Positions 1 to 64,000 of a stretch of DNA of 64,000 nucleotides are shown in pieces. The notes beneath the pieces were generated by a model, which saw only the letters and a list, made by a program, of their open reading frames with translations, ran no database searches and had not been told where the DNA came from. Within the stretch, counting starts at the first letter, position 1, and each line of letters begins with the position of its first letter. This stretch comes from Rhodoluna sp. (GTDB taxonomy: Bacteria; Actinomycetota; Actinomycetes; Actinomycetales; Microbacteriaceae): contig JAHEDR010000001.1 of the NCBI GenBank assembly GCA_024641095.1, forward strand, positions 632,387 to 696,386, in the 5' to 3' direction. The position numbers and the translations under genes were made by a program.

Positions 1-77
1 GTGTTCGAATTTGTGTATTACTGGCTTTAGGGCGTTTTAGTGCGCGTTATGGCAAGTTCTGGCAAGAGGGGGTCGCA

Positions 78-341
78 ATGGGCGGCAATATTCAGGTTTC
101 GCTGAGTCAAAACGGCGAGCCGGTGGAATTCAAGTGGCAGGGCGCCAGCTATCGGGTGGTTGAAAAACCGGTCCGCTGGTTTAGTCGCAGGCAATGGTGG
201 GTTGAGGCCTCCAGAGTTCAGCGCGGCATCGGCAAAGAGGTGCTCGAGGTTGAAATGTGGCGCCTGCACACCAACGCGGGTTTTGTTGAGTTGATGCACC
301 CCACCCCTAACGAGTGGCGCCTAGTGCGCACCTACCACTAA
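78..341 (+). CDS. DUF6504 family protein
   Basis: This small 87-residue protein resembles the DUF6504 family, which in Actinobacteria commonly lies just before the error-prone polymerase gene dnaE2. It is rich in Trp and Arg in its middle and has no signal peptide or membrane segment. Its biochemical role is unknown; the context suggests a link to the damage-induced mutasome (inference). The ATG at 78 was chosen because a purine-rich GAGGGG lies about seven bases upstream, although the same frame stays open to the window edge. The stop is about 20 bases before the dnaE2 ATG, so the two genes are probably co-transcribed. Confidence 0.7.
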   Translation: MGGNIQVSLSQNGEPVEFKWQGASYRVVEKPVRWFSRRQWWVEASRVQRGIGKEVLEVEMWRLHTNAGFVELMHPTPNEWRLVRTYH

Positions 342-361
342 CGAAGTCTCGGCCGCTAAAA

Positions 362-3300
362 ATGTCTAACTTCACTCACTTGCACGTTGCCTCTGCCTTC
401 TCTGGTCACTACGGGGTGACCCGTCCGGAACAGATGGCCGAAGCAGCGGTCGCCTCCGGCTTTAGCGCCTTGGCCATCACCGATCGCGATGGTCTTTACG
501 GAGCGGTAAAACATATCGGTGCCTGCCTGCAGTTGGGTTTGGCACCAATTATTGGAGTTGATTTAAATATCTTCGACGACAACGGCTCTAGCTTGGGTCG
601 CTGCGTTATTTTGGCACACGGAAATAATGAGGGTGCCGGTTGGGCAACACTGTGCAAAATAGTTTCCGTTGCTCACGAAAGACGTGCCTCTGCTAGAAAC
701 GCAAAACAGGGTCAGCGCGATAAAGGCATTGGCATTGGGCGTCGCACACTTGCCGAATTGCTGGCCAACGGAAATTGCACACTGCTGCTTGGACCAGACA
801 GTGATGTTGGCCGAGAGGTGGTTGCCGGAAATCGCGTAAAGGCAGACGAACTAATTGAAAACTGGCACGGGTTATTTAAATATCCGGGCAGTTTTGGCAT
901 TGAGATTGTTAGTCACCTAACTCAACCCGGCACCGCTTTTTCTAGTCTGCAAGCAAGACGCATGGTTGAACTTGCCGATGCCCACAAGATTCCCGCGGTG
1001 CTCACCAATGCGGTGCGTTACCTGGAACCCGATGACGCCCTCACCGCAGATGTCTTAGACGCCGCACGTCACCTTGAAGCACTTGGTTTATTCGAAGAAC
1101 AACCCAACGCACAAGCCTGGATGAAACCGGCGCAGAAAATGTTGGCGTTGGCAATTGAAATAACCGAGGACCGCGCTCGAGCACTAGAACTTTTTGATGT
1201 CACCGCAAAACTTGCCGAACATTGCCGACTTGATCCACCCAAGGACTGCGGCTGGGGTAAGCCAAAGACTCCAGAGCAGTCGGCGCTTGGAATTACCGGC
1301 AACCCGTTTGAGGTGCTTTGGCGAAAGGCACACTCGGCAATTGAGCACTACTACCCCAACGCAAACGATAAGTTGCTGCAGCAGGTTCAGCACCGGCTTG
1401 GCCAAGAACTAATCACCATTAACAAGCTTGGCTTCGCAACATATTTTTTAACCGTTGCCGATGTTGCTCAAATGATTCGCGATATGAAAATTCGCAGTCA
1501 GGCTCGTGGCTCCGGTGCGGGGTCTCTGGTTAATTATTTGCTGGGCATCAGCGGAGTAGACCCAATCGAGCACGACCTTTTGTTTGAACGCTTTCTAAGC
1601 ACCGAGCGCTCGAGCCTGCCCGATATAGACATAGATGTTGAATCGGCCAGGCGCCACGATATCTATCACGCAATTTTCAAACGCTACGGCAGCCAACGAG
1701 TGACTCTGTTGTCCATGCAAAGCAAGTACCAGGGCCGTGGCGCAATGCGAGACTCCGGGTTGGCACTTGGCCTAGCCGATGACGAAATAGATGAGATTGC
1801 CAAAAACATGTGGCGCTTTAGTGCACGAAATTTTCGCGGTGCACTGGCAACCAAACCGGAACTAGCCAATTTTGCCAGCGTGGTTGAAGAAGACCGGCGC
1901 ATGAACCTGCTGGTAGATATCACCGAGCGTCTAGACCGCTTACCCAGGCACATATCAATGCATCCATGCGGTGTGATTCTTGGCGATGCCAGCTTGCTAA
2001 ACCTAACTCCGGTAGAACCATCGGGGGCCGGCCTGCCAATGAGCCAATTCGATAAAGACGACATGGACCCAATGGGCATGCTCAAGCTTGATGTGCTTGG
2101 AGTGCGCATGCAGAGCGCAATGGCCTATGCGGTGCGCGAGATTGAGAGGGTATCGGGCAAGGTACTTGACCTGGATGCCGTTCCGCGAGACGACGCCGCT
2201 ACCTTCAAAGCAATTCGCACCACCAACACCCTGGGCATTTTTCAGATCGAAAGCCCCGGTCAACGCGAGCTAACCGGAAAACACCAGCCAACTAAATTCA
2301 ATGACCTAACGATTCAGATTTCTCTGTTTAGGCCAGGGCCAATGAAGGGCAACATGATTGCCCCCTACCTTGACGGCCGTCACGGCTTTGCTAAACCAGA
2401 TTTCATTCACAAAGACCTAGAGCCAATTCTTCGCGAAACCTGGGGCGTGGTTATTTTTCACGAACACGTGATTCGAATCCTGAGCGTAATGACCGGCTGC
2501 GGCTTGGCAAAGGCCGATGAAATGCGCAGATCACTCGAGAACCCACGCGCCAATCATCTGGTGCAACAATTTTTTAGAAAAGAAGCTTCCGCCAGAAACT
2601 ACTCCCCGGCAGTAATCGAACGAGTCTGGCAAATTCTCGAGGGCTTCAGCAGCTTTGGTTTTTGCAAGGCACACGGTGCGGCATTTGCGTTGCCTACGTA
2701 TCAGAGCGCTTGGCTCAAGACACACTACCCCGTTGAATTCATGGCCGGGCTATTCACTCACGACCCGGGCATGTACCCGCGACGTTTGCTACTTAGCGAG
2801 GCCAGAAGACTTGGCGTAAACCTGTTGCCGATTGATGTGAATTGCTCAACCGACGAATACATTGTGGAAAAAAGCAGTGTGGAAAAAAGAAGTGTTGAAA
2901 AAAGCAGTGTTGAAAAAAGCAGTGCGGAAAAAATCGGTGTCCGAATGGCCCTTACCGAGGTTCAAGGAATCAGCGAGGCCGAGGTTGCCAGAATAATTGC
3001 CGAGCAACCTTTTGTAGACATTGCCGATTTCTACCTAAGAGCAAAACCAGCCAGAAGAACCATGGAGCGTTTGGCTTTGATTGGTGCCCTTGATGCGCTT
3101 GCCGGAATCAAACCCTCTCACGACGACGCAGACGTGGCACTAACCAGAGGTGATGTGCTGGCTAGGGTTCGGCAGCTGAATGCAATTAAGAAACGGCCCG
3201 CGCAAATTACCGACCAGCCAACCCTTGATTTCAGCGGCTTGGGTTATAGCCAAACCGAGCAACTGCCTACCGGCAACCCAGAGATGAGCATGGCCGAACG

Positions 3301-3736
3301 CGTGCAACACGAGTTAGACATCATGCATCTTGACGTTAGTCAGCACGTGCTTGAACAGTATCGGCCAATGCTAGATGAGATGGGCGTGATCAACAGCAAC
3401 GAGCTGGTTGGACTGCGTAATAAATCGGAGGTTTTGGTTGCCGGGGTTCGCGTAGCAACTCAGACCCCACCAATGCGCTCCGGTAAACGCGTGGTCTTTA
3501 TTACGTTAGACGACGGCACTGGTTGCAGCGATGCCACCTTTTTTGACGAGGCGCAAAGCAGATGCAGTCACATTCTGTTTAACACCAAGCTGGTGATCAT
3601 CTCTGGCAAAACCCGGCGTACCGGCGTTAGAGGCGTCTCGATAATGGCAGAGAACGCCTGGGACCTAAAAGAACTTTGGAATCAGTGGTTAGTCGCGGTT
3701 GAAGATCGCAAGCAAACGCAAAATCTCTACGTATAG
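362..3736 (+). CDS. dnaE2: Error-prone DNA polymerase III alpha subunit DnaE2
   Basis: This is a C-family DNA polymerase of about 1124 residues, the translesion enzyme of the ImuA/ImuB/DnaE2 mutasome. It has an N-terminal PHP domain (HLHV near the start), a palm with the metal-binding PDIDID motif (Asp about 421 and 423) and a third Asp near 577 in LKLDVLG, then a helix-hairpin-helix region and a C-terminal OB fold. The length fits DnaE2 rather than replicative DnaE1 (about 1180). The ATG at 362 matches the family N-terminus; a GTG at 314 in the same frame lies inside the upstream gene. Residues about 835-859 are a five-unit VEKSS-type repeat not expected in the family. The 3' end overlaps the convergent membrane-protein gene by 48 bp. 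Confidence 0.93.
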   Translation: MSNFTHLHVASAFSGHYGVTRPEQMAEAAVASGFSALAITDRDGLYGAVKHIGACLQLGLAPIIGVDLNIFDDNGSSLGRCVILAHGNNEGAGWATLCKIVSVAHERRASARNAKQGQRDKGIGIGRRTLAELLANGNCTLLLGPDSDVGREVVAGNRVKADELIENWHGLFKYPGSFGIEIVSHLTQPGTAFSSLQARRMVELADAHKIPAVLTNAVRYLEPDDALTADVLDAARHLEALGLFEEQPNAQAWMKPAQKMLALAIEITEDRARALELFDVTAKLAEHCRLDPPKDCGWGKPKTPEQSALGITGNPFEVLWRKAHSAIEHYYPNANDKLLQQVQHRLGQELITINKLGFATYFLTVADVAQMIRDMKIRSQARGSGAGSLVNYLLGISGVDPIEHDLLFERFLSTERSSLPDIDIDVESARRHDIYHAIFKRYGSQRVTLLSMQSKYQGRGAMRDSGLALGLADDEIDEIAKNMWRFSARNFRGALATKPELANFASVVEEDRRMNLLVDITERLDRLPRHISMHPCGVILGDASLLNLTPVEPSGAGLPMSQFDKDDMDPMGMLKLDVLGVRMQSAMAYAVREIERVSGKVLDLDAVPRDDAATFKAIRTTNTLGIFQIESPGQRELTGKHQPTKFNDLTIQISLFRPGPMKGNMIAPYLDGRHGFAKPDFIHKDLEPILRETWGVVIFHEHVIRILSVMTGCGLAKADEMRRSLENPRANHLVQQFFRKEASARNYSPAVIERVWQILEGFSSFGFCKAHGAAFALPTYQSAWLKTHYPVEFMAGLFTHDPGMYPRRLLLSEARRLGVNLLPIDVNCSTDEYIVEKSSVEKRSVEKSSVEKSSAEKIGVRMALTEVQGISEAEVARIIAEQPFVDIADFYLRAKPARRTMERLALIGALDALAGIKPSHDDADVALTRGDVLARVRQLNAIKKRPAQITDQPTLDFSGLGYSQTEQLPTGNPEMSMAERVQHELDIMHLDVSQHVLEQYRPMLDEMGVINSNELVGLRNKSEVLVAGVRVATQTPPMRSGKRVVFITLDDGTGCSDATFFDEAQSRCSHILFNTKLVIISGKTRRTGVRGVSIMAENAWDLKELWNQWLVAVEDRKQTQNLYV
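2864..2938 (+). repeat. 15-bp in-frame tandem repeat inside dnaE2 (5 units)
   Basis: Five consecutive 15-base units of the type GTKGAAAAAAGCAGT encode VEKSS, VEKRS, VEKSS, VEKSS and AEKIG. Units three and four are identical; the others differ by one to three or so bases. Because each unit is five codons, gain or loss of a unit keeps the reading frame. The poly-A runs inside each unit make slippage plausible. The tract sits between the thumb/fingers region and the helix-hairpin-helix region. Confidence 0.9.
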
Positions 3737-4444
3737 CCAGATCAGCGAAGAAACCAAACCAAAAGCTGCACGCCATTCGTTTTCTGCTGGAAGACCCTCG
3801 CGTGAACCAACCACGATTGCTTCAAAGTCCAGGTTCAAGGTGAAGGCAGCTAGACCAACACCAACCAGCGCAATTAGCCAACCAAAGCTAGAGCCGTAGG
3901 CACCTGCCGAGTTGGTAAATACGCCAACCAAAAGATTGATTAGCCCAAAAGCCATGTAACCAATCAGAGCAAAAGTCAATACGCGAGTGAAGCGTGCATT
4001 TACCTTGATCCAACCAAAACGATAGGCAGCAAACATTGCGCCTGCGGTGCAAAGAGTTGCCAGCACGGCCTGCTGAGCAATGCCTGGATACATGGTTTCA
4101 AAAAGCAGGGTGATGCCACCCAAGAAGACACCCTCGGCTGCGGCATAAGCAATAACTACTCCAGGTCTAACCTTCTTACCGAAAGCTGCCCAGAGACCAA
4201 GACCAAGACCAACCAACATGGCCGGGAACATCAAAGCGGTCAGACCAAAGAACCAGGTGACTCCGGCGGTAGCCAAAAGCACCAAGAACATGCCAAAGAC
4301 CTTGCCCGCGGTTCCCTCAACGGTCATCTTTGGAGTGGAGGTAATTTTTGCAAACTCTGCGTCAACCGCTGCTTGATCGATGCGAGCAACAGTTGCACCG
4401 GTAGACATTGCCTGATTGAAGATTGGGTTGTGCGAAATAGCCAC
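3689..4444 (-). CDS. Bax inhibitor-1/YccA family membrane protein
   Basis: This integral membrane protein of about 251 residues has roughly seven hydrophobic helices and starts SHNPIFN, the NPxF-type N-terminus common to actinobacterial Bax-inhibitor-1-like proteins. Its role is not established in bacteria; eukaryotic relatives act as Ca2+ leak channels or cell-death suppressors. The GTG at 4444 was chosen because an AAAGG ribosome site lies six bases upstream; a longer frame to 4558 would run back into the esterase gene and has no family support. It lies 37 bp after the esterase gene on the same strand. Its last 48 bp overlap the 3' end of dnaE2 on the other strand. Confidence 0.85.
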   Translation of the reverse strand: MAISHNPIFNQAMSTGATVARIDQAAVDAEFAKITSTPKMTVEGTAGKVFGMFLVLLATAGVTWFFGLTALMFPAMLVGLGLGLWAAFGKKVRPGVVIAYAAAEGVFLGGITLLFETMYPGIAQQAVLATLCTAGAMFAAYRFGWIKVNARFTRVLTFALIGYMAFGLINLLVGVFTNSAGAYGSSFGWLIALVGVGLAAFTLNLDFEAIVVGSREGLPAENEWRAAFGLVSSLIWLYVEILRLLAIFNRD

Positions 4445-4481
4445 TTTTAACCTTTCGATTGGGGGTACTGCTAGAGAAATG

Positions 4482-5114
4482 TTATGCGAGTTCGCTGCGA
4501 ATTTGCTGAACGTGATCCTTGGAAATTGTGTGACCACCTGGGTGAAGCAGGAACTCAACTTCGGCGCCTAGGTCGGTAAATTCTGCAATCAACTTATCTA
4601 CCCGATACTGCGGCGAGTAGGCATCGGCAGCGCCGTTTGCTATCCACACTCGCTTACCGGCCAGATTTGGCTTGCCCTTTTTAAAGGGGGTGTCCTCAAA
4701 TACCTTGTTGTTACCAAAGGCCACTACCCCGGCCACTGAATGGGGTTGCAGTAAAAGCAAAGAGGTTGCTGCGTTTGCCCCGTTAGAGAAGCCAACCGCG
4801 TAAACGTTATCTGGATTAAAACCGTATTCGCCCGAAGCTACCCAAAGAAAATCGGCAAGCTCGGCAGAGTTATCAATCACTTCTTTTTCGTCATAGGTGT
4901 CTTGCTCAACCAACTTAAAAAAGCGGTTAGCTCCGTCACTCTTGCGCAAGCCGCGCGGCGAGAGCAGATTTGCATTTGGGTCAAGCGCCCTGCCCAGACC
5001 AAGCAAATCAAACTCATCGGCGCCAGAACCGTGTAGCAACAAGAAGGTCTTATTAGAAGCAACATCTGCGCTTGGCTCCCAAACGTGGGGCCTAGATAGA
5101 TCTCTTGGGTTCAA
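4482..5114 (-). CDS. Alpha/beta hydrolase, phospholipase/carboxylesterase family
   Basis: A 210-residue serine hydrolase of the phospholipase/carboxylesterase (PF02230-like) family, probably acting on short acyl esters in the cytoplasm. The catalytic triad is visible as Ser110 in GFSNGA, Asp165 in NGAADAY and His196 in HPGGHT; an oxyanion-type LLHGSGADE lies near residue 26. The start is a TTG at 5114, five bases beyond the stop of deoC, because no ATG or GTG exists in frame near the N-terminus. It is therefore probably translated by coupling to deoC. The natural substrate cannot be told from sequence. Confidence 0.82.
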   Translation of the reverse strand: MNPRDLSRPHVWEPSADVASNKTFLLLHGSGADEFDLLGLGRALDPNANLLSPRGLRKSDGANRFFKLVEQDTYDEKEVIDNSAELADFLWVASGEYGFNPDNVYAVGFSNGANAATSLLLLQPHSVAGVVAFGNNKVFEDTPFKKGKPNLAGKRVWIANGAADAYSPQYRVDKLIAEFTDLGAEVEFLLHPGGHTISKDHVQQIRSELA

Positions 5115-5119
5115 CGGTT

Positions 5120-5815
5120 TTACTGGGCCTTGCTAATGAATTCTTCAAACACCTGCTGGGTTGCCGAACAACCCGAGCGAGTTACACCAAGATCCATGTA
5201 GTCAATAAGTTGATCAAGGGTGCGCACACCACCAGAAGACTTAACCTTCAAGCGGTCACCAACGGTCTTCTTCATTAGGGCCACGTTGTGCGTGGTTGCA
5301 CCTTCACTGGCAAAACCGGTAGAAGTCTTAACGTAGTCGGCCCCAGCCTTCTCGGTTAGTTCACAGGCCTTAATAATCAACTCATCGTTCAGATAAGCGG
5401 TTTCAAAAATTACCTTCACTGAGGCGCCCTTGGCATGAGCGGCCTCAACCACTCCACGAATGTCCTGCTCGACAAAGTCGTAATCGCCAGAAAGCAATGC
5501 AGACACATTGATAACCATGTCAATCTCAGTGGCACCGTTTGAAATGGCGTCCTGAGTTTCAAAGACCTTGGTGGCAGAGGTTGTTGAACCGTGTGGGAAA
5601 CCAATCACGGTGCACACGTTTACTGTGCTTCCAGCCAAAACCTTTGCTGCTACGGCAACGTCCATGGGCCTGATGCAATATGAGGCAGTGTTGTACTTTA
5701 GTGCCAACTCGGCACCAGCTAGCACATCGGCATAGGTGAAGTCTGGCTTCAAAATTGAATGGTCAATGGTCTTGGCAACTTGTTCAATGGTGTAGCCACG
5801 GTATCTATTACTCAT
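5120..5815 (-). CDS. deoC: Deoxyribose-phosphate aldolase DeoC
   Basis: DeoC cleaves 2-deoxyribose 5-phosphate to glyceraldehyde 3-phosphate and acetaldehyde in deoxynucleoside catabolism. The 231-residue protein is a TIM barrel with the Schiff-base Lys163 in YVKTSTGF, the helper Lys192 in VKSSGG and the conserved Asp100 in EIDMVIN, all at usual spacing. It begins with ATG at 5815. A TAGACT hexamer lies exactly six bases upstream, so the transcript is probably leaderless. It is divergent from the DUF167 gene across only 22 bp and is followed by the esterase gene. Confidence 0.95.
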   Translation of the reverse strand: MSNRYRGYTIEQVAKTIDHSILKPDFTYADVLAGAELALKYNTASYCIRPMDVAVAAKVLAGSTVNVCTVIGFPHGSTTSATKVFETQDAISNGATEIDMVINVSALLSGDYDFVEQDIRGVVEAAHAKGASVKVIFETAYLNDELIIKACELTEKAGADYVKTSTGFASEGATTHNVALMKKTVGDRLKVKSSGGVRTLDQLIDYMDLGVTRSGCSATQQVFEEFISKAQ

Positions 5816-5837
5816 GCATTCAGTCTAAGTTTGTTTT
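5816..5837. promoter_or_regulatory. 22-bp divergent promoter with overlapping -10 boxes (deoC / DUF167)
   Basis: The whole spacer between the deoC ATG and the GTG at 5838 is 22 bp. It reads as six bases, then a 10-bp core AGTCTAAGTT, then six bases. Read rightward the core gives TAAGTT, and read leftward it gives TAGACT. Both fit a TANNNT -10 hexamer, and the two share the central TA. Each hexamer is six bases from its start codon, which predicts leaderless transcripts both ways. No clear -35 was identified. Confidence 0.55.
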
Positions 5838-6062
5838 GTGCGCATTACAGTTACCGTCAAGCCGGGTTCCAAGAAGGGACCTCTGGTTGAAGCAGCCGAC
5901 GATGGCTCGCTTACTGTTTACTTGCTTCAACGTGCAGTTGACGGTGCTGCCAACGATGGTTTAGTTGCGCTTTTGGCCAAACATTTTTCGGTGTCTAAAT
6001 CAAAAGTCACTATTGAATCTGGCTTCACTTCCAGAATCAAACGAGTTTCAATCAACAAATAA
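5838..6062 (+). CDS. DUF167 (YggU) family protein
   Basis: A 74-residue cytosolic protein of the DUF167/YggU family, with the typical start (MRITVTVKPGSK), a GAAND loop around residue 37 and a C-terminal segment ending in KRV. The molecular function is unknown in bacteria. The GTG at 5838 is supported by the family N-terminus and by TAAGTT six bases upstream, a leaderless arrangement. The stop is eight bases before the next ATG, and an AAGGA site for that gene overlaps the stop, so the two form an operon. Confidence 0.82.
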   Translation: MRITVTVKPGSKKGPLVEAADDGSLTVYLLQRAVDGAANDGLVALLAKHFSVSKSKVTIESGFTSRIKRVSINK

Positions 6063-6069
6063 GGAAAAA

Positions 6070-6534
6070 ATGCACATTGCAATGGCAAGCGATCACGCCG
6101 GTAGATCACTGAAAGAGGAAATCAAGGCCCTCCTAGTTTCCTTGGGGCACACCGTTGAAGATTTTGGAACCAACACCGATGACCCAGCCGACCTGCCAGA
6201 CCATGTTTTGCCGGCCTCTTTAGCCGTTGCCTCAGGTGAGGCCGAGCGCGGAATTTTTGTAGACGGTGTGGGTTATGGCAGCGCAATGATCGCCAACAAA
6301 ATCAACGGAATCTATGCTGCTGTCTGTCAGGACTCCTTTTGCGCCGAACTTGCAAGAACCCACTCAGACAGCAACGTGCTTTGCCTGGGTGGAAAGATTA
6401 TTGGCTCTGCCATTGCTCTTGAGATCGTGAAGGTCTGGATGCAAGCCGAGTGGCTTGGTGAAACCGAGCCTAAGTACGCCAGAAGAGTGCAAAAAGTCAA
6501 AGAGATTGACCGCAATTACACAAAGGCCATCTAG
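6070..6534 (+). CDS. RpiB/LacA/LacB-family sugar-phosphate isomerase homologue, atypical active site
   Basis: A 154-residue protein of the RpiB/LacAB fold. It keeps the SDHAG motif at residues 7-11, the ANK at 75-77 and the HSDSNVLCLGGKIIG segment. However, the catalytic-loop position that is Cys in E. coli RpiB (CGTG) is Asp65 in VDGVGYG, and the loop is neither the CGTG type nor the actinobacterial GSGNGE type. A second gene at 31679-32149 carries the standard actinobacterial RpiB sequence, so this one probably has a different substrate (inference). The ATG at 6070 has AAGGA upstream. A terminator hairpin follows the stop. Confidence 0.8.
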   Translation: MHIAMASDHAGRSLKEEIKALLVSLGHTVEDFGTNTDDPADLPDHVLPASLAVASGEAERGIFVDGVGYGSAMIANKINGIYAAVCQDSFCAELARTHSDSNVLCLGGKIIGSAIALEIVKVWMQAEWLGETEPKYARRVQKVKEIDRNYTKAI

Positions 6535-6580
6535 AACAATGGCCATCTAGATCAAATCCAGTCGCAAACTTAAAAAGATT

Positions 6581-6613
6581 AAAAAGCCCCACCAAATTGG
6601 TGAGGCTTTTTCT
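6581..6613. terminator. Bidirectional rho-independent terminator after RpiB-like gene
   Basis: The arms AAAAAGCCCCACC and GGTGAGGCTTTTT pair with a short A/T-rich loop. The A-run and T-run on the two sides would serve transcripts coming from either direction. It separates the RpiB-like gene from the convergent tRNA-Ala. Confidence 0.85.
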
Positions 6614-6616
6614 TTG

Positions 6617-6689
6617 TGGACCTAAGGGGATTTGAACCCCTGACCCCCTGCATGCCATGCAGGTGCGCTACCAGCTGCGCCATAGGCCC
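6617..6689 (-). tRNA. tRNA-Ala (GGC)
   Basis: The minus strand folds as a 73-nt tRNA. The acceptor stem GGGCCTA pairs with TAGGTCC with one G·T pair, and the discriminator base is A. The anticodon loop ATGGCAT carries anticodon GGC, and the T-arm has GGTTCAAAT. The 3' CCA is not encoded. It lies between a terminator and rsfS. Confidence 0.95.
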
Positions 6690-6728
6690 GTGTTTACCGC
6701 CGAAGCGATAAGCCAAGTTTACATCAAA

Positions 6729-7097
6729 CTAGGCTGCGGTTACTGCATCCAGTTTTACCACCGGGCAGTCCTTCCAAAGACGCTCTAGTGAGTAGTACAT
6801 GCGGTCTTCCTCGTGCATTACGTGGCAAACCAAATCACCAAAATCAAGCAAGATCCAGCGTCCGGTCTCTTTACCTTCGCGACGAAGGTACTTTACGCCT
6901 GCCTCCAACAGCTTGTGCTCAATCTCATCAGCGATTGAAGCCACCTGACGTTCGTTTCTGCCCGAAGCCAGCAAAAAGATATCGGTAAGTGGCATTGGCT
7001 CGGTTACATCAATTGCCACTAGGTTTTCAGCTAGTTTGTCTGCTGCAGCTGCGGCTGCGATGTTGGCAATTTGAATTGCTTTGGCGGTTGCGGTCAA
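6729..7097 (-). CDS. rsfS: Ribosome silencing factor RsfS
   Basis: This 122-residue RsfS/Iojap protein binds ribosomal protein L14 and blocks subunit joining, lowering translation when nutrients are scarce. The sequence shows the family hallmarks DVTE, TDIFLLASG, RNERQV, GRWILLDFGDLVCHV and the final YYSLERLW. The start is TTG at 7097, with AAAGGA about five bases upstream and no better ATG or GTG. It is the third gene of a nadD – membrane protein – rsfS operon, and nadD–rsfS linkage is widespread in bacteria. The stop is 39 bp from tRNA-Ala. Confidence 0.93.
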   Translation of the reverse strand: MTATAKAIQIANIAAAAAADKLAENLVAIDVTEPMPLTDIFLLASGRNERQVASIADEIEHKLLEAGVKYLRREGKETGRWILLDFGDLVCHVMHEEDRMYYSLERLWKDCPVVKLDAVTAA

Positions 7098-7110
7098 GGT
7101 GTCCTTTGGT

Positions 7111-7920
7111 TTACTTCAAGATTCCAAGCATAAACGCTGCAAGGACTAGGCCACCGATTGTGACCATCAAGATTGAAAGAGTAAGTGCTACAAAACCGCC
7201 GCCCTGGCCACGCGCCTTCTTGCTTGGCATGATTCCGATTTTGCCCGCGGTGTTAACCACACCACTTGCACGAAGTGGAGCGATTGTTGAAACGTAGCCA
7301 GCGATGCTGTCTTGCGCAATGGCTTCGTCAACCTGCGCGGCATCCATAATTGTTGCAATTTCACCGGTATTGGTTGAAAGGTTCGGCAATTCAATTGAGC
7401 CGGTCTTTAGCATTTCTCCGGTTTCGGAAATTGCAATTGAAATATTGTCAAGTGGCTCAAAGTTATCGATGATGATTGAAGCTGTTTGCGGTTCAATGTT
7501 CAAGTTTGGTGAAACTGCAAAGAGAGGTACCTGGGACGTGATTGGTTCTTCGGCTTCTGCCAACACTGGTTCATAAGGTCGCTCTACAGGCTTAGCCGAA
7601 TCAAGCTGAACTTTTGGAGCGTACGGATTAACCACACCGGTGGTTGCAATTTGACGAACAGAAGATTCTGCCACCTGGACACTGGAAACTTCGGTAGAAA
7701 CGTCGGACTCATCCTGAGCATCTTCGAGTCTTCCCATCTGCACCAACTGGTTCTTGGTTAGCGGTGGGAAGTTGAATCCACCCGATGCAGGCGAAGCAGC
7801 CTCAACCTGGATTGATTCGGAATTGGCAATAACTTCGGCAGCGGGAACCGATGCCGGAGCACGACCGGTGCGTTCAGCTTCGCGCAAGTCACGGCGCGAC
7901 AAGAACTGATCCTCGGTCAT
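7111..7920 (-). CDS. Hypothetical tail-anchored membrane protein between nadD and rsfS
   Basis: I do not recognise a functional family. The 269-residue protein starts with a charged LSRRDLREAERTG segment of the kind found in many actinobacterial membrane proteins of unknown role. It continues with about 200 low-complexity, acidic, Ser/Thr/Pro-containing residues and a basic KKARGQ patch. It ends in a single hydrophobic helix near residues 241-269, giving a predicted cytosolic protein with a C-terminal anchor. The ATG overlaps the nadD stop by 4 bp and the stop is 13 bp before rsfS, so it is expressed with both. Function unknown. Confidence 0.75.
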   Translation of the reverse strand: MTEDQFLSRRDLREAERTGRAPASVPAAEVIANSESIQVEAASPASGGFNFPPLTKNQLVQMGRLEDAQDESDVSTEVSSVQVAESSVRQIATTGVVNPYAPKVQLDSAKPVERPYEPVLAEAEEPITSQVPLFAVSPNLNIEPQTASIIIDNFEPLDNISIAISETGEMLKTGSIELPNLSTNTGEIATIMDAAQVDEAIAQDSIAGYVSTIAPLRASGVVNTAGKIGIMPSKKARGQGGGFVALTLSILMVTIGGLVLAAFMLGILK

Positions 7921-8504
7921 TGATTCCCCTGGTAAAGATTATTTTCGTGAATGTAATCAAGGACTTTTGCAGGAACCAAGCCCTCGAGAGATTCTCCAGA
8001 GATAACTTTGGCACGAATTTCACTGGAAGAGACAGCCAAAGCTGGAATTTCCAGCAAAGTTACCGCTCCATGTGGTGAATTCGGTACCTCTAAGCGGTGC
8101 CCAGGTCTGGATACGCCCACAAAATGGGCCAAGTCCCAAAGCTTGTCAGAGTCTTTCCAAGTGTTGATACCGGCCAAAGAATCAGCTCCGGTAATAAAGA
8201 AGAATTGAGCGCCAGGGTATTCCTGATGCAAATCCCTGAGGGTATCGACCGTAAAGGTATCCCCTGCTCGAACAATGTCAATCGAACTGACTCTGAAGTC
8301 CGGGAAGTATGAGATTGCCAACTTGGTCATTGCCAAGCGATGCTTTGCAGAAGTATCGGTTTGTTTTTGCCAAGGCTTACCAGTAGGAACAAAGATTACT
8401 GAATCTAGTTCGTAGGCTTTGGCTACAGCTTCGGCGGCAACTAGGTGACCAAAATGGATTGGGTCAAATGTGCCACCCATCACGCCGAGACGAAGATTGC
8501 TCAT
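7917..8504 (-). CDS. nadD: Nicotinate-nucleotide adenylyltransferase NadD
   Basis: NadD transfers AMP from ATP to nicotinate mononucleotide in NAD synthesis. The 195-residue protein has the nucleotidyltransferase signature GGTFDPIHFGH at residues 10-20, and SSSEIR near residue 160, the ISSTxIR-like motif that binds the adenylyl group. ATG at 8504 fits the family N-terminus. A TAGTCT hexamer lies seven bases upstream, so the mRNA may be leaderless. The stop overlaps the next gene in an ATGA arrangement. Confidence 0.95.
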   Translation of the reverse strand: MSNLRLGVMGGTFDPIHFGHLVAAEAVAKAYELDSVIFVPTGKPWQKQTDTSAKHRLAMTKLAISYFPDFRVSSIDIVRAGDTFTVDTLRDLHQEYPGAQFFFITGADSLAGINTWKDSDKLWDLAHFVGVSRPGHRLEVPNSPHGAVTLLEIPALAVSSSEIRAKVISGESLEGLVPAKVLDYIHENNLYQGNQ

Positions 8505-8526
8505 GCGAGAAAGACTAGAGAGGTTC

Positions 8527-8715
8527 CTAGTGGTGAGCCTGTGAGTTGTTTACCTTGTGCTCGTGACGGTTTGCAACGTCACGGTATGACCAAGTCACAA
8601 CACCCAAAAGAATGAAAGTTCCAATGGCAATTACGCCGAACCAGAAAGATGGGAAAGGCAAGGTCACGAATGCTTCGTGCTCACCCTCAGCTGCTGCTGT
8701 AAGAATTGCGTTCAT
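8527..8715 (-). CDS. Small conserved membrane protein upstream of nadD
   Basis: This 62-residue protein has one hydrophobic helix near residues 25-43 (FWFGVIAIGTFILLGVVTW), a short acidic N-terminal part, and a basic, His-rich C-terminus (SYRDVANRHEHK). Similar one-helix proteins ending in a SxRDVANRH-like motif occur next to nadD in other Actinobacteria as far as I recall; no function is known. A strong GAGGAG site lies eight bases before the ATG. It is on the same strand as nadD with a 22-bp gap. Confidence 0.75.
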   Translation of the reverse strand: MNAILTAAAEGEHEAFVTLPFPSFWFGVIAIGTFILLGVVTWSYRDVANRHEHKVNNSQAHH

Positions 8716-8772
8716 TATTTCTCCTCAGAACTACTTCCAGAATAACCTAACGGCTACCCATAATCTGGCTAA

Positions 8773-10020
8773 TTAGGCCCTGATCTGGCCCGAACCGCGA
8801 ACCAGCCACTTGGTTGTGGTCAGCTCTGGCAAGCCCATTGGCCCTCTGGCGTGTAGCTTTTGGGTTGAAATGCCAACCTCTGCCCCAAAACCAAACTCCC
8901 CGCCATCGGTAAATCGGGTTGATGCATTCACCATTACCGTTGAGGCGTCAACCTCGGCAAGGAATCGCTCGGCGTTCTCCACATTCTCGGTGATGATTGA
9001 CTCGGTGTGCTTGGTTGAGTACTTAGCAATATGGGCCAGCGCCTCATCTAGGTTCTTTACAACCTTCACCGATAAATCAAGATCGTGGTATTCGGTTGCC
9101 CAATCTTCTTCGGTGGCTGGCACCGCGGCAAAGAAATTGGCCTGGGTGGTCTCGTCACCGTGAATCGTCACGCCGGATGCAGAAAGTTTGTCTAGTACTG
9201 CAGGCAGAATCTTTTCTACCGCAGCCTCGTGCACCAATAAAGTTTCGGCAGCGTTGCACACGCTTGGGCGTTGAACCTTGGCGTTGTGCACGATGTCAAC
9301 CGACCAATCCAGACGTGCAGTTTCGTCAATGTAAATGTGAACCACTCCGTCGCCGGTTTGAATTACCGGCACCTTGGCTTCTTGAACAACTTGCTGAATC
9401 AAGCCTGCCCCGCCACGTGGAATCAATACGTCAATCAGGCCAACCGCCTGCATCATTACTGTGCCGCCGTCACGACCAAATTCATCAACGGTTTGTACCG
9501 CGTCGGAATCTACCCCCGCAATAGCAAGGGCATCCTGAAGCAATTTCACCAAAACACGGTTTGTGTTTTCGGCTGCGCGTCCGCCTCTAAGCACTGTGGC
9601 GTTTCCGCTCTTGATTGCCAAAACCGCAATGTCAATTGTCACGTTTGGGCGAGCTTCGTAGATAACACCAATAAGCCCAAGCGGAACGCGGATCTGAGTT
9701 AGCTTCAAAGCGTTTGGCAAAGACATTCCACGAATCACATCACCAATTGGATCTGGCAGGCTGATGATTTTTGATACGGCTTCTGAGATTGCCGCAATGC
9801 GGTCGTGATTAAGTCGTAGACGATCTTGCAGGCTTTCCGACATGTTGTCGGCCTGGCCATTTTCAATGTCTACGTTATTGGCAGCAATAATTTCATCGGC
9901 ACGGGCAATCAGCAAAAGAGAGATCTGTCGCAAAGCTTCGTTCTTAACTGCAGTTGGAGCCTGGGCTAGCGAACCTGCGGCATTCTTTGCCAAACGAATC
10001 TTGTCAATTGCAGTAGTCAC
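8773..10020 (-). CDS. proA: Gamma-glutamyl phosphate reductase ProA
   Basis: ProA reduces glutamyl-5-phosphate with NADPH to glutamate semialdehyde, the second step of proline synthesis. The 415-residue protein belongs to the aldehyde-dehydrogenase superfamily, with the catalytic Cys in RPSVCNAAETLLVH, a cofactor-binding GVIYEARPNVT segment and the typical end MGLPELTTTKWLVRG. The GTG at 10020 has GGAAGG nine bases upstream. A longer frame runs back into proB and is not supported. It follows proB by 13 bp. Confidence 0.94.
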   Translation of the reverse strand: MTTAIDKIRLAKNAAGSLAQAPTAVKNEALRQISLLLIARADEIIAANNVDIENGQADNMSESLQDRLRLNHDRIAAISEAVSKIISLPDPIGDVIRGMSLPNALKLTQIRVPLGLIGVIYEARPNVTIDIAVLAIKSGNATVLRGGRAAENTNRVLVKLLQDALAIAGVDSDAVQTVDEFGRDGGTVMMQAVGLIDVLIPRGGAGLIQQVVQEAKVPVIQTGDGVVHIYIDETARLDWSVDIVHNAKVQRPSVCNAAETLLVHEAAVEKILPAVLDKLSASGVTIHGDETTQANFFAAVPATEEDWATEYHDLDLSVKVVKNLDEALAHIAKYSTKHTESIITENVENAERFLAEVDASTVMVNASTRFTDGGEFGFGAEVGISTQKLHARGPMGLPELTTTKWLVRGSGQIRA

Positions 10021-10033
10021 TTGCGCTGCCTTC

Positions 10034-10819
10034 CTATTTTGAAACGCTTGCTTCAAACCAGGTTCCAACTTCAGCACCATCAAGTGCAAGGGAAACCTGA
10101 TCGGTGTTGGTAAGTAGCACTGCAATTCCTTGCTCGGTAGCAACACGCGCAGCCGAAACCTTTGTCACTGCACCACCGGTACCAACCTGGGTGCTACTTC
10201 CGCCAATTTCTACATCGGCAAGGTCCTGACCAAATTCAACTGTTTCAATTCTCTTCGCGCCAGGCTTTTCTGGTGGCATGTTGTAAAGAGCATCAACATC
10301 ACTTAGCAATACAAGGGCATCAGCATCCACCAGGACTGCAACCAGCGCGGCTAGACGGTCGTTGTCGCCAAACTTAATTTCGTGAGTAGCCACTGTGTCG
10401 TTTTCATTCACGATTGGAAGGGCACGCAACTTAACCAGTCGATCCAAAGTTGCCTTGGCGTTCTTTCGGGTCTCTTCGACTTCAAAGTCACCAGCAGTCA
10501 ATAGAACCTGACCAACGATGATGCTGTATTTATCAAGGGCGTCCTGGTAGCGAGCAATCAACTTGCTTTGACCAACTGAGGCAAGCGCCTGAACCATGGC
10601 CAAGTCGTCTGGTCTTGCATCTAGGTCAAAAAGTGGAAGTGCGGTTGCAATGGCGCCTGAGGTAACCAGAATCACTTCTGTGCCACGCGCATGTGCCTTA
10701 GCAAGAGCGTCAACTAGAAACTCAATCTTGTTTGCGTTTTGGCCACTGATAGACGACGAGCCAACCTTAACGACGACTCGCTTGGCCTTTGCCAATTCGC
10801 TTCTGTCTCTAAGAGTCAC
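10034..10819 (-). CDS. proB: Glutamate 5-kinase ProB (no PUA domain)
   Basis: ProB phosphorylates glutamate as the first step of proline synthesis. The 261-residue protein has the amino-acid-kinase fold with VVVKVGSSS at the N-terminus, the LVTSGAIA segment, NENDTV and the GTGGAVTK-like nucleotide loop. It stops after the kinase domain; the C-terminal PUA domain of the roughly 367-residue E. coli enzyme is absent. Feedback control may therefore differ (inference). The GTG start directly abuts the obg stop (TAAGTG), so translation is coupled to obg. Confidence 0.93.
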   Translation of the reverse strand: MTLRDRSELAKAKRVVVKVGSSSISGQNANKIEFLVDALAKAHARGTEVILVTSGAIATALPLFDLDARPDDLAMVQALASVGQSKLIARYQDALDKYSIIVGQVLLTAGDFEVEETRKNAKATLDRLVKLRALPIVNENDTVATHEIKFGDNDRLAALVAVLVDADALVLLSDVDALYNMPPEKPGAKRIETVEFGQDLADVEIGGSSTQVGTGGAVTKVSAARVATEQGIAVLLTNTDQVSLALDGAEVGTWFEASVSK

Positions 10820-12355
<1,536 letters not shown>

Positions 12356-12402
12356 TTACTTGCTTGATGCGGTTTAAATGGTTTTTGTTTCAGAAACAGG
12401 AA

Positions 12403-12423
12403 AGGCGAGCCAAAGGCTCGCCT
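12403..12423 (-). terminator. Hairpin between rpmA and obg
   Basis: A perfect 9-bp stem (AGGCGAGCC with GGCTCGCCT) and a three-base loop. On the minus strand it is followed by TTTCCTGTTTC, an imperfect T-tract, so it is probably a partial (attenuating) terminator between the ribosomal protein genes and obg. Confidence 0.7.
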
Positions 12424-12445
12424 CCCTAGAAAATTGTGTTGACCC

Positions 12446-12700
12446 TTAAGCGGCCTCAACGATGTTTACAACGCGACGGCCACCCTTGGTGCCGAACTCA
12501 ACCTTGCCGGCCGCAAGCGCGAACAAGGTGTCGTCCTTGCCCTTGCCAATGTTTGCACCGGGGTGGAAGTGAGTGCCGCGCTGACGAACGATGATCTCGC
12601 CTGCGTTAACTTCTTGGCCAGCGTAACGCTTAACGCCTAGGCGCTGTGCGTTTGAGTCGCGGCCGTTACGGGTGGAACTAACACCTTTTTTGGAAGCCAT
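12446..12700 (-). CDS. rpmA: 50S ribosomal protein L27
   Basis: The 84-residue protein is L27, which reaches the peptidyl transferase centre. It starts [16 protein letters not shown] without the cleavable extension seen in some Firmicutes, and it contains the typical [15 protein letters not shown] core. It follows rplU by 14 bp and forms the usual rplU–rpmA operon. Confidence 0.97.
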
Positions 12701-12714
12701 TTTGAGTCAGTCCT

Positions 12715-13023
12715 TTACTTAATCTCTTTGACCTGAACGCGAGTTAGTTCCGCACGGAAACCCTGGCGCTTCTTGTAACCGGTCTTGTTCTTGTACTTCT
12801 GGATGATGATCTTTGGACCACGTAGGTCGTTTAGAACTTCAGCGGTGACCTTTACCTTTGCAAGCGCTGCTGCATCGGTTGTGACCTTGTCGCCGTCAAC
12901 TAGAAGAAGAGCTGGAAGCTCAATCTTTCCGTTAGCGTCAGCCTTAATACGGTCGAGAGTCACGATGGTGCCTACTGACACCTTCTCTTGACGGCCGCCT
13001 GCGCGGACTACTGCGTAAACCAC
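12715..13023 (-). CDS. rplU: 50S ribosomal protein L21
   Basis: The 102-residue protein matches L21, a 23S rRNA-binding protein: start [14 protein letters not shown] and a C-terminal [15 protein letters not shown] segment that binds rRNA. The start is GTG at 13023. It is first in the rplU–rpmA pair and lies about 120 bp after rne on the same strand, the order seen in many Actinobacteria. Confidence 0.97.
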
Positions 13024-13142
13024 AGATCTACCCTTTGTTCGAAAGTCTTATTTTTGTTGCTCTTGCGAAAACCCAGCAGGCAACAAGGATTTAGTCTACA
13101 TTGCGATTTTGCTGGGGTCAAACCGTTTTTGCCAGTTATTTG

Positions 13143-15359
13143 CTAGCTGGCAGAGACATTTCCTCCACTGGTGGCTCGGCGCGGCTTGCGACGCCCCTGG
13201 CCGGGTGCTTTTGGCTCTGGCAGCGCGTCAAGAACGGCCTCCAGCATCTTTTCAGCACCCTCGGTTGGTTCTGAATCCCCCGCTGCCTTGGCTACGGGAA
13301 GGCTAATTGGCGAACTTTCGCCGGCCGCCTCGTGGGCTGCCACGGTCGAAGCCGCAATCTGGGTCATCACATTATTGATTTCCACGGCACGCTCGGCAGT
13401 AACCACCTTGACGGTTTCCTGCTTTTGGTTGCGATCGCGGTTCTTCTTCTTGCCCTGACCCTGCTGTTGCTGAGGCTTTTCATCGGTGCTGTGGTGCTTT
13501 GAACGCATGATTGGCTCGTGGTGAACCACAACTCCGCGACTGGCACAGGCTTCACAAGGCTCGCTGAATGCTTCAAGCAGGCCAATTCCAAGCTTTTTAC
13601 GGGTCATCTGAACCAAACCAAGCGAGGTAACCTCGGCCACCTGGTGCTTGGTACGGTCACGGCTTAGGCACTCCATTAGGCGGCGCTGAACCAAATCACG
13701 GTTTGACTCAAGCACCATGTCAATGAAGTCCACAACGATAATTCCACCGATATCGCGAAGACGTAGCTGACGCACGATCTCTTCGGCGGCTTCGAGGTTG
13801 TTCTTGGTCACAGTTTCCTCGAGGTTTCCACCCGAGCCAACGAACTTACCAGTGTTCACGTCAACCACAGTCATGGCCTCGGTGCGGTCAATCACCAATG
13901 AACCACCCGATGGCAGGTAAACCTTGCGCTCAAGTGCCTTAGCAATTTGCTCGCCAACGCGATATTCGTCGAATACGTCTTTGTGGCCTTCGTGCCTAAC
14001 CACGCGCTCTAGAAGATCCGGTGCCACCGAGGCCAAGTACTCCTCGATAACTTCGCGGGCATCTTCACCTGCAATAACCATCTTCTGGAAATCTTCGTTG
14101 AATACATCTCGAACGATCTTCACCAAAAGGTCTGGTTCGCTGTGCAGCAAAGCTGGGGCCTGACCCTTTTCAACCTTCTTGCTGATTTCTTCCCACTGTT
14201 GCTGCAGACGCTGCACATCAAGAGTCAACTGCTCTTCTGTGGCACCTTCAGCGGCGGTGCGAACAATCACGCCAGCATCTTCCGGCAAGATCTCTTTCAA
14301 AATTTTCTTCAGACGTGCGCGCTCTGAATCTGGAAGCTTGCGTGAGATTCCATTCATCGAGCCATTTGGCACGTAAACCAAGTAGCGACCAGGCAAAGAA
14401 ACCTGGCTGGTTAGGCGGGCACCCTTTTGACCTACTGGGTCTTTGGTTACCTGAACCAAAACGGTGTCGCCAGACTTAAGCGCAAGTTCAATTCGGCGAG
14501 GCTGGTTACCGGTTTCGGCAAGCTCCCAGTCAACTTCACCCGAGTAAAGAACAGCATTTCTGCCGCGACCAATGTCAACGAAAGCTGCTTCCATTGAAGG
14601 AAGCACGTTTTGAATTTTTCCTAGGTAAACGTTGCCAATTAGTGAAGCCTCTGATGCCTTAGCAACGTAGTGCTCAACCAAAATTCCATCTTCGAGCACA
14701 CCAATTTGAATCTTGCCGTCTTTTGAACGAACAACCATGGTGCGGTCAACTGCCTCGCGACGAGCAAGGAATTCTGACTCAGTAATTGTTGTGCGACGAC
14801 GACCCGCATCGCGACCATCGCGACGACGCTGCTTCTTAGCCTCAAGACGAGTTGATCCCTTTACTCGGGTTGGCTCATTACTTGGCGCCTTAGGTTCGCG
14901 CGGAGTGCGTACCTTTACAACAACGTTTGGGGCTGCGTTTGGATCAACATCTACCGCTTCACCGGCACGGCGACGTGAGCGTCTGCGCAGGTGAGACTCG
15001 TCAGAGCTTTTATCGTTTGCAATTCCCTTGGCGGTGACCTTTGGTGTTGGCAGGTCTGGAGCCATAAACATTAGTGAGGTTGCAGATACCGGAGCAGCAA
15101 CTGGTGCAGCGGCGGTTTCGTCCTTTGACTTGGCAGCAGCTTTTGTGCCGCGCTTTGCCGGGGCTTTCTTCTCGGCCTTTTCAACAACCTCATCAACCGA
15201 AGCCGGAGCCTTGGTGGTTTTCTTAGCAGTTGCCTTTTTAACCAGAGACTTCTTCTGTGCTACAGGCTTTTCTGCTTTTTCGGCTGCAACCTTTTTGGTT
15301 GCGCGAGCCCGTGCAGGTTTCTTTTCTGCAGGTACGTTTGTATCTTCGTTTTTCACCAT
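13143..15359 (-). CDS. rne: Ribonuclease E/G family endoribonuclease
   Basis: This 738-residue enzyme starts RNA decay and processing by cutting single-stranded A/U-rich sites. After about 210 basic, Lys/Ala-rich and probably disordered residues comes an S1 domain (GNVYLGKIQNVLPSMEAAFVD), then the RNase H-like and DNase I-like parts with the metal-binding Asp pair in VVDFIDM and the zinc-link Cys pair CEACAS. A basic, Gln-rich C-terminal tail follows. The catalytic core in the middle with disordered arms on both sides is the actinobacterial arrangement. ATG at 15359 has GGAG nine bases upstream. Confidence 0.94.
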   Translation of the reverse strand: MVKNEDTNVPAEKKPARARATKKVAAEKAEKPVAQKKSLVKKATAKKTTKAPASVDEVVEKAEKKAPAKRGTKAAAKSKDETAAAPVAAPVSATSLMFMAPDLPTPKVTAKGIANDKSSDESHLRRRSRRRAGEAVDVDPNAAPNVVVKVRTPREPKAPSNEPTRVKGSTRLEAKKQRRRDGRDAGRRRTTITESEFLARREAVDRTMVVRSKDGKIQIGVLEDGILVEHYVAKASEASLIGNVYLGKIQNVLPSMEAAFVDIGRGRNAVLYSGEVDWELAETGNQPRRIELALKSGDTVLVQVTKDPVGQKGARLTSQVSLPGRYLVYVPNGSMNGISRKLPDSERARLKKILKEILPEDAGVIVRTAAEGATEEQLTLDVQRLQQQWEEISKKVEKGQAPALLHSEPDLLVKIVRDVFNEDFQKMVIAGEDAREVIEEYLASVAPDLLERVVRHEGHKDVFDEYRVGEQIAKALERKVYLPSGGSLVIDRTEAMTVVDVNTGKFVGSGGNLEETVTKNNLEAAEEIVRQLRLRDIGGIIVVDFIDMVLESNRDLVQRRLMECLSRDRTKHQVAEVTSLGLVQMTRKKLGIGLLEAFSEPCEACASRGVVVHHEPIMRSKHHSTDEKPQQQQGQGKKKNRDRNQKQETVKVVTAERAVEINNVMTQIAASTVAAHEAAGESSPISLPVAKAAGDSEPTEGAEKMLEAVLDALPEPKAPGQGRRKPRRATSGGNVSAS

Positions 15360-15580
15360 TTCTGGTGTACTCCAAGCTGCCTAACCTAGGCCACACTCAC
15401 TAGGCCCTAAGGCGTAAATCGTTGCTGCCCACGTTTGTGAACAACCAAAACTATCTGCGAGCAACATCTGTGCGGCTATCGCTGCCTGGAGATCAAAGAA
15501 GATCTGGTCTTATGCGTTCTAAGCGCTTGGTTCTCGCTAAATCTTTAGTCGAATCCGGTGTGGCGGGCTCAACTGCTATA

Positions 15581-15628
15581 AGTATGACACCCAGCCCCTC
15601 AAAAGTCACCAATCTCGCGTGTCATACT
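15581..15628. promoter_or_regulatory. Inverted repeat GTGTCATACT facing rne and VKOR
   Basis: A perfect 10-bp inverted repeat (AGTATGACAC at 15581-15590, GTGTCATACT at 15619-15628) with a 28-bp spacer lies between the divergent genes rne and VKOR. Rightward, CATACT is six bases before the VKOR ATG and could be its -10 box. Leftward, the same CATACT is preceded 17 bases upstream by GTGACT, a possible -35. It may be a pair of divergent promoters or an operator. Confidence 0.5.
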
Positions 15629-15634
15629 GGGTTT

Positions 15635-16258
15635 ATGAGTGCAATTAAGCAGCCGGCGGGCATAACTTTAGAGCCAACTCGCGGTTTTGCCATTAATTTG
15701 ATCTGGACCGGAATCCTTGGCTGGTTCGCTGCTTTTTCACTGGTTTTGGAACGAATTCACGTTGCCACCAACCCCGATGCCACTCTCAGCTGCGACTTGA
15801 ATCCCTTTATCTCTTGTAAATCGGTTATGCTCACACCACAGGCTTCACTATTTGGATTCCCTAATCCACTGATTGGCGTTGCCGCCTTCATTGCTCCAAT
15901 TGCGGTTGGTGTAGCAATTCTAGCCGGCGCAAAATTTGCCGCCTGGTTCTGGAGACTCTTTGCGGTTGGAATTACCGGAGGCTTCTTATTTGTTTTGTGG
16001 CTCTGGACTCAAAGCACTTTCGTAATTGGTGTGCTTTGCCCTTACTGCATGGTTGCTTGGGCAGCCATGGTGCCTTTGTTTTGGAAAGTCATTCTGTTCG
16101 GAGCAAAGGATGGCTTCATTGATACGCCATTACGGTTCGTTGGATTCTTTGACAGCGCCTATGAAAAAGCTTGGATCTTCACACTCGTTACCGAAGCAAT
16201 CATCATTGCCGTAATTATTGTGCGCTTCTGGTCAATGTGGCCAGCTCTCTGGAACTAG
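15635..16258 (+). CDS. Vitamin K epoxide reductase (VKOR) family protein
   Basis: A 207-residue integral membrane protein with about five hydrophobic helices. VKOR homologues in Actinobacteria replace DsbB: they reoxidise a DsbA-like protein and pass electrons to menaquinone. The four key Cys are present: a loop pair, Cys53 and Cys61 (LSCDLNPFISCKS), and the active-site CPYC at 135-138. No DsbA-like gene is adjacent. ATG at 15635 was preferred over longer forms because it begins just before the first helix and has a -10-like CATACT six bases upstream. Confidence 0.9.
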   Translation: MSAIKQPAGITLEPTRGFAINLIWTGILGWFAAFSLVLERIHVATNPDATLSCDLNPFISCKSVMLTPQASLFGFPNPLIGVAAFIAPIAVGVAILAGAKFAAWFWRLFAVGITGGFLFVLWLWTQSTFVIGVLCPYCMVAWAAMVPLFWKVILFGAKDGFIDTPLRFVGFFDSAYEKAWIFTLVTEAIIIAVIIVRFWSMWPALWN

Positions 16259-16281
16259 TTATTTAAAAACCTAAAACCAGA

Positions 16282-16301
16282 GCAGTTGATTTATCAACTG
16301 C
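16282..16301. terminator. Hairpin between VKOR and ndk
   Basis: A perfect 9-bp inverted repeat, GCAGTTGAT and ATCAACTGC, with a two-base spacer. It lies in the 45-bp gap between convergent VKOR and ndk. On the minus strand TCTGGTTTT follows; on the plus strand GTTT follows. It probably terminates both genes. Confidence 0.65.
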
Positions 16302-16303
16302 GT

Positions 16304-16726
16304 TTAGAACCAGAGCGCTAATTCGCGCGCAGCAGATACTTCTGAATCAGAACCGTGCACAAGATTCTGCTGAACCTGTAGCCCCCAGTCGCGACCTAGG
16401 TCACCACGAATGGTTCCAGGTGCTGCAACGGTTGGATCGGTTGCGCCGGCTAGCGATCGAAAACCTTCGATTACTCGGTTGCCCTCAAGCTTGATTGCTA
16501 CAACGTCTCCGCTAGACATGAACTCAACAAGCGGTTCAAAAAACGGCTTACCCTCGTGCTCTGCGTAGTGAGCGTGTAGCAGTTCCTTTGACGGAGTGAA
16601 CTTCTTCAGATCGGCAACCACATATCCCTTGGCCTCAAGGCGGCGAATGATTTCACCAATCAGGTTGCGCTTCACGCCGTCTGGTTTTACCAGAACCAAA
16701 GTCTGCTGAATTGAGTTAGATGTCAT
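16304..16726 (-). CDS. ndk: Nucleoside diphosphate kinase
   Basis: Ndk equilibrates nucleoside di- and triphosphates through a phospho-histidine. The 140-residue protein has TLVLVKPDGVKRNLIGEI at the N-terminus and the active His in NLVHGSDS near residue 124, and ends ELALWF as usual. Its ATG overlaps the stop of the DUF4233 gene by one base. The folC–DUF4233–ndk order is the common actinobacterial one. Confidence 0.97.
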   Translation of the reverse strand: MTSNSIQQTLVLVKPDGVKRNLIGEIIRRLEAKGYVVADLKKFTPSKELLHAHYAEHEGKPFFEPLVEFMSSGDVVAIKLEGNRVIEGFRSLAGATDPTVAAPGTIRGDLGRDWGLQVQQNLVHGSDSEVSAARELALWF

Positions 16727-17091
16727 TAGTTTTCCTCCATGCTGGCCTGGCGTTCCAGAACCTCGCGTGCTTTATCAATTGTGCCACCTGCAATCATTGC
16801 CCAGGCCCATAGGCAAACAAAGATTGCACCCAGTACGTACATAAGCGGAACCCAGATTCCGAGCGAGACCACTACCAACTGCAAAAACCAACCCCAGATG
16901 TAAGAAAACTTCTTACCAAGAATGGCTGGTGTGACCATAAGAAGGAATGTGAGGCTTAGCCCGATTGCCCAAACTGTTGGCCCGTCAGCAACCTTTAATC
17001 CAAAAGCAACCAGCATGGCAAAAAACACTACGCCTGCTTCAAAAACCATCAGCATTGAGCTGAGTGCTCTTTTAGTTGAACGATTACGCAT
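16726..17091 (-). CDS. DUF4233 domain membrane protein
   Basis: A 121-residue membrane protein with about four hydrophobic helices and a short charged C-terminus (IDKAREVLERQ). It matches DUF4233 by pattern (N-terminal RSTKRALSSMLMVFEAGVVFFA) and by its position between folC and ndk, where this family is nearly always found in Actinobacteria. No function is known. The start overlaps the folC end by 8 bp, so it is translated from the same message. Confidence 0.85.
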   Translation of the reverse strand: MRNRSTKRALSSMLMVFEAGVVFFAMLVAFGLKVADGPTVWAIGLSLTFLLMVTPAILGKKFSYIWGWFLQLVVVSLGIWVPLMYVLGAIFVCLWAWAMIAGGTIDKAREVLERQASMEEN

Positions 17092-18457
17092 CTTGTTCTG
17101 CCTCTATCTGCTTCAATTTCAAAACCTGACCCACCAGCGTGACCGAACCGGTAACGATAATTGCCGAGGCCTGAGCCGGTGGCAAAAGGTTTACGGCCTC
17201 AGCCAATGCCCACTGCGGGTTAGCCTGAACGCGAACTCGGTCTGCTCCAAAAATCTCCGAAGCGAGTTGCGCCAGTTTTTCGGCAGGAATTGCTCGCGCC
17301 GAATCGGACTGGGTGATGATGAATTCAACAAAAGAATCATCCAGGATCTCCAGAATCGCACGAGCATCTTTCTCGGCCAAAATCGAGATAACTCCAACTG
17401 CATAAGGCGAACCAAAGGATTCCTTGAGCGCCTTAACAAGTGACATTGCACCATCTGGGTTGTGAGCGGCATCAAGAATCGTGAGCGGATCACGCGAGAC
17501 AACCTGCAAACGACCCGGAGAAGAAAAATCTGCAAAGGCTGCGCGCACTACATCGTCCATGATTCGCTGTGATGCACCTCCAATAAATGCCTCAACCGCT
17601 GCAACCGCGAGTGCTGCGTTCTCTGCCTGATAGTGGCCGTGCACTGGAAGATTCAGGTCTGCGTACTCGCCCACTGCACTTCGCACAGTTACCTTCTGAC
17701 CCAAAACATTTGGTTCCGAGGCAAGTACTTCAAAATCTTTTCCGTAGTTCAAAAACTTTTCAGCAATGGCGGTGGATTTTTCTTTCAGAATTTGCAACAC
17801 AGATTCACTCTGGTTTGCAGAAAGAACGATTGCCCCTGGCTTTATGATTCCGGCTTTGGTTTTAGCAATTTCCTCGATGGTGTTACCGAGTCTGTCCATG
17901 TGATCGAGGGTGATTGGAGTGAAAACGGCAACATCGCCGTCGGCAACGTTTGTGGAATCCCATTCCCCGCCCATGCCAACTTCAAGAACTAAAACATCTA
18001 CCGGGGCATCGGCAAAAATTGCAAAACCCAGAACGGCTAGCACTTCAAAAAATGTCAGCGCGTCTTCGCCCGCTGCACTTAGCTCGGCATCTACTAAACC
18101 AACGATTGGTTCAATCTCTGACCAAACCGTGTAAAGACGTTCGTCTGAAACTGGCTCACCATCAAGAGACATGCGCTCATTTAATTTGACCAAGTGCGGA
18201 CTAGTGAAACGACCGGTGCGCAGTCCGTGCTCTCTTAACAGCCTCTCGATGAATCGGCTTGTGCTGGTCTTACCGTTGGTGCCGGTTACATGAATTACGC
18301 GATACGCCTTTTGAGGATCACCAAGCAGTGTTGCTAGACGTGCGGTTGGCTCCAAGCGTGGACGAATTTTGTTTTCCGGAACACGTGCAAGCAACGCATC
18401 TTCAACCTCTTTAGCTTTCAGAGCCCAGTAGTGCTCTTCGCTTAGGTTTTCGATCAC
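17084..18457 (-). CDS. folC: Folylpolyglutamate synthase / dihydrofolate synthase FolC
   Basis: FolC adds glutamate to dihydropteroate and to folates. The 457-residue Mur-ligase-type enzyme has the P-loop [10 protein letters not shown] near residue 56, the [12 protein letters not shown] and [10 protein letters not shown] motifs, the [10 protein letters not shown] segment and an [11 protein letters not shown] motif in the C-terminal domain. The start is GTG at 18457, overlapping the ileS stop in a GTGA arrangement. It is part of an ileS–folC–DUF4233–ndk operon. Confidence 0.95.
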
Positions 18458-21400
18458 TTGGCCGCCAAAACTTCAACCAAAACTTCAACCTGCTGACCTT
18501 CACCCACAGCAACTGGATTGCTAAGCACCCCAGAGCTAATGGTCTCAAGTTCCAAAGTTAGAGTTTCACTCTTAACAAGTTCCGAGTGTTCGGCTACCGC
18601 TGCAAGAACGTCATCGGTTGCTTTAAGGGTTAGCTTGATGCGGTCGCTCACATCAAAGTCGGCATCCTTACGAGCTGACTGAACGGCGCGAATAACATCT
18701 CGAGCCAAACCTTCTGCAGCTAGCTCGGCCGAAACTTTTCCGTCAAGAATCAGGAATCCACCAGATGGAAGAATTCCAATGTGGTCGGTTACTTCACCAT
18801 CGGTGCCGGTTGAAGTGTCTGCAACCAAATCAACTTCGTATTCGCCGGCCACCAAAGCTATGCCGCCAACAACCACTGAGCCATCTACTTCAGACCAGTC
18901 GCCTAACTTTGCTGCCTGGATAACTGCCTGCACGTTCTTACCAATGCGTGGGCCTGCGGCGCGAGAATTCACGGTCAAGCGCTTAATGACTCCAAACTCG
19001 GTTGTTGAATCAAGTGAAAGCTCCACAAGTTCAACTGACTTTACGTTTAGTTCTTCGGCGATGATCTCGGCAAATTGCTGCAGGCCGTAAACATTCTTGG
19101 TAACCACTGTCAACTTGGCCAATGGCAAGCGGACGCGCAGGCTGGCCGCCTTGCGCAAACTTGAAGCAACCGACGAGACGGTACGCACCTGATCCATTGC
19201 TTCAACCAAAGCTGCATCGTGTGGCAACTTGCTGGCATCTGGCCAGGAGTCAAGGTGCACGCTTCGCCCACCGGTTAGACCGCGCCAAATTTCTTCGGTA
19301 ACCATAGGAAGCAGTGGGGCAGCTACTCGAGAAACAATTTCAAGCACTGTGTAGAGAGTGTTGAACGCGTCTGCGTTGCCCTCCCAGAAGCGATCACGTG
19401 AACGACGCACGTACCAGTTGGTTAGCACGTCGGCGAAGTCGCGCAGGCTTGCGGCAGCGGAGTACGAATCAAACTTGTTTAGGTGCGCTTCAACTTCGTT
19501 TACCAAGTCGTGAGTCTTTGACAGCAGGTAGCGGTCTAGCAGATCTTCACTTGCGGTTGACCACTTGGCCTCGTAGTTTGATGCGTTCGCATATAGGGAA
19601 AAGAAGTACCAGGTGTTCCAAAGTGGTAGCAGAACCTGACGCACTCCCTCGCGAATTCCCTGCTCGGTAACAATCAGATTGCCACCACGAAGAATTGGGC
19701 TCGATAGCAAGAACCAACGCATTGCATCGGCACCATCGCGGTCAAAGACTTCATTTACGTCTGGGTAGTTGCGCAGCGACTTAGACATCTTTTGCCCGTC
19801 GTTACCCAAAATGATTCCGTGCGAGATCGCCGACTTAAAAGCCGGGCGGTCAAACAGCGCGGTAGACAAAACGTGAAGTGTGTAGAACCAACCACGAGTC
19901 TGACCAACATACTCAACGATGTAGTCACCTGGGTTATGGGTGTCAAACCATTCGCGATTTTCAAATGGGTAGTGTGCCTGTGCAAATGGCATTGAGCCAG
20001 ATTCAAACCAGCAGTCAAGAACTTCTGGCACACGACGCATTGTTGATTTGCCGGTTGGGTCGTCAGGGTTTGGTCGAGTTAGCTCGTCGATTACCGGACG
20101 GTGGAAGTCGCTAGGGCGCACTCTAAAGTCACGCTCGAGTTCTTCCATTGAGCCGTAAACGTCAATGCGTGGGTAGTTAGGGTCGTCCGATTTCCAAACC
20201 GGAATTGGTGCACCCCAGAAACGGTTGCGGCTGATTGCCCAATCACGAACGTTTTCTAGCCACTTGCCAAAAGAACCATCTTTGGTGTGGTCCGGAGTCC
20301 AGTCGATTTCTTGGTTCAACTCCAACATGCGGTCGCGAAGCTTTGTGGTCTCTACGAACCAAGATGAAACCGCCTTGTAGATAAGTGGGTTCTTGCAGCG
20401 GTAGCAGTGTGGGTATGAGTGCTCGTAAGAGGCCTGGCGCAAAACGCGACCAGCAGCCTTCAGGTGCTGAGAGATTGGCTTGTTGGCATCAAATACGTGC
20501 TGACCAACAAAATCAGTCACGATTGAGTTGAATTCACCGCGCTCGTTGATTGAAACATAGGTTGGAATTCCAGCCTCGTTACAAACTCTTTGGTCATCTT
20601 CACCATATGCAGGTGCCTGGTGAACAATTCCGGTGCCGTCGCCATCGCCAACATAATCGTCGACCAAAATCTGCCAGGCGTTATCGGTGTTGAATTTTTC
20701 TGCATCAACGTAGTAATCAAAAAGTCGCTCGTACTTAATTCCGGCGAGCGCAGAACCCTTAACAGTTTCTGAAATCGCGGCAACGACTTCTTCGGCACTT
20801 TCATAACCAAGGTCCTTGGCGTAGCCACCTACCAGAGTCTTGGCCAAAAGGTATTTGGTTCCAGCAGCTCCTCCGTCGCCAGCGCCAGCCTCACCAGCAG
20901 GAACAACTGCGTATTCAATTTCTGGTCCAACTGCCAGAGCAAAGTTAGTTGGCAGTGTCCAAGGAGTGGTGGTCCAGGCCAATAGACGAACGCCTTCAAG
21001 CTTTTGCCCCGCCGACACCGGGAAGGTAACGGTAAGCGTTTGGTCCTGACGATTCTTATAAACCTCGTCGTCCATACGGAGCTCGTGGTTTGAAAGCGGA
21101 GTCTCACAGCGCCAGCAGTACGCCAGCACCTTGAAGCCCTCGTAAATCAGACCCTTCTTATAAAGCTCACTAAATGCCCACAACACACTCTCGGTGTAAT
21201 CGGTGTCCAAGGTCTTGTAGTCATTATCAAAATCAACCCAGCGAGCCTGGCGGGTAATGTACGAACGCCATTCTTCGGTGTACTTCAACACAGATGTGCG
21301 GCAGTAATCGTTGAACTTGTCGATGCCGTACTTCTCGATCTCCGGGCGACCAGAGATGCCAAGCTGACGCTCTGCCTCTACCTCGGCTGGCAGACCGTGA

Positions 21401-21699
21401 GTGTCCCAACCAAAACGACGCTCAACGCGGTAGCCCTGCATGGTCTTGAAGCGAGGCACCATGTCTTTGGCGTAACCGGTAAGTAGGTGGCCGTAGTGCG
21501 GAAGGCCATTGGCGAACGGCGGGCCGTCGTAAAAGACGAATTCCTCGGCATTTGCGTCTTTGCGCTGGTCAATTGAGGCCTGAAAAGTGTCGTCTTTGGC
21601 CCAAAAGTCCAGAATCTGCTGTTCAACCGCCGGAAAGCTAGGGCTAGGGTTTACGCCCTCGCCGGCAGGCTTGTTAGCGGCTTGATTCTTTGGGTACAT
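18454..21699 (-). CDS. ileS: Isoleucyl-tRNA synthetase
   Basis: IleS charges tRNA-Ile and edits misactivated valine. The 1081-residue class I synthetase has a HIGH-type PHYGHLLTG near residue 67, the CP1 editing domain with the [11 protein letters not shown] motif, KMSKS in [13 protein letters not shown] and an anticodon-binding region with DALRWF before it. The length and the [11 protein letters not shown] form match the eukaryote-like (type 2) IleRS found in Actinobacteria, which is often less sensitive to mupirocin (family knowledge). It is divergent from valS across 84 bp. Confidence 0.96.
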
Positions 21700-21783
21700 G
21701 CACGGCTTTCTAGGCAGTCAGGCAAAAGGGTTTCCGTATCTAATGTTAACCTGTTACAAACCCCTTTCTTGGAGACTTTCAGC

Positions 21784-24411
21784 GTGAATACTGCCCAAAC
21801 CAGCTTCTCAAGCCACATCCTGGCCCCTGCCGACGCACCCGAGAAGGTTTCGGTCGAGGGCCTTGAAGAAAAGTGGGGCTTGGTCTGGGAGAACGACGGT
21901 GTTTACCGCTTCCGTCGCGAGGCAAACCGCGAAAACATCTACTCAATTGACACTCCGCCGCCAACCGCATCGGGTTCACTTCACGTAGGTCACGTTTTTA
22001 GCTACACCCACACCGATGTGGTTGCTCGTTTTAAGCGCATGAGCGGCTTTGAGGTTTACTACCCAATGGGCTGGGACGACAACGGCCTACCTACCGAGCG
22101 TCGCGTGCAGAACTACTACGGCGTTCGTTGCGACCCAACCCTGCCATACGTTGAGGGTTTCAAGCCTCCGTTTGAGGGTGGCGACAACAAGTCTTCTAAG
22201 GCTGCCGACCAGGTGCCAATTTCACGACGCAACTTCATCGAACTTTGCGACAAGCTAACCGTCGAAGACGAAAAGCAGTTTGAAAATCTTTGGCGCAAAC
22301 TTGGCCTATCGGTGGACTGGACTCAGACCTACCAAACCATTTCACCTGCCGCGATTGCTGTTTCACAAAAGGCATTCCTTAACAACCTTTCTCGCGGTGA
22401 GGCTTACCAGTCAATGGCGCCAACTCTGTGGGACGTTACTTTCCGCACTGCGGTTGCTCAGGCCGAGCTTGAAGATCGCGAACAGCCAGGCGCGTATCAC
22501 AAGGTTGGTTTTGATGGCCCAGAAGGCAAGGTGTTCATCGAGACCACACGCCCAGAACTTTTACCTGCCTGCGTTGCTCTGGTGGCTAACCCCGATGACG
22601 ATCGCTACAAGCACCTGTTTGGCAAGACCGTAAAGACTCCGTTGTTTGAGGTTGAGGTTCCGGTTGTTGCTCACCGCCTTGCGCAAATTGACAAGGGTTC
22701 TGGCATTGCCATGATCTGTACTTTCGGTGACGTGACAGACATCATTTGGTGGCGCGAACTTGATCTTCCTAACCGCGCAATCATCGGCTGGGACGGTCGC
22801 ATCGTTGATGAAATACCTGATGCAATCACTTCAGCACGAGGCAAAGAAATTTATGCCGAGCTTGTAGGCAAGACCATCTTCTCGGCAAAGCAGCGCATCG
22901 TTGAACTGCTTCAAGAATCTGGCGACATGATTGGCGAGCCAAAGCCAATCAACCACGATGTGAAGTTCTTTGAAAAGGGTGACAAGCCGCTGGAGATTGT
23001 TTCAACCCGTCAGTGGTACATCCGCAACGGTGGCCGCGATGCAGACCTGCGCGAGCGCCTGATTGCAATGGGCAAGGACCTCAACTTCGTTCCTGACTTC
23101 ATGCGCGTGCGCTTTGAAAACTGGGTGAACGGCCTAACCGGCGACTGGCTAATTTCTCGCCAACGATTCTTTGGTGTGCCAATTCCGGTTTGGTATGCAC
23201 TTGATGCAAACGGTGACGCAAACTACGAGACTCCCCTTGTTCCGGCAATCGAGTCTCTTCCAGTTGACCCTTCATCTGATGTTCCTGCTGGCTACACGGA
23301 GTCTCAGCGCGGTGTTGCTGGTGGCTTCATCGGCGAGATGGACATCATGGACACCTGGGCAACATCTTCACTGACTCCGCAGCTTGCCGGTGGTTGGATC
23401 GAAGACCCAGAGAAATTTGCCAAGGTATTCCCTTACGACCTTCGCCCACAGGGCCAAGACATTATTCGTACCTGGTTGTTCTCTTCGCTGCTTCGTGGCG
23501 AGCAAGAGCACGGTCAGCTTCCTTGGAAGAACGCTGCCATCTCTGGTTGGATTCTTGACCCAGACCGCAAGAAGATGTCTAAGTCAAAGGGCAACGTAGT
23601 TGTTCCTGCCGAGCCAATTGACAACCACGGCGCAGATGCGGTTCGCTACTGGGCTGCCTCGGCACGCTTGGGCACCGATGCCGCATTCGACGAAGGCCAG
23701 ATGAAAGTTGGGCGCCGTCTTGCAATCAAGCTTTTGAACGCAGCAAAGTTTGCTTTGTCTTTTGAAGTGCCTGCTGGCGCAACTGAAGTTACTGAGCCGC
23801 TAGATCAGGCAATGCTGTTGGCTCTTGCCGACGTGGTTCGCGAAGCAACTTCAGCTTTTGATGCCTACGACCACACCAAGGCGCTTGAGCTTAGTGAGAA
23901 GTTCTTCTGGACCTTCACAGACGACTTCCTTGAGTTGGTTAAGGAGCGCGCCTACAACGCCGAAGGCACTGTGACTGCCGCGCAACAGGCATCTGCTGCA
24001 ATCGCACTTCGCAAGGCACTGCATGTATTGCTTCGTTTGTTTGCGCCGTTCCTACCTTTTGCAACCGAGGAAGTTTGGGGCTGGTGGCAAAAGAGCGCGG
24101 GCTCAATTCACCGCGCATCTTGGCCGGTTGCTGAAGAACTAACATCTGGAATTGATGCCGGAAACGTTGGGCTTCTTGAGCTTGCTTCAATTGCTGTTGG
24201 TGGAGTTCGTAAGGCTAAGTCAGATGCAAAGGCATCAATGAAAGCTGCCGTAGATTCAGCAACCATCGAGGCGCCGGCTGCGGTGTTGACCAGCCTTAGA
24301 TTGCTTGAAGCTGACTTGAAGTCAGTTGGCAAGATTCAGAGCCTGGCTTATGCCGAGGGTGAAGAAGTTGCCATGACGCAGATTATTTTGGCCGAGGTTA
24401 TCGAAGGTTAA
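21784..24411 (+). CDS. valS: Valyl-tRNA synthetase
   Basis: ValS charges tRNA-Val. The 875-residue class I enzyme has PPPTASGSLHVGH (HIGH motif) near residue 58, a CP1 editing domain with FIETTRPELLPACVALVANPDD, and KKMSKSKGNVV before the anticodon domain. A C-terminal segment with Lys and Glu resembles the usual arm only weakly. GTG at 21784 has GGAG about ten bases upstream and fits the family start; the frame upstream to 21682 overlaps ileS and is not used. Its TAA shares four bases with the stop of the convergent benE-like gene. Confidence 0.95.
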   Translation: MNTAQTSFSSHILAPADAPEKVSVEGLEEKWGLVWENDGVYRFRREANRENIYSIDTPPPTASGSLHVGHVFSYTHTDVVARFKRMSGFEVYYPMGWDDNGLPTERRVQNYYGVRCDPTLPYVEGFKPPFEGGDNKSSKAADQVPISRRNFIELCDKLTVEDEKQFENLWRKLGLSVDWTQTYQTISPAAIAVSQKAFLNNLSRGEAYQSMAPTLWDVTFRTAVAQAELEDREQPGAYHKVGFDGPEGKVFIETTRPELLPACVALVANPDDDRYKHLFGKTVKTPLFEVEVPVVAHRLAQIDKGSGIAMICTFGDVTDIIWWRELDLPNRAIIGWDGRIVDEIPDAITSARGKEIYAELVGKTIFSAKQRIVELLQESGDMIGEPKPINHDVKFFEKGDKPLEIVSTRQWYIRNGGRDADLRERLIAMGKDLNFVPDFMRVRFENWVNGLTGDWLISRQRFFGVPIPVWYALDANGDANYETPLVPAIESLPVDPSSDVPAGYTESQRGVAGGFIGEMDIMDTWATSSLTPQLAGGWIEDPEKFAKVFPYDLRPQGQDIIRTWLFSSLLRGEQEHGQLPWKNAAISGWILDPDRKKMSKSKGNVVVPAEPIDNHGADAVRYWAASARLGTDAAFDEGQMKVGRRLAIKLLNAAKFALSFEVPAGATEVTEPLDQAMLLALADVVREATSAFDAYDHTKALELSEKFFWTFTDDFLELVKERAYNAEGTVTAAQQASAAIALRKALHVLLRLFAPFLPFATEEVWGWWQKSAGSIHRASWPVAEELTSGIDAGNVGLLELASIAVGGVRKAKSDAKASMKAAVDSATIEAPAAVLTSLRLLEADLKSVGKIQSLAYAEGEEVAMTQIILAEVIEG

Positions 24412-25583
24412 TTCTTTTTAAGACTTAACCAACCCCAGACCAAAAGGCCGGCAATCAAGGCCCAGAAGGCTGAGCCAATTGAGAACGCCGATAAACCAGA
24501 AGCGGTAACCAAGAAGGTCACCATTGCTGGCAGGCGTAATTCAACAACCTCTACTGCCGAACTAATAGCCGAAATAATTGTGCCCAACAGTGCAATACCA
24601 GCGGCAGCCAAAACTAATTCACGCGGGGCTTGAAGCACAAACGCAACTGTGATTCCAGCAAGCAACGCAATCAAAATGTAAACGTAGCCACCGTAAACCG
24701 ATGACAACCAACGACGCTTTGGATCTTTATGTGCGTGATCGTTTGCATTCAACGCTGCGGTGATTGCAGCAAGGTTCATTGAGAAACCGCCAAAGAATCC
24801 GGCAAAAATTGCAGCTAGGCCGGTGCTAGCCATAACCGGCTTGAACGGAACTTCATAACCAAAGCTCTTCATGATGGCAATGCCAGGGATGTTTTGACTT
24901 GCCATGGTCACAAGGTAAAGCGGAATGGCAATTCCAAAGATTGAGGCCACGTCAAATGTTGGCGCCACAAACTCTACGGTTGGCAGAATCTCTGCCGGGT
25001 TCACGGTGATGCCGAGTGCAATAGCGGTTGAGGTAAAGATGATCACCATGGCCGCAGGCGTTGCCCAAATGGTTGCGTATTTATAAAGCACCAACCAAAC
25101 CACTAGGCCAGGAATTACCAGCCAAGGAAAATCTGTAGCCGATTTAAAAGGCGCAATACAAAAATTAAAAATTACACCGGCCAACATGGCTGATGCAATT
25201 GGTCTTGGAATGGAAGATACCAACCTGCCCAGCGCTGGCCAAAGTCCGGTGAGTAGCAAAAGCGCACCGGTCACGATGAATGCACCAACTGCACTGGAAA
25301 AAGGCAGCCCCATGCTTCCGGATGAAATCAAAAGCGCCGCACCCGGCGTGCTCCAAACAATGCTGATTGGCATCTTGTATTTGGTGCTTAGAAGAATTGA
25401 AAGCAAACCGTAAAGGCTAAGCAAGACAACGATTGCCGATGTGGTTTGAGATTTGGTGGCGCCCAATGAAGTTAGCGCTGCCAAGACCAAACCGGCGCTA
25501 GCGGCGGTACCTGTAATAGATGCAACGGTGCCCGCAAGCAGAGGTGCCTTGTGGTCAGCAAAGCTCCTAGGCGTTGCCGTCAT
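24408..25583 (-). CDS. BenE-type benzoate/H+ symporter family transporter
   Basis: A 391-residue membrane protein with about eleven hydrophobic helices and the BenE-family features ISIVWSTPGAALL near residue 73 and GGFSMNLAAITAALNA near residue 270. The family imports benzoate or similar aromatic acids with protons. No aromatic catabolism genes are adjacent, so the substrate is uncertain. The ATG is 3 bp downstream of the clpX stop, so it may be read through from clpX. The stop overlaps the valS stop in the tetranucleotide TTAA. Confidence 0.85.
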   Translation of the reverse strand: MTATPRSFADHKAPLLAGTVASITGTAASAGLVLAALTSLGATKSQTTSAIVVLLSLYGLLSILLSTKYKMPISIVWSTPGAALLISSGSMGLPFSSAVGAFIVTGALLLLTGLWPALGRLVSSIPRPIASAMLAGVIFNFCIAPFKSATDFPWLVIPGLVVWLVLYKYATIWATPAAMVIIFTSTAIALGITVNPAEILPTVEFVAPTFDVASIFGIAIPLYLVTMASQNIPGIAIMKSFGYEVPFKPVMASTGLAAIFAGFFGGFSMNLAAITAALNANDHAHKDPKRRWLSSVYGGYVYILIALLAGITVAFVLQAPRELVLAAAGIALLGTIISAISSAVEVVELRLPAMVTFLVTASGLSAFSIGSAFWALIAGLLVWGWLSLKKN

Positions 25584-25586
25584 TTA

Positions 25587-26861
25587 TTAGGCTGACTTTT
25601 CTTGGCGTGAATTCTTGAATGGAAGAGTTTCAGGCTGTGCGCCATCAACTACTACAGCCTCGGTGATCTTGATGATGCCCTGCTCTTCGCTACCAGGAAT
25701 GTCAAACATAACTGGACCAAGAATTTCTTCCATGATTGCGCGAAGCCCTCGAGCACCGGTTTCACGTTCAATTGCTTTATCGGCAATTGCTTCAAGTGCA
25801 GGCTTGTCGAATTCAAGCTCAAAGCCATCAAGTTCAAACATTCTCTGGTACTGCTTGATCAGCGCGTTCTTTGGTTCGGTCAGAATTTGCATCAAAGCAG
25901 CACGGTCCAGTGGAGTAACTGTTGCGATTACCGGCAAACGACCAATGAACTCTGGAATCAAACCAAACTTGCGAAGGTCTTCTGGCTGAACCTCGGTGAA
26001 GATTTCAATGTCATCGTTCTTGCCAGAAATTGGAGCGCCAAAACCAATGCCTTTCTTACCGGCACGCTGAGAAATGATTTCTTCAAGACCCGCAAATGCT
26101 CCGGCCACGATGAACAGAACATTTGTGGTGTCAAGCTGAATGAATTCCTGCTGTGGGTGCTTACGGCCACCCTGCGGCGGAACAGATGCAACGGTTCCCT
26201 CAAGAATCTTGAGCAATGCCTGCTGCACACCCTCACCCGACACATCACGAGTGATTGAAGGGTTCTCAGCCTTACGAGAGATCTTGTCAATCTCATCGAT
26301 GTAGATGATGCCTGTTTCGGCGCGCTTCACATCAAAGTCAGCAGCCTGCAAAAGCTTAAGCAAAATGTTTTCAACGTCTTCACCTACGTAGCCGGCCTCG
26401 GTGAGGGCTGTGGCATCGGCTACAGCGAATGGAACGTTAAGGCGCTTGGCCAAAGTCTGTGCAAGGTAAGTCTTGCCACAACCGGTTGGGCCCATCATCA
26501 AGATGTTTGACTTCGCGATCTCGATTGAATCGTGGTCTTTACCGGCGGCGGTAAGTGTGCCGCGAGAACGAAGGCGCTTGTAGTGGTTGTAAACAGCAAC
26601 GGCCAAAGCCTTCTTTGCCTGATCCTGACCAATCACGTATTCGTCTAGGAAACCCTTGATTTCGCGAGGCTTTGGAAGATCAATGTCTTCAACGGTCTTG
26701 GCTACTTCGCCAAGTTCCTCTTCGATGATCTCATTGCATAGCTCAATGCACTCGTCACAGATGTAGACGCCCGGACCGGCAATTAGCTTGCGAACCTGCT
26801 TCTGGCTCTTTCCGCAGAAAGAACACTTAAGTAGGTCACCTGATTCACCGAGCTTAGTCAT
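25587..26861 (-). CDS. clpX: ATP-dependent Clp protease ATP-binding subunit ClpX
   Basis: ClpX unfolds tagged proteins and feeds them to ClpP. The 424-residue protein has an N-terminal zinc-binding domain with four Cys (CSFCGK and CDECIELC), Walker A GPTGCGKT, Walker [11 protein letters not shown], the IGFGAP stretch that contacts ClpP, and an RxGxR-type sensor 2 (ETGARGLR). It lies downstream of clpP1–clpP2 with a terminator hairpin between, so it is probably partly uncoupled from them. Confidence 0.97.
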
Positions 26862-26891
26862 GTAAAAACCCTATGCGTATAAGGCAAAAAA

Positions 26892-26914
26892 GCGGATGAG
26901 CCTCGCCCATCCGC
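26892..26914. terminator. Terminator between clpP2 and clpX
   Basis: A 7-bp GCGGATG/CATCCGC stem with a 9-base loop. A run of six A (T on the minus strand) lies on the clpX side and TTTTT on the other. It ends the clpP transcript before clpX, or allows partial read-through. Confidence 0.8.
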
Positions 26915-26931
26915 CTTTTTATAGTTTTTGC

Positions 26932-27564
26932 TTACGCGTTTTTGCGTGAGGTCAAAACCTGATCAATCAGACCGTATTCCAGTGCCTCAGGGGCGGTCAG
27001 AATCTTGTCGCGATCAATGTCCTTGTTGACCTCGGCCACAGAACGCTTGCTGTGCTTTGACAGTGTTGCCTCTAGCCATTCGCGCAAGCGCATGATTTCT
27101 TTAGCCTGAATTTCAATGTCAGAAGCCTGGCCACGGCCTGAATCACCCGATGAAGGCTGGTGAATCAAGACTCGAGCATTTGGCAGAGCCAAGCGCTTGC
27201 CCGGTGTGCCGGCTGCTAGAAGCACTGCGGCAGCTGATGCGGCCTGACCCAAGCAAACGGTCTGAATCTGTGGGCGAATGTACTGCATGGTGTCGTAAAT
27301 TGCGGTCATCGCGGTGAATGAACCACCCGGTGAGTTGATGTACATGGTGATGTCGCGGTCTGGATCCTGAGATTCAAGCACCAGCAACTGGGCCATGATG
27401 TCGTCGGCAGATGCGTCATCAACCTGAACACCTAGAAAAACAATGCGGTCTTCGAACAGCTTGTTATAAGGGTCTTGACGCTTGAAACCATAAGAGGTGC
27501 GCTCTTCAAAGGTAGGAAGAATGTATCGAGCGTCTGGACTCTGGAAAACGTTTGAGTTAGTCAT
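26932..27564 (-). CDS. clpP2: ATP-dependent Clp protease proteolytic subunit ClpP2
   Basis: A 210-residue serine peptidase of the ClpP family, with Ser110 in [10 protein letters not shown], His135 in LIHQPSSG and an Asp near residue 187. Its N-terminus is longer than that of ClpP1. Actinobacteria make a mixed ClpP1P2 tetradecamer from two such genes (family knowledge). It follows clpP1 by 11 bp. Confidence 0.96.
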
Positions 27565-27575
27565 GGGTGTATTCC

Positions 27576-28157
27576 TTAGTTGTTTCCAACGCCAGTAGCG
27601 CTTGCTGCGTACTTCTGAATGTGATCGATGAAACCGTACTCAAGAGCCTCTTCGGCGCTAAACCAACGGTCGCGGTCTCCGTCTTGCATGATCTGCTCAA
27701 GTGACTTTCCAGTCTGCTCGGCGGTGATCGAAGCCAACTGACGCTTCATGGACATAATCAACTCGGCCTGAGTTTGAATGTCTGAAGCCGTTCCACCAAA
27801 ACCACCGTGTGGCTGGTGCAACAAGACGCGTGTGTTTGGGGTTGCATAACGCTTGCCTTTGGTGCCAGATGAAAGCAAGAACTGCCCCATTGATGCACAC
27901 ATTCCAATACCAACTGTCACGATGTCATTCGGCACGTACTGCATGGTGTCGTAAATGGCCATACCAGCAGTGATTGAACCACCCGGTGAGTTGATGTAAA
28001 GGTAAATGTCCTTTTGTGAGTCCTCAGCGGCAAGAAGCAAAATCTTTGCGCAGATCTCGTTTGCCATGTCGTCTCGAACTTCAGTGCCTAGCCAAATGAT
28101 TCGGTCCTTAAGTAGACGATCAAATGTGCTGCTTGGGCCCTTTGGTGAGTCAGCCAT
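27576..28157 (-). CDS. clpP1: ATP-dependent Clp protease proteolytic subunit ClpP1
   Basis: A 193-residue ClpP with the catalytic triad Ser89 (GMCASMGQ), His114 (LLHQPHGG) and an Asp near 163 (DGDRDRWF). It is the first gene of the clpP1–clpP2 operon. A TTGACA is present about 40 bases before the ATG and GGAG about ten bases before it. I saw no clear ClgR operator. Confidence 0.96.
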
Positions 28158-28259
28158 TGAAGTACTCCTATTTCTTGAGGTTGCCTGTCAAAGATAACCG
28201 CAAGAACACAGAAAACACCGATGTGTTCGCCCGTGGCTAAAGCCGCGCCCCGAGGCTAT

Positions 28260-29123
28260 TTAGCCAACCTGTTGCACCGTGACGATCAGGCCAGGAATGG
28301 AAGGAATGCCATTGGTGGCGTCAACCGATTCAATGGTCATTGTGGCATCGGTGGATGCCCAGAAAAGCTGCACCGATTGGCCAGCAGCCACGTTAATCAT
28401 GAAATTCCAAGCAGCAACAAAGGCGCCTGATTTTGAATTTCTGTTTGCCACGATATCGATGGCGGTATCACTCCAAGGAACGTTTACCCCACCAACTTTG
28501 AGCCAAATGTCTGCAGTCTGGTTGCCGGTTGCAGTCTTGAACATTTGAGCAGAAAACTGAATATTGTAAACACCGGCGGTTGTGAAGATCATCTTGGTTG
28601 AATCGGTTGGGTCAATGGAAACACCGTTTGAGGCAATCGTTTGATTCAGTGTCATGCCTTTGCCAGCACTCGCCGAAGTTTGGTCGGTGGTGTCGTAGAA
28701 AGAGCCATATTTAGGAATGAAGCCGGCAGCTCCTGCTGGTCCGGTTGCGCCGGTAGGTCCGGCTGGGCCTGCAGGTCCGGTTGCACCAGTGGAACCGCTG
28801 CCAGATGAACCAGCCGGGCCAACCAAAGTCTTAAGCCAATCGGCAACCGTGCCGGTGTAGCCGTTCTGCTGCGCCAATTCAAAGTTTGAATAACCGCGCG
28901 ATCCCTGAAGCCCGGCGCCATTGATTAGGACTCGTTTTTCTCCAGTCTTGCAAGCAGTGCGCAAGTAAACCTGGCCAGATGAATTCTTAAAACATGCGTA
29001 GGTTCCCGCAGATGCCGCATTCGAGGATGCAAAACCTGGAATAACCACGAACCAGGCGGTCAAAGAAACTATGGCGGCAATAAGTGCCGCAACTGAACCG
29101 TTTATTACGTGGTGTTTTTTCAT
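28260..29123 (-). CDS. Secreted or surface collagen-like protein with C-terminal jelly-roll domain
   Basis: A 287-residue exported protein. Residues 12-35 form a signal or anchor helix after KKHH. Residues 41-73 contain a two-Cys motif (TYACFKN … TACKTGEKR) common before bacterial collagen-like tracts. A linker ends in GTVADWLKTLVG. A Gly-X-Y tract of about eleven triplets with one interruption covers residues 102-134. The last 150 residues look like a beta-rich domain (GVYNIQFSAQM, AAWNFMINVAAGQSVQLFW), which I recall from phage virion proteins and C1q/TNF-like trimeric heads. It probably forms a trimeric stalk with a head outside the cell. It sits alone between clpP1 and tig; an SD (GGGGGA) precedes the ATG. 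Confidence 0.75.
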   Translation of the reverse strand: MKKHHVINGSVAALIAAIVSLTAWFVVIPGFASSNAASAGTYACFKNSSGQVYLRTACKTGEKRVLINGAGLQGSRGYSNFELAQQNGYTGTVADWLKTLVGPAGSSGSGSTGATGPAGPAGPTGATGPAGAAGFIPKYGSFYDTTDQTSASAGKGMTLNQTIASNGVSIDPTDSTKMIFTTAGVYNIQFSAQMFKTATGNQTADIWLKVGGVNVPWSDTAIDIVANRNSKSGAFVAAWNFMINVAAGQSVQLFWASTDATMTIESVDATNGIPSIPGLIVTVQQVG

Positions 29124-29170
29124 CGCATCCCCCGAGCGCTTTACCTATGTTTTGAATCTACCTGCAAAAT

Positions 29171-29200
29171 AAGAAACCCGCCTCTAGGGGCGGGTTTCTT
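29171..29200 (-). terminator. Rho-independent terminator after tig
   Basis: A 12-bp perfect stem, AAGAAACCCGCC paired with GGCGGGTTTCTT, with a six-base loop. It lies just past the tig stop on the minus strand and separates tig from the collagen-like gene. Confidence 0.9.
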
Positions 29201-29211
29201 AAAAACGAAAA

Positions 29212-30531
29212 TTAGTCGTGGTCGTGACCTGCATGGTCATCAACAACACTTCCAGCATCTAGCTTTGTGAACTCAGATAGGTCAACCTTCTTACCCTTTG
29301 AGTCGGTCACTTCTGCAGACTCAACCACAAGAGCAAGAGCCTTGCGACGAGAAACTTCGGCAACGAACATTGGCACTTGGCCCTGCTCGCTGATCAACTT
29401 GATGAAGTCATTAGGTGCCATACCGTACTGCTGTGAGCTCTGAACCAAGTACTGAATAAGCTCCTGCTCATCAACCTTGATTTCTTCCTTCTCGGCAATT
29501 GCGTCAAGCAACATCTGAACCTTGAATGAACGTGTGCTCTGCTCAAGAACCTCAGCGCGGTGCTTTGTGTCTTCTAGACGGCCTTCGCCTTCTAGGTGAC
29601 GGTGCACATCTGCTTCAACAAGCTCGTCTGAAACTGGAACATCAATTAGCTCAAGTAGCAAATCGGTTGCCTTGTCGCGTGCCTGAATTCCTTGACCGTA
29701 GCTCTTTGAGCGTTCGATCTGCTTCTCTAGGTCTTCCTTTAGCTCCTTCAGAGTGTCAAACTCCGATGCCAGCTGTGCGAACTTGTCGTCTGCAGCTGGA
29801 AGCTCACGCTCTTTCACTGCAGTTAGCTTCACTGAGATTTCAGCTTCCTGGCCGGCCTTGTCGCCGCCAACCAACTTTGACTTGAAAGTAGTTGCTTCGC
29901 CAGCGGTAAGAGTGTCTAGGGCCTCATCGATGCCATCAAGAAGGTTGCCAGAACCAATTTCATAAGAAATGTTTTCAGCTGAGTCAATGGTCTTGCCGTC
30001 AACAACTGCAGTCAGGTCAATAGTTGTGAAGTCACCCTTTTTAGCTGGGCGGTCAACTGACTTTAGGCTTCCGAAACGAGCACGAAGTGCATCAAGCTCT
30101 GCCTCTAGCTCCTTTGCCTCAACCTTTACGTCGTCAACCTTAACCTTTAGACCCTTGTATTCCTTAAGGTTTAGTTCTGGACGAACCTCAACTTCAATTT
30201 CAACAATTAGGTTGCCTTCAAAAGTCTTCTCGTCTGGGCTCTGCTTAATATCTGCAGCTGGCTGACCAAGTGGACGAAGCTTTGACTCTTCAAGAGCCTG
30301 GCGGTACACAGTGTCTAGTCCATCGTTAATTGCGTGAGCAAGAATTGCCGGACGACCAACGCGCTGATCAAGAATTGCAGCAGGAATTTTACCCTTGCGG
30401 AAACCAGGAATGTTTACGGTCTCTGCGATGTGCTCGTAAGCGTGATCGATGCTTGGACGGAACTCTTCAGGAGTAACTTCAATAGTTAGCTTCGCGCGAG
30501 TTGGCTTAATGCGATCAACAGCAGTTTTCAA
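29212..30531 (-). CDS. tig: Trigger factor
   Basis: Trigger factor is the ribosome-bound chaperone and peptidyl-prolyl isomerase. The 439-residue protein has the N-terminal ribosome-binding domain with GFRKGKIP (near residue 44), a central FKBP-type domain (KKGDFTTIDLTAV … GSGNLLDGID) and a helical C-terminal domain. It ends in a His/Asp-rich tail, DDHAGHDHD. The start is TTG at 30531, with GAGGAAG about eight bases upstream. A longer frame exists, but it runs through tRNA-Pro and is an artefact. Confidence 0.94.
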   Translation of the reverse strand: MKTAVDRIKPTRAKLTIEVTPEEFRPSIDHAYEHIAETVNIPGFRKGKIPAAILDQRVGRPAILAHAINDGLDTVYRQALEESKLRPLGQPAADIKQSPDEKTFEGNLIVEIEVEVRPELNLKEYKGLKVKVDDVKVEAKELEAELDALRARFGSLKSVDRPAKKGDFTTIDLTAVVDGKTIDSAENISYEIGSGNLLDGIDEALDTLTAGEATTFKSKLVGGDKAGQEAEISVKLTAVKERELPAADDKFAQLASEFDTLKELKEDLEKQIERSKSYGQGIQARDKATDLLLELIDVPVSDELVEADVHRHLEGEGRLEDTKHRAEVLEQSTRSFKVQMLLDAIAEKEEIKVDEQELIQYLVQSSQQYGMAPNDFIKLISEQGQVPMFVAEVSRRKALALVVESAEVTDSKGKKVDLSEFTKLDAGSVVDDHAGHDHD

Positions 30532-30598
30532 GGGCTCTTCCTCTGAAAAGGGCCCGCCTCCACAAGGAAGACGAGCCAGTTTTATTTCATAAATTTGG

Positions 30599-30671
30599 TC
30601 GGGGTGACAGGACTCGAACCTGCGATATCCTGCTCCCAAAGCAGGCGCGCTAGCCACTACGCTACACCCCG
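30599..30671 (-). tRNA. tRNA-Pro (TGG)
   Basis: A 73-nt tRNA on the minus strand. The acceptor CGGGGTG pairs with CACCCCG and the discriminator is A. The anticodon stem CCTGC/GCAGG encloses TTTGGGA with anticodon TGG. The T-arm contains GGTTCGAGTCC. It lies 67 bp upstream of tig. Confidence 0.95.
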
Positions 30672-30752
30672 GTTGTTTGAACAACCTTAGTGAGTCTATC
30701 CCATAGAATGGAGTGGTTGCGTCGGTTTTTGCGAAAAAACCACTCAATACCC

Positions 30753-30826
30753 GCGGGCGTAGCTCAATGGTAGAGCCTCAGTCTTCCAAACTGATGGTGC
30801 GGGTTCGATTCCCGTCGCCCGCTCCA
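30753..30826 (+). tRNA. tRNA-Gly (TCC)
   Basis: The acceptor GCGGGCG pairs with CGCCCGC; the discriminator T is at 30823 and an encoded CCA follows at 30824-30826. The anticodon loop CTTCCAA carries TCC, and the T-arm has GGTTCGATTCC. It is divergent from tRNA-Pro. Confidence 0.95.
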
Positions 30827-30830
30827 AAAC

Positions 30831-30862
30831 AAAAGACCCCTCGTTTTCGAAGGGTCTTTTTT
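30831..30862. terminator. Bidirectional terminator between tRNA-Gly and the glycosylase gene
   Basis: The stem AAAAGACCC/GGGTCTTTT with an inner TCG/CGA pair set and a TTTT loop, ending in T-runs. It serves tRNA-Gly on the plus strand and, with its A-run, the convergent glycosylase gene. Confidence 0.85.
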
Positions 30863-31658
30863 AGTTCTGGCAACCAACGCACCAATACAACTTGCGAGCG
30901 CCCATAATTTCGATCGAGACGTTTGTGCCACATTGGCGACAAGGCAGCCCCTCTCGTTTATAAACGAAATTTCGCTCGGATTTATCGGGGTTTTTATTTC
31001 TAAGTTCATCGCGGGTGATCATGTAGCCCGTCTTTACTCCAACCATTAGAAGCTCCACCGAATCGGCCCAAATTGCTTTGAGCTCCTCAACGGTCAGACT
31101 TGATCCCGGGCGATGCGGGCTGATTCCGGCGCGAAACAAAATTTCCGCACGATAAACATTGCCAATTCCAGCAATTACGTCTTGGTTCATAAGCAATAGC
31201 CCGATAGGCGTTTTTGCCCGTTGGGCTCTCTCAATGAATCTTCGTTCTTCAACTCCCCTTGGGTTTGCATTTAGTGGGTCAGGGCCAAGCCTCTGTTCAA
31301 CCACACGAACTTCTGCCCTCGAAATCACCTCGCACACGGATGGGCCTCGAAGATCGGCAAGATATTTTTCGTTTCTAAATCTGGCACGAACTTCGCCTAC
31401 TGGCTCAGGAAGTTCATTGGCATGTTCAGTAAACGCCCACTTGCCGTAGATACCTAAGTGGATACGAATCGTTAGTTCATTTTCGAACTCTAGAAACAGT
31501 TGCTTACCAATGGCCTTGGCCTTAACTAGCACCTGACCAGAAATTAACTTTGCGTCTGATGCAAATCGCCCCTGAGGCGAAGTGATTATTAGCGGGAGGC
31601 CTGCAAAAAATTTATTGAAATCGTTTGAAGTCCTATGAACGGTGTGACCCTCAGGCAT
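30861..31658 (-). CDS. Fpg/Nei family DNA glycosylase (Nei-type)
   Basis: A 265-residue base-excision repair enzyme of the Fpg/Nei family. It begins PEGHTVHR, where Pro2 and Glu3 are the catalytic residues and the GHT form points to the Nei (endonuclease VIII) branch acting on oxidised pyrimidines. The H2TH region contains the QDVIAGIGNVYRAEILF segment. The C-terminal zinc finger has CRQCG and CVGCQ. It follows rpiB by 20 bp; the same pairing occurs in mycobacteria. Confidence 0.92.
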   Translation of the reverse strand: MPEGHTVHRTSNDFNKFFAGLPLIITSPQGRFASDAKLISGQVLVKAKAIGKQLFLEFENELTIRIHLGIYGKWAFTEHANELPEPVGEVRARFRNEKYLADLRGPSVCEVISRAEVRVVEQRLGPDPLNANPRGVEERRFIERAQRAKTPIGLLLMNQDVIAGIGNVYRAEILFRAGISPHRPGSSLTVEELKAIWADSVELLMVGVKTGYMITRDELRNKNPDKSERNFVYKREGLPCRQCGTNVSIEIMGARKLYWCVGCQN

Positions 31659-31678
31659 TACTAACTTTCTTGGAAGTT

Positions 31679-32149
31679 TTAGCTAATCTCGCCGGTCTGC
31701 TCGTAGGTTCCGATTTTGCCAATTCTTCTTACGTGGCGCTCATCGTTGCTAAATGGCTCCCCTACAAAAAGTTCAATTAGGTGCAGTACCTCATCTTGGC
31801 TGTGCTGGCGAGCACCCACCGCAATTACGTTTGCGTCATTATGTTCACGTGCAAGCTTGGCAGTGGATTCATTCCAGGCAAGTGCCGCGCGAATTCCCTT
31901 GACCTTATTGGCTGCAATTTGCTCGCCGTTTCCAGAACCGCCAAGAACAATTCCAAGAGCCTGGACTCCAGCGGTCTGATCTGCAACAACTGCCAATGCA
32001 GCATTGATGCAAAAACTTGGATAGTCATCCAGTGGGTCGTATGAACTCGGACCGTGATCAAATACCTCGTGACCCTGCTTTGTTAACTCACGAATTAAAA
32101 AGTGACTTAGTTCCAAGCCTGCATGGTCGGTTGCAATGTGAATGCGCAT
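31679..32149 (-). CDS. rpiB: Ribose-5-phosphate isomerase B
   Basis: RpiB interconverts ribulose 5-phosphate and ribose 5-phosphate. The 156-residue protein has TDHAGLE at the N-terminus and the actinobacterial active-site loop GGSGNGE, in which Glu76 replaces the Cys of E. coli RpiB as in the M. tuberculosis enzyme, followed by QIAANK and HNDANVI. A TAAACT hexamer lies exactly six bases before the ATG and contains the TAA stop of the antiporter gene, so rpiB may have its own leaderless transcript. It is followed by the Nei-type gene. Confidence 0.94.
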   Translation of the reverse strand: MRIHIATDHAGLELSHFLIRELTKQGHEVFDHGPSSYDPLDDYPSFCINAALAVVADQTAGVQALGIVLGGSGNGEQIAANKVKGIRAALAWNESTAKLAREHNDANVIAVGARQHSQDEVLHLIELFVGEPFSNDERHVRRIGKIGTYEQTGEIS

Positions 32150-32158
32150 AATAAAAGT

Positions 32159-33352
32159 TTAGGCCTTCTTCTTTGCGCGAGCTTTCTCAAAGCTGCTTCG
32201 GAAAGTTCTAAGAGCAATAGATGCAGCCAGTGAAGTCAAAAGCACATAGGTGATGGTGAGAGCCTGAAGTTGCCCACCAAAAGCCGTGCTGGCGGCAAGC
32301 CCGGCAATAACAATCGAGAATTCGCCTCGCGGAATCAAAAACGCTCCGGCTCTCTTCCAAGCCGAACCATCTGACATGTCTCTTGCGATGTTCCAACCCA
32401 CATACATCTTGCCGGCCACACCAAGTGCGGTAAGCATCAACGCAAGTGGCAGAACCGAAAGCATTTCGGCTGGGGAAACACTCAAACCAAAGAACAAGAA
32501 AAACAACGCGGCAAATAGATCTCTAAGCGGTGACAACCTAAGGCGCACTGCAAGGGCAACTTCACCGGTGAGCGCAAGGCCCACTAAAAAGGCAGCCACG
32601 GCCGATGAAAAGCCAATCAGTTCAGCCGAACCCGCGGCAAACAGTGCAGCGCCAAATACAGTGAGCAGCAGTCCACCCTGAGCCTGCACATTCAAAATAC
32701 GACCAAGTGCGTTTTCACCTCGGAAAGAAAACAGCAAGGCAAGTGCAGTGACCAAAATTGCCACGGTGACGGAAAGGAATCCGGCTATGGCTCCTGTACC
32801 GGCTACCAAAGTGGTTAGCAGAGGAAGGTAGGGCGCAAGGGTTAAATCTTCAACGACTAAAACGGTTGTGACTCGGCGCGAAACTTCAGAACGCTGCCAA
32901 CCAGTTTCCTTCATCATTTGCGAAGCAATTCCCGAGGAACTCACATAAGTTATTCCACCAAGCACCACGGCACCCAAAATTCCCCAGCCAAGAAAGAAGC
33001 CGATGATTGCGCCCGGTATTGCATTCAAGGCAAAGTCGATTGCCCCAATTGATTTACGTTCCAAAAATGCTGCTGCCAGATTCGGGCCAGAGTGCTCGAG
33101 CCCAAGCATTAGAAGCAACAGAATTGCGCCTAACTGTGCTCCGGTGTTTAAGAAAGATTCGCTTAGGTCCAGCGGAACCAGGCCACCCTTACCAAGGGCA
33201 AGTCCTATTGCCAGATAAAAAGGCACCACCGAGAGCTTTATCTTTACTGCAATAAATGCTGCGATGCCAAGCACTAGAAGTATGAGTCCAATTTCGGCCA
33301 GCGCAAGACTCTGACCAACCGTGGTATTTACCGCTGTTATCAAAGTCCCCAT
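32159..33352 (-). CDS. CPA2-type cation/proton antiporter
   Basis: A 397-residue membrane protein with about 12 hydrophobic helices, matching the Na+/H+ exchanger (CPA2, KefB-like) transmembrane domain: LLMLGLEHSGPNL near residue 80, a GGITYVSSSGIASQM discontinuous-helix segment, and a RGEFSIVIAGL motif near residue 360. No TrkA/RCK domain is attached. The ATG at 33352 was chosen because GATAAT lies exactly six bases upstream, a leaderless arrangement; an in-frame start 42 bases upstream is possible. It is divergent from pepN across 70 bp. Confidence 0.85.
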   Translation of the reverse strand: MGTLITAVNTTVGQSLALAEIGLILLVLGIAAFIAVKIKLSVVPFYLAIGLALGKGGLVPLDLSESFLNTGAQLGAILLLLMLGLEHSGPNLAAAFLERKSIGAIDFALNAIPGAIIGFFLGWGILGAVVLGGITYVSSSGIASQMMKETGWQRSEVSRRVTTVLVVEDLTLAPYLPLLTTLVAGTGAIAGFLSVTVAILVTALALLFSFRGENALGRILNVQAQGGLLLTVFGAALFAAGSAELIGFSSAVAAFLVGLALTGEVALAVRLRLSPLRDLFAALFFLFFGLSVSPAEMLSVLPLALMLTALGVAGKMYVGWNIARDMSDGSAWKRAGAFLIPRGEFSIVIAGLAASTAFGGQLQALTITYVLLTSLAASIALRTFRSSFEKARAKKKA

Positions 33353-33422
33353 AGGACGATTATCCCCTAGAAATCCAGCGGTTAGGCTAGCCATATCAAC
33401 TACACCGATGTATGGAGACGCA

Positions 33423-35978
33423 ATGCCTGGAGAAAACCTAACTCGTAAAGAAGCGCAGGATCGCGCAGCGCTAATTAAAGTTGCGAGTTACGAGGTGCAC
33501 CTTGACCTCACCTCTGATGAGAAGACTTTTGGATCAACAACCAAGGTCAAATTTTCAAGCAACCAGGTGGGAGCGTCCACCTTCATCGACGCCATTACTC
33601 ACTCGGTGCAGAGCGTGACATTGAATGGTGTTCAACTTGACCCAAGCAAAGTCTCTGATGGCGTGCGAATTCAGCTAGACAACCTAGCTGCCGAAAACGA
33701 ACTGGTTGTAGAGGCTACCGCCAACTTCATGAACACCGGAGAAGGCTTGCACCGATTCGTAGACCCTGTAGACAACGAGGTTTATCTTTACTCACAGTTT
33801 GAGGTTCCAGACTCTCGCAGAATGTACTCCGTCTTCGAGCAACCTGACCTAAAGGCAACTTTCCAGTTCAACGTCACTGCACCTTCCTACTGGAAGGTGG
33901 TTTCAAACCAAACCACACCAAACCCGGTAAAAGTTGACGACAAGCGTTCTGTTTGGAACTTTGCCCCCACCCCGGTGATCTCTAGCTACATCACCGCGCT
34001 CATCGCAGGTCCATATGTAGAAACCCGCAGTCAACTAACGAGCTCAAACGGAAAAGTTGTGCCACTTGGAGTCTTTAGCCGTGCATCGCTAGCCGAGTAC
34101 ATGGATGCCGATTACGTGTTAGAAAAGACTCGTCAGGGCTTTGAGTTTTTCGAGAAGCAATTTGAACAGCCATACCCATTTGAAAAGTACGACCAACTCT
34201 TTGTTCCAGAATTTAACGCTGGAGCCATGGAGAATGCCGGAGCAGTAACTTTCACCGAAAGCTACGTGTTCCGCGGTCAGGTGACCGATGCAATTCGTGA
34301 GCGTCGAGTGGTGACCATTCTTCACGAGCTAGCCCACATGTGGTTTGGTGACCTAGTCACAATGAAGTGGTGGAACGATCTTTGGCTCAATGAGTCATTT
34401 GCCGAATACGCCTCTACCCTGGCCACCGCAGAAGCAACCGAATGGCACGGTGCCTGGACAACATTTACCGCCCTCGAAAAATCATGGGCTTATCGTCAAG
34501 ATCAGCTGCCATCTACTCACCCAATCGTTGCCGAGATAAACGACCTTGAAGATGTTCAGGTTAACTTTGACGGCATCACCTATGCAAAGGGTGCGTCGGT
34601 TCTGAAGCAGCTCGTTGCTTGGGTAGGTCAAGAGAAATTCATGGCAGGTGTTGCCAGCTACTTCAAGAAGCACAAGTTCTCAAACACCGAGCTAGTTGAC
34701 TTGCTAGTTGAACTAGAGGAACAATCAGGCCGAGAACTGCGCAGCTGGTCAAACCTTTGGTTAGAGACCGCTGGCGTGAATACTCTTCGTCCCGATATCG
34801 AAACAAACTCCGATGGAATCATCACAAGCTTTGCCGTGAATCAAACCGCCATCGCCGAACACCCAACCCTTCGCCCGCACAGAATGGCAATTGGTTTCTA
34901 CAACCTCACCCAGGGGCAACTAAAGCGAGTTCACAGAATTGAGTTAGACGTTGATGGCCCGCGCACGAATATTGCTGAGCTTGTTGGCTTAGCTCGCCCA
35001 GATTTGGTGCTGCTAAATGACGATGACTTGGCTTATGCAAAGATCCGACTTGATGAAAAGTCTTGGACAACTGCACTCGAGCACCTGGCAACTTTTGAAG
35101 ACTCTTTGGCAAGAACTTTGATTTGGGGTGCGGCCTGGGATTCCACTCGCGATGCCGAGGCAAGCCCGCGAGACTTCATCAAGTTAGTGCTAAACAACAT
35201 TGCCACCGAAACAGAGTCAACCACCATGCTCACTCTGCTTAGACAACTAGTTACCACCGCGAATTACTATGTTGCCGCCCAGCACCGAACAGCAGCAATT
35301 ACCCAAATTGGTAGCGGGTTGCTGAAGCTTGCTCGCGAGGCTAAGCCCAGTTCAGATGCGCAATTGCAATTCACCAAGTTCTTTGCGCTATTTGCAAACA
35401 CACCGGAACTTTTGGATTCGCTTGAGGCAATTCGCACCGGAAGCGAAAAGCTTGAAGGCTTGGCGATTGATGCAGATTTGAACTGGGAACTTCTTGCCGG
35501 ACTGGTAGTTGGTGGTCGCGCCGATGAAGCGGCAATTGACTCGGCCTTGGCTGCAGACAACACTTCAAACGGTCAAAAGGCAGCAGCTGGTGCTCGTGCC
35601 GCATTACCAACCGCGGCTGCCAAGCAAGCAGCGTGGCACACGCTTACCAAGACTCACGATCTTTCAAACATATTGGTTGACGCAGCAAGCCTTGGTTTCG
35701 TTCGCGTTCCAGATGCCAAACTGCTTGAACCATTCGTTGATGAGTACTTCCAAAATGCAGTTCGCATCTGGAATGAAAATACTTTCAAGATTGCCGAATA
35801 CCTTATGGAAAACCTCTATCCGCTACCGCTGGTTAGCAACGAACTTGTTGCCAAGACCGAGTCTTGGATCAACAAGCCAGAAATTAAGGCAATTCCGGCG
35901 CTGCGCCGTATCTTGGTGGAAGCAAAGGCAAATGCCGATCGCGCCCTTGCAGTGCAGAAATTTGATTCGGAGAACTAA
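33423..35978 (+). CDS. pepN: Aminopeptidase N (M1 family)
   Basis: PepN removes N-terminal residues from peptides in the cytoplasm. The 851-residue protein has the substrate-binding GAMENAG motif near residue 276 and the zinc motif HELAH with a second zinc ligand in NESFAEY downstream. The C-terminal half is the ERAP1-like helical domain. ATG at 33423 has GGAG five bases upstream. Two bases separate its stop from the mscS-like ATG, so pepN, mscS and glbO form one operon. Confidence 0.95.
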   Translation: MPGENLTRKEAQDRAALIKVASYEVHLDLTSDEKTFGSTTKVKFSSNQVGASTFIDAITHSVQSVTLNGVQLDPSKVSDGVRIQLDNLAAENELVVEATANFMNTGEGLHRFVDPVDNEVYLYSQFEVPDSRRMYSVFEQPDLKATFQFNVTAPSYWKVVSNQTTPNPVKVDDKRSVWNFAPTPVISSYITALIAGPYVETRSQLTSSNGKVVPLGVFSRASLAEYMDADYVLEKTRQGFEFFEKQFEQPYPFEKYDQLFVPEFNAGAMENAGAVTFTESYVFRGQVTDAIRERRVVTILHELAHMWFGDLVTMKWWNDLWLNESFAEYASTLATAEATEWHGAWTTFTALEKSWAYRQDQLPSTHPIVAEINDLEDVQVNFDGITYAKGASVLKQLVAWVGQEKFMAGVASYFKKHKFSNTELVDLLVELEEQSGRELRSWSNLWLETAGVNTLRPDIETNSDGIITSFAVNQTAIAEHPTLRPHRMAIGFYNLTQGQLKRVHRIELDVDGPRTNIAELVGLARPDLVLLNDDDLAYAKIRLDEKSWTTALEHLATFEDSLARTLIWGAAWDSTRDAEASPRDFIKLVLNNIATETESTTMLTLLRQLVTTANYYVAAQHRTAAITQIGSGLLKLAREAKPSSDAQLQFTKFFALFANTPELLDSLEAIRTGSEKLEGLAIDADLNWELLAGLVVGGRADEAAIDSALAADNTSNGQKAAAGARAALPTAAAKQAAWHTLTKTHDLSNILVDAASLGFVRVPDAKLLEPFVDEYFQNAVRIWNENTFKIAEYLMENLYPLPLVSNELVAKTESWINKPEIKAIPALRRILVEAKANADRALAVQKFDSEN

Positions 35979-35980
35979 TT

Positions 35981-36571
35981 ATGGATTTCTACTCAACAGC
36001 AGCTCAGTGGATCACCACAGTTTGGCATGACTGGTCAACCCTGATTCGCATCGTGCTGATCTTGATTGGTGCAGTTATTTTGCGCTCGCTACTTCTAGTC
36101 TCGGTGCGCAAGGTTGTTAAGGGAATCGTCTCGGGTGTAAACAACAAGTCTGGGACCACCGGTGCACTGGCTCAAGCTCGCTTAGTTCAGCGCGCAAAAA
36201 CAATGGGTTCAGTACTAGGAAATCTAATCACCTGGACTGTTTACACAATTGCCGTCACGATGTTGCTAAGTGAACTAGGTGTTGCAGTTGGTGCTCTCAT
36301 TGCTGGTGCCGGAATCATTGGTGCCGCACTTGGTTTTGGTGCTCAGAATCTGGTTCGTGACTTACTCTCCGGACTATTCATCGTGCTTGAAGATCAGTAC
36401 GGAGTTGGCGACAAGGTAGATCTTGGTGAGGCAAGTGGCACCGTTGAGAACGTTGGACTTAGAGTCACGCAGCTTCGTGATTCAAAAGGAACTCTTTGGT
36501 ACGTGCGTAATGGCGAGATTCTCAGAGTAGGAAACTCCTCTCACAAAAACGCGGCCCCTAAAGGAAAATAA
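35981..36571 (+). CDS. Small mechanosensitive channel (MscS family)
   Basis: A 196-residue membrane protein with three hydrophobic helices followed by the pore helix and beta domain of MscS (GVAVGALIAGAGIIGAALGFGAQNLVRDLLSGLFIVLEDQY). It ends soon after the beta domain (GTLWYVRNGEI) and lacks the C-terminal cage domain of E. coli MscS (286 residues). It would relieve osmotic stress. Its stop overlaps the glbO ATG by one base. Confidence 0.88.
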   Translation: MDFYSTAAQWITTVWHDWSTLIRIVLILIGAVILRSLLLVSVRKVVKGIVSGVNNKSGTTGALAQARLVQRAKTMGSVLGNLITWTVYTIAVTMLLSELGVAVGALIAGAGIIGAALGFGAQNLVRDLLSGLFIVLEDQYGVGDKVDLGEASGTVENVGLRVTQLRDSKGTLWYVRNGEILRVGNSSHKNAAPKGK

Positions 36572-37020
36572 TGTCTAACGGCTTTGAAGATGCGGCTCGT
36601 GTTGAAACGGTTCGCATTCGCGGCTTAAGCGGAGAGACGACCGGCGGAAACTTCTTCGAAAAAGTTGGTGGAAGCGCCACATTCAAAAAAATTACCGACA
36701 AGTTTTACGAAGGCGTGGCTCAAGATGAAGTTTTGCGCCCAATGTACCCAGAAGAAGACCTAGGGCCTGCTGGCGAAAGATTGCAACTTTTCCTTGAGCA
36801 GTACTGGGGCGGGTCAACTGCCTACCAGGAACTTCGCGGTCACCCTAGGCTGCGCATGAGGCACAACCCATTCAAAATTAATCCCGATGCCCGTGAACGA
36901 TGGCTGAAGCACATGCGTGCCGCAGTTGACTCGGTTAACTTGCCGCCGCTTCTTGACGCCGAATTGTGGGCTTACTTGGATCGCGCTGCAACGGCCATGC
37001 TAAACACGTTTGAAGATTAG
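36571..37020 (+). CDS. glbO: Group II truncated haemoglobin GlbO
   Basis: A 149-residue protein with a 26-residue N-terminal extension and a trHbO core: FYEGVAQDEVLRPMYPEEDLGPA, the FLEQYWGG segment and the proximal His in RLRMRHNPF, plus a conserved Trp near residue 109. Such globins bind O2 tightly and are linked to oxidative and nitrosative stress. It is co-transcribed with pepN and mscS. The stop shares four bases (TTAG) with the stop of the convergent unknown gene. Confidence 0.95.
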   Translation: MSNGFEDAARVETVRIRGLSGETTGGNFFEKVGGSATFKKITDKFYEGVAQDEVLRPMYPEEDLGPAGERLQLFLEQYWGGSTAYQELRGHPRLRMRHNPFKINPDARERWLKHMRAAVDSVNLPPLLDAELWAYLDRAATAMLNTFED

Positions 37021-37679
37021 AACTTAGTCGCAGCCTTAGCTAGCACGTGGCCATGCTCACTGCTTAATCTGATCCAACCCTCTGCGTGGTAAAGACCTAC
37101 TTCTTCGTTCTCGGTAAGAAACCCAAGACCTGCAGCAACAAAAGCCGCCCCGGTTGGCACGCGCGATTCAAGATCAATTCCCCTGCCCCAGATTTCGCCG
37201 CGAATTCTTGCAGCGATTGGCCCACCAACCGATTCCGGTAGTGACGAAGCAACCTCGGCAATGCCGTCTCGCGCAATTTGGGTGAGACGAGTTTCGTTGA
37301 TAGTTCCAAAAGATTCCCAGCCCTGCCTTGGCGGTGAGATGCCAGCCCACGGTGCACGCTGAGATTCAAGCAACTGAATTTTGAATTCTTTGGTATCGGG
37401 TTCACTCAAAAGTTTTGCCAGGCGTTCTTGAACGGCTGCAATTGGAACGAGAGCGTCAACTTCTGCGGTCTCTGCAAGCTCACAGGTGCGCAAGCCCAAG
37501 ACCGTTGGACCAGAGTCCATTAAATTACCCGAATAAATAGGCGCAACGTATGCGGCCATCACATTGCCAAAGGCGCGAAGTCTGACCAGGCCATCTGGGT
37601 CGAGCCTTTTAGCCCTCAACAGGTATGCCTGTAAATCGGAGGCAGTTTGTGAGTCGGCAAGTACAAATGGGTTAATCAT
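37017..37679 (-). CDS. Conserved protein of unknown function next to glbO
   Basis: I do not recognise a domain in this 220-residue soluble protein. It has no signal peptide or membrane helix. Features include an N-terminal FVLADSQTASDLQ segment, a Gly-rich GPTVLGLRTCELAE stretch and a C-terminal TGAAFVAAGLGFLTENEEVGLYH followed by WIRLSSEHGHV. A protein of unknown function lies near glbO in mycobacteria too, which may be an orthologue (from memory). It is divergent from tesB across 45 bp and convergent with glbO. The ATG at 37679 has TAGACA only four bases upstream, so the true start or promoter is uncertain. Confidence 0.75.
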   Translation of the reverse strand: MINPFVLADSQTASDLQAYLLRAKRLDPDGLVRLRAFGNVMAAYVAPIYSGNLMDSGPTVLGLRTCELAETAEVDALVPIAAVQERLAKLLSEPDTKEFKIQLLESQRAPWAGISPPRQGWESFGTINETRLTQIARDGIAEVASSLPESVGGPIAARIRGEIWGRGIDLESRVPTGAAFVAAGLGFLTENEEVGLYHAEGWIRLSSEHGHVLAKAATKF

Positions 37680-37724
37680 GACTTGTCTAAACTAGCCTGA
37701 GAATGGCAATGTTGCCCTAAAGAA

Positions 37725-38627
37725 TTGAGCAAAATCGTGAATCCCCAGATTCCTGCAGACCCACTTGCAGAGATGATCAGCACTCTTGACCTTCAAAAGG
37801 TCGAAGATTCCTCAACCACAGAAGACAGATTTCAAGGCCCAAGTCAGTGGATGCCGCACGGCAGAGTATTTGGCGGTCAAGTTCTAGCCCAAAGTCTGGT
37901 AGCGGCCTCAAGAACTATCGAACACCGGTCTGTTCACTCGATGCACGGATATTTTTTGAGACCTGGCGACATCAACTTACCCATCACCTTTTCTGTTGAT
38001 CGACTTAGAGACGGAAGATCTTTCAGCACTCGCAGAGTTCAGGCATTTCAAAAAGGCGAGCCGATTTTCTCGATGATTGCCTCGTTTCAAGAGCATGACC
38101 CGGGTCTGGAACACCAAGAAGATTTTCCTACCGATATTCCCGACCCTGAAACTCTGCCGAGCGCAGCGGACCTCATGGGCGATAACCAACACCCAGTGGC
38201 ACAGTATTGGTCAAAGGCAAGACCGTTCGATATGCGACATGTGCCGTCTCCTATCTATTTCAAAGTTGAAGGCGAACCCGTTGCACACCAGGCGGTTTGG
38301 CTGCGATCACTAGGTGATCTGCCAGATGACCACGAACTTCACACCGCTGCTCTGGCTTATGCAAGCGACTACTCAATTCTCGAGAGCATTTATCGCCGTC
38401 ACGGAATTGCTTGGTCCCACCCAGGATTGAAATCTGCGAGCCTTGACCACGCGATGTGGTTCCACAGACCTGCGCGTGTAGATCAATGGATGCTTTATGT
38501 GCAGGAATCACCAAGCGCCCAAGGCGGACGCGGTTTGGCATTGGGAAGAATTTTTAGCAGCCGAGGTGAACTGCTGGCTACCGTGGCACAAGAAGGAATG
38601 GTTCGCATTCCAGAACTAGGAAAATAG
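37725..38627 (+). CDS. tesB: Acyl-CoA thioesterase II
   Basis: TesB hydrolyses acyl-CoA to free fatty acid and CoA. The 300-residue double hot-dog protein has FQGPSQWMPHGRVFGGQVLAQSLVAA near residue 36, VHSMHGYFLRPGD, and a C-terminal hot-dog with the DHAMWFHRP motif and QESPSAQGGRGLALG. The start is uncertain: TTG at 37725 was chosen, with AAAGA just upstream, but GTG at 37737 also fits. The next gene follows by 4 bp. Confidence 0.92.
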   Translation: MSKIVNPQIPADPLAEMISTLDLQKVEDSSTTEDRFQGPSQWMPHGRVFGGQVLAQSLVAASRTIEHRSVHSMHGYFLRPGDINLPITFSVDRLRDGRSFSTRRVQAFQKGEPIFSMIASFQEHDPGLEHQEDFPTDIPDPETLPSAADLMGDNQHPVAQYWSKARPFDMRHVPSPIYFKVEGEPVAHQAVWLRSLGDLPDDHELHTAALAYASDYSILESIYRRHGIAWSHPGLKSASLDHAMWFHRPARVDQWMLYVQESPSAQGGRGLALGRIFSSRGELLATVAQEGMVRIPELGK

Positions 38628-38631
38628 AAAC

Positions 38632-39987
38632 ATGATCAACCGCGAAAAACTTGCAACTCTAAACGCCCGCGAGCAACAGACCTTCCTGGCTCGAAACCCA
38701 AAATCTAAAGCCGCATTTGAGAATTCAGATCACCTATTTGGCAAAGTTCCAATGACATGGATGAATAAAAAAGCTGGTGGCTTTCCGATTTACCTAGACA
38801 AAGCCGTAGGAAATCGCATTTGGGACATCGACGGCAATGAGTACATTGACTTTGCTCTTGGCGATACCGGAGCAATGGCCGGCCACTCGGCACCCGCGGT
38901 TGTTGATGCAATCACTCATCGGGTTAAGGATCTTGGTGGCCTAACCACAATGCTTCCAACCGAAGATGCCGAATGGGTTGCAAAAAATCTGACCGAGCGT
39001 TTTGGCATGGCTAAGTGGAGCTTCTCACTTACTGCAACCGATGCAAATCGCTGGGCCATCCGATTGGTACGAGCAATCACCGGAAAGCCAAAGATTCTGT
39101 TCAACGCCTATTGCTACCACGGTTCAGTGGATGAGGCGCTAATTGTGGTTGGTCCAGATGGTGAGGGCATGAGTCGCCCAGGGAACGTAGGTTCGCCGGT
39201 AGATGTAACCATGACCTCGCGCGTTGCGGAATTCAATGACCTAGAGGGCCTCGAACGTCAGCTTAAAAATGGCGACGTAGCGGCAGTGCTGATGGAACCT
39301 GCACTTACCAACATCGGCATCGTTTTGCCTGAACCGGGTTACCTAAAGGGCGTTCGCGAACTCACCCGCAAATACGATGCCCTGTTGATCATCGACGAGA
39401 CCCACACTTTTTCTGCGGGCTACGGCGGCATGACTAAGCGTGATGCACTTGAACCTGATCTTTTCGTAATTGGTAAAGCTATTGCCGGTGGAATTCCAAC
39501 CGGCACCTACGGACTAAGCGCCCACCTTGCCGAGAAAATTCTTAGCCGCACAGATCTTGACCTTGTTGACATGGGTGGCGTTGGTGGAACACTTGCCGGC
39601 AACCCGCTTCAGGTTGCCGCGATGCGAGCCACTCTAGAGAAGGTGCTCACCGAAGATAACTTCAAGCTAATGATTGATTTGGCAACGGTCTTCACTGATG
39701 GCGTCAACGCGCTATTTGAAAAATACGATCTGCCTTGGTCAATAAACCAGCTGGGCGCCAGGGCCGAATATCGTTTTGCTAAGCCGTACCCAAAAACCGG
39801 AACCGATGCGTATCACGCAGCCGATGCCGAACTAGAAGATTACTTGCACGTGCATTTGGCGAACCGCGGAATCATGTTGACACCATTCCACAACATGGCG
39901 CTGATGTGCCCAACCACTACCCTCGCCGATGTTGAAAAACACAACGAGGTATTCGAAGAAGCGATTAAGGAATTAGTCGCGAGTTAG
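38632..39987 (+). CDS. Class III PLP-dependent aminotransferase
   Basis: A 451-residue fold-type I aminotransferase of the glutamate-1-semialdehyde aminomutase / beta-amino acid aminotransferase group. It has the DGNEYIDFALGDTGAMAGHS N-terminal motif, IIDETHTF for the PLP-ring Asp, and the PLP Lys in FVIGKAIAGG. The usual GTEA cofactor motif reads TATDAN here. The substrate is unknown; hemL-linked haem genes are not adjacent, so a role as HemL is unlikely (inference). It is coupled to tesB by a 4-bp gap. Its 3' end overlaps ettA by 15 bp. Confidence 0.85.
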   Translation: MINREKLATLNAREQQTFLARNPKSKAAFENSDHLFGKVPMTWMNKKAGGFPIYLDKAVGNRIWDIDGNEYIDFALGDTGAMAGHSAPAVVDAITHRVKDLGGLTTMLPTEDAEWVAKNLTERFGMAKWSFSLTATDANRWAIRLVRAITGKPKILFNAYCYHGSVDEALIVVGPDGEGMSRPGNVGSPVDVTMTSRVAEFNDLEGLERQLKNGDVAAVLMEPALTNIGIVLPEPGYLKGVRELTRKYDALLIIDETHTFSAGYGGMTKRDALEPDLFVIGKAIAGGIPTGTYGLSAHLAEKILSRTDLDLVDMGGVGGTLAGNPLQVAAMRATLEKVLTEDNFKLMIDLATVFTDGVNALFEKYDLPWSINQLGARAEYRFAKPYPKTGTDAYHAADAELEDYLHVHLANRGIMLTPFHNMALMCPTTTLADVEKHNEVFEEAIKELVAS

Positions 39988-41655
39988 TCGACGATAGGTT
40001 GAACGGTGAGGCTTTGCCGCATCCGGACCTAGACGAGCAATCTTGTTCTCTTCATAAGCTTCGAAATTTCCTTCAAACCAGTACCAGTTGTCTGGGTTGT
40101 CGTCGCTACCCTCGTAAGCCAAGATGTGTGAAGCAACTCGGTCTAGGAACCAACGGTCGTGCGTGATCACAACTGCACAGCCAGGGAATTCCAACAGAGC
40201 ATTCTCAAGCGAACCAAGAGTTTCAACGTCCAAGTCGTTTGTTGGCTCATCAAGCAGCAACAGGTTTCCACCCTCTTTAAGAGTGAGTGCCAAGTTCAGA
40301 CGGTTTCTTTCACCACCCGATAGCACGCCAGCTGGCTTCTGCTGATCTGGGCCCTTGAAACCAAATGCCGCAACGTATGCACGCGAAGGCATTTCTTGGT
40401 TTCCAACCTGAATGAAATCCAAGCCTCCAGAAACAACTTCCCAAAGCGACTTGTCTGGGTCAATTCCGCCACGTGACTGGTCAACGTAAGAAATCTTTAC
40501 GGTCTCGCCAACTTTCAAGTCGCCGCCATCAAGTTTTTCTAGTCCAACAATTGTCTTGAATAAGGTTGACTTACCAACACCGTTTGGACCAATCACACCC
40601 ACGATGCCATTTCTTGGCAGGCTGAATGAGAGATCTTTAATTAGCGAGCGACCGTCGAAACCCTTTTGAATGTTTTTGGCTTCAATAACGATGTCACCCA
40701 AACGTGGACCCATTGGAATCTGAATTTCTTCAAAGTCCAATTTTCTGGTGCGGTCTGCCTCTGCTGCCATTTCTTCGTACCTTGCCAAACGAGCCTTTGA
40801 CTTGGTTTGACGAGCCTTTGAAGATGAGCGAACCCAATCAAGTTCTTCGCTCAAGCGCTTTGCAAGCTTGGCATCTTTCTTACCGGCAACCTCAAGACGC
40901 TCACGCTTCTTTTCTAGGTAGGTTGAGTAGTTTCCTTCGTACGGATACGCACGACCACGGTCTAGCTCAAGAATCCACTCGGCAACATTGTCTAGGAAGT
41001 ATCGGTCGTGAGTCACGGCAAGAACCGCACCCGGGTACTTTGCAAGGTGCTGCTCAAGCCACAAAACTGATTCGGCGTCAAGGTGGTTTGTAGGCTCATC
41101 AAGCAAAAGTAGGTCTGGCTTTTCAAGCAACAACTTACATAGTGCAACGCGGCGACGTTCACCACCAGAAAGCGCGGTAACCGGTGAATCACTAGGCGGG
41201 CAACGCAGTGCGTCCATCGCCTGCTCGAGCTGAGAATCTAGATCCCAGGCGTCAAGGTGATCAATCTGCTCCTGAAGTGTTCCCATTTCGGCAAGCAGGG
41301 TGTCAAAGTCTGCATCGGGCTCAGACATCAGCGCCGAAATTTCGTTGAATCGGTCAAGCTTTGCCTTGGTTTCTTTCACCGCAAGCTCTACGTTTCCCAA
41401 AACGGTCAGTGACTCGTCAAGTGGTGGCTCCTGCATCAAGATGCCAACGGTGAAATCAGGGCTCAGGCGAGCCTCACCATTAGACGGAGTGTCAAGTCCT
41501 GCCATAATCTTCAACACGGTTGACTTACCAGCACCGTTTGGACCAACCACACCGATTTTTGCACCGGGAATAAAGGCAAGAGTTACGTCATCAAGGATTA
41601 CCTTGTCACCGTGCGCTTTGCGCGCCTTGATCATCTGGTAGATGAATTCAGCCAT
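39973..41655 (-). CDS. ettA: Energy-dependent translational throttle protein EttA (ABC-F)
   Basis: EttA binds the ribosomal E site and gates the first steps of elongation by the ADP/ATP ratio. The 560-residue protein has two ABC domains with Walker A GPNGAGKST and GPNGVGKST, signature LSGGE in both, Walker B LLLLDEPTNHLD and LLLLDEPTNDLD, and the linker with the Arg/Lys-rich tip. ATG at 41655 fits the family start AEFIYQM; an upstream in-frame start is not needed. The 248-bp region upstream is rich in hairpins. In mycobacteria this gene is also next to an ssb paralogue. Confidence 0.95.
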   Translation of the reverse strand: MAEFIYQMIKARKAHGDKVILDDVTLAFIPGAKIGVVGPNGAGKSTVLKIMAGLDTPSNGEARLSPDFTVGILMQEPPLDESLTVLGNVELAVKETKAKLDRFNEISALMSEPDADFDTLLAEMGTLQEQIDHLDAWDLDSQLEQAMDALRCPPSDSPVTALSGGERRRVALCKLLLEKPDLLLLDEPTNHLDAESVLWLEQHLAKYPGAVLAVTHDRYFLDNVAEWILELDRGRAYPYEGNYSTYLEKKRERLEVAGKKDAKLAKRLSEELDWVRSSSKARQTKSKARLARYEEMAAEADRTRKLDFEEIQIPMGPRLGDIVIEAKNIQKGFDGRSLIKDLSFSLPRNGIVGVIGPNGVGKSTLFKTIVGLEKLDGGDLKVGETVKISYVDQSRGGIDPDKSLWEVVSGGLDFIQVGNQEMPSRAYVAAFGFKGPDQQKPAGVLSGGERNRLNLALTLKEGGNLLLLDEPTNDLDVETLGSLENALLEFPGCAVVITHDRWFLDRVASHILAYEGSDDNPDNWYWFEGNFEAYEENKIARLGPDAAKPHRSTYRRLTRD

Positions 41656-41709
41656 GAGTAGCAAACCACTTTCGAGAATCAACAGCATCAGCCTCGAAAA
41701 CGTGAGAAT

Positions 41710-41808
41710 GGCACCCTCTAACGTCTGGCTTGCTATAGGTAGAAGTTTACCCGAGAGCCGCGCTGTTGAACGAATGTACGCGAATGCAAGCAGATGTTAG
41801 AGGGTGCC
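41710..41808 (+). repeat. Long inverted repeat (24/23-nt arms, 52-nt loop) between ettA and ssb
   Basis: The left arm 41710-41733 and right arm 41786-41808 are near-perfect complements: they begin GGCACCCTCTAAC and end GTTAGAGGGTGCC. One position is a G·T and one G is bulged. As plus-strand RNA the G·T pairs as a wobble, while as minus-strand RNA it would be a C·A mismatch, so plus-strand RNA is favoured. No reading frame of note is present. It may be a small RNA, a leader structure or a small mobile-element relic. Confidence 0.7.
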
Positions 41809-41828
41809 TAACCTCCGTGAAGAGGTCT

Positions 41829-41872
41829 AAACCGAAATTCGATTTGGTTTTTGAACCAGAGGGGCGGTTCAA
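41829..41872 (+). other. Two further hairpins in the ettA–ssb spacer
   Basis: AAACC(G)AAA-TTCGA-TTTGGTTT at 41829-41850, followed by TT, resembles a weak plus-strand terminator. TTGAACC-AGAGGGGC-GGTTCAA at 41851-41872 is a second perfect 7-bp stem. Together with the long inverted repeat they make a 160-bp stretch almost entirely foldable. The second hairpin may instead end the ssb transcript. Confidence 0.5.
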
Positions 41873-41903
41873 AGGTTAAAACGAACCCCGGCAGCTTTGA
41901 AAA

Positions 41904-42332
41904 CTATTTCTTTTTAGCTCCTACCAGTTCAAGTTCCGGCTCCAGAGAATCATCTTCTGGTTCTGGTTCGCGAACCAGAACTGTTCGGGTGAACACAGAA
42001 CTACCCCAGGTCAGATCGTGACCAAGCGAATCCGCTTCAACCTCAACCGAGGTACCTGCGCGCTCACCATTGTCCCAATCGCGGACACGTAGTTTGCCAG
42101 CGACCAACAGGCGGTCACCTTTGTTGATAGAGCCTGCGGAATTTATTGCCAACTGGCGAAATGCAGTGACTGTAAACCAGTTGGTTTCGCCGTCAATCCA
42201 TTTGTTCTGGTTGCGGTCGAATCTGCGCTGAGAAGAGGCCAAACGAAAAGATGTAATCGGTAGGCCGTCTTGAGTGACCAGGTGACGCGGCGTGGTTGCT
42301 ACCAGACCGGTGACCGAAAGTGTTTCTGACAT
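41904..42332 (-). CDS. ssb: Single-stranded DNA-binding protein (short paralogue type)
   Basis: A 142-residue OB-fold SSB with the motifs TSFRLASSQRRFD, TNWFTVTAFRQLA and KGDRLLVAGKLRVRDW. It lacks the acidic DDDIPF-type C-terminal tip that recruits partner proteins in replicative SSB and ends ELVGAKKK. It therefore resembles the second, ettA-linked SSB of Actinobacteria rather than the main replicative SSB (inference). AAAGG lies about eight bases before the ATG. Confidence 0.92.
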   Translation of the reverse strand: MSETLSVTGLVATTPRHLVTQDGLPITSFRLASSQRRFDRNQNKWIDGETNWFTVTAFRQLAINSAGSINKGDRLLVAGKLRVRDWDNGERAGTSVEVEADSLGHDLTWGSSVFTRTVLVREPEPEDDSLEPELELVGAKKK

Positions 42333-42422
42333 GGAGCGCCTTTCTCAAAACTTGAGCCACGGTTTGTGGCGTGTTTTGATTCTGACGAATTGTCAATACT
42401 TGCGGTTAAGTTTTTTTAAATC

Positions 42423-42431
42423 TGTGGATAA
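42423..42431 (-). promoter_or_regulatory. Perfect DnaA box (TTATCCACA) upstream of ssb
   Basis: The minus strand reads TTATCCACA, the DnaA consensus, about 90 bp before the ssb ATG and next to A/T-rich runs. A TTGACA also lies between it and ssb. A single box may titrate DnaA or tie ssb expression to it; chance occurrence is possible. Confidence 0.5.
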
Positions 42432-42444
42432 CTTTTTTGACCTG

Positions 42445-42969
42445 CTATTTACAAACGTACCCGGCAAATGCCTTACGAGTTTTAGCCATCTTTGGTGCAA
42501 CCACCGCGTTGCAATATCCCTGGTTCGGATTCTTGGCAAAAAAGTCTTGATGATATTCTTCACCAATCCAGAACTGTGTCGCCTGAGTTACCTCGGTAAC
42601 AATCTCGCCGTCCCAAACTTGTTTTGCTCTTTCGATTGCCGCTTCAAAAAGCTGCTTCTCTTCATCGGTTCTATAGAACATAGAAGTGCGGTACTGAGTA
42701 CCAATGTCGTTGCCCTGACGATTCACCTGAGTTGGGTCGTGCAGAGTAAAGAAAATATCCAAAATCACATCGGCTGGAATTATTGATTCATCAAAAATCA
42801 CTTCGGCAACTTCTGCGTGGCCAGTGGCTCCCCCGCAGACCTCTTCATAGGTTGGTGAATCTTTGGCACCACCCATGTAGCCCACTACAACATCGCTCAC
42901 GCCCTTGAACTGCATAAACGAACTGTCAAGACACCAGAAGCATCCACCACCAAGAACAAAACTCATCAT
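42445..42969 (-). CDS. msrA: Peptide methionine (S)-S-oxide reductase MsrA
   Basis: MsrA repairs oxidised methionine using thioredoxin. The 174-residue protein has the active-site GCFWC with Cys10, the QYRTSMFY segment and a C-terminal Cys for resolution (YVCK). ATG at 42969 is preferred because TAGGCT lies six bases upstream; a second ATG follows directly. It is divergent from the aldo/keto reductase across 22 bp. The trx gene that could supply electrons lies about 1 kb away, in the divergent operon. Confidence 0.95.
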   Translation of the reverse strand: MMSFVLGGGCFWCLDSSFMQFKGVSDVVVGYMGGAKDSPTYEEVCGGATGHAEVAEVIFDESIIPADVILDIFFTLHDPTQVNRQGNDIGTQYRTSMFYRTDEEKQLFEAAIERAKQVWDGEIVTEVTQATQFWIGEEYHQDFFAKNPNQGYCNAVVAPKMAKTRKAFAGYVCK

Positions 42970-42991
42970 ATGACTAGCCTAGGCTGGACTC
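42970..42991. promoter_or_regulatory. 22-bp divergent promoter with palindromic -10 core (msrA / aldo-keto reductase)
   Basis: The spacer between two ATGs is six bases, the perfect palindrome AGCCTAGGCT (42976-42985), and six bases. TAGGCT is read in both directions and the two hexamers share the central TA. For msrA a TTGATA lies 16 bases upstream of its hexamer, inside the other gene. The geometry is identical to the 5816-5837 spacer. It predicts leaderless transcripts both ways. Confidence 0.6.
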
Positions 42992-44002
42992 ATGGGTTAT
43001 CAAGCCGCGGAAAACCGCTACGAAAATATGAAGTACCGCCGCTCAGGAAAGAGCGGGTTGCTGCTGCCGGAAATCTCTTTGGGCCTTTGGCACAACTTCG
43101 GCGACAAAGACTCTATGGCCACTCAAAAGGCAATCCTGCGCCGAGCTTTTGATTTGGGTGTCACACATTTTGACCTTGCCAACAACTACGGCCCACCATA
43201 TGGTTCAGCTGAGAAAAATTTCGGCATTCACTTTGCACGAGACTTTGCAAAGTATCGCGACGAATTAATCATTTCCACAAAGGTCGGCTACGACATGTGG
43301 CCTGGCCCATATGGCGAATGGGGTTCACGCAAGTACCTTTTGGCATCGCTTGATCAAAGCCTCTCGCGCATGGGTCTTGATTACGTTGACATTTTCTATT
43401 CACACCGATACGACCCAAACACTCCACTTGAAGAAACTATGGGCGCATTGGCAACCGCTGTGCACTCGGGTAAAGCGCTCTATGCGGGTGTATCAAATTA
43501 CGATGCGCAACAAACTCGTGCAGCCAAAGAAATTCTTGCTTCAAAGGGCGTGACACTTCTTATCAACCAACCAAGATATTCAATGTTTGATCGCACCGCA
43601 GAATCGAGCCTCTTTGACACTCTTGGCATTGAAGGTGTTGGTTCAATTGTTTTCTCTCCCCTAGCTCAAGGTCTACTCACCGATCGCTACCTAAGCGGTT
43701 CAATTCCAAAGAACTCTCGCGCATCAAGAAATCACTTCTTGAAGGCTCAAGAGATCTCTGAGGAATATCGGGTTCATGCAAATGCGCTAAACCAGATCGC
43801 CGCCAACCGTGGTCAAACCCTAAGTCAACTTGCCCTCAGCTGGGTTCTTCGCCAGCCAACTGTCACCTCGGCACTTATTGGCGCAAGTAGCGTAAAACAG
43901 TTGGAACAAAACCTGGCAACTTTGAGTTCACCTAAATTGAGCCTTGAAGAGTTGAAGCTAATCGAGCCTCACGCAATTCACGGACTAGTACTGAGGAGGT
44001 AA
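42992..44002 (+). CDS. gpr: Aldo/keto reductase, YghZ/Gpr-like
   Basis: A 336-residue NADPH-dependent reductase of the group that includes E. coli YghZ (L-glyceraldehyde 3-phosphate reductase) and potassium-channel beta-subunit-like proteins. Motifs: YRRSGKSGLLLPEISLGLWHNFGD, FDLANNYGPPYGSAE with the catalytic Tyr, and YSHRYDPNTPLEETM. Methylglyoxal and other aldehydes are likely substrates. The ATG is six bases from TAGGCT. It is followed by trx after 3 bp. Confidence 0.9.
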   Translation: MGYQAAENRYENMKYRRSGKSGLLLPEISLGLWHNFGDKDSMATQKAILRRAFDLGVTHFDLANNYGPPYGSAEKNFGIHFARDFAKYRDELIISTKVGYDMWPGPYGEWGSRKYLLASLDQSLSRMGLDYVDIFYSHRYDPNTPLEETMGALATAVHSGKALYAGVSNYDAQQTRAAKEILASKGVTLLINQPRYSMFDRTAESSLFDTLGIEGVGSIVFSPLAQGLLTDRYLSGSIPKNSRASRNHFLKAQEISEEYRVHANALNQIAANRGQTLSQLALSWVLRQPTVTSALIGASSVKQLEQNLATLSSPKLSLEELKLIEPHAIHGLVLRR

Positions 44003-44005
44003 GCA

Positions 44006-44398
44006 ATGGCAACCATGGAACTAAACGCTTCAAACTTTGGCGACACAGTTGTTGCCGATGGCGTCACAATCGTTGACTTTTGGGCCGGATGGTGCGGCCC
44101 GTGCATGCAGTTTGCGCCGGTTTTTGAGGCAGCTTCAGAGAAGCACACAAATATCCGTTTTGCCAAGGTAGACACCGAGGCCGAACAGCAGCTAGCGGGC
44201 GAAGCCGGCATCACCTCTATTCCTACCCTGATGGTTTTCAGAGATGGAATTTTGCTTTTCAACCAGGCTGGCGCTCTGCCTGCCCCAGCTCTTGAAGAAC
44301 TTATTCAGGCGGTAAGCGACCTAGACATGGAAGCTATTCGCAAAGAGGTTGAGGCTCAGGGCGGCGAACTGGGCGATGTTTCAGAGCCGCAGGCCTAA
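44006..44398 (+). CDS. trxA: Thioredoxin
   Basis: A 130-residue thioredoxin with the active site WCGPC (Cys30 and Cys33), the cis-Pro in SIPTL and a charged C-terminal extension of about 20 residues (EAIRKEVEAQGGELGD). It reduces disulfides in the cytoplasm and is the electron donor for MsrA and Gpx in many bacteria; both are nearby (inference for this strain). GAGGAGG precedes the ATG. The next ATG begins at the base after its stop. Confidence 0.93.
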   Translation: MATMELNASNFGDTVVADGVTIVDFWAGWCGPCMQFAPVFEAASEKHTNIRFAKVDTEAEQQLAGEAGITSIPTLMVFRDGILLFNQAGALPAPALEELIQAVSDLDMEAIRKEVEAQGGELGDVSEPQA

Positions 44399-44641
44399 AT
44401 GCTGAACATCAAGAACAACTCAATGGCAATGGTTGCAACCATTGCGCTAGTTGGGGTCATCGCCTCGGTAATTGGTCTATTTGACCCAAGCACTTGCGTT
44501 CAAACCCAAACCGATGATTGGACCTCGTGTGCCAACATTGCACGCGATCGCCAAATTGGTTTCTGGGTTTTGCTAGCAGTATCTGTTTTGGGCTTTGTGG
44601 TTTCTTTTACTCGCAAAAAAACAAAGCAGACTAAGCAATAA
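44399..44641 (+). CDS. Small two-helix membrane protein
   Basis: An 80-residue protein with hydrophobic helices near residues 11-28 and 54-70, a Cys pair in the intervening loop (STCVQTQTDDWTSCANI) and a Lys-rich tail. The loop Cys could form an external disulfide. I know no family. The ATG directly follows the trx stop, so it is part of the aldo/keto reductase–trx operon. Its last 11 bp overlap the ald gene on the other strand. Confidence 0.65.
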   Translation: MLNIKNNSMAMVATIALVGVIASVIGLFDPSTCVQTQTDDWTSCANIARDRQIGFWVLLAVSVLGFVVSFTRKKTKQTKQ

Positions 44642-45749
44642 CTTCTGCTAGCTCCTGGAACGGTAATTCCGGGAACGCGTGCATCACACCGGCGTAGGTA
44701 ACTTTTCCATCGTGAGTGTTCAAACCCTTAGCCAAAGCTTCGTCTGCATTCAAAGCAACCTTCCAACCCTTATCAGCCAACGCAATTACGTAAGGCAATG
44801 TTGCGTTGGTAAGCGCACGGGTTGAAGTTGCAGGAACCGCACCTGGCATGTTTGCCACACAGTAGTAAATACTGTTGTGAACTTTATAAGTTGGGTCATC
44901 GTGAGTTGTTGGCTTTGAGTTTTCAAAACAGCCACCCTGATCAATTGCAATATCCACCAACACAGATCCAGGCTTCATACCCTTAACCATTTCATCGGTC
45001 ACCAGCTTCGGCGCCTTCTCACCTGGAATAAGAACTGAACCAATTACCAAGTCAGCCTCTTTAAGTTGCTCCGCAATTTCGTAAGCGGTAGAAACTCGAG
45101 TTTTAATTTCACCCTTGAATCTGGCATCTAGTTCGCGAAGCTTTGGAAGTGAAATATCAATCACGGTCACATCGGCTTGCATGCCGTGTGCAATTGTTGC
45201 AGCGTGCTCACCGGCTACACCGCCACCAATTACAACAACTTTTGCCTTTGGTGTGCCCGGCACGCCACCCATAAGCACTCCGGTTCCGCCTTCATTCTTC
45301 ATAAGTTGGTACGCACCGATTTGCGCAGAGAGTCTTCCGGCAACCTCGCTCATTGGCTGCAACAGCGGCAACGCACGGTTTGAAAGTTGAACGGTCTCGT
45401 ATGCAATTGCAGTTGTTCCAGCGGCAAGAAGTGCATCGGTGCACTCGCGAGAGGCGGCAAGGTGAAGGTAGGTAAATAGAACCTGATCGCGTCGCATCAA
45501 TGAGTACTCGGCCTTGATTGGTTCCTTAACCTTCAGTAGCAAATCGCCGTTCGCCCAAACTTCTTCGGCGGTAGCCAACATGGTTGCGCCCTGGGCAATG
45601 AAATCTGCGTCGGTGAAGCCAGAACCAATACCGGCTCCAACCTGAATGAACACCTCGTGACCACGACGCTTTAGCTCGTGTACGCCAGCCGGGGTGATTG
45701 CCACTCGGTTTTCGTTGTTCTTGATTTCGGTTGGAATACCTACGCGCAT
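44631..45749 (-). CDS. ald: Alanine dehydrogenase
   Basis: Ald interconverts L-alanine and pyruvate plus ammonia with NAD. The 372-residue protein begins MRVGIPTEIKNNENRVA with Arg15 and Lys75 (LLKVKEP) in substrate binding, His96 in YLHLA, and the nucleotide-binding VIGGGVAG near residue 174. AGGAG lies about six bases before the ATG. It is divergent from an Lrp-type regulator gene, matching the ald–aldR pair of mycobacteria. Confidence 0.95.
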   Translation of the reverse strand: MRVGIPTEIKNNENRVAITPAGVHELKRRGHEVFIQVGAGIGSGFTDADFIAQGATMLATAEEVWANGDLLLKVKEPIKAEYSLMRRDQVLFTYLHLAASRECTDALLAAGTTAIAYETVQLSNRALPLLQPMSEVAGRLSAQIGAYQLMKNEGGTGVLMGGVPGTPKAKVVVIGGGVAGEHAATIAHGMQADVTVIDISLPKLRELDARFKGEIKTRVSTAYEIAEQLKEADLVIGSVLIPGEKAPKLVTDEMVKGMKPGSVLVDIAIDQGGCFENSKPTTHDDPTYKVHNSIYYCVANMPGAVPATSTRALTNATLPYVIALADKGWKVALNADEALAKGLNTHDGKVTYAGVMHAFPELPFQELAEVIA

Positions 45750-45837
45750 GATTTCTCCTTAGATTCAGGTAAATACTGCAAGATTTTCATTACAACTGTG
45801 TAAACACCGCAGAATCTACCGATATTGGGCTAAATTT

Positions 45838-45849
45838 GTAGATAACTAC
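45838..45849. promoter_or_regulatory. Candidate operator dyad GTAG-ATAA-CTAC in ald / lrp spacer
   Basis: A short perfect dyad (GTAG and CTAC around ATAA) lies 22 bp before the regulator ATG and about 90 bp before ald. Lrp/AsnC proteins often bind weak A/T-centred dyads in divergent spacers like this one. It may be the site for auto- and ald regulation. Confidence 0.35.
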
Positions 45850-45871
45850 GGAAAAGAAGGCAAAATCCACA

Positions 45872-46345
45872 ATGACCGCGAAGAATATTCAGGCTGATTT
45901 AGACGAGGTTGACCACGAGCTTCTGAAACTGCTGAGTGAAAACGCTCGCATGACAAATGCCGATCTAGCCGCTGCCGCAGGCATAGCCCAATCAACCTGC
46001 ATCACCAGAGTTCGCTCACTTATAAGTCGCGGAGTGATTTCAAGTTTTAGCGCAAACATAAATCCAGCAGCTATCGGGCTATCCAGCCAAGTATTAATCT
46101 CGGTGACCCTTCGTGCCGGTGCACGCTCCCACCTTGCTGACTTCATGAAAGAGATGCGTTCCCTGCCCGAGGTGATTCAAGTCTTCTTCTTGGGTGGCTC
46201 AGAAGATTTCATTGTTCACCTTGCGGTGCGCGACAACGATCACGTTCGCGAATTTGTTCTGGAGAATTTGTCTAGCAATGCTACGGTGGCATCCACAAGA
46301 ACAAACATGGTTTTTGAACACTTTCACAAAGGTCCGGTTGCATAA
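45872..46345 (+). CDS. Lrp/AsnC family regulator (AldR-like)
   Basis: A 157-residue transcription factor with an N-terminal winged helix-turn-helix (NADLAAAAGIAQSTCITRVRSLISRGVI) and a C-terminal RAM ligand-binding domain (VIQVFFLGGSEDFIVHL). Divergence from ald suggests it senses alanine or another amino acid and controls ald, as AldR does in mycobacteria (inference). AGAAGG precedes the ATG. The UPF0303 gene starts at the base after its stop. Confidence 0.9.
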   Translation: MTAKNIQADLDEVDHELLKLLSENARMTNADLAAAAGIAQSTCITRVRSLISRGVISSFSANINPAAIGLSSQVLISVTLRAGARSHLADFMKEMRSLPEVIQVFFLGGSEDFIVHLAVRDNDHVREFVLENLSSNATVASTRTNMVFEHFHKGPVA

Positions 46346-46833
46346 ATGAATGAGCCACTGCAGAGCGATATCCAAAAGGTAATCCGCCAAGAAGAACTCT
46401 TGGTCTTCAAAACCTTTACCGAAGAAGATGCTTGGGCGCTGGGCACGGCCATGCGAACCGAAGCCGCAAAATACGGCCAAGGCGTTGTGATTGACATTCG
46501 CCGCGGTGATGAAATTCTGTTTTTTACGGCAATGCCTGGAACAACTGATCTGAACGCAGATTGGGCTCGTCGTAAACGCAATCTGGTTAACCTAACGCAC
46601 AACAGCTCTTACCTAACCGGCTTAGAAATTAAATTCCAGCAACCGGCAGAATTGGTAAAAGATTTAAACGAATTTGATTACGCGTGGCATGGTGGTTGTT
46701 TTCCAATTCGCGTTGAAGGCCAGGGCGTTATTGCAACGGCCACCGTATCGGGTTTGCCTCAGCGAGACGATCACAAATTGGTGGTAGATGTTATCGCCGA
46801 CTACCTTGGCGTTGATCTAGGCGAAAACGTTCT

Positions 46834-46837
<4 letters not shown>
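46346..46837 (+). CDS. UPF0303 family protein (HbpS/DUF336-like fold)
   Basis: A 163-residue protein with the UPF0303 pattern: EELLVFKTFTEEDAWALG, a VVIDIRRGDEILFF strand pair, WARRKRNLV and the HGGCFPIRVEG motif. The fold is related to the haem-binding HbpS / DUF336 group; the function is not settled. It is translated directly after the Lrp-type regulator. The stop shares CTAG with the stop of convergent gpx. Confidence 0.85.
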
Positions 46838-48684
<1,847 letters not shown>

Positions 48685-48761
48685 TTTCTGAAATAACTTT
48701 CTAGATTCAGGAGTAGTCTGAAATTAGGTGGAGGTTTACTCCCCTAGTCGAAGGAGACCTG

Positions 48762-49574
48762 ATGAAAGTAAACGGAAAAGTACTTGTAGTTACCGGAGCC
48801 GGAAACGGAATGGGTCGCGAGGTTGTCTTAGAACTTCTACGCCGCGGTGCAAAAGTTGCCGGTCTTGACTTGAAACCAGATTGGCTTGCCGAGACCAAGA
48901 CTCTGGCCGGTGACCTAGGAAAAAACTTCTTCGCTTTTGAAGCCAACATTGCCGATCGCGATCGCATCCTGGCACTACCTGCTGAAATTGAAGCTCAGGT
49001 AGGCAAGATTGATGCGGTGGTAAATGTTGCCGGCATCATTCAGCCATTCGTGAAGATCAACGAGTTAGATTTCAGTGCGATTGATCGAGTCATGAGTGTG
49101 AACTTCTTTGGTCCGCTCAACTTAATCAAGGCATTCTTGCCTGGGCTCCTAACTCGCCCCGAAGCACACATCTTGAATGTCTCATCCATGGGTTCGTACG
49201 CACCAGTTCCTGGGCAAACTCTTTACGGAGCATCAAAAGCGGCACTGAACATGCTCACCGAGGGCCTGCGCTCTGAACTTAAGGAAACAAACGTGAACTT
49301 GACCCTGGTCTGGCCAGGCGCAATCGGCACACACATTAGCGAAAACTCAGGCGTAAAATTTGGCTCGGGCGAACTCACCGAGGCGCAAAAGAAAGCGGCA
49401 GCCAGAGTGACGGCACCAGCGCTGGCGGGCAAGCTGATGGTGGATGCAATCGAATCCAAGGCAAACCGAATCTACATAGGCAGCGATGCCAAGACCATGG
49501 GCAATTTGAGCCGGTTAGCGCCAGATTTCGCGGCTAACTTGATTTATAAAAACATGAAGTCACTGCTTGGCTAG
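48762..49574 (+). CDS. Short-chain dehydrogenase/reductase
   Basis: A 270-residue SDR with the NAD(P)-binding TGAGNGMGREV near residue 11, NVAG near 89, the catalytic Ser in NVSSMGSYAPV, and Tyr and Lys in YGASKAAL. Asp36 after the second strand (GLDLK) suggests NAD rather than NADP. The substrate is unknown. GGAG lies six bases before the ATG. It is followed by the convergent tRNA-Arg. Confidence 0.88.
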   Translation: MKVNGKVLVVTGAGNGMGREVVLELLRRGAKVAGLDLKPDWLAETKTLAGDLGKNFFAFEANIADRDRILALPAEIEAQVGKIDAVVNVAGIIQPFVKINELDFSAIDRVMSVNFFGPLNLIKAFLPGLLTRPEAHILNVSSMGSYAPVPGQTLYGASKAALNMLTEGLRSELKETNVNLTLVWPGAIGTHISENSGVKFGSGELTEAQKKAAARVTAPALAGKLMVDAIESKANRIYIGSDAKTMGNLSRLAPDFAANLIYKNMKSLLG

Positions 49575-49588
49575 TGCCTTAAGCTTGG

Positions 49589-49661
49589 CGCCCTCGGTAG
49601 GAATCGAACCTACGACCAAAGGATTAGAAGGCCTTTGCTCTATCCACTGAGCTACGAGGGC
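49589..49661 (-). tRNA. tRNA-Arg (TCT)
   Basis: A 73-nt tRNA on the minus strand. The acceptor GCCCTCG pairs with CGAGGGC and the discriminator is G. The anticodon loop CTTCTAA carries TCT; the last pair of the anticodon stem is a C·T mismatch. The T-arm has GGTTCGATTCC. No CCA is encoded. Confidence 0.93.
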
Positions 49662-49740
49662 ATGATGCCATAGGCATCGCCTACCAGTCTAAACGCCTGC
49701 ATCGTTAATTTTGCCCGAGGCCTTTAGACTAAAAGGCATT

Positions 49741-50727
49741 ATGAGCGAAAATGCATACTTCTGGTTCGAAGTCATTTCAATGGTTGTCATCACCGGCATT
49801 CTGCTGGCCGACATCCTCATCATCTTTAAGCGCCCTCACATTCCAAGTGCCAAGGAATCAGCTATCTGGGTTGGTGTCTACGCAACTCTCGCTCTAATTT
49901 TTGGTGCAATTCTCTGGTGGCTATTTGGTGCCACAAAGGCCAGTGAATTCGTAGCTGGCTGGCTCACTGAATATAGCCTTTCAATTGACAACCTTTTCGT
50001 GTTCGTAATCATCATGAGCCGCTTTGCTGTTCCAAAAAAGTACCAACAAGAAGTACTAATGGTCGGTGTAATCATGGCCTTGGTTCTTCGTGGCATTTTT
50101 ATCGTGGTTGGTGCGGCACTAATCGAGCAGTTCAGTGCCATCTTCTACTTGTTTGGCGCGTTCCTGCTTTACACCGCCTATCACCAGGCCTTCCGTAGTC
50201 ACGACGACGAAGAAGAGACTGAAAGCAAGCTCATTAAGTGGCTGCGCAAGCGCATTCACGTTTCCGATGACTTTGATGGCGCCAAGGTTCGCACAGTTGT
50301 AAACGGCAAAAAAGTTTTCACCCCAATGATTGTGGTCTTTGTGGCTATTGCTTTGACAGACGTAATGTTTGCGTTTGATTCAATCCCGGCAATCTTTGGA
50401 ATCACCACCGACCCATTCATTGTGTTTACCGCAAACGTATTTGCCCTAATGGGTCTTCGACAGCTTTACTTCTTGCTTGGCGGATTGCTCGACAAACTCG
50501 AGTACCTCAAGTACGGAATTGCGTTTATCTTGGGCTTCATTGGTTTCAAGCTGGTAGCTCACGCCATGCACGTCAACGAACTTCCATTTATCAATGGCGG
50601 TAATCACATTGACTGGGCGCCTGAGATTTCAAGCAATACCTCACTGGTTGTGATTATTCTTTCAATCGCAGTTTCAGCGGGCCTAAGCGTTATCTCAGCT
50701 AACCGCAAAAAGAAAAACGCAGCCTAA
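49741..50727 (+). CDS. TerC family membrane protein
   Basis: A 328-residue membrane protein of the TerC/Alx family with about nine hydrophobic helices. Paired acidic motifs ([17 protein letters not shown] and [18 protein letters not shown]) are the family's likely metal-transport sites. TerC-type proteins export Mn2+ or support metal loading of secreted enzymes. ATG at 49741 follows AAAAGG; a TAGACT lies ten bases before the ATG. The stop shares CTAA with the convergent yjdM stop. Confidence 0.9.
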
Positions 50728-51074
50728 AGAACTTTCTTTACGATGCTCGACTTCAAGTACATGGAGCCGAAGCCGTCAACCTTGGCATCGATATCGTGAC
50801 CGTCCACGGGGCTAATCAATCGAATGTTCTTGACTTTGGTGCCCACCTTTACCGAGGTTGAACTGCCTTTAACCTTGAGGTCCTTGATGATCGTGACCGA
50901 ATCACCGTCTTTCAAGATGTTGCCTGATGCATCCTTAACCACTCGTTCGAGTTCGGCAGGCTCATCTGATTCCGCACTCCATTCATGGGCGCATTCGGGG
51001 CAAACCAAAAGCAAACCCATCTCATAGGTATATTCGCAGTTGCAAAGAGGGCAGTTTGGCAAGGTTTCAGTCAT
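50724..51074 (-). CDS. yjdM: YjdM/PhnA-type zinc-ribbon protein
   Basis: A 116-residue protein with an N-terminal zinc ribbon (CPLCNC and CPECAHEW) and a C-terminal PhnA domain ([26 protein letters not shown]). It was once linked to phosphonate use, but the function is not proven; the gene is not with a phn operon here. TAGGCT is exactly six bases before the ATG, predicting a leaderless mRNA. Confidence 0.92.
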
Positions 51075-51175
51075 TGAACAAGCCTAACCCTGCCAGTTTC
51101 CTGAGGATTTAGGGCCTTGGAATAACGCCCAAAATTGTGCGGTTAGCCTATAGGTATCCCCTGAAAGAGGTATCT

Positions 51176-54100
51176 GTGTTCCGTTTGGCCAAGCTAAGTG
51201 TTGCAAACCGTTCTGTTGTAGCACTAATCACCGTAATCATCGCTGCTTTTGGATTCATTTCTTTGGGCTCGCTAAAGCAGGAACTGATTCCTTCTTTTGA
51301 AGTTCCGCAGGCAGCAATCGTGACCGCTTACCCCGGAGCCTCTCCAGAAGTGGTTGACCAGCAGGTCAGCAAGGTTATTGAAGACGCAGTGCGCCAAATT
51401 GATGGCCTAGTCAACTCAACCTCTACCTCACAAAGCAACATTTCTATTGTGCGCGTGGAATTTGAATACGGGACAGCAACTGCAAAAGTAACCGAGGACC
51501 TTGCGGCTGCAATCGCAAAGATCAAGTCAACTTTGCCAGCCGATGTTGAACCTAACGTTTTGTCTGGAAGCTTTGACTCCGTTCCAATCATCGCTTTGGG
51601 TGTATCGGCTAACGATGGAAATAACGAGGCAATCGCCCAAACTCTAGAAGATGTGGCCGGGCCGCTTTTTGCACAGGTGCCTGGTGTTAGAGACGTAACC
51701 GTTGCCGGAACCGTTGAGAAACGCATCAACCTTAAGTTGAAGCAGTCAGTGCTTACAGCAAATGGTCTTAGCCAACAGTCAATTACCTCGGCTCTTCAAG
51801 CAAATGGTTTTGTTGTGCCAGCAGGAACTATCGACGACTCTAAGGGTTCCATTTCAGTTGAGGTCGGCACCCCAGTAAATTCTTTGGCAGCATTCAAGAA
51901 ACTTCCCCTTATTGGCACCAAGACCTCGGTTACTACTCCAAGCGCAACCGGCTTCCCTGGCTTTGGCAGTAGCACGCAGATTCCTGCCGGAATCACAATC
52001 CCAAGCACGCCAACTGTAACCACTAGAACCGTTGCGCTCACCATCGATCAGGTGGCAACAGTTTCATATGAAAATGCACCTACCACAAGCATTGCTCGCA
52101 CCAACGGTAAGGCAGCGCTATCGGTTTCAATCGTTAAGACTCAAGACGGAAACACAGTTGCTGTTTCACACGGAGTCCGTGAAAAAATTGCCGAGCTAAA
52201 AGACAAACTTGGTGACGTTACTATCGTGACCGTTTTTGACCAGGCTCCTTTTGTTGAGAAGTCACTTGAAAACCTAAGCACCGAGGGCCTGCTTGGGCTT
52301 GGCTTTGCAATTCTGGTTATCTTGCTGTTCTTGATGTCAGTCCGGTCGACTCTGGTAACTGCAATCTCCATTCCGACTTCAGTTCTGATCACCTTTATTG
52401 GCCTTGGTCAATTCGGATACTCGCTAAACATCTTGACCCTAAGCGCGCTCACGATTGCCATTGGTCGCGTAGTTGACGACTCAATCGTGGTAATCGAAAA
52501 CATCAATCGCCACCTTTCTTATGGTGAACCTAAGCAACATGCAATCTTAAATGCGGTTAAGGAGGTTGCCGGAGCCATTACCGCCGCAACCATCACAACC
52601 GTTGCCGTCTTCTTGCCAATCGCCCTGGTTAGCGGACTCATCGGCGAGATCTTCCGCCCATTTGCATTTACTTTTGCAATTGCCCTAGTTGCCTCGCTAT
52701 TTGTTTCACTAACCATCGTTCCGGTTTTGGCCTACTGGTTCCTAAAGAACCCAGCTATTGCGGCAGCCAAGGCTAAAGACCTTGAGAAAGTTGCCGCTGC
52801 TGCGCGTGAAGCAGAGGAAGAACGCGAACGTAAGAGTTGGTTACAGCGAGGCTACCTACCAATCCTTTCTTGGACTCAGCGCCGCCCGGTAATCACTTTG
52901 ATTGCATCATTCATCGTTTTGATTTTCACCTTTGGCCTGGTTCCATTCCTCAAGACAGATTTCATCGGAAGCTCTGGCTCTAGCGGTTTCGTAGTTAATC
53001 AAACCCTTCCTGCAGGTGCAACTTTTGATCAAAAAGACGAAGCCGCCGCAAAGCTAGAAGCGTTGCTACTAGACAACAAGAGCGTAGACGTCGTTCAGAC
53101 ATCTATTGGTTCTTCGGGTGATGGACGCGTTGCCTTTGGAGCCGCAGCCGGCGGAACCTCTTTGCAGGTGTCGCTGAAGGATGGCTCAGATGCAGTTGCA
53201 ATTCAGAGTGACTTTGAAACTAAATTCGCAGCCGATGCCAGCCTTGGTGAAGTTAAGTTCAGCTCGGGTGGCGGCCCAGGGTTTGGCTCTTCGAGCACCA
53301 TTGACATCAAGGTGCTTGCCCCTACCGATGAAAAACTTCTCGCAGCAATCAATGCTGTTGAGAAGTCCATGCAAGGAACCTCAAACGTTTCGGAGATCAC
53401 AAACTCGCTAGCCGAGACCCAGCGAACCCTGCGAGTAACCGTTGACCGAAAGGCAGCTGCACAACGTGGGCTTACCGAAATTGCGGTTAGTGGAATCGTT
53501 GCCTCAAAGCTTCGCCCAACCAGCATTGGCAATGTCAACCTGAATAATGTTGAGACTCCTATCTACATAGTTCAGACCAACATTCCTAAAACAGTTGCTC
53601 AGATCAAAGCAATTCAAATTCCAACCATGACTGGAACTGTTTCGCTTTCAAGCCTTGCCAAGATTGAACAGGTAGATGTTCCCGTATCAATTACGAGCGA
53701 AAAGGGTGAGCGAACCGCAAAGGTTTCGCTAACTCCAGATGGCGACAACCTGGGAGCAATCTCTGCCGAAGTTACCAAGCGCCTAAACAAGGTGGAGCTG
53801 CCGCTTGGCGCCACAGCAACACTAGGCGGTATCAGTGCAGATCAAGCAGACTCATTTAGTCAGTTGGGCTTGGCGCTTCTTGCCGCCGTTGCGATCGTGT
53901 TCATCGTTATGGTTGCCACATTCTCAAGCCTCATCCAACCGCTGATCTTGCTAATTTCAATTCCGTTTGCAGCAACCGGCGCACTTGGTCTCTTGCTTGC
54001 AACCGATACTCCGCTTGGAGTTCCGTCACTGATTGGAATGTTGCTACTGGTTGGAATCGTGGTTACCAACGCGATCGTGCTTATTGACCTGATCAACCAG

Positions 54101-54388
54101 TACCGCAAACAAGGCAAGCCAATTCGTGAGTCAATCATGGATGGTGCTCGTCAGCGACTTCGTCCAATTCTGATGACGGCACTGGCCACCATCTTTGCTT
54201 TGACTCCAATGGCGCTGGGAATTACTGGCGGTGGCGGCTTTATTTCTCAGCCACTTGCCGTTGTGGTTATTGGTGGCCTGTTCTCTTCAACAGTATTGAC
54301 TTTGGTCATCGTGCCGGTTCTGTACTGGCTAGTTGAGGGCCGCAAAGAACGCAAACTTACAAAAGTTAAAAAGGCTAAGTCTGCATAA
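51176..54388 (+). CDS. RND-type efflux permease (AcrB/HAE family)
   Basis: A 1070-residue inner-membrane pump with the duplicated RND layout: helix 1, a large extracytoplasmic domain, helices 2-6, then the same again. VVDDSIVVIEN near residue 440 carries the proton-relay Asp pair. Segment about 535-570 is a charged cytoplasmic linker (AAREAEEERERKSW). Single-component RND pumps occur in Gram-positives (SwrC-like); no membrane-fusion partner is encoded here. GTG at 51176 has AGAGG seven bases upstream. A strong terminator follows. Confidence 0.9.
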   Translation: MFRLAKLSVANRSVVALITVIIAAFGFISLGSLKQELIPSFEVPQAAIVTAYPGASPEVVDQQVSKVIEDAVRQIDGLVNSTSTSQSNISIVRVEFEYGTATAKVTEDLAAAIAKIKSTLPADVEPNVLSGSFDSVPIIALGVSANDGNNEAIAQTLEDVAGPLFAQVPGVRDVTVAGTVEKRINLKLKQSVLTANGLSQQSITSALQANGFVVPAGTIDDSKGSISVEVGTPVNSLAAFKKLPLIGTKTSVTTPSATGFPGFGSSTQIPAGITIPSTPTVTTRTVALTIDQVATVSYENAPTTSIARTNGKAALSVSIVKTQDGNTVAVSHGVREKIAELKDKLGDVTIVTVFDQAPFVEKSLENLSTEGLLGLGFAILVILLFLMSVRSTLVTAISIPTSVLITFIGLGQFGYSLNILTLSALTIAIGRVVDDSIVVIENINRHLSYGEPKQHAILNAVKEVAGAITAATITTVAVFLPIALVSGLIGEIFRPFAFTFAIALVASLFVSLTIVPVLAYWFLKNPAIAAAKAKDLEKVAAAAREAEEERERKSWLQRGYLPILSWTQRRPVITLIASFIVLIFTFGLVPFLKTDFIGSSGSSGFVVNQTLPAGATFDQKDEAAAKLEALLLDNKSVDVVQTSIGSSGDGRVAFGAAAGGTSLQVSLKDGSDAVAIQSDFETKFAADASLGEVKFSSGGGPGFGSSSTIDIKVLAPTDEKLLAAINAVEKSMQGTSNVSEITNSLAETQRTLRVTVDRKAAAQRGLTEIAVSGIVASKLRPTSIGNVNLNNVETPIYIVQTNIPKTVAQIKAIQIPTMTGTVSLSSLAKIEQVDVPVSITSEKGERTAKVSLTPDGDNLGAISAEVTKRLNKVELPLGATATLGGISADQADSFSQLGLALLAAVAIVFIVMVATFSSLIQPLILLISIPFAATGALGLLLATDTPLGVPSLIGMLLLVGIVVTNAIVLIDLINQYRKQGKPIRESIMDGARQRLRPILMTALATIFALTPMALGITGGGGFISQPLAVVVIGGLFSSTVLTLVIVPVLYWLVEGRKERKLTKVKKAKSA

Positions 54389-54406
54389 AGCAGAGGTTTA
54401 GAATAA

Positions 54407-54436
54407 GGAGGTCCGCGACAGGTGTCGTGGGCCTCC
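54407..54436 (+). terminator. Terminator after the RND gene whose T-tract overlaps the orn promoter
   Basis: A 13-position stem of GGAGG…CGAC with GTCG…CCTCC (two G·T pairs) and an AGGT loop, then CC TA TTTTT. The T-run 54441-54445 overlaps the TATTTT hexamer that lies six bases before the orn GTG. Confidence 0.8.
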
Positions 54437-54438
54437 CC

Positions 54439-54444
54439 TATTTT
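54439..54444 (+). promoter_or_regulatory. Likely -10 box of orn (leaderless)
   Basis: TATTTT lies exactly six bases before the GTG of orn. It fits the TANNNT-N6-start pattern seen at several other genes here. It is formed partly by the T-tract of the preceding terminator. Confidence 0.5.
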
Positions 54445-54450
54445 TGGATT

Positions 54451-55059
54451 GTGATTGAAATTTCAGAAAATTTAGTCTGGATTGACTGCGAGATGACTGG
54501 GCTCAACCCAGAGGCCGACTGCCTGGTTGAAGTTGCCGTAGTAATCACCAACTCCGAATTAGAAATTTTAGATAAAGGCTTTGAAGTAGTTATCAAGCCA
54601 AGACCTGAGTCCTGGGCCAACATGAACGACTTCGTTCGCGATATGCACACCCAATCCGGTCTGATTAACGATGTCGAAAATGGTGTTGAGCTTGCCCAAG
54701 CCGAACAGCAAATTCTTGAATACATCAAGAAGTTTGTGCCAAATGCCAAAGAGGCACCGCTTGCCGGAAACACCATTGGCACTGACCGCATGTTCCTCAA
54801 CAAATACATGCCTGAGCTCGACCAGCACCTTCACTACCGAAACATAGACGTCTCCTCAATTAAGGAACTTACTCGTCGCTGGTATCCAAGGGTTTACTTC
54901 CAGCTGCCTAAAAAAGAAGGTGGCCACCGCGCCCTAGCCGACATCCTTGAATCAATCCAAGAACTGCGCTACTACCGCCAAACAGTGATGGTTCCGGCCC
55001 CAGGCCCAAGCACCGACGAAGCCAAATTGGCCTCAGAAAACATCAAGGGCAGCAACTAA
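54451..55059 (+). CDS. orn: Oligoribonuclease
   Basis: Orn degrades two- to five-nucleotide RNAs, including pGpG, and is essential in many bacteria. The 202-residue DEDDh exonuclease has Asp12 and Glu14 in WIDCEMTGLNP, an Asp in NTIGTDRMFL and the HRALADI motif with His and Asp. GTG at 54451 fits the family start; upstream frame to 54427 lies inside a terminator hairpin. A C-terminal extension of about 20 residues is present. Confidence 0.95.
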   Translation: MIEISENLVWIDCEMTGLNPEADCLVEVAVVITNSELEILDKGFEVVIKPRPESWANMNDFVRDMHTQSGLINDVENGVELAQAEQQILEYIKKFVPNAKEAPLAGNTIGTDRMFLNKYMPELDQHLHYRNIDVSSIKELTRRWYPRVYFQLPKKEGGHRALADILESIQELRYYRQTVMVPAPGPSTDEAKLASENIKGSN

Positions 55060-55086
55060 ATTCAACTGATAGACTTATTCGGTTGT

Positions 55087-55100
55087 TGTGCCTAGGCACA
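55087..55100. promoter_or_regulatory. 14-bp palindrome just before tRNA-His
   Basis: TGTGCCTAGGCACA is a perfect palindrome ending six bases before the tRNA. TAGGCA inside it could be the tRNA -10 box. The CCTAGG core is also found in the msrA/aldo-keto reductase promoter. Confidence 0.4.
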
Positions 55101-55106
55101 GCACAT

Positions 55107-55183
55107 GGTGGGTATAGCTCAGCTGGTAGAGCACCTGGTTGTGGTCCAGGGGGTCGCGGGTTCAAGCCCCGTTACTCACCCCA
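55107..55183 (+). tRNA. tRNA-His (GTG)
   Basis: The acceptor GTGGGTA pairs with TACTCAC, with the extra G-1 at 55107 opposite discriminator C at 55180, the hallmark of tRNA-His. The anticodon loop TTGTGGT carries GTG. CCA is encoded at 55181-55183. Confidence 0.96.
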
Positions 55184-55194
55184 AAAAATAGCAA

Positions 55195-55225
55195 AACAAC
55201 CCCGGGAATAAATCCCGGGGTTGTT
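55195..55225. terminator. Bidirectional terminator between tRNA-His and gatB
   Basis: A perfect 13-bp stem, AACAACCCCGGGA with TCCCGGGGTTGTT, and an ATAAA loop. ATTTTTTT follows on the plus strand, and A-runs on the other side serve gatB. Confidence 0.93.
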
Positions 55226-55238
55226 ATTTTTTTGGGGT

Positions 55239-56741
55239 CTACTTATTTGCCATCTCGATTAGCAGTTCGCGCACACGACCAGCATCTGCCGATCCCTTCA
55301 TTGCCTGCATCACGGCACCAATTACTGCACCGGCTGCCTGCATGCGACCTTCACGAATTGCGTCAAGCACATCGGGTTGCTTTGCAAGAGCTGCTTCAAT
55401 GGCAGCGATTAGCGCGCCATCATCGGAAACAACTTCAAGGCCACGCTTGGCCACAACCTCAGCAGGGCTACCTTCGCCATCAAGCACGTAGGTCAAAACT
55501 TCGCGAGCCAAGCGGTCGTTGATCTTTCCGGCTTCAACCAGGTTTGCTAGTTCCGCTACGTAAGCACCAGAAATTTCTAGATCAATTACATCTTTGTCTT
55601 GGCTGTTGGCGATACGTGCAAGTTCACCGGTCCACCACTTACGAGCAGCCTGTGGCTTTGCACCGGCAGAAACGGATTCTTCAATTTGATCCATAAGTCC
55701 GGCGTTAACAACATCGCGGAACTCAAGGTCTGCAAAACCCCACTCGGCTTGAACGCGCTTGCGGCGATCGGCAGGCTTCTCAGGTAACCCCGCACGTAGC
55801 TCTTCGATCCACTCTTTTGATGGCTGAACCGGAACTAGATCTGGCTCTGGGAAGTAACGGTAGTCATCTGCGTCAGACTTTGGACGACCCGATGATGTTG
55901 CGCCCTTGTCTTCATGCCAGTGACGTGTTTCCTGAATGATTGCGGTTCCCTTGGCAAGCAAAGCAGCCTGGCGCTGAATCTCGTAGCGAACTGCACGTTC
56001 AATTGAGCGCAATGAGTTCACGTTCTTGGTCTCGGTACGAGTACCAAGTTTTTCCTGACCGTGTGGTCGAAGCGATACGTTGGCGTCACAGCGAACGTTT
56101 CCGCGTTCCATCTTGGCGTCCGAAACTCCAAGACCTTTTACGATTTCGCGAATCGAACGCACGTAAGCAGCTGCCAATTCTGGCGCCTCGGCACCTGCGC
56201 CATAGACCGGCTTGGTAACAATTTCAACCAATGGAACACCCGCGCGGTTGTAGTCAACCAAAGAGTACTCAGCGCCCTGAATGCGGCCGGTTGAGCCACC
56301 AACGTGAGTCAACTTACCCGCGTCTTCCTCCATGTGTGCACGCTCAATCTGAACGGTGAATGTGTTTCCCGATGGAACTTCTACCTCAAGTGAGCCCTCG
56401 AACGCGATTGGCTCGTCGTACTGTGAGGTCTGGAAATTCTTTGCAAGGTCTGGGTAGAAATAGTTCTTTCTAGCAAAACGACCATTAGGTGCAATGTCGC
56501 AACCAAGGGCAAGACCAATCTTGATGCTTGATTCCACTGCACGCTTATTTACAGCAGGCAGCGAGCCAGGCAAGCCAATACAGATTGGGCAAACGTTGGT
56601 GTTTGGCTCGTCACCAAACTCGTTTCGGCAACCACAGAACATCTTGGTGTTGGTGTTTAGCTCAACGTGTACCTCAAGACCAATCACAACCTCAAATTGC
56701 TCAAGTGCCTTTTCGTAGTTCATCAATTCGTCTTTAGCCAT
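55239..56741 (-). CDS. gatB: Aspartyl/glutamyl-tRNA amidotransferase subunit B
   Basis: GatB phosphorylates and amidates mischarged Glu-tRNA-Gln (and Asp-tRNA-Asn). The 500-residue protein has [12 protein letters not shown] at the N-terminus, zinc-type Cys (FCGC and CPIC), and a C-terminal YqeY-like tail domain. Its ATG overlaps the gatA stop in TAATG. It is last in the gatC–gatA–gatB operon. Confidence 0.97.
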
Positions 56742-58243
56742 TAGTTCTTCACCTCCAGCGCTGGTGCAAAATCAATCATTCGCTTGCCCCAAACATCTTC
56801 GTGCATCTTTTCGAGGGCCGCGCCAACTTGATATAGGCGAGCATCTTCACGAGCAGGTGCCAAAAGCTGAATTCCCGATGGCATCTTGTTCTCTGCCATT
56901 CCATTTGGAATTGCCATTCCCGGAATACCAGCGAGGTTTGCAGGAATGGTAGCGATGTCGTTTAGGTACATGGCTAGGGGGTCTTCCAACTTTTCGCCGA
57001 ACTTAAACGCCGTTGCCGGTGCAGTTGGTGATACCAAAACATCTGCCTTGGCAAAGGCTGCATCAAAGTCACGCTGGATTAGAGTGCGAACCTTTTGAGC
57101 CGCACCGTAGTAGGCGTCGTAGTAACCGCTTGAAAGCGCATAGGTTCCAAGAATGATTCGGCGCTTTACCTCTGGGCCAAAACCGGCTTCACGAGTAGCA
57201 GCCATTACGCGCTCGATAGTTGGCGCCCCATCTGGTGTAACACGAAGGCCAAAGCGAACCGAGTCAAACTTTGCCAAGTTTGAAGATGCCTCAGCCGGCA
57301 AGATGAGGTAGTAAGCCGCAATAGCGTACTCAAAACTAGGGCAAGACACTTCAACAATCTCTGCTCCGGCATTTTTCAAGAGTTCGAGGCTCTCGTTGAA
57401 ACGTGCAGAAACCTCTGGTTGAAAACCATCGCCGCTTAGTTGCTTGATTACACCAATGCGCATGCCCTTAACATCAAGCTTCTTGGCAGCCTCGGTCATT
57501 GAACCAAGTGACTCAGGCAACGAGGTGCTGTCGTGTGGGTCATGACCAGCAATCACATCTTGCAAAAGCGCAGCATCTAGAACATTGCGAGAAACCGGAC
57601 CAACCTGGTCAAGCGAGCTTGCCAACGCAATCAACCCGTAGCGTGAAACTGCTCCGTAGGTTGGCTTGGTGCCAACGGTTCCGGTTACGAAAGCCGGGTA
57701 GCGAATTGAACCACCGGTGTCGCTACCAATTGCCAATGGCGCCTGGAACGACGCAACCACTGAGCTTGATCCACCACCGGAACCGCCAGGAATTCGCTCA
57801 AGGTCCCAAGGGTTTTTGCTTGGACCATAGGCAGAAAATTCGGTTGATGAACCCATCGCGAATTCATCGAGGTTGGTCTTACCAAGAATCGGCATTCCAG
57901 CTGCGCGCAACTTCTTTACAACTGTTGAGTCGTACTGCGGAATCCAGCCTTCAAGAATCTTTGAACCCGATGTAGTCGGGGCATCGGTTGTAGTTAGGTT
58001 GTCTTTCACGGCAATTGGTAGACCGGCAAGTTCGTGTAATTTTTCACCCGATGCTCGACGACGATCAACATCTGCTGCAGCAGCTAGCGCTGCCTCTGGA
58101 CCAACGTGCAAATAACTGTGCACAGCGCCATCGACCTGAGCGGTTCTATCTAGGTGAGCCTGAGTCAGCTCCACCGATGAAATTTCGCCTTTGCTAAGCA
58201 GTTGGGCAAGTTCGGATGCGTTTTTGTAAATAAGTTCTGACAC
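56741..58243 (-). CDS. gatA: Aspartyl/glutamyl-tRNA amidotransferase subunit A
   Basis: GatA releases ammonia from glutamine for the GatCAB reaction. The 500-residue amidase has the catalytic Lys in [10 protein letters not shown], the cis-Ser in [12 protein letters not shown] and the Ser-rich [12 protein letters not shown] at 58243 follows the gatC stop by 4 bp with GAGGAG upstream. A frame to 58288 would overlap gatC and is not supported. Confidence 0.96.
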
Positions 58244-58247
58244 GGGC

Positions 58248-58544
58248 TTACTCCTCGTCCAAAATTGCGTGAACGCGGAATCTGCCATCGGCGCTGTCTG
58301 GAGCTGCCGAAAGCGCTTCGGCCTGGCTTAGTGAAGGCTCAACAACATCTTCGCGGTATACGTTTGCCATTGGAATTGGGTGGCTTGTGGCTGGCACATC
58401 GCCGGCTACAGCTTCCTTGATGGCGGCCATCGAATCCACGATCAAGCCAAGCTGACCGGTGAAAAGGTCCACTTCTTGGTCTGTGACATCGATACGGGCC
58501 AGGTTGGCAAGGTGCCTAACCAGGTCGGGGGTAATTTCAGACAT
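58248..58544 (-). CDS. gatC: Aspartyl/glutamyl-tRNA amidotransferase subunit C
   Basis: GatC is the small 98-residue belt subunit that stabilises GatA–GatB. It has the family pattern [20 protein letters not shown] and a C-terminal REDVVEPSL…GRFRVHAIL. It begins the operon; a TAGGCT about 35 bases upstream of the ATG may be its -10 box. Confidence 0.93.
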
Positions 58545-58742
58545 AAATCCACTCGCTAGGCAAAAGATGATTGGCTTCTAGCCTACCAAACGGGCAAATG
58601 TGGAGTTCCCCGAACAAACGGGCTATGCGGCCGGAATTTGCTCTGAAAACCCCTAAAAATCCCTGTAAACTCAGACCTGCACGCGTATGTGGCTACCCCT
58701 ATGACACATTGCGTTCCCCCGATTCAGTTAAGGCACATTATT

Positions 58743-59804
58743 TTGGAAAACGAACAGTTCACGATTGCTTTCCGTGGCTACGAAAAAGACGAAGTTGATC
58801 GCGTCTTAACCGAGCTACGTGCCGAGCTTGAGCACGTTCGCGAATACAACTTCAGCGCATCAAGCGAAGTAGAGACTCTTAAAGCCGAACTTGAATCACT
58901 AAAGGCAAAAGTTAAAAAGGGTGGCGCCCCAGGTTACGCCGAATTGGGTGCTCAGTTTGAGCAGACCCTACGCCTAGCCGAAGAGCAGGCCAAGAAACTT
59001 GTTTCAGATGCAGGCCAGGATGCAATTCGTATTCGTGAAACAGCAAAGGCCGAAAGCGAGCAACTAACTCGCAAGGCTCAGGCAAAGGCAGATCGTGTAA
59101 TTGCAGACGCCGAAGCAAAACTTAATGAAGCACGCATCGATGCTGAGCGCCTAGCCGCAGAAATTCTAAGCAGCGCAAAGACTCGTGAGTCTGAGGCAGC
59201 TGAGAAGATTGGTACCGCACAGCGCGAAGCAGCGGCAATCAAGTCTGAGGGTGAGCGTTACGCTGCAGAGCTTCGCGCGCAGGTACACCGCGAAACTGAA
59301 GAAGCCCGTGCACTTGCCACCGAACTTTCACAGAAGACCGCACAGGCTCGTGTAGAGCTTGAAGCTGAAATCAAGGCTAAGCGTGATGAGACAGAGCAGG
59401 AAGCGCTTCGTCTTTACCAGAACGCAGTTTCACAGGCTCAGCAGGTTACCGACGAAGCCAATGCAACTCTTGCAGAGGCTTCAGCTCGCGCAGCTCAGTT
59501 AATTTCAGAAGCCGACATCGTCTCTCGCGATGCACAGGAAAACTCTTCTCAGCTGCTTGAGGATGCTAACCGCACTGCAACTAACTTGATTAACCAATCA
59601 CGCCGCCGTGCAGACATGCTTACTCGCAAGGCTGAGGGTTATGCTGCCAACGCAATCAAGGACAGCGAAGAGCGTCTTGCTCGTATGAAGTCAGAGCGCA
59701 CAGACATCGAGGAATTCCTGGGCACACTTCGCAACTTAATGACCACAGAGTCTATGGTTGCTGCTGATGAGAACTCTGCAGTAGAGCAGTTAGACGAACA
59801 GTAA
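58743..59804 (+). CDS. DivIVA-like coiled-coil protein (FilP/Scy-like)
   Basis: A protein of about 353 residues. The N-terminus (FTIAFRGYEKDEVDRVL) is the membrane-binding motif of DivIVA-family proteins. Nearly all the rest is Ala/Glu/Lys/Arg-rich coiled coil with repeats such as AEAKLNEARIDAERLAAE and a long ESEAAEKIGTAQREA stretch. It probably forms cytoskeletal filaments or acts at the pole in wall growth (family inference). TTG at 58743, with AAGG upstream, gives the usual short N-terminus; ATG at 58701 is the main alternative. It is not the canonical Wag31. Confidence 0.8.
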   Translation: MENEQFTIAFRGYEKDEVDRVLTELRAELEHVREYNFSASSEVETLKAELESLKAKVKKGGAPGYAELGAQFEQTLRLAEEQAKKLVSDAGQDAIRIRETAKAESEQLTRKAQAKADRVIADAEAKLNEARIDAERLAAEILSSAKTRESEAAEKIGTAQREAAAIKSEGERYAAELRAQVHRETEEARALATELSQKTAQARVELEAEIKAKRDETEQEALRLYQNAVSQAQQVTDEANATLAEASARAAQLISEADIVSRDAQENSSQLLEDANRTATNLINQSRRRADMLTRKAEGYAANAIKDSEERLARMKSERTDIEEFLGTLRNLMTTESMVAADENSAVEQLDEQ

Positions 59805-59817
59805 ACAAACTTAAAAG

Positions 59818-59852
59818 AAATTTCCTCGGGCTAAAGTTCGAGGGAATTTTTA
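59818..59852. terminator. Bidirectional terminator between the DivIVA-like gene and ligA
   Basis: The stem AAATTTCCTCG/CGAGGGAATTT with a ten-base loop, ended by TTTTT. It lies between the convergent stops. Confidence 0.85.
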
Positions 59853-59853
59853 T

Positions 59854-63107
<3,254 letters not shown>

Positions 63108-63141
63108 GCCGCACGCACCTTCATAACCTAAGTCTACTTTT

Positions 63142-64000
63142 CTAGTTTCCAGGCAGCCCGGCCCTGTGGGCACCGGCATAAGCCATAGGGAAAGCGGCAA
63201 GCAACGCATCTACATCAGCCCGGGTGGTTGATTGACCAAGTGAAATTCTCAAACTCCCCCTGGCCTGGTCTTCTGTTCTACCCATTGCCATCAGCACGTG
63301 CGAAGGCTGTGCCACTCCAGCACGACAGGCAGAACCGGTTGAGACACAAACTCCGGCAGCATCCAAAAGGTACAACAAGGAATCTCCGCTGCAACCCGGG
63401 AACGTAAAGTGAATGATGCCCTCGTAGCCAGGCTCTTCGCCTCGGGTAAATATTGCATCTGGAGCTATCTCCAAAATTCCGCGAGAAATATCTTGAGCAA
63501 ATTCCGAAACCCTATTGCGAATCTCAGGAAGTTCTTCTGCGGCGAGCGCGGCTGCCTTACCAAGTGCGTAAGCCAAAGGTGAACTAAGTGTTCCAGATCG
63601 TATTCCGCGCTCTTGGCCGCCACCGTGACTGGTTACGGCAACTTTGGCATCGCGGGCAACTATCACCGCGCCAACCCCAACCGGTGCACCAAACTTGTGC
63701 CCAGAGATTGCCATTGTCTTGAGTCCGCTATCTTTGAAGCTAATTGGAATGTGACCAAAAGCTGCCACCGCATCGGAGTGAACGGGTATCTCATAGCGGT
63801 TTGCTATTTCGGTGACCTTCGATACCGGTGTAATCAAGCCAGTCTCGTTGTTTACCCACATCAATGAAATAAGTGCCACTCGCTGGGCATTTTTGGATAA
63901 GTAGGTATCCAGCCAGGCAAGGTCAATCACTCCGGTTGGGCTCACCGGAAGCCATACCGCCTCGGCTCCCTCGCTGGTCTCCAACCATTCCACGGGATCA
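63142..64000 (-). CDS. Cysteine desulfurase (NifS/IscS-like), 5' part outside window
   Basis: About 285 C-terminal codons of a class V PLP enzyme that moves sulfur from cysteine. Visible are [15 protein letters not shown], the PLP Lys in ISGHKFGAP and the catalytic Cys in STGSACRAG. The frame stays open to the window end; the missing N-terminus is about 100 residues. It lies 34 bp upstream of mnmA, so it probably supplies sulfur for tRNA thiolation and perhaps Fe-S clusters. Confidence 0.94.

Follow-up and report, generated by a model that had tools for sequence, protein, structure and literature searches.

The locus studied here raises the question of why a gene for a collagen-like protein lies between clpP1 and tig in a Rhodoluna genome, where it came from and what its product might do for the cell. 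An earlier note on this DNA had read the product as a lone secreted protein with a virion-style head that interrupts the usual clpP–tig neighborhood, and had suggested insertion by transfer and a role in adhesion or as a phage-derived surface fiber. The gene and its domains lie in the window (the whole 64,000-nucleotide stretch of DNA that was analyzed) as follows:

28260–29123, minus strand: whole gene for a 287-aa collagen-like protein with a phage-type head (ATG start; open reading frame exact to these ends)
29028–29123, minus strand: N-terminal hydrophobic signal or membrane anchor, residues 1–32 (hydropathy and alignment)
28920–29003, minus strand: two-Cys module, residues 41–68, with Cys44 and Cys58 (alignment and model, pLDDT ~60)
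28815–28886, minus strand: NFELAQQNGYTGTVADWLKTLVGP motif, residues 80–103, ahead of the stalk (alignment and low-confidence model)
28722–28820, minus strand: Gly-X-Y tract, residues 102–134, with one two-residue break (Pfam and periodicity count)
28263–28712, minus strand: C-terminal C1q/TNF/BclA-type jelly-roll head, residues 138–287 (structure model, fold and sequence searches)

The hydrophobic segment covers approximately residues 10–31 (best 19-residue hydropathy mean 2.45) and is followed by an A-S-A at residues 37–39, read by eye as a possible signal peptidase site. For the two-Cys module the model weakly suggests a small beta unit of three strands, and both of its cysteines are invariant in the five proteins encoded at this locus, including that of the window. 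The NFELAQQNGYTGTVADWLKTLVGP motif appears as two short helices in the model, and several matches to PHROG tail proteins span it. In the Gly-X-Y tract, nine glycines follow a strict period of three from residue 110, a count reached in none of 20,000 shuffles of the protein (shuffle maximum 6), and the runner-up among the open frames of at least 100 aa in the window has four periodic glycines. Both traits recognized earlier, the tract and the two-Cys motif, are therefore real, and the tract nevertheless scores 18.1 bits with the Pfam Collagen model (PF01391), below its cutoff of 27.2. A full-length model gives the anchor and the stalk low confidence. A consensus scan for promoters and terminators returned counts within those of shuffles and no site at the gene start; a TAGATT-like −10 element ahead of the gene was seen by eye only.

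The single-chain model of the head (residues 138–287; built from 84 sequences, namely the window together with the cellular and viral head loci) is a nine-strand jelly-roll with a mean pLDDT of 95.2. Its top Foldseek matches among solved structures are the Bacillus proteins F-BclA, BclA, and BxpB, with the TNF-family ligand 4-1BBL close behind. Structural re-alignment gives Z scores of 17.1 for BxpB, 16.4 for BclA, 15.4 for the central spike of phage phi812, 15.1 for the portal-tail structure of cyanophage A4, 14.3 for the short tail fiber of cyanophage A-1(L), and 14–15 for C1q and TNF-family proteins; among the matches listed, 121–135 residues align at Z 14–17, which places the predicted fold with the C1q/TNF-like jelly-rolls. 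The likeness to phage structural and C1q-like heads proposed from the sequence thus holds. The BclA_C family (PF18573) scores 20.2–20.6 bits against the head (E = 5.5e-4), under its cutoff of 38, and is matched at E ≤ 0.01 by 41 of the 84 head homologs; a PDB sequence search with the head profile gave a best E of 0.16, and with the whole protein a best E of 0.02 (BclA 0.036), a signal that comes largely from the Gly tract. BclA, C1q, and TNF family members are trimers. BclA and other collagen-like glycoproteins of the Bacillus exosporium resemble the window protein in that a C-terminal jelly-roll of the C1q/TNF type (Z 16–17) comes after a Gly-X-Y stalk; however, the structural alignments show 11–21% identity, the host of the window protein is a member of the Microbacteriaceae, and its N-terminus is hydrophobic, whereas that of BclA serves exosporium targeting. 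The streptococcal proteins Scl1 and Scl2 are likewise collagen-like surface proteins, and their NCBIfam models match the Gly tract of the window protein weakly (Scl2 16.6 versus a cutoff of 325; Scl1 17.1 versus 400). They are LPXTG-anchored, as the model names state, whereas the window protein ends in GLIVTVQQVG and has no LPXTG sorting signal.

Predicted viral proteins match the head far better than solved folds do (best TM score 0.92, with 33% identity and E = 2.6e-17), and these matches include collagen and tail-fiber proteins of uncultured Caudovirales. A tblastn search of the head against 50,697 phage records found 12 at E ≤ 0.01 (one phage accounts for two of these) with 25–39% identity, the best being Limnohabitans phage DC33 (E = 1e-19), and IMG/VR holds at least 570 confirmed viral stretches with a related head; the matches of this domain are accordingly not confined to cellular proteins. 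The head had no match in 72,556 plasmid records. With the whole protein, PHROG returned tail fiber, collagen-like tail, and unnamed families (best E = 3.4e-07), whose matches cover the motif at residues 80–103, the stalk, and part of the head, some starting at residue 55. Searched by itself, the head matched none of the PHROG families at E ≤ 0.01, though some of its homologs do; phrog_746 (minor tail protein), for example, is matched by 10 of the 84. The viral copies lie near virion structural genes in five of six neighborhoods inspected. The MW202483 copy has a stabilization protein on one side and a tail-collar gene on the other, the MW202828 copy has terminase and portal genes nearby, the phiAC-1 copy adjoins a putative capsid gene, the L303 copy is flanked by tail-fiber-like and virion structural genes, and the L128 copy is located 3′ of a major-tail-like gene; the neighbors of the DC33 copy are all unnamed. 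The DC33 record (L080, PQ492659.1) is classed as Inoviridae and is 39 kb long. The window gene is not part of a phage structural cassette, its direct flanks being clpP1 and tig.

Cellular and viral versions differ in what precedes the head. When viral contigs were searched with the whole protein, none of the best 80 of 245 matches started before residue 71, so that residues 1–70 have no viral counterpart there; two of the six retrieval patterns came from the N-terminus, and weaker viral matches to the N-terminus only could be missed, since only the best 80 were seen. We counted domain architectures in all 42 cellular loci and in 62 of 80 viral loci (18 omitted), setting apart 6 and 2 open 5′ ends, respectively, and guessing the starts. 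The full series of hydrophobic N-terminus, collagen tract, and C-terminal head is found in 24 of 36 cellular proteins and in 0 of 60 viral proteins. Taken singly, a hydrophobic N-terminus occurs in 26, a collagen tract in 33, and a terminal head in 35 of the 36 cellular proteins (10 complete cellular relatives lack a hydrophobic N-terminus by the rule used), as compared with 0, 5 (collagen before the head), and 45 of the 60 viral ones. The two-Cys motif accompanies the head in 6 of 42 cellular loci, two of which are same-locus relatives, and in 0 of 62 viral loci. Conserved residues of the head were partly selected for, because the retrieval patterns lay inside it. Freshwater Caudoviricetes virion proteins offer the closest head, C1q-like and in some cases accompanied by collagen (L303), and differ in their N-terminus and in the setting of their genes among virion genes. 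Judged by sequence, the head family is common to cells and freshwater tailed phages and the anchor appears to be bacterial; this suggests a common set of contact domains for cells and viruses.

In its own genome (96.5% complete), the window protein is the sole protein with this head. The description as a lone protein is accurate in that respect and does not extend to the genus, in which the head occurs in 12 of 67 genomes, at the clpP1–tig locus in 5 and elsewhere in 7. It is found in 12 of 398 genomes of the family (4 of 85 genera), all 12 of them 1.2–1.6 Mb in size, and in 3 of 396 genomes of a phylum sample, its own included. The closest head, that of L084, is 80% identical. By record titles, some of which may be misnamed in the case of MAGs (e.g., Bifidobacterium breve), the 42 cellular loci belong to Rhodoluna, Aurantimicrobium minutum, Acidimicrobiia, Ilumatobacteraceae, Nanopelagicales, and other Actinomycetota, with a few titled Saccharimonas, Cytophagaceae, and others. 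The N-terminal modules of the five same-locus proteins are homologous (49–97% identical). A profile of this module had no further whole-module match in 67 genus and 329 family genomes; partial matches were found in G031 (residues 11–67 in a 65-aa frame, E = 2.6e-4), and matches to the motif only in G009, G404, and G169. Literature on Rhodoluna or Aurantimicrobium with collagen contained, by title and abstract, nothing about such proteins, and among the papers listed by broader searches none presents, in its title or abstract, a cellular protein of this architecture. A collagen-like bacterial protein that combines a bacterial N-terminus with a phage-type head, optional at a housekeeping locus, is a new form.

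The gene occupies a well-defined slot, whose flanks and edges are:

27576–28157, minus strand: clpP1, flank (Pfam CLP_protease, 5.4e-74)
28224–28241, minus strand: conserved TTTAGCCAC(G/T)GGCGAACA element upstream of clpP1, at the downstream edge of the insertion (10-genome alignment)
29171–29200, minus strand: terminator-like hairpin of tig, at the upstream edge of the insertion (by eye; absent from the output of the consensus scan)
29212–30531, minus strand: tig, trigger factor, flank (Pfam Trigger_N and Trigger_C; start picked by eye within a longer open reading frame)

Both edges are intact. The hairpin at the tig end is also present in empty-site genomes, and the TTTAGCCAC(G/T)GGCGAACA element aligns in occupied and most empty genomes, with G076 deviating in its first half. 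ClgR boxes are located upstream of actinobacterial clpP operons, and we take the conserved element to be a candidate ClgR box. Both flanking genes were found on one contig in 51 of 60 genus genomes searched; 5 of these 51 have the gene (G000, which is the window genome, G030, G017, G070, and G069), 45 are empty, and 1 has an unrelated open reading frame. The gap between tig and clpP1 at the 45 empty sites is 85–194 nt, lengths that were taken from alignment ends and are in some cases overstated by up to ~30 nt. The gene does, therefore, interrupt the usual neighborhood, and it is far from universal there. By pattern reading, seven further genus genomes comprise five empty sites and two in which no tig end could be read upstream of clpP1. 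The unrelated frame, in G082, encodes a 193-aa membrane-like protein (L026:2180–2761, minus strand; no PADLOC match), so the slot accepts other cargo. Among 56 cellular loci, clpP1 and tig accompany the head only at the five Rhodoluna loci, although their lack elsewhere is weak evidence because many cellular loci are short contigs. Two tRNA genes, tRNA-Pro (30596–30671, minus strand) and tRNA-Gly (30753–30826, plus strand), lie past tig, ~1.5 kb from the gene and not at the edges of the insertion.

Based on sequence and structural models, we consider the product to be, with somewhat better than even probability, an exported contact protein, trimeric and anchored in the cell envelope, that carries a phage-type head and is encoded by an optional accessory gene. 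Three chains would join via their C-terminal jelly-roll heads, and from the joined heads a short triple helix of collagen type would begin to fold. The hydrophobic segment at the N-terminus and the two-Cys module would hold the trimer at the membrane or wall of the cell, such that the head may face outward and recognize a glycan or protein carried by particles, by phages, or by other cells. The gene itself would have entered this slot, between the terminator of tig and the element ahead of clpP1, on one or a few occasions, and some lineages would have lost it again. Three precedents make a contact or adhesion role our best guess by analogy: the collagen-like EPclA of an E. coli prophage is described as a trimer in which the C-terminal domain both trimerizes and allows the triple helix to renucleate (PMC3368898), contractile injection systems have been proposed to have acquired C1q-type domains as receptor-binding tips (PMC12923769), and freshwater actinophages are described as having two collagen-like proteins in a variable, possibly host-recognition island (PMC10202952). 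EPclA and EPclB share with the window protein, whose trimer is a prediction, the trimeric collagen stalk, the trimerizing C-terminal cap, and the link to phages; they differ in being prophage-borne and in the phage-fiber domains PfN, PCoil, and PfC reported for them (PMC3368898). The main difficulty for a contact role is the short stalk. Its ~33 residues would measure ~9–10 nm as a triple helix. A typical Gram-positive wall is thicker than this, and a protein whose N-terminus remains in the membrane might therefore not expose its head. Cleavage at the A-S-A could also release the protein instead of leaving it anchored.

The close pair G017 and G070 is under purifying selection, which fits a kept, functional protein: dN/dS is ~0.08 for the head (dN 0.029, dS 0.36) and ~0.11 for the N-terminal module (dN 0.013, dS 0.12), and clpP1 of the same pair has dN 0 and dS 0.22. 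In most same-locus pairs dS is saturated. The dN of the head exceeds that of the N-terminal module 1.4 to 2.7 times in the ten same-locus pairs; G000 and G017, for example, are 42.5% identical in the head and 73.8% in the N-terminal module (dN 0.53 vs. 0.20). We rejected a swapping of heads among the five genes, given that the ratio is already 2.2 in the G017/G070 pair, which accounts for the faster head divergence without swapping, and that the five heads fit better together.

Presence of the gene requires three changes on a tig + clpP1 tree of 20 genomes and three on a tree of an RND permease from 24 of 30 loci, and well-supported branches alone force three changes in one case and two in the other; neither outgroup is clean, and one row of the permease tree that was scored as empty (G087, adjoining the empty G014) is actually unreadable. 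Three changes can be explained equally well by repeated gains or by a single gain followed by two losses. The trees disagree on the positions of G069 and G017/G070: the permease tree puts G069 with G000 and G017/G070 with other genomes, and the place of G069 in the tig + clpP1 tree is weakly fixed. The permease gene, which served as the second marker, encodes a 1083-aa RND-type protein ~22 kb from the collagen-like gene (51137–54388, plus strand; best NCBIfam match 2.9e-163, under the curated cutoff) and was matched in 58 of 67 genus genomes. It replaced rpoB because the C-terminal family of the latter (PF00562) was found in only 33 of the 67 and not in G000.

These data bear on the best surviving alternative, namely that the gene is a vertically inherited cellular one, that phages took the head from cells, and that the patchiness reflects loss from an occupied ancestor. 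The distances among the five homologous N-terminal modules are compatible with the tig + clpP1 tree, constraining the five heads together raises the likelihood over that of a free quick tree, and the empty G009 site shares with the occupied G017 and G070 a TTAGCCACGC stretch beside the conserved element, possibly a footprint of the lost gene. However, the more distant genus lineages that were read are empty at the locus, the permease tree separates G069 from G017/G070, and heads are rare in the phylum sample and very common in viral contigs; we thus regard vertical descent as possible and rather unlikely. The same evidence divides the earlier suggestion of insertion by transfer. The three changes on both trees and the clean, intact edges of the slot agree with it, whereas one gain followed by losses fits equally well, the flanks are housekeeping genes, the anchor modules are homologous, and composition carries no signature of recent transfer (GC 0.514 and GC3 0.497 for the gene; 0.486–0.518 and 0.452–0.555 for neighboring genes).

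More speculatively, streamlined planktonic actinobacteria and freshwater phages may share a pool of exchanged C1q-type heads, carried by phages on particles and by cells on anchored collagen stalks, with the cell copy competing for or masking surfaces that are recognized by phages bearing this type of head; we would assign this a low probability.

It is likewise doubtful that the gene is a recently domesticated phage tail-fiber gene, either a relic or a fiber still usable by phages. In sequence and structure alike, phage proteins are the nearest to the head, phage copies tend to lie near virion genes, and presence at the locus is patchy; against this origin stand the direct flanks, the missing counterpart of residues 1–70 among the best 80 of 245 viral matches, normal GC, the purifying selection in G017/G070, and the many actinobacterial records whose proteins have a similar overall architecture. 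Cellular and viral rows are partly mixed in a quick tree of 89 heads, which has weak deep support and requires six changes of the viral label (one forced by starred branches); a tree that unites all 46 viral heads in one clade is not rejected (p-AU 0.363). The earlier reading as phage-derived is therefore upheld for the kind of head and not for the direction of exchange. An anti-phage function, in which a displayed or released phage-like head would occupy the receptor used by phages with this type of head or bind the fibers of such phages, draws on the occurrence of one head family both in freshwater phages and in freshwater bacteria with small genomes and on a patchy gene with a faster-evolving head, and is improbable in view of the lack of any matching defense family (0 PADLOC families at E ≤ 1) and the purifying selection on the head in G017/G070.

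Returning to the anchored contact protein that we favor, several planktonic lineages with very small genomes (1.2–1.6 Mb, from the family matches) keep an optional collagen-like gene with a phage-family tip, which ties variation at the surface of freshwater bacteria to their recognition by phages in a concrete way that can be tested. The clpP1–tig slot, filled or empty among close relatives, permits clean comparisons.

Related collagen-like genes were observed elsewhere. A 421-aa collagen-like frame in G009 (L009, G009:C23) contains a stretch with two cysteines (CKNTTSGWLSLKTNC) that resembles the anchor module, and lacks this head. Contigs titled as Patescibacteria/Saccharimonas MAGs (L097, L102) encode collagen proteins with a head of the same family. 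In the collagen-like proteins of L085, L103, L118, and L004, which have the same head, a "KRWKSLQLGPGTIYI...GIKFPDG"-like segment precedes the last collagen tract and by eye resembles a phage fiber shaft. Another head-bearing collagen gene is found at a locus shared by L006 (G008) and L074 (G062), where repeated SAYELWLxxGNTGxxxDFLxSL motifs occur and a neighboring gene reads like that of a metallo-beta-lactamase-fold protein.
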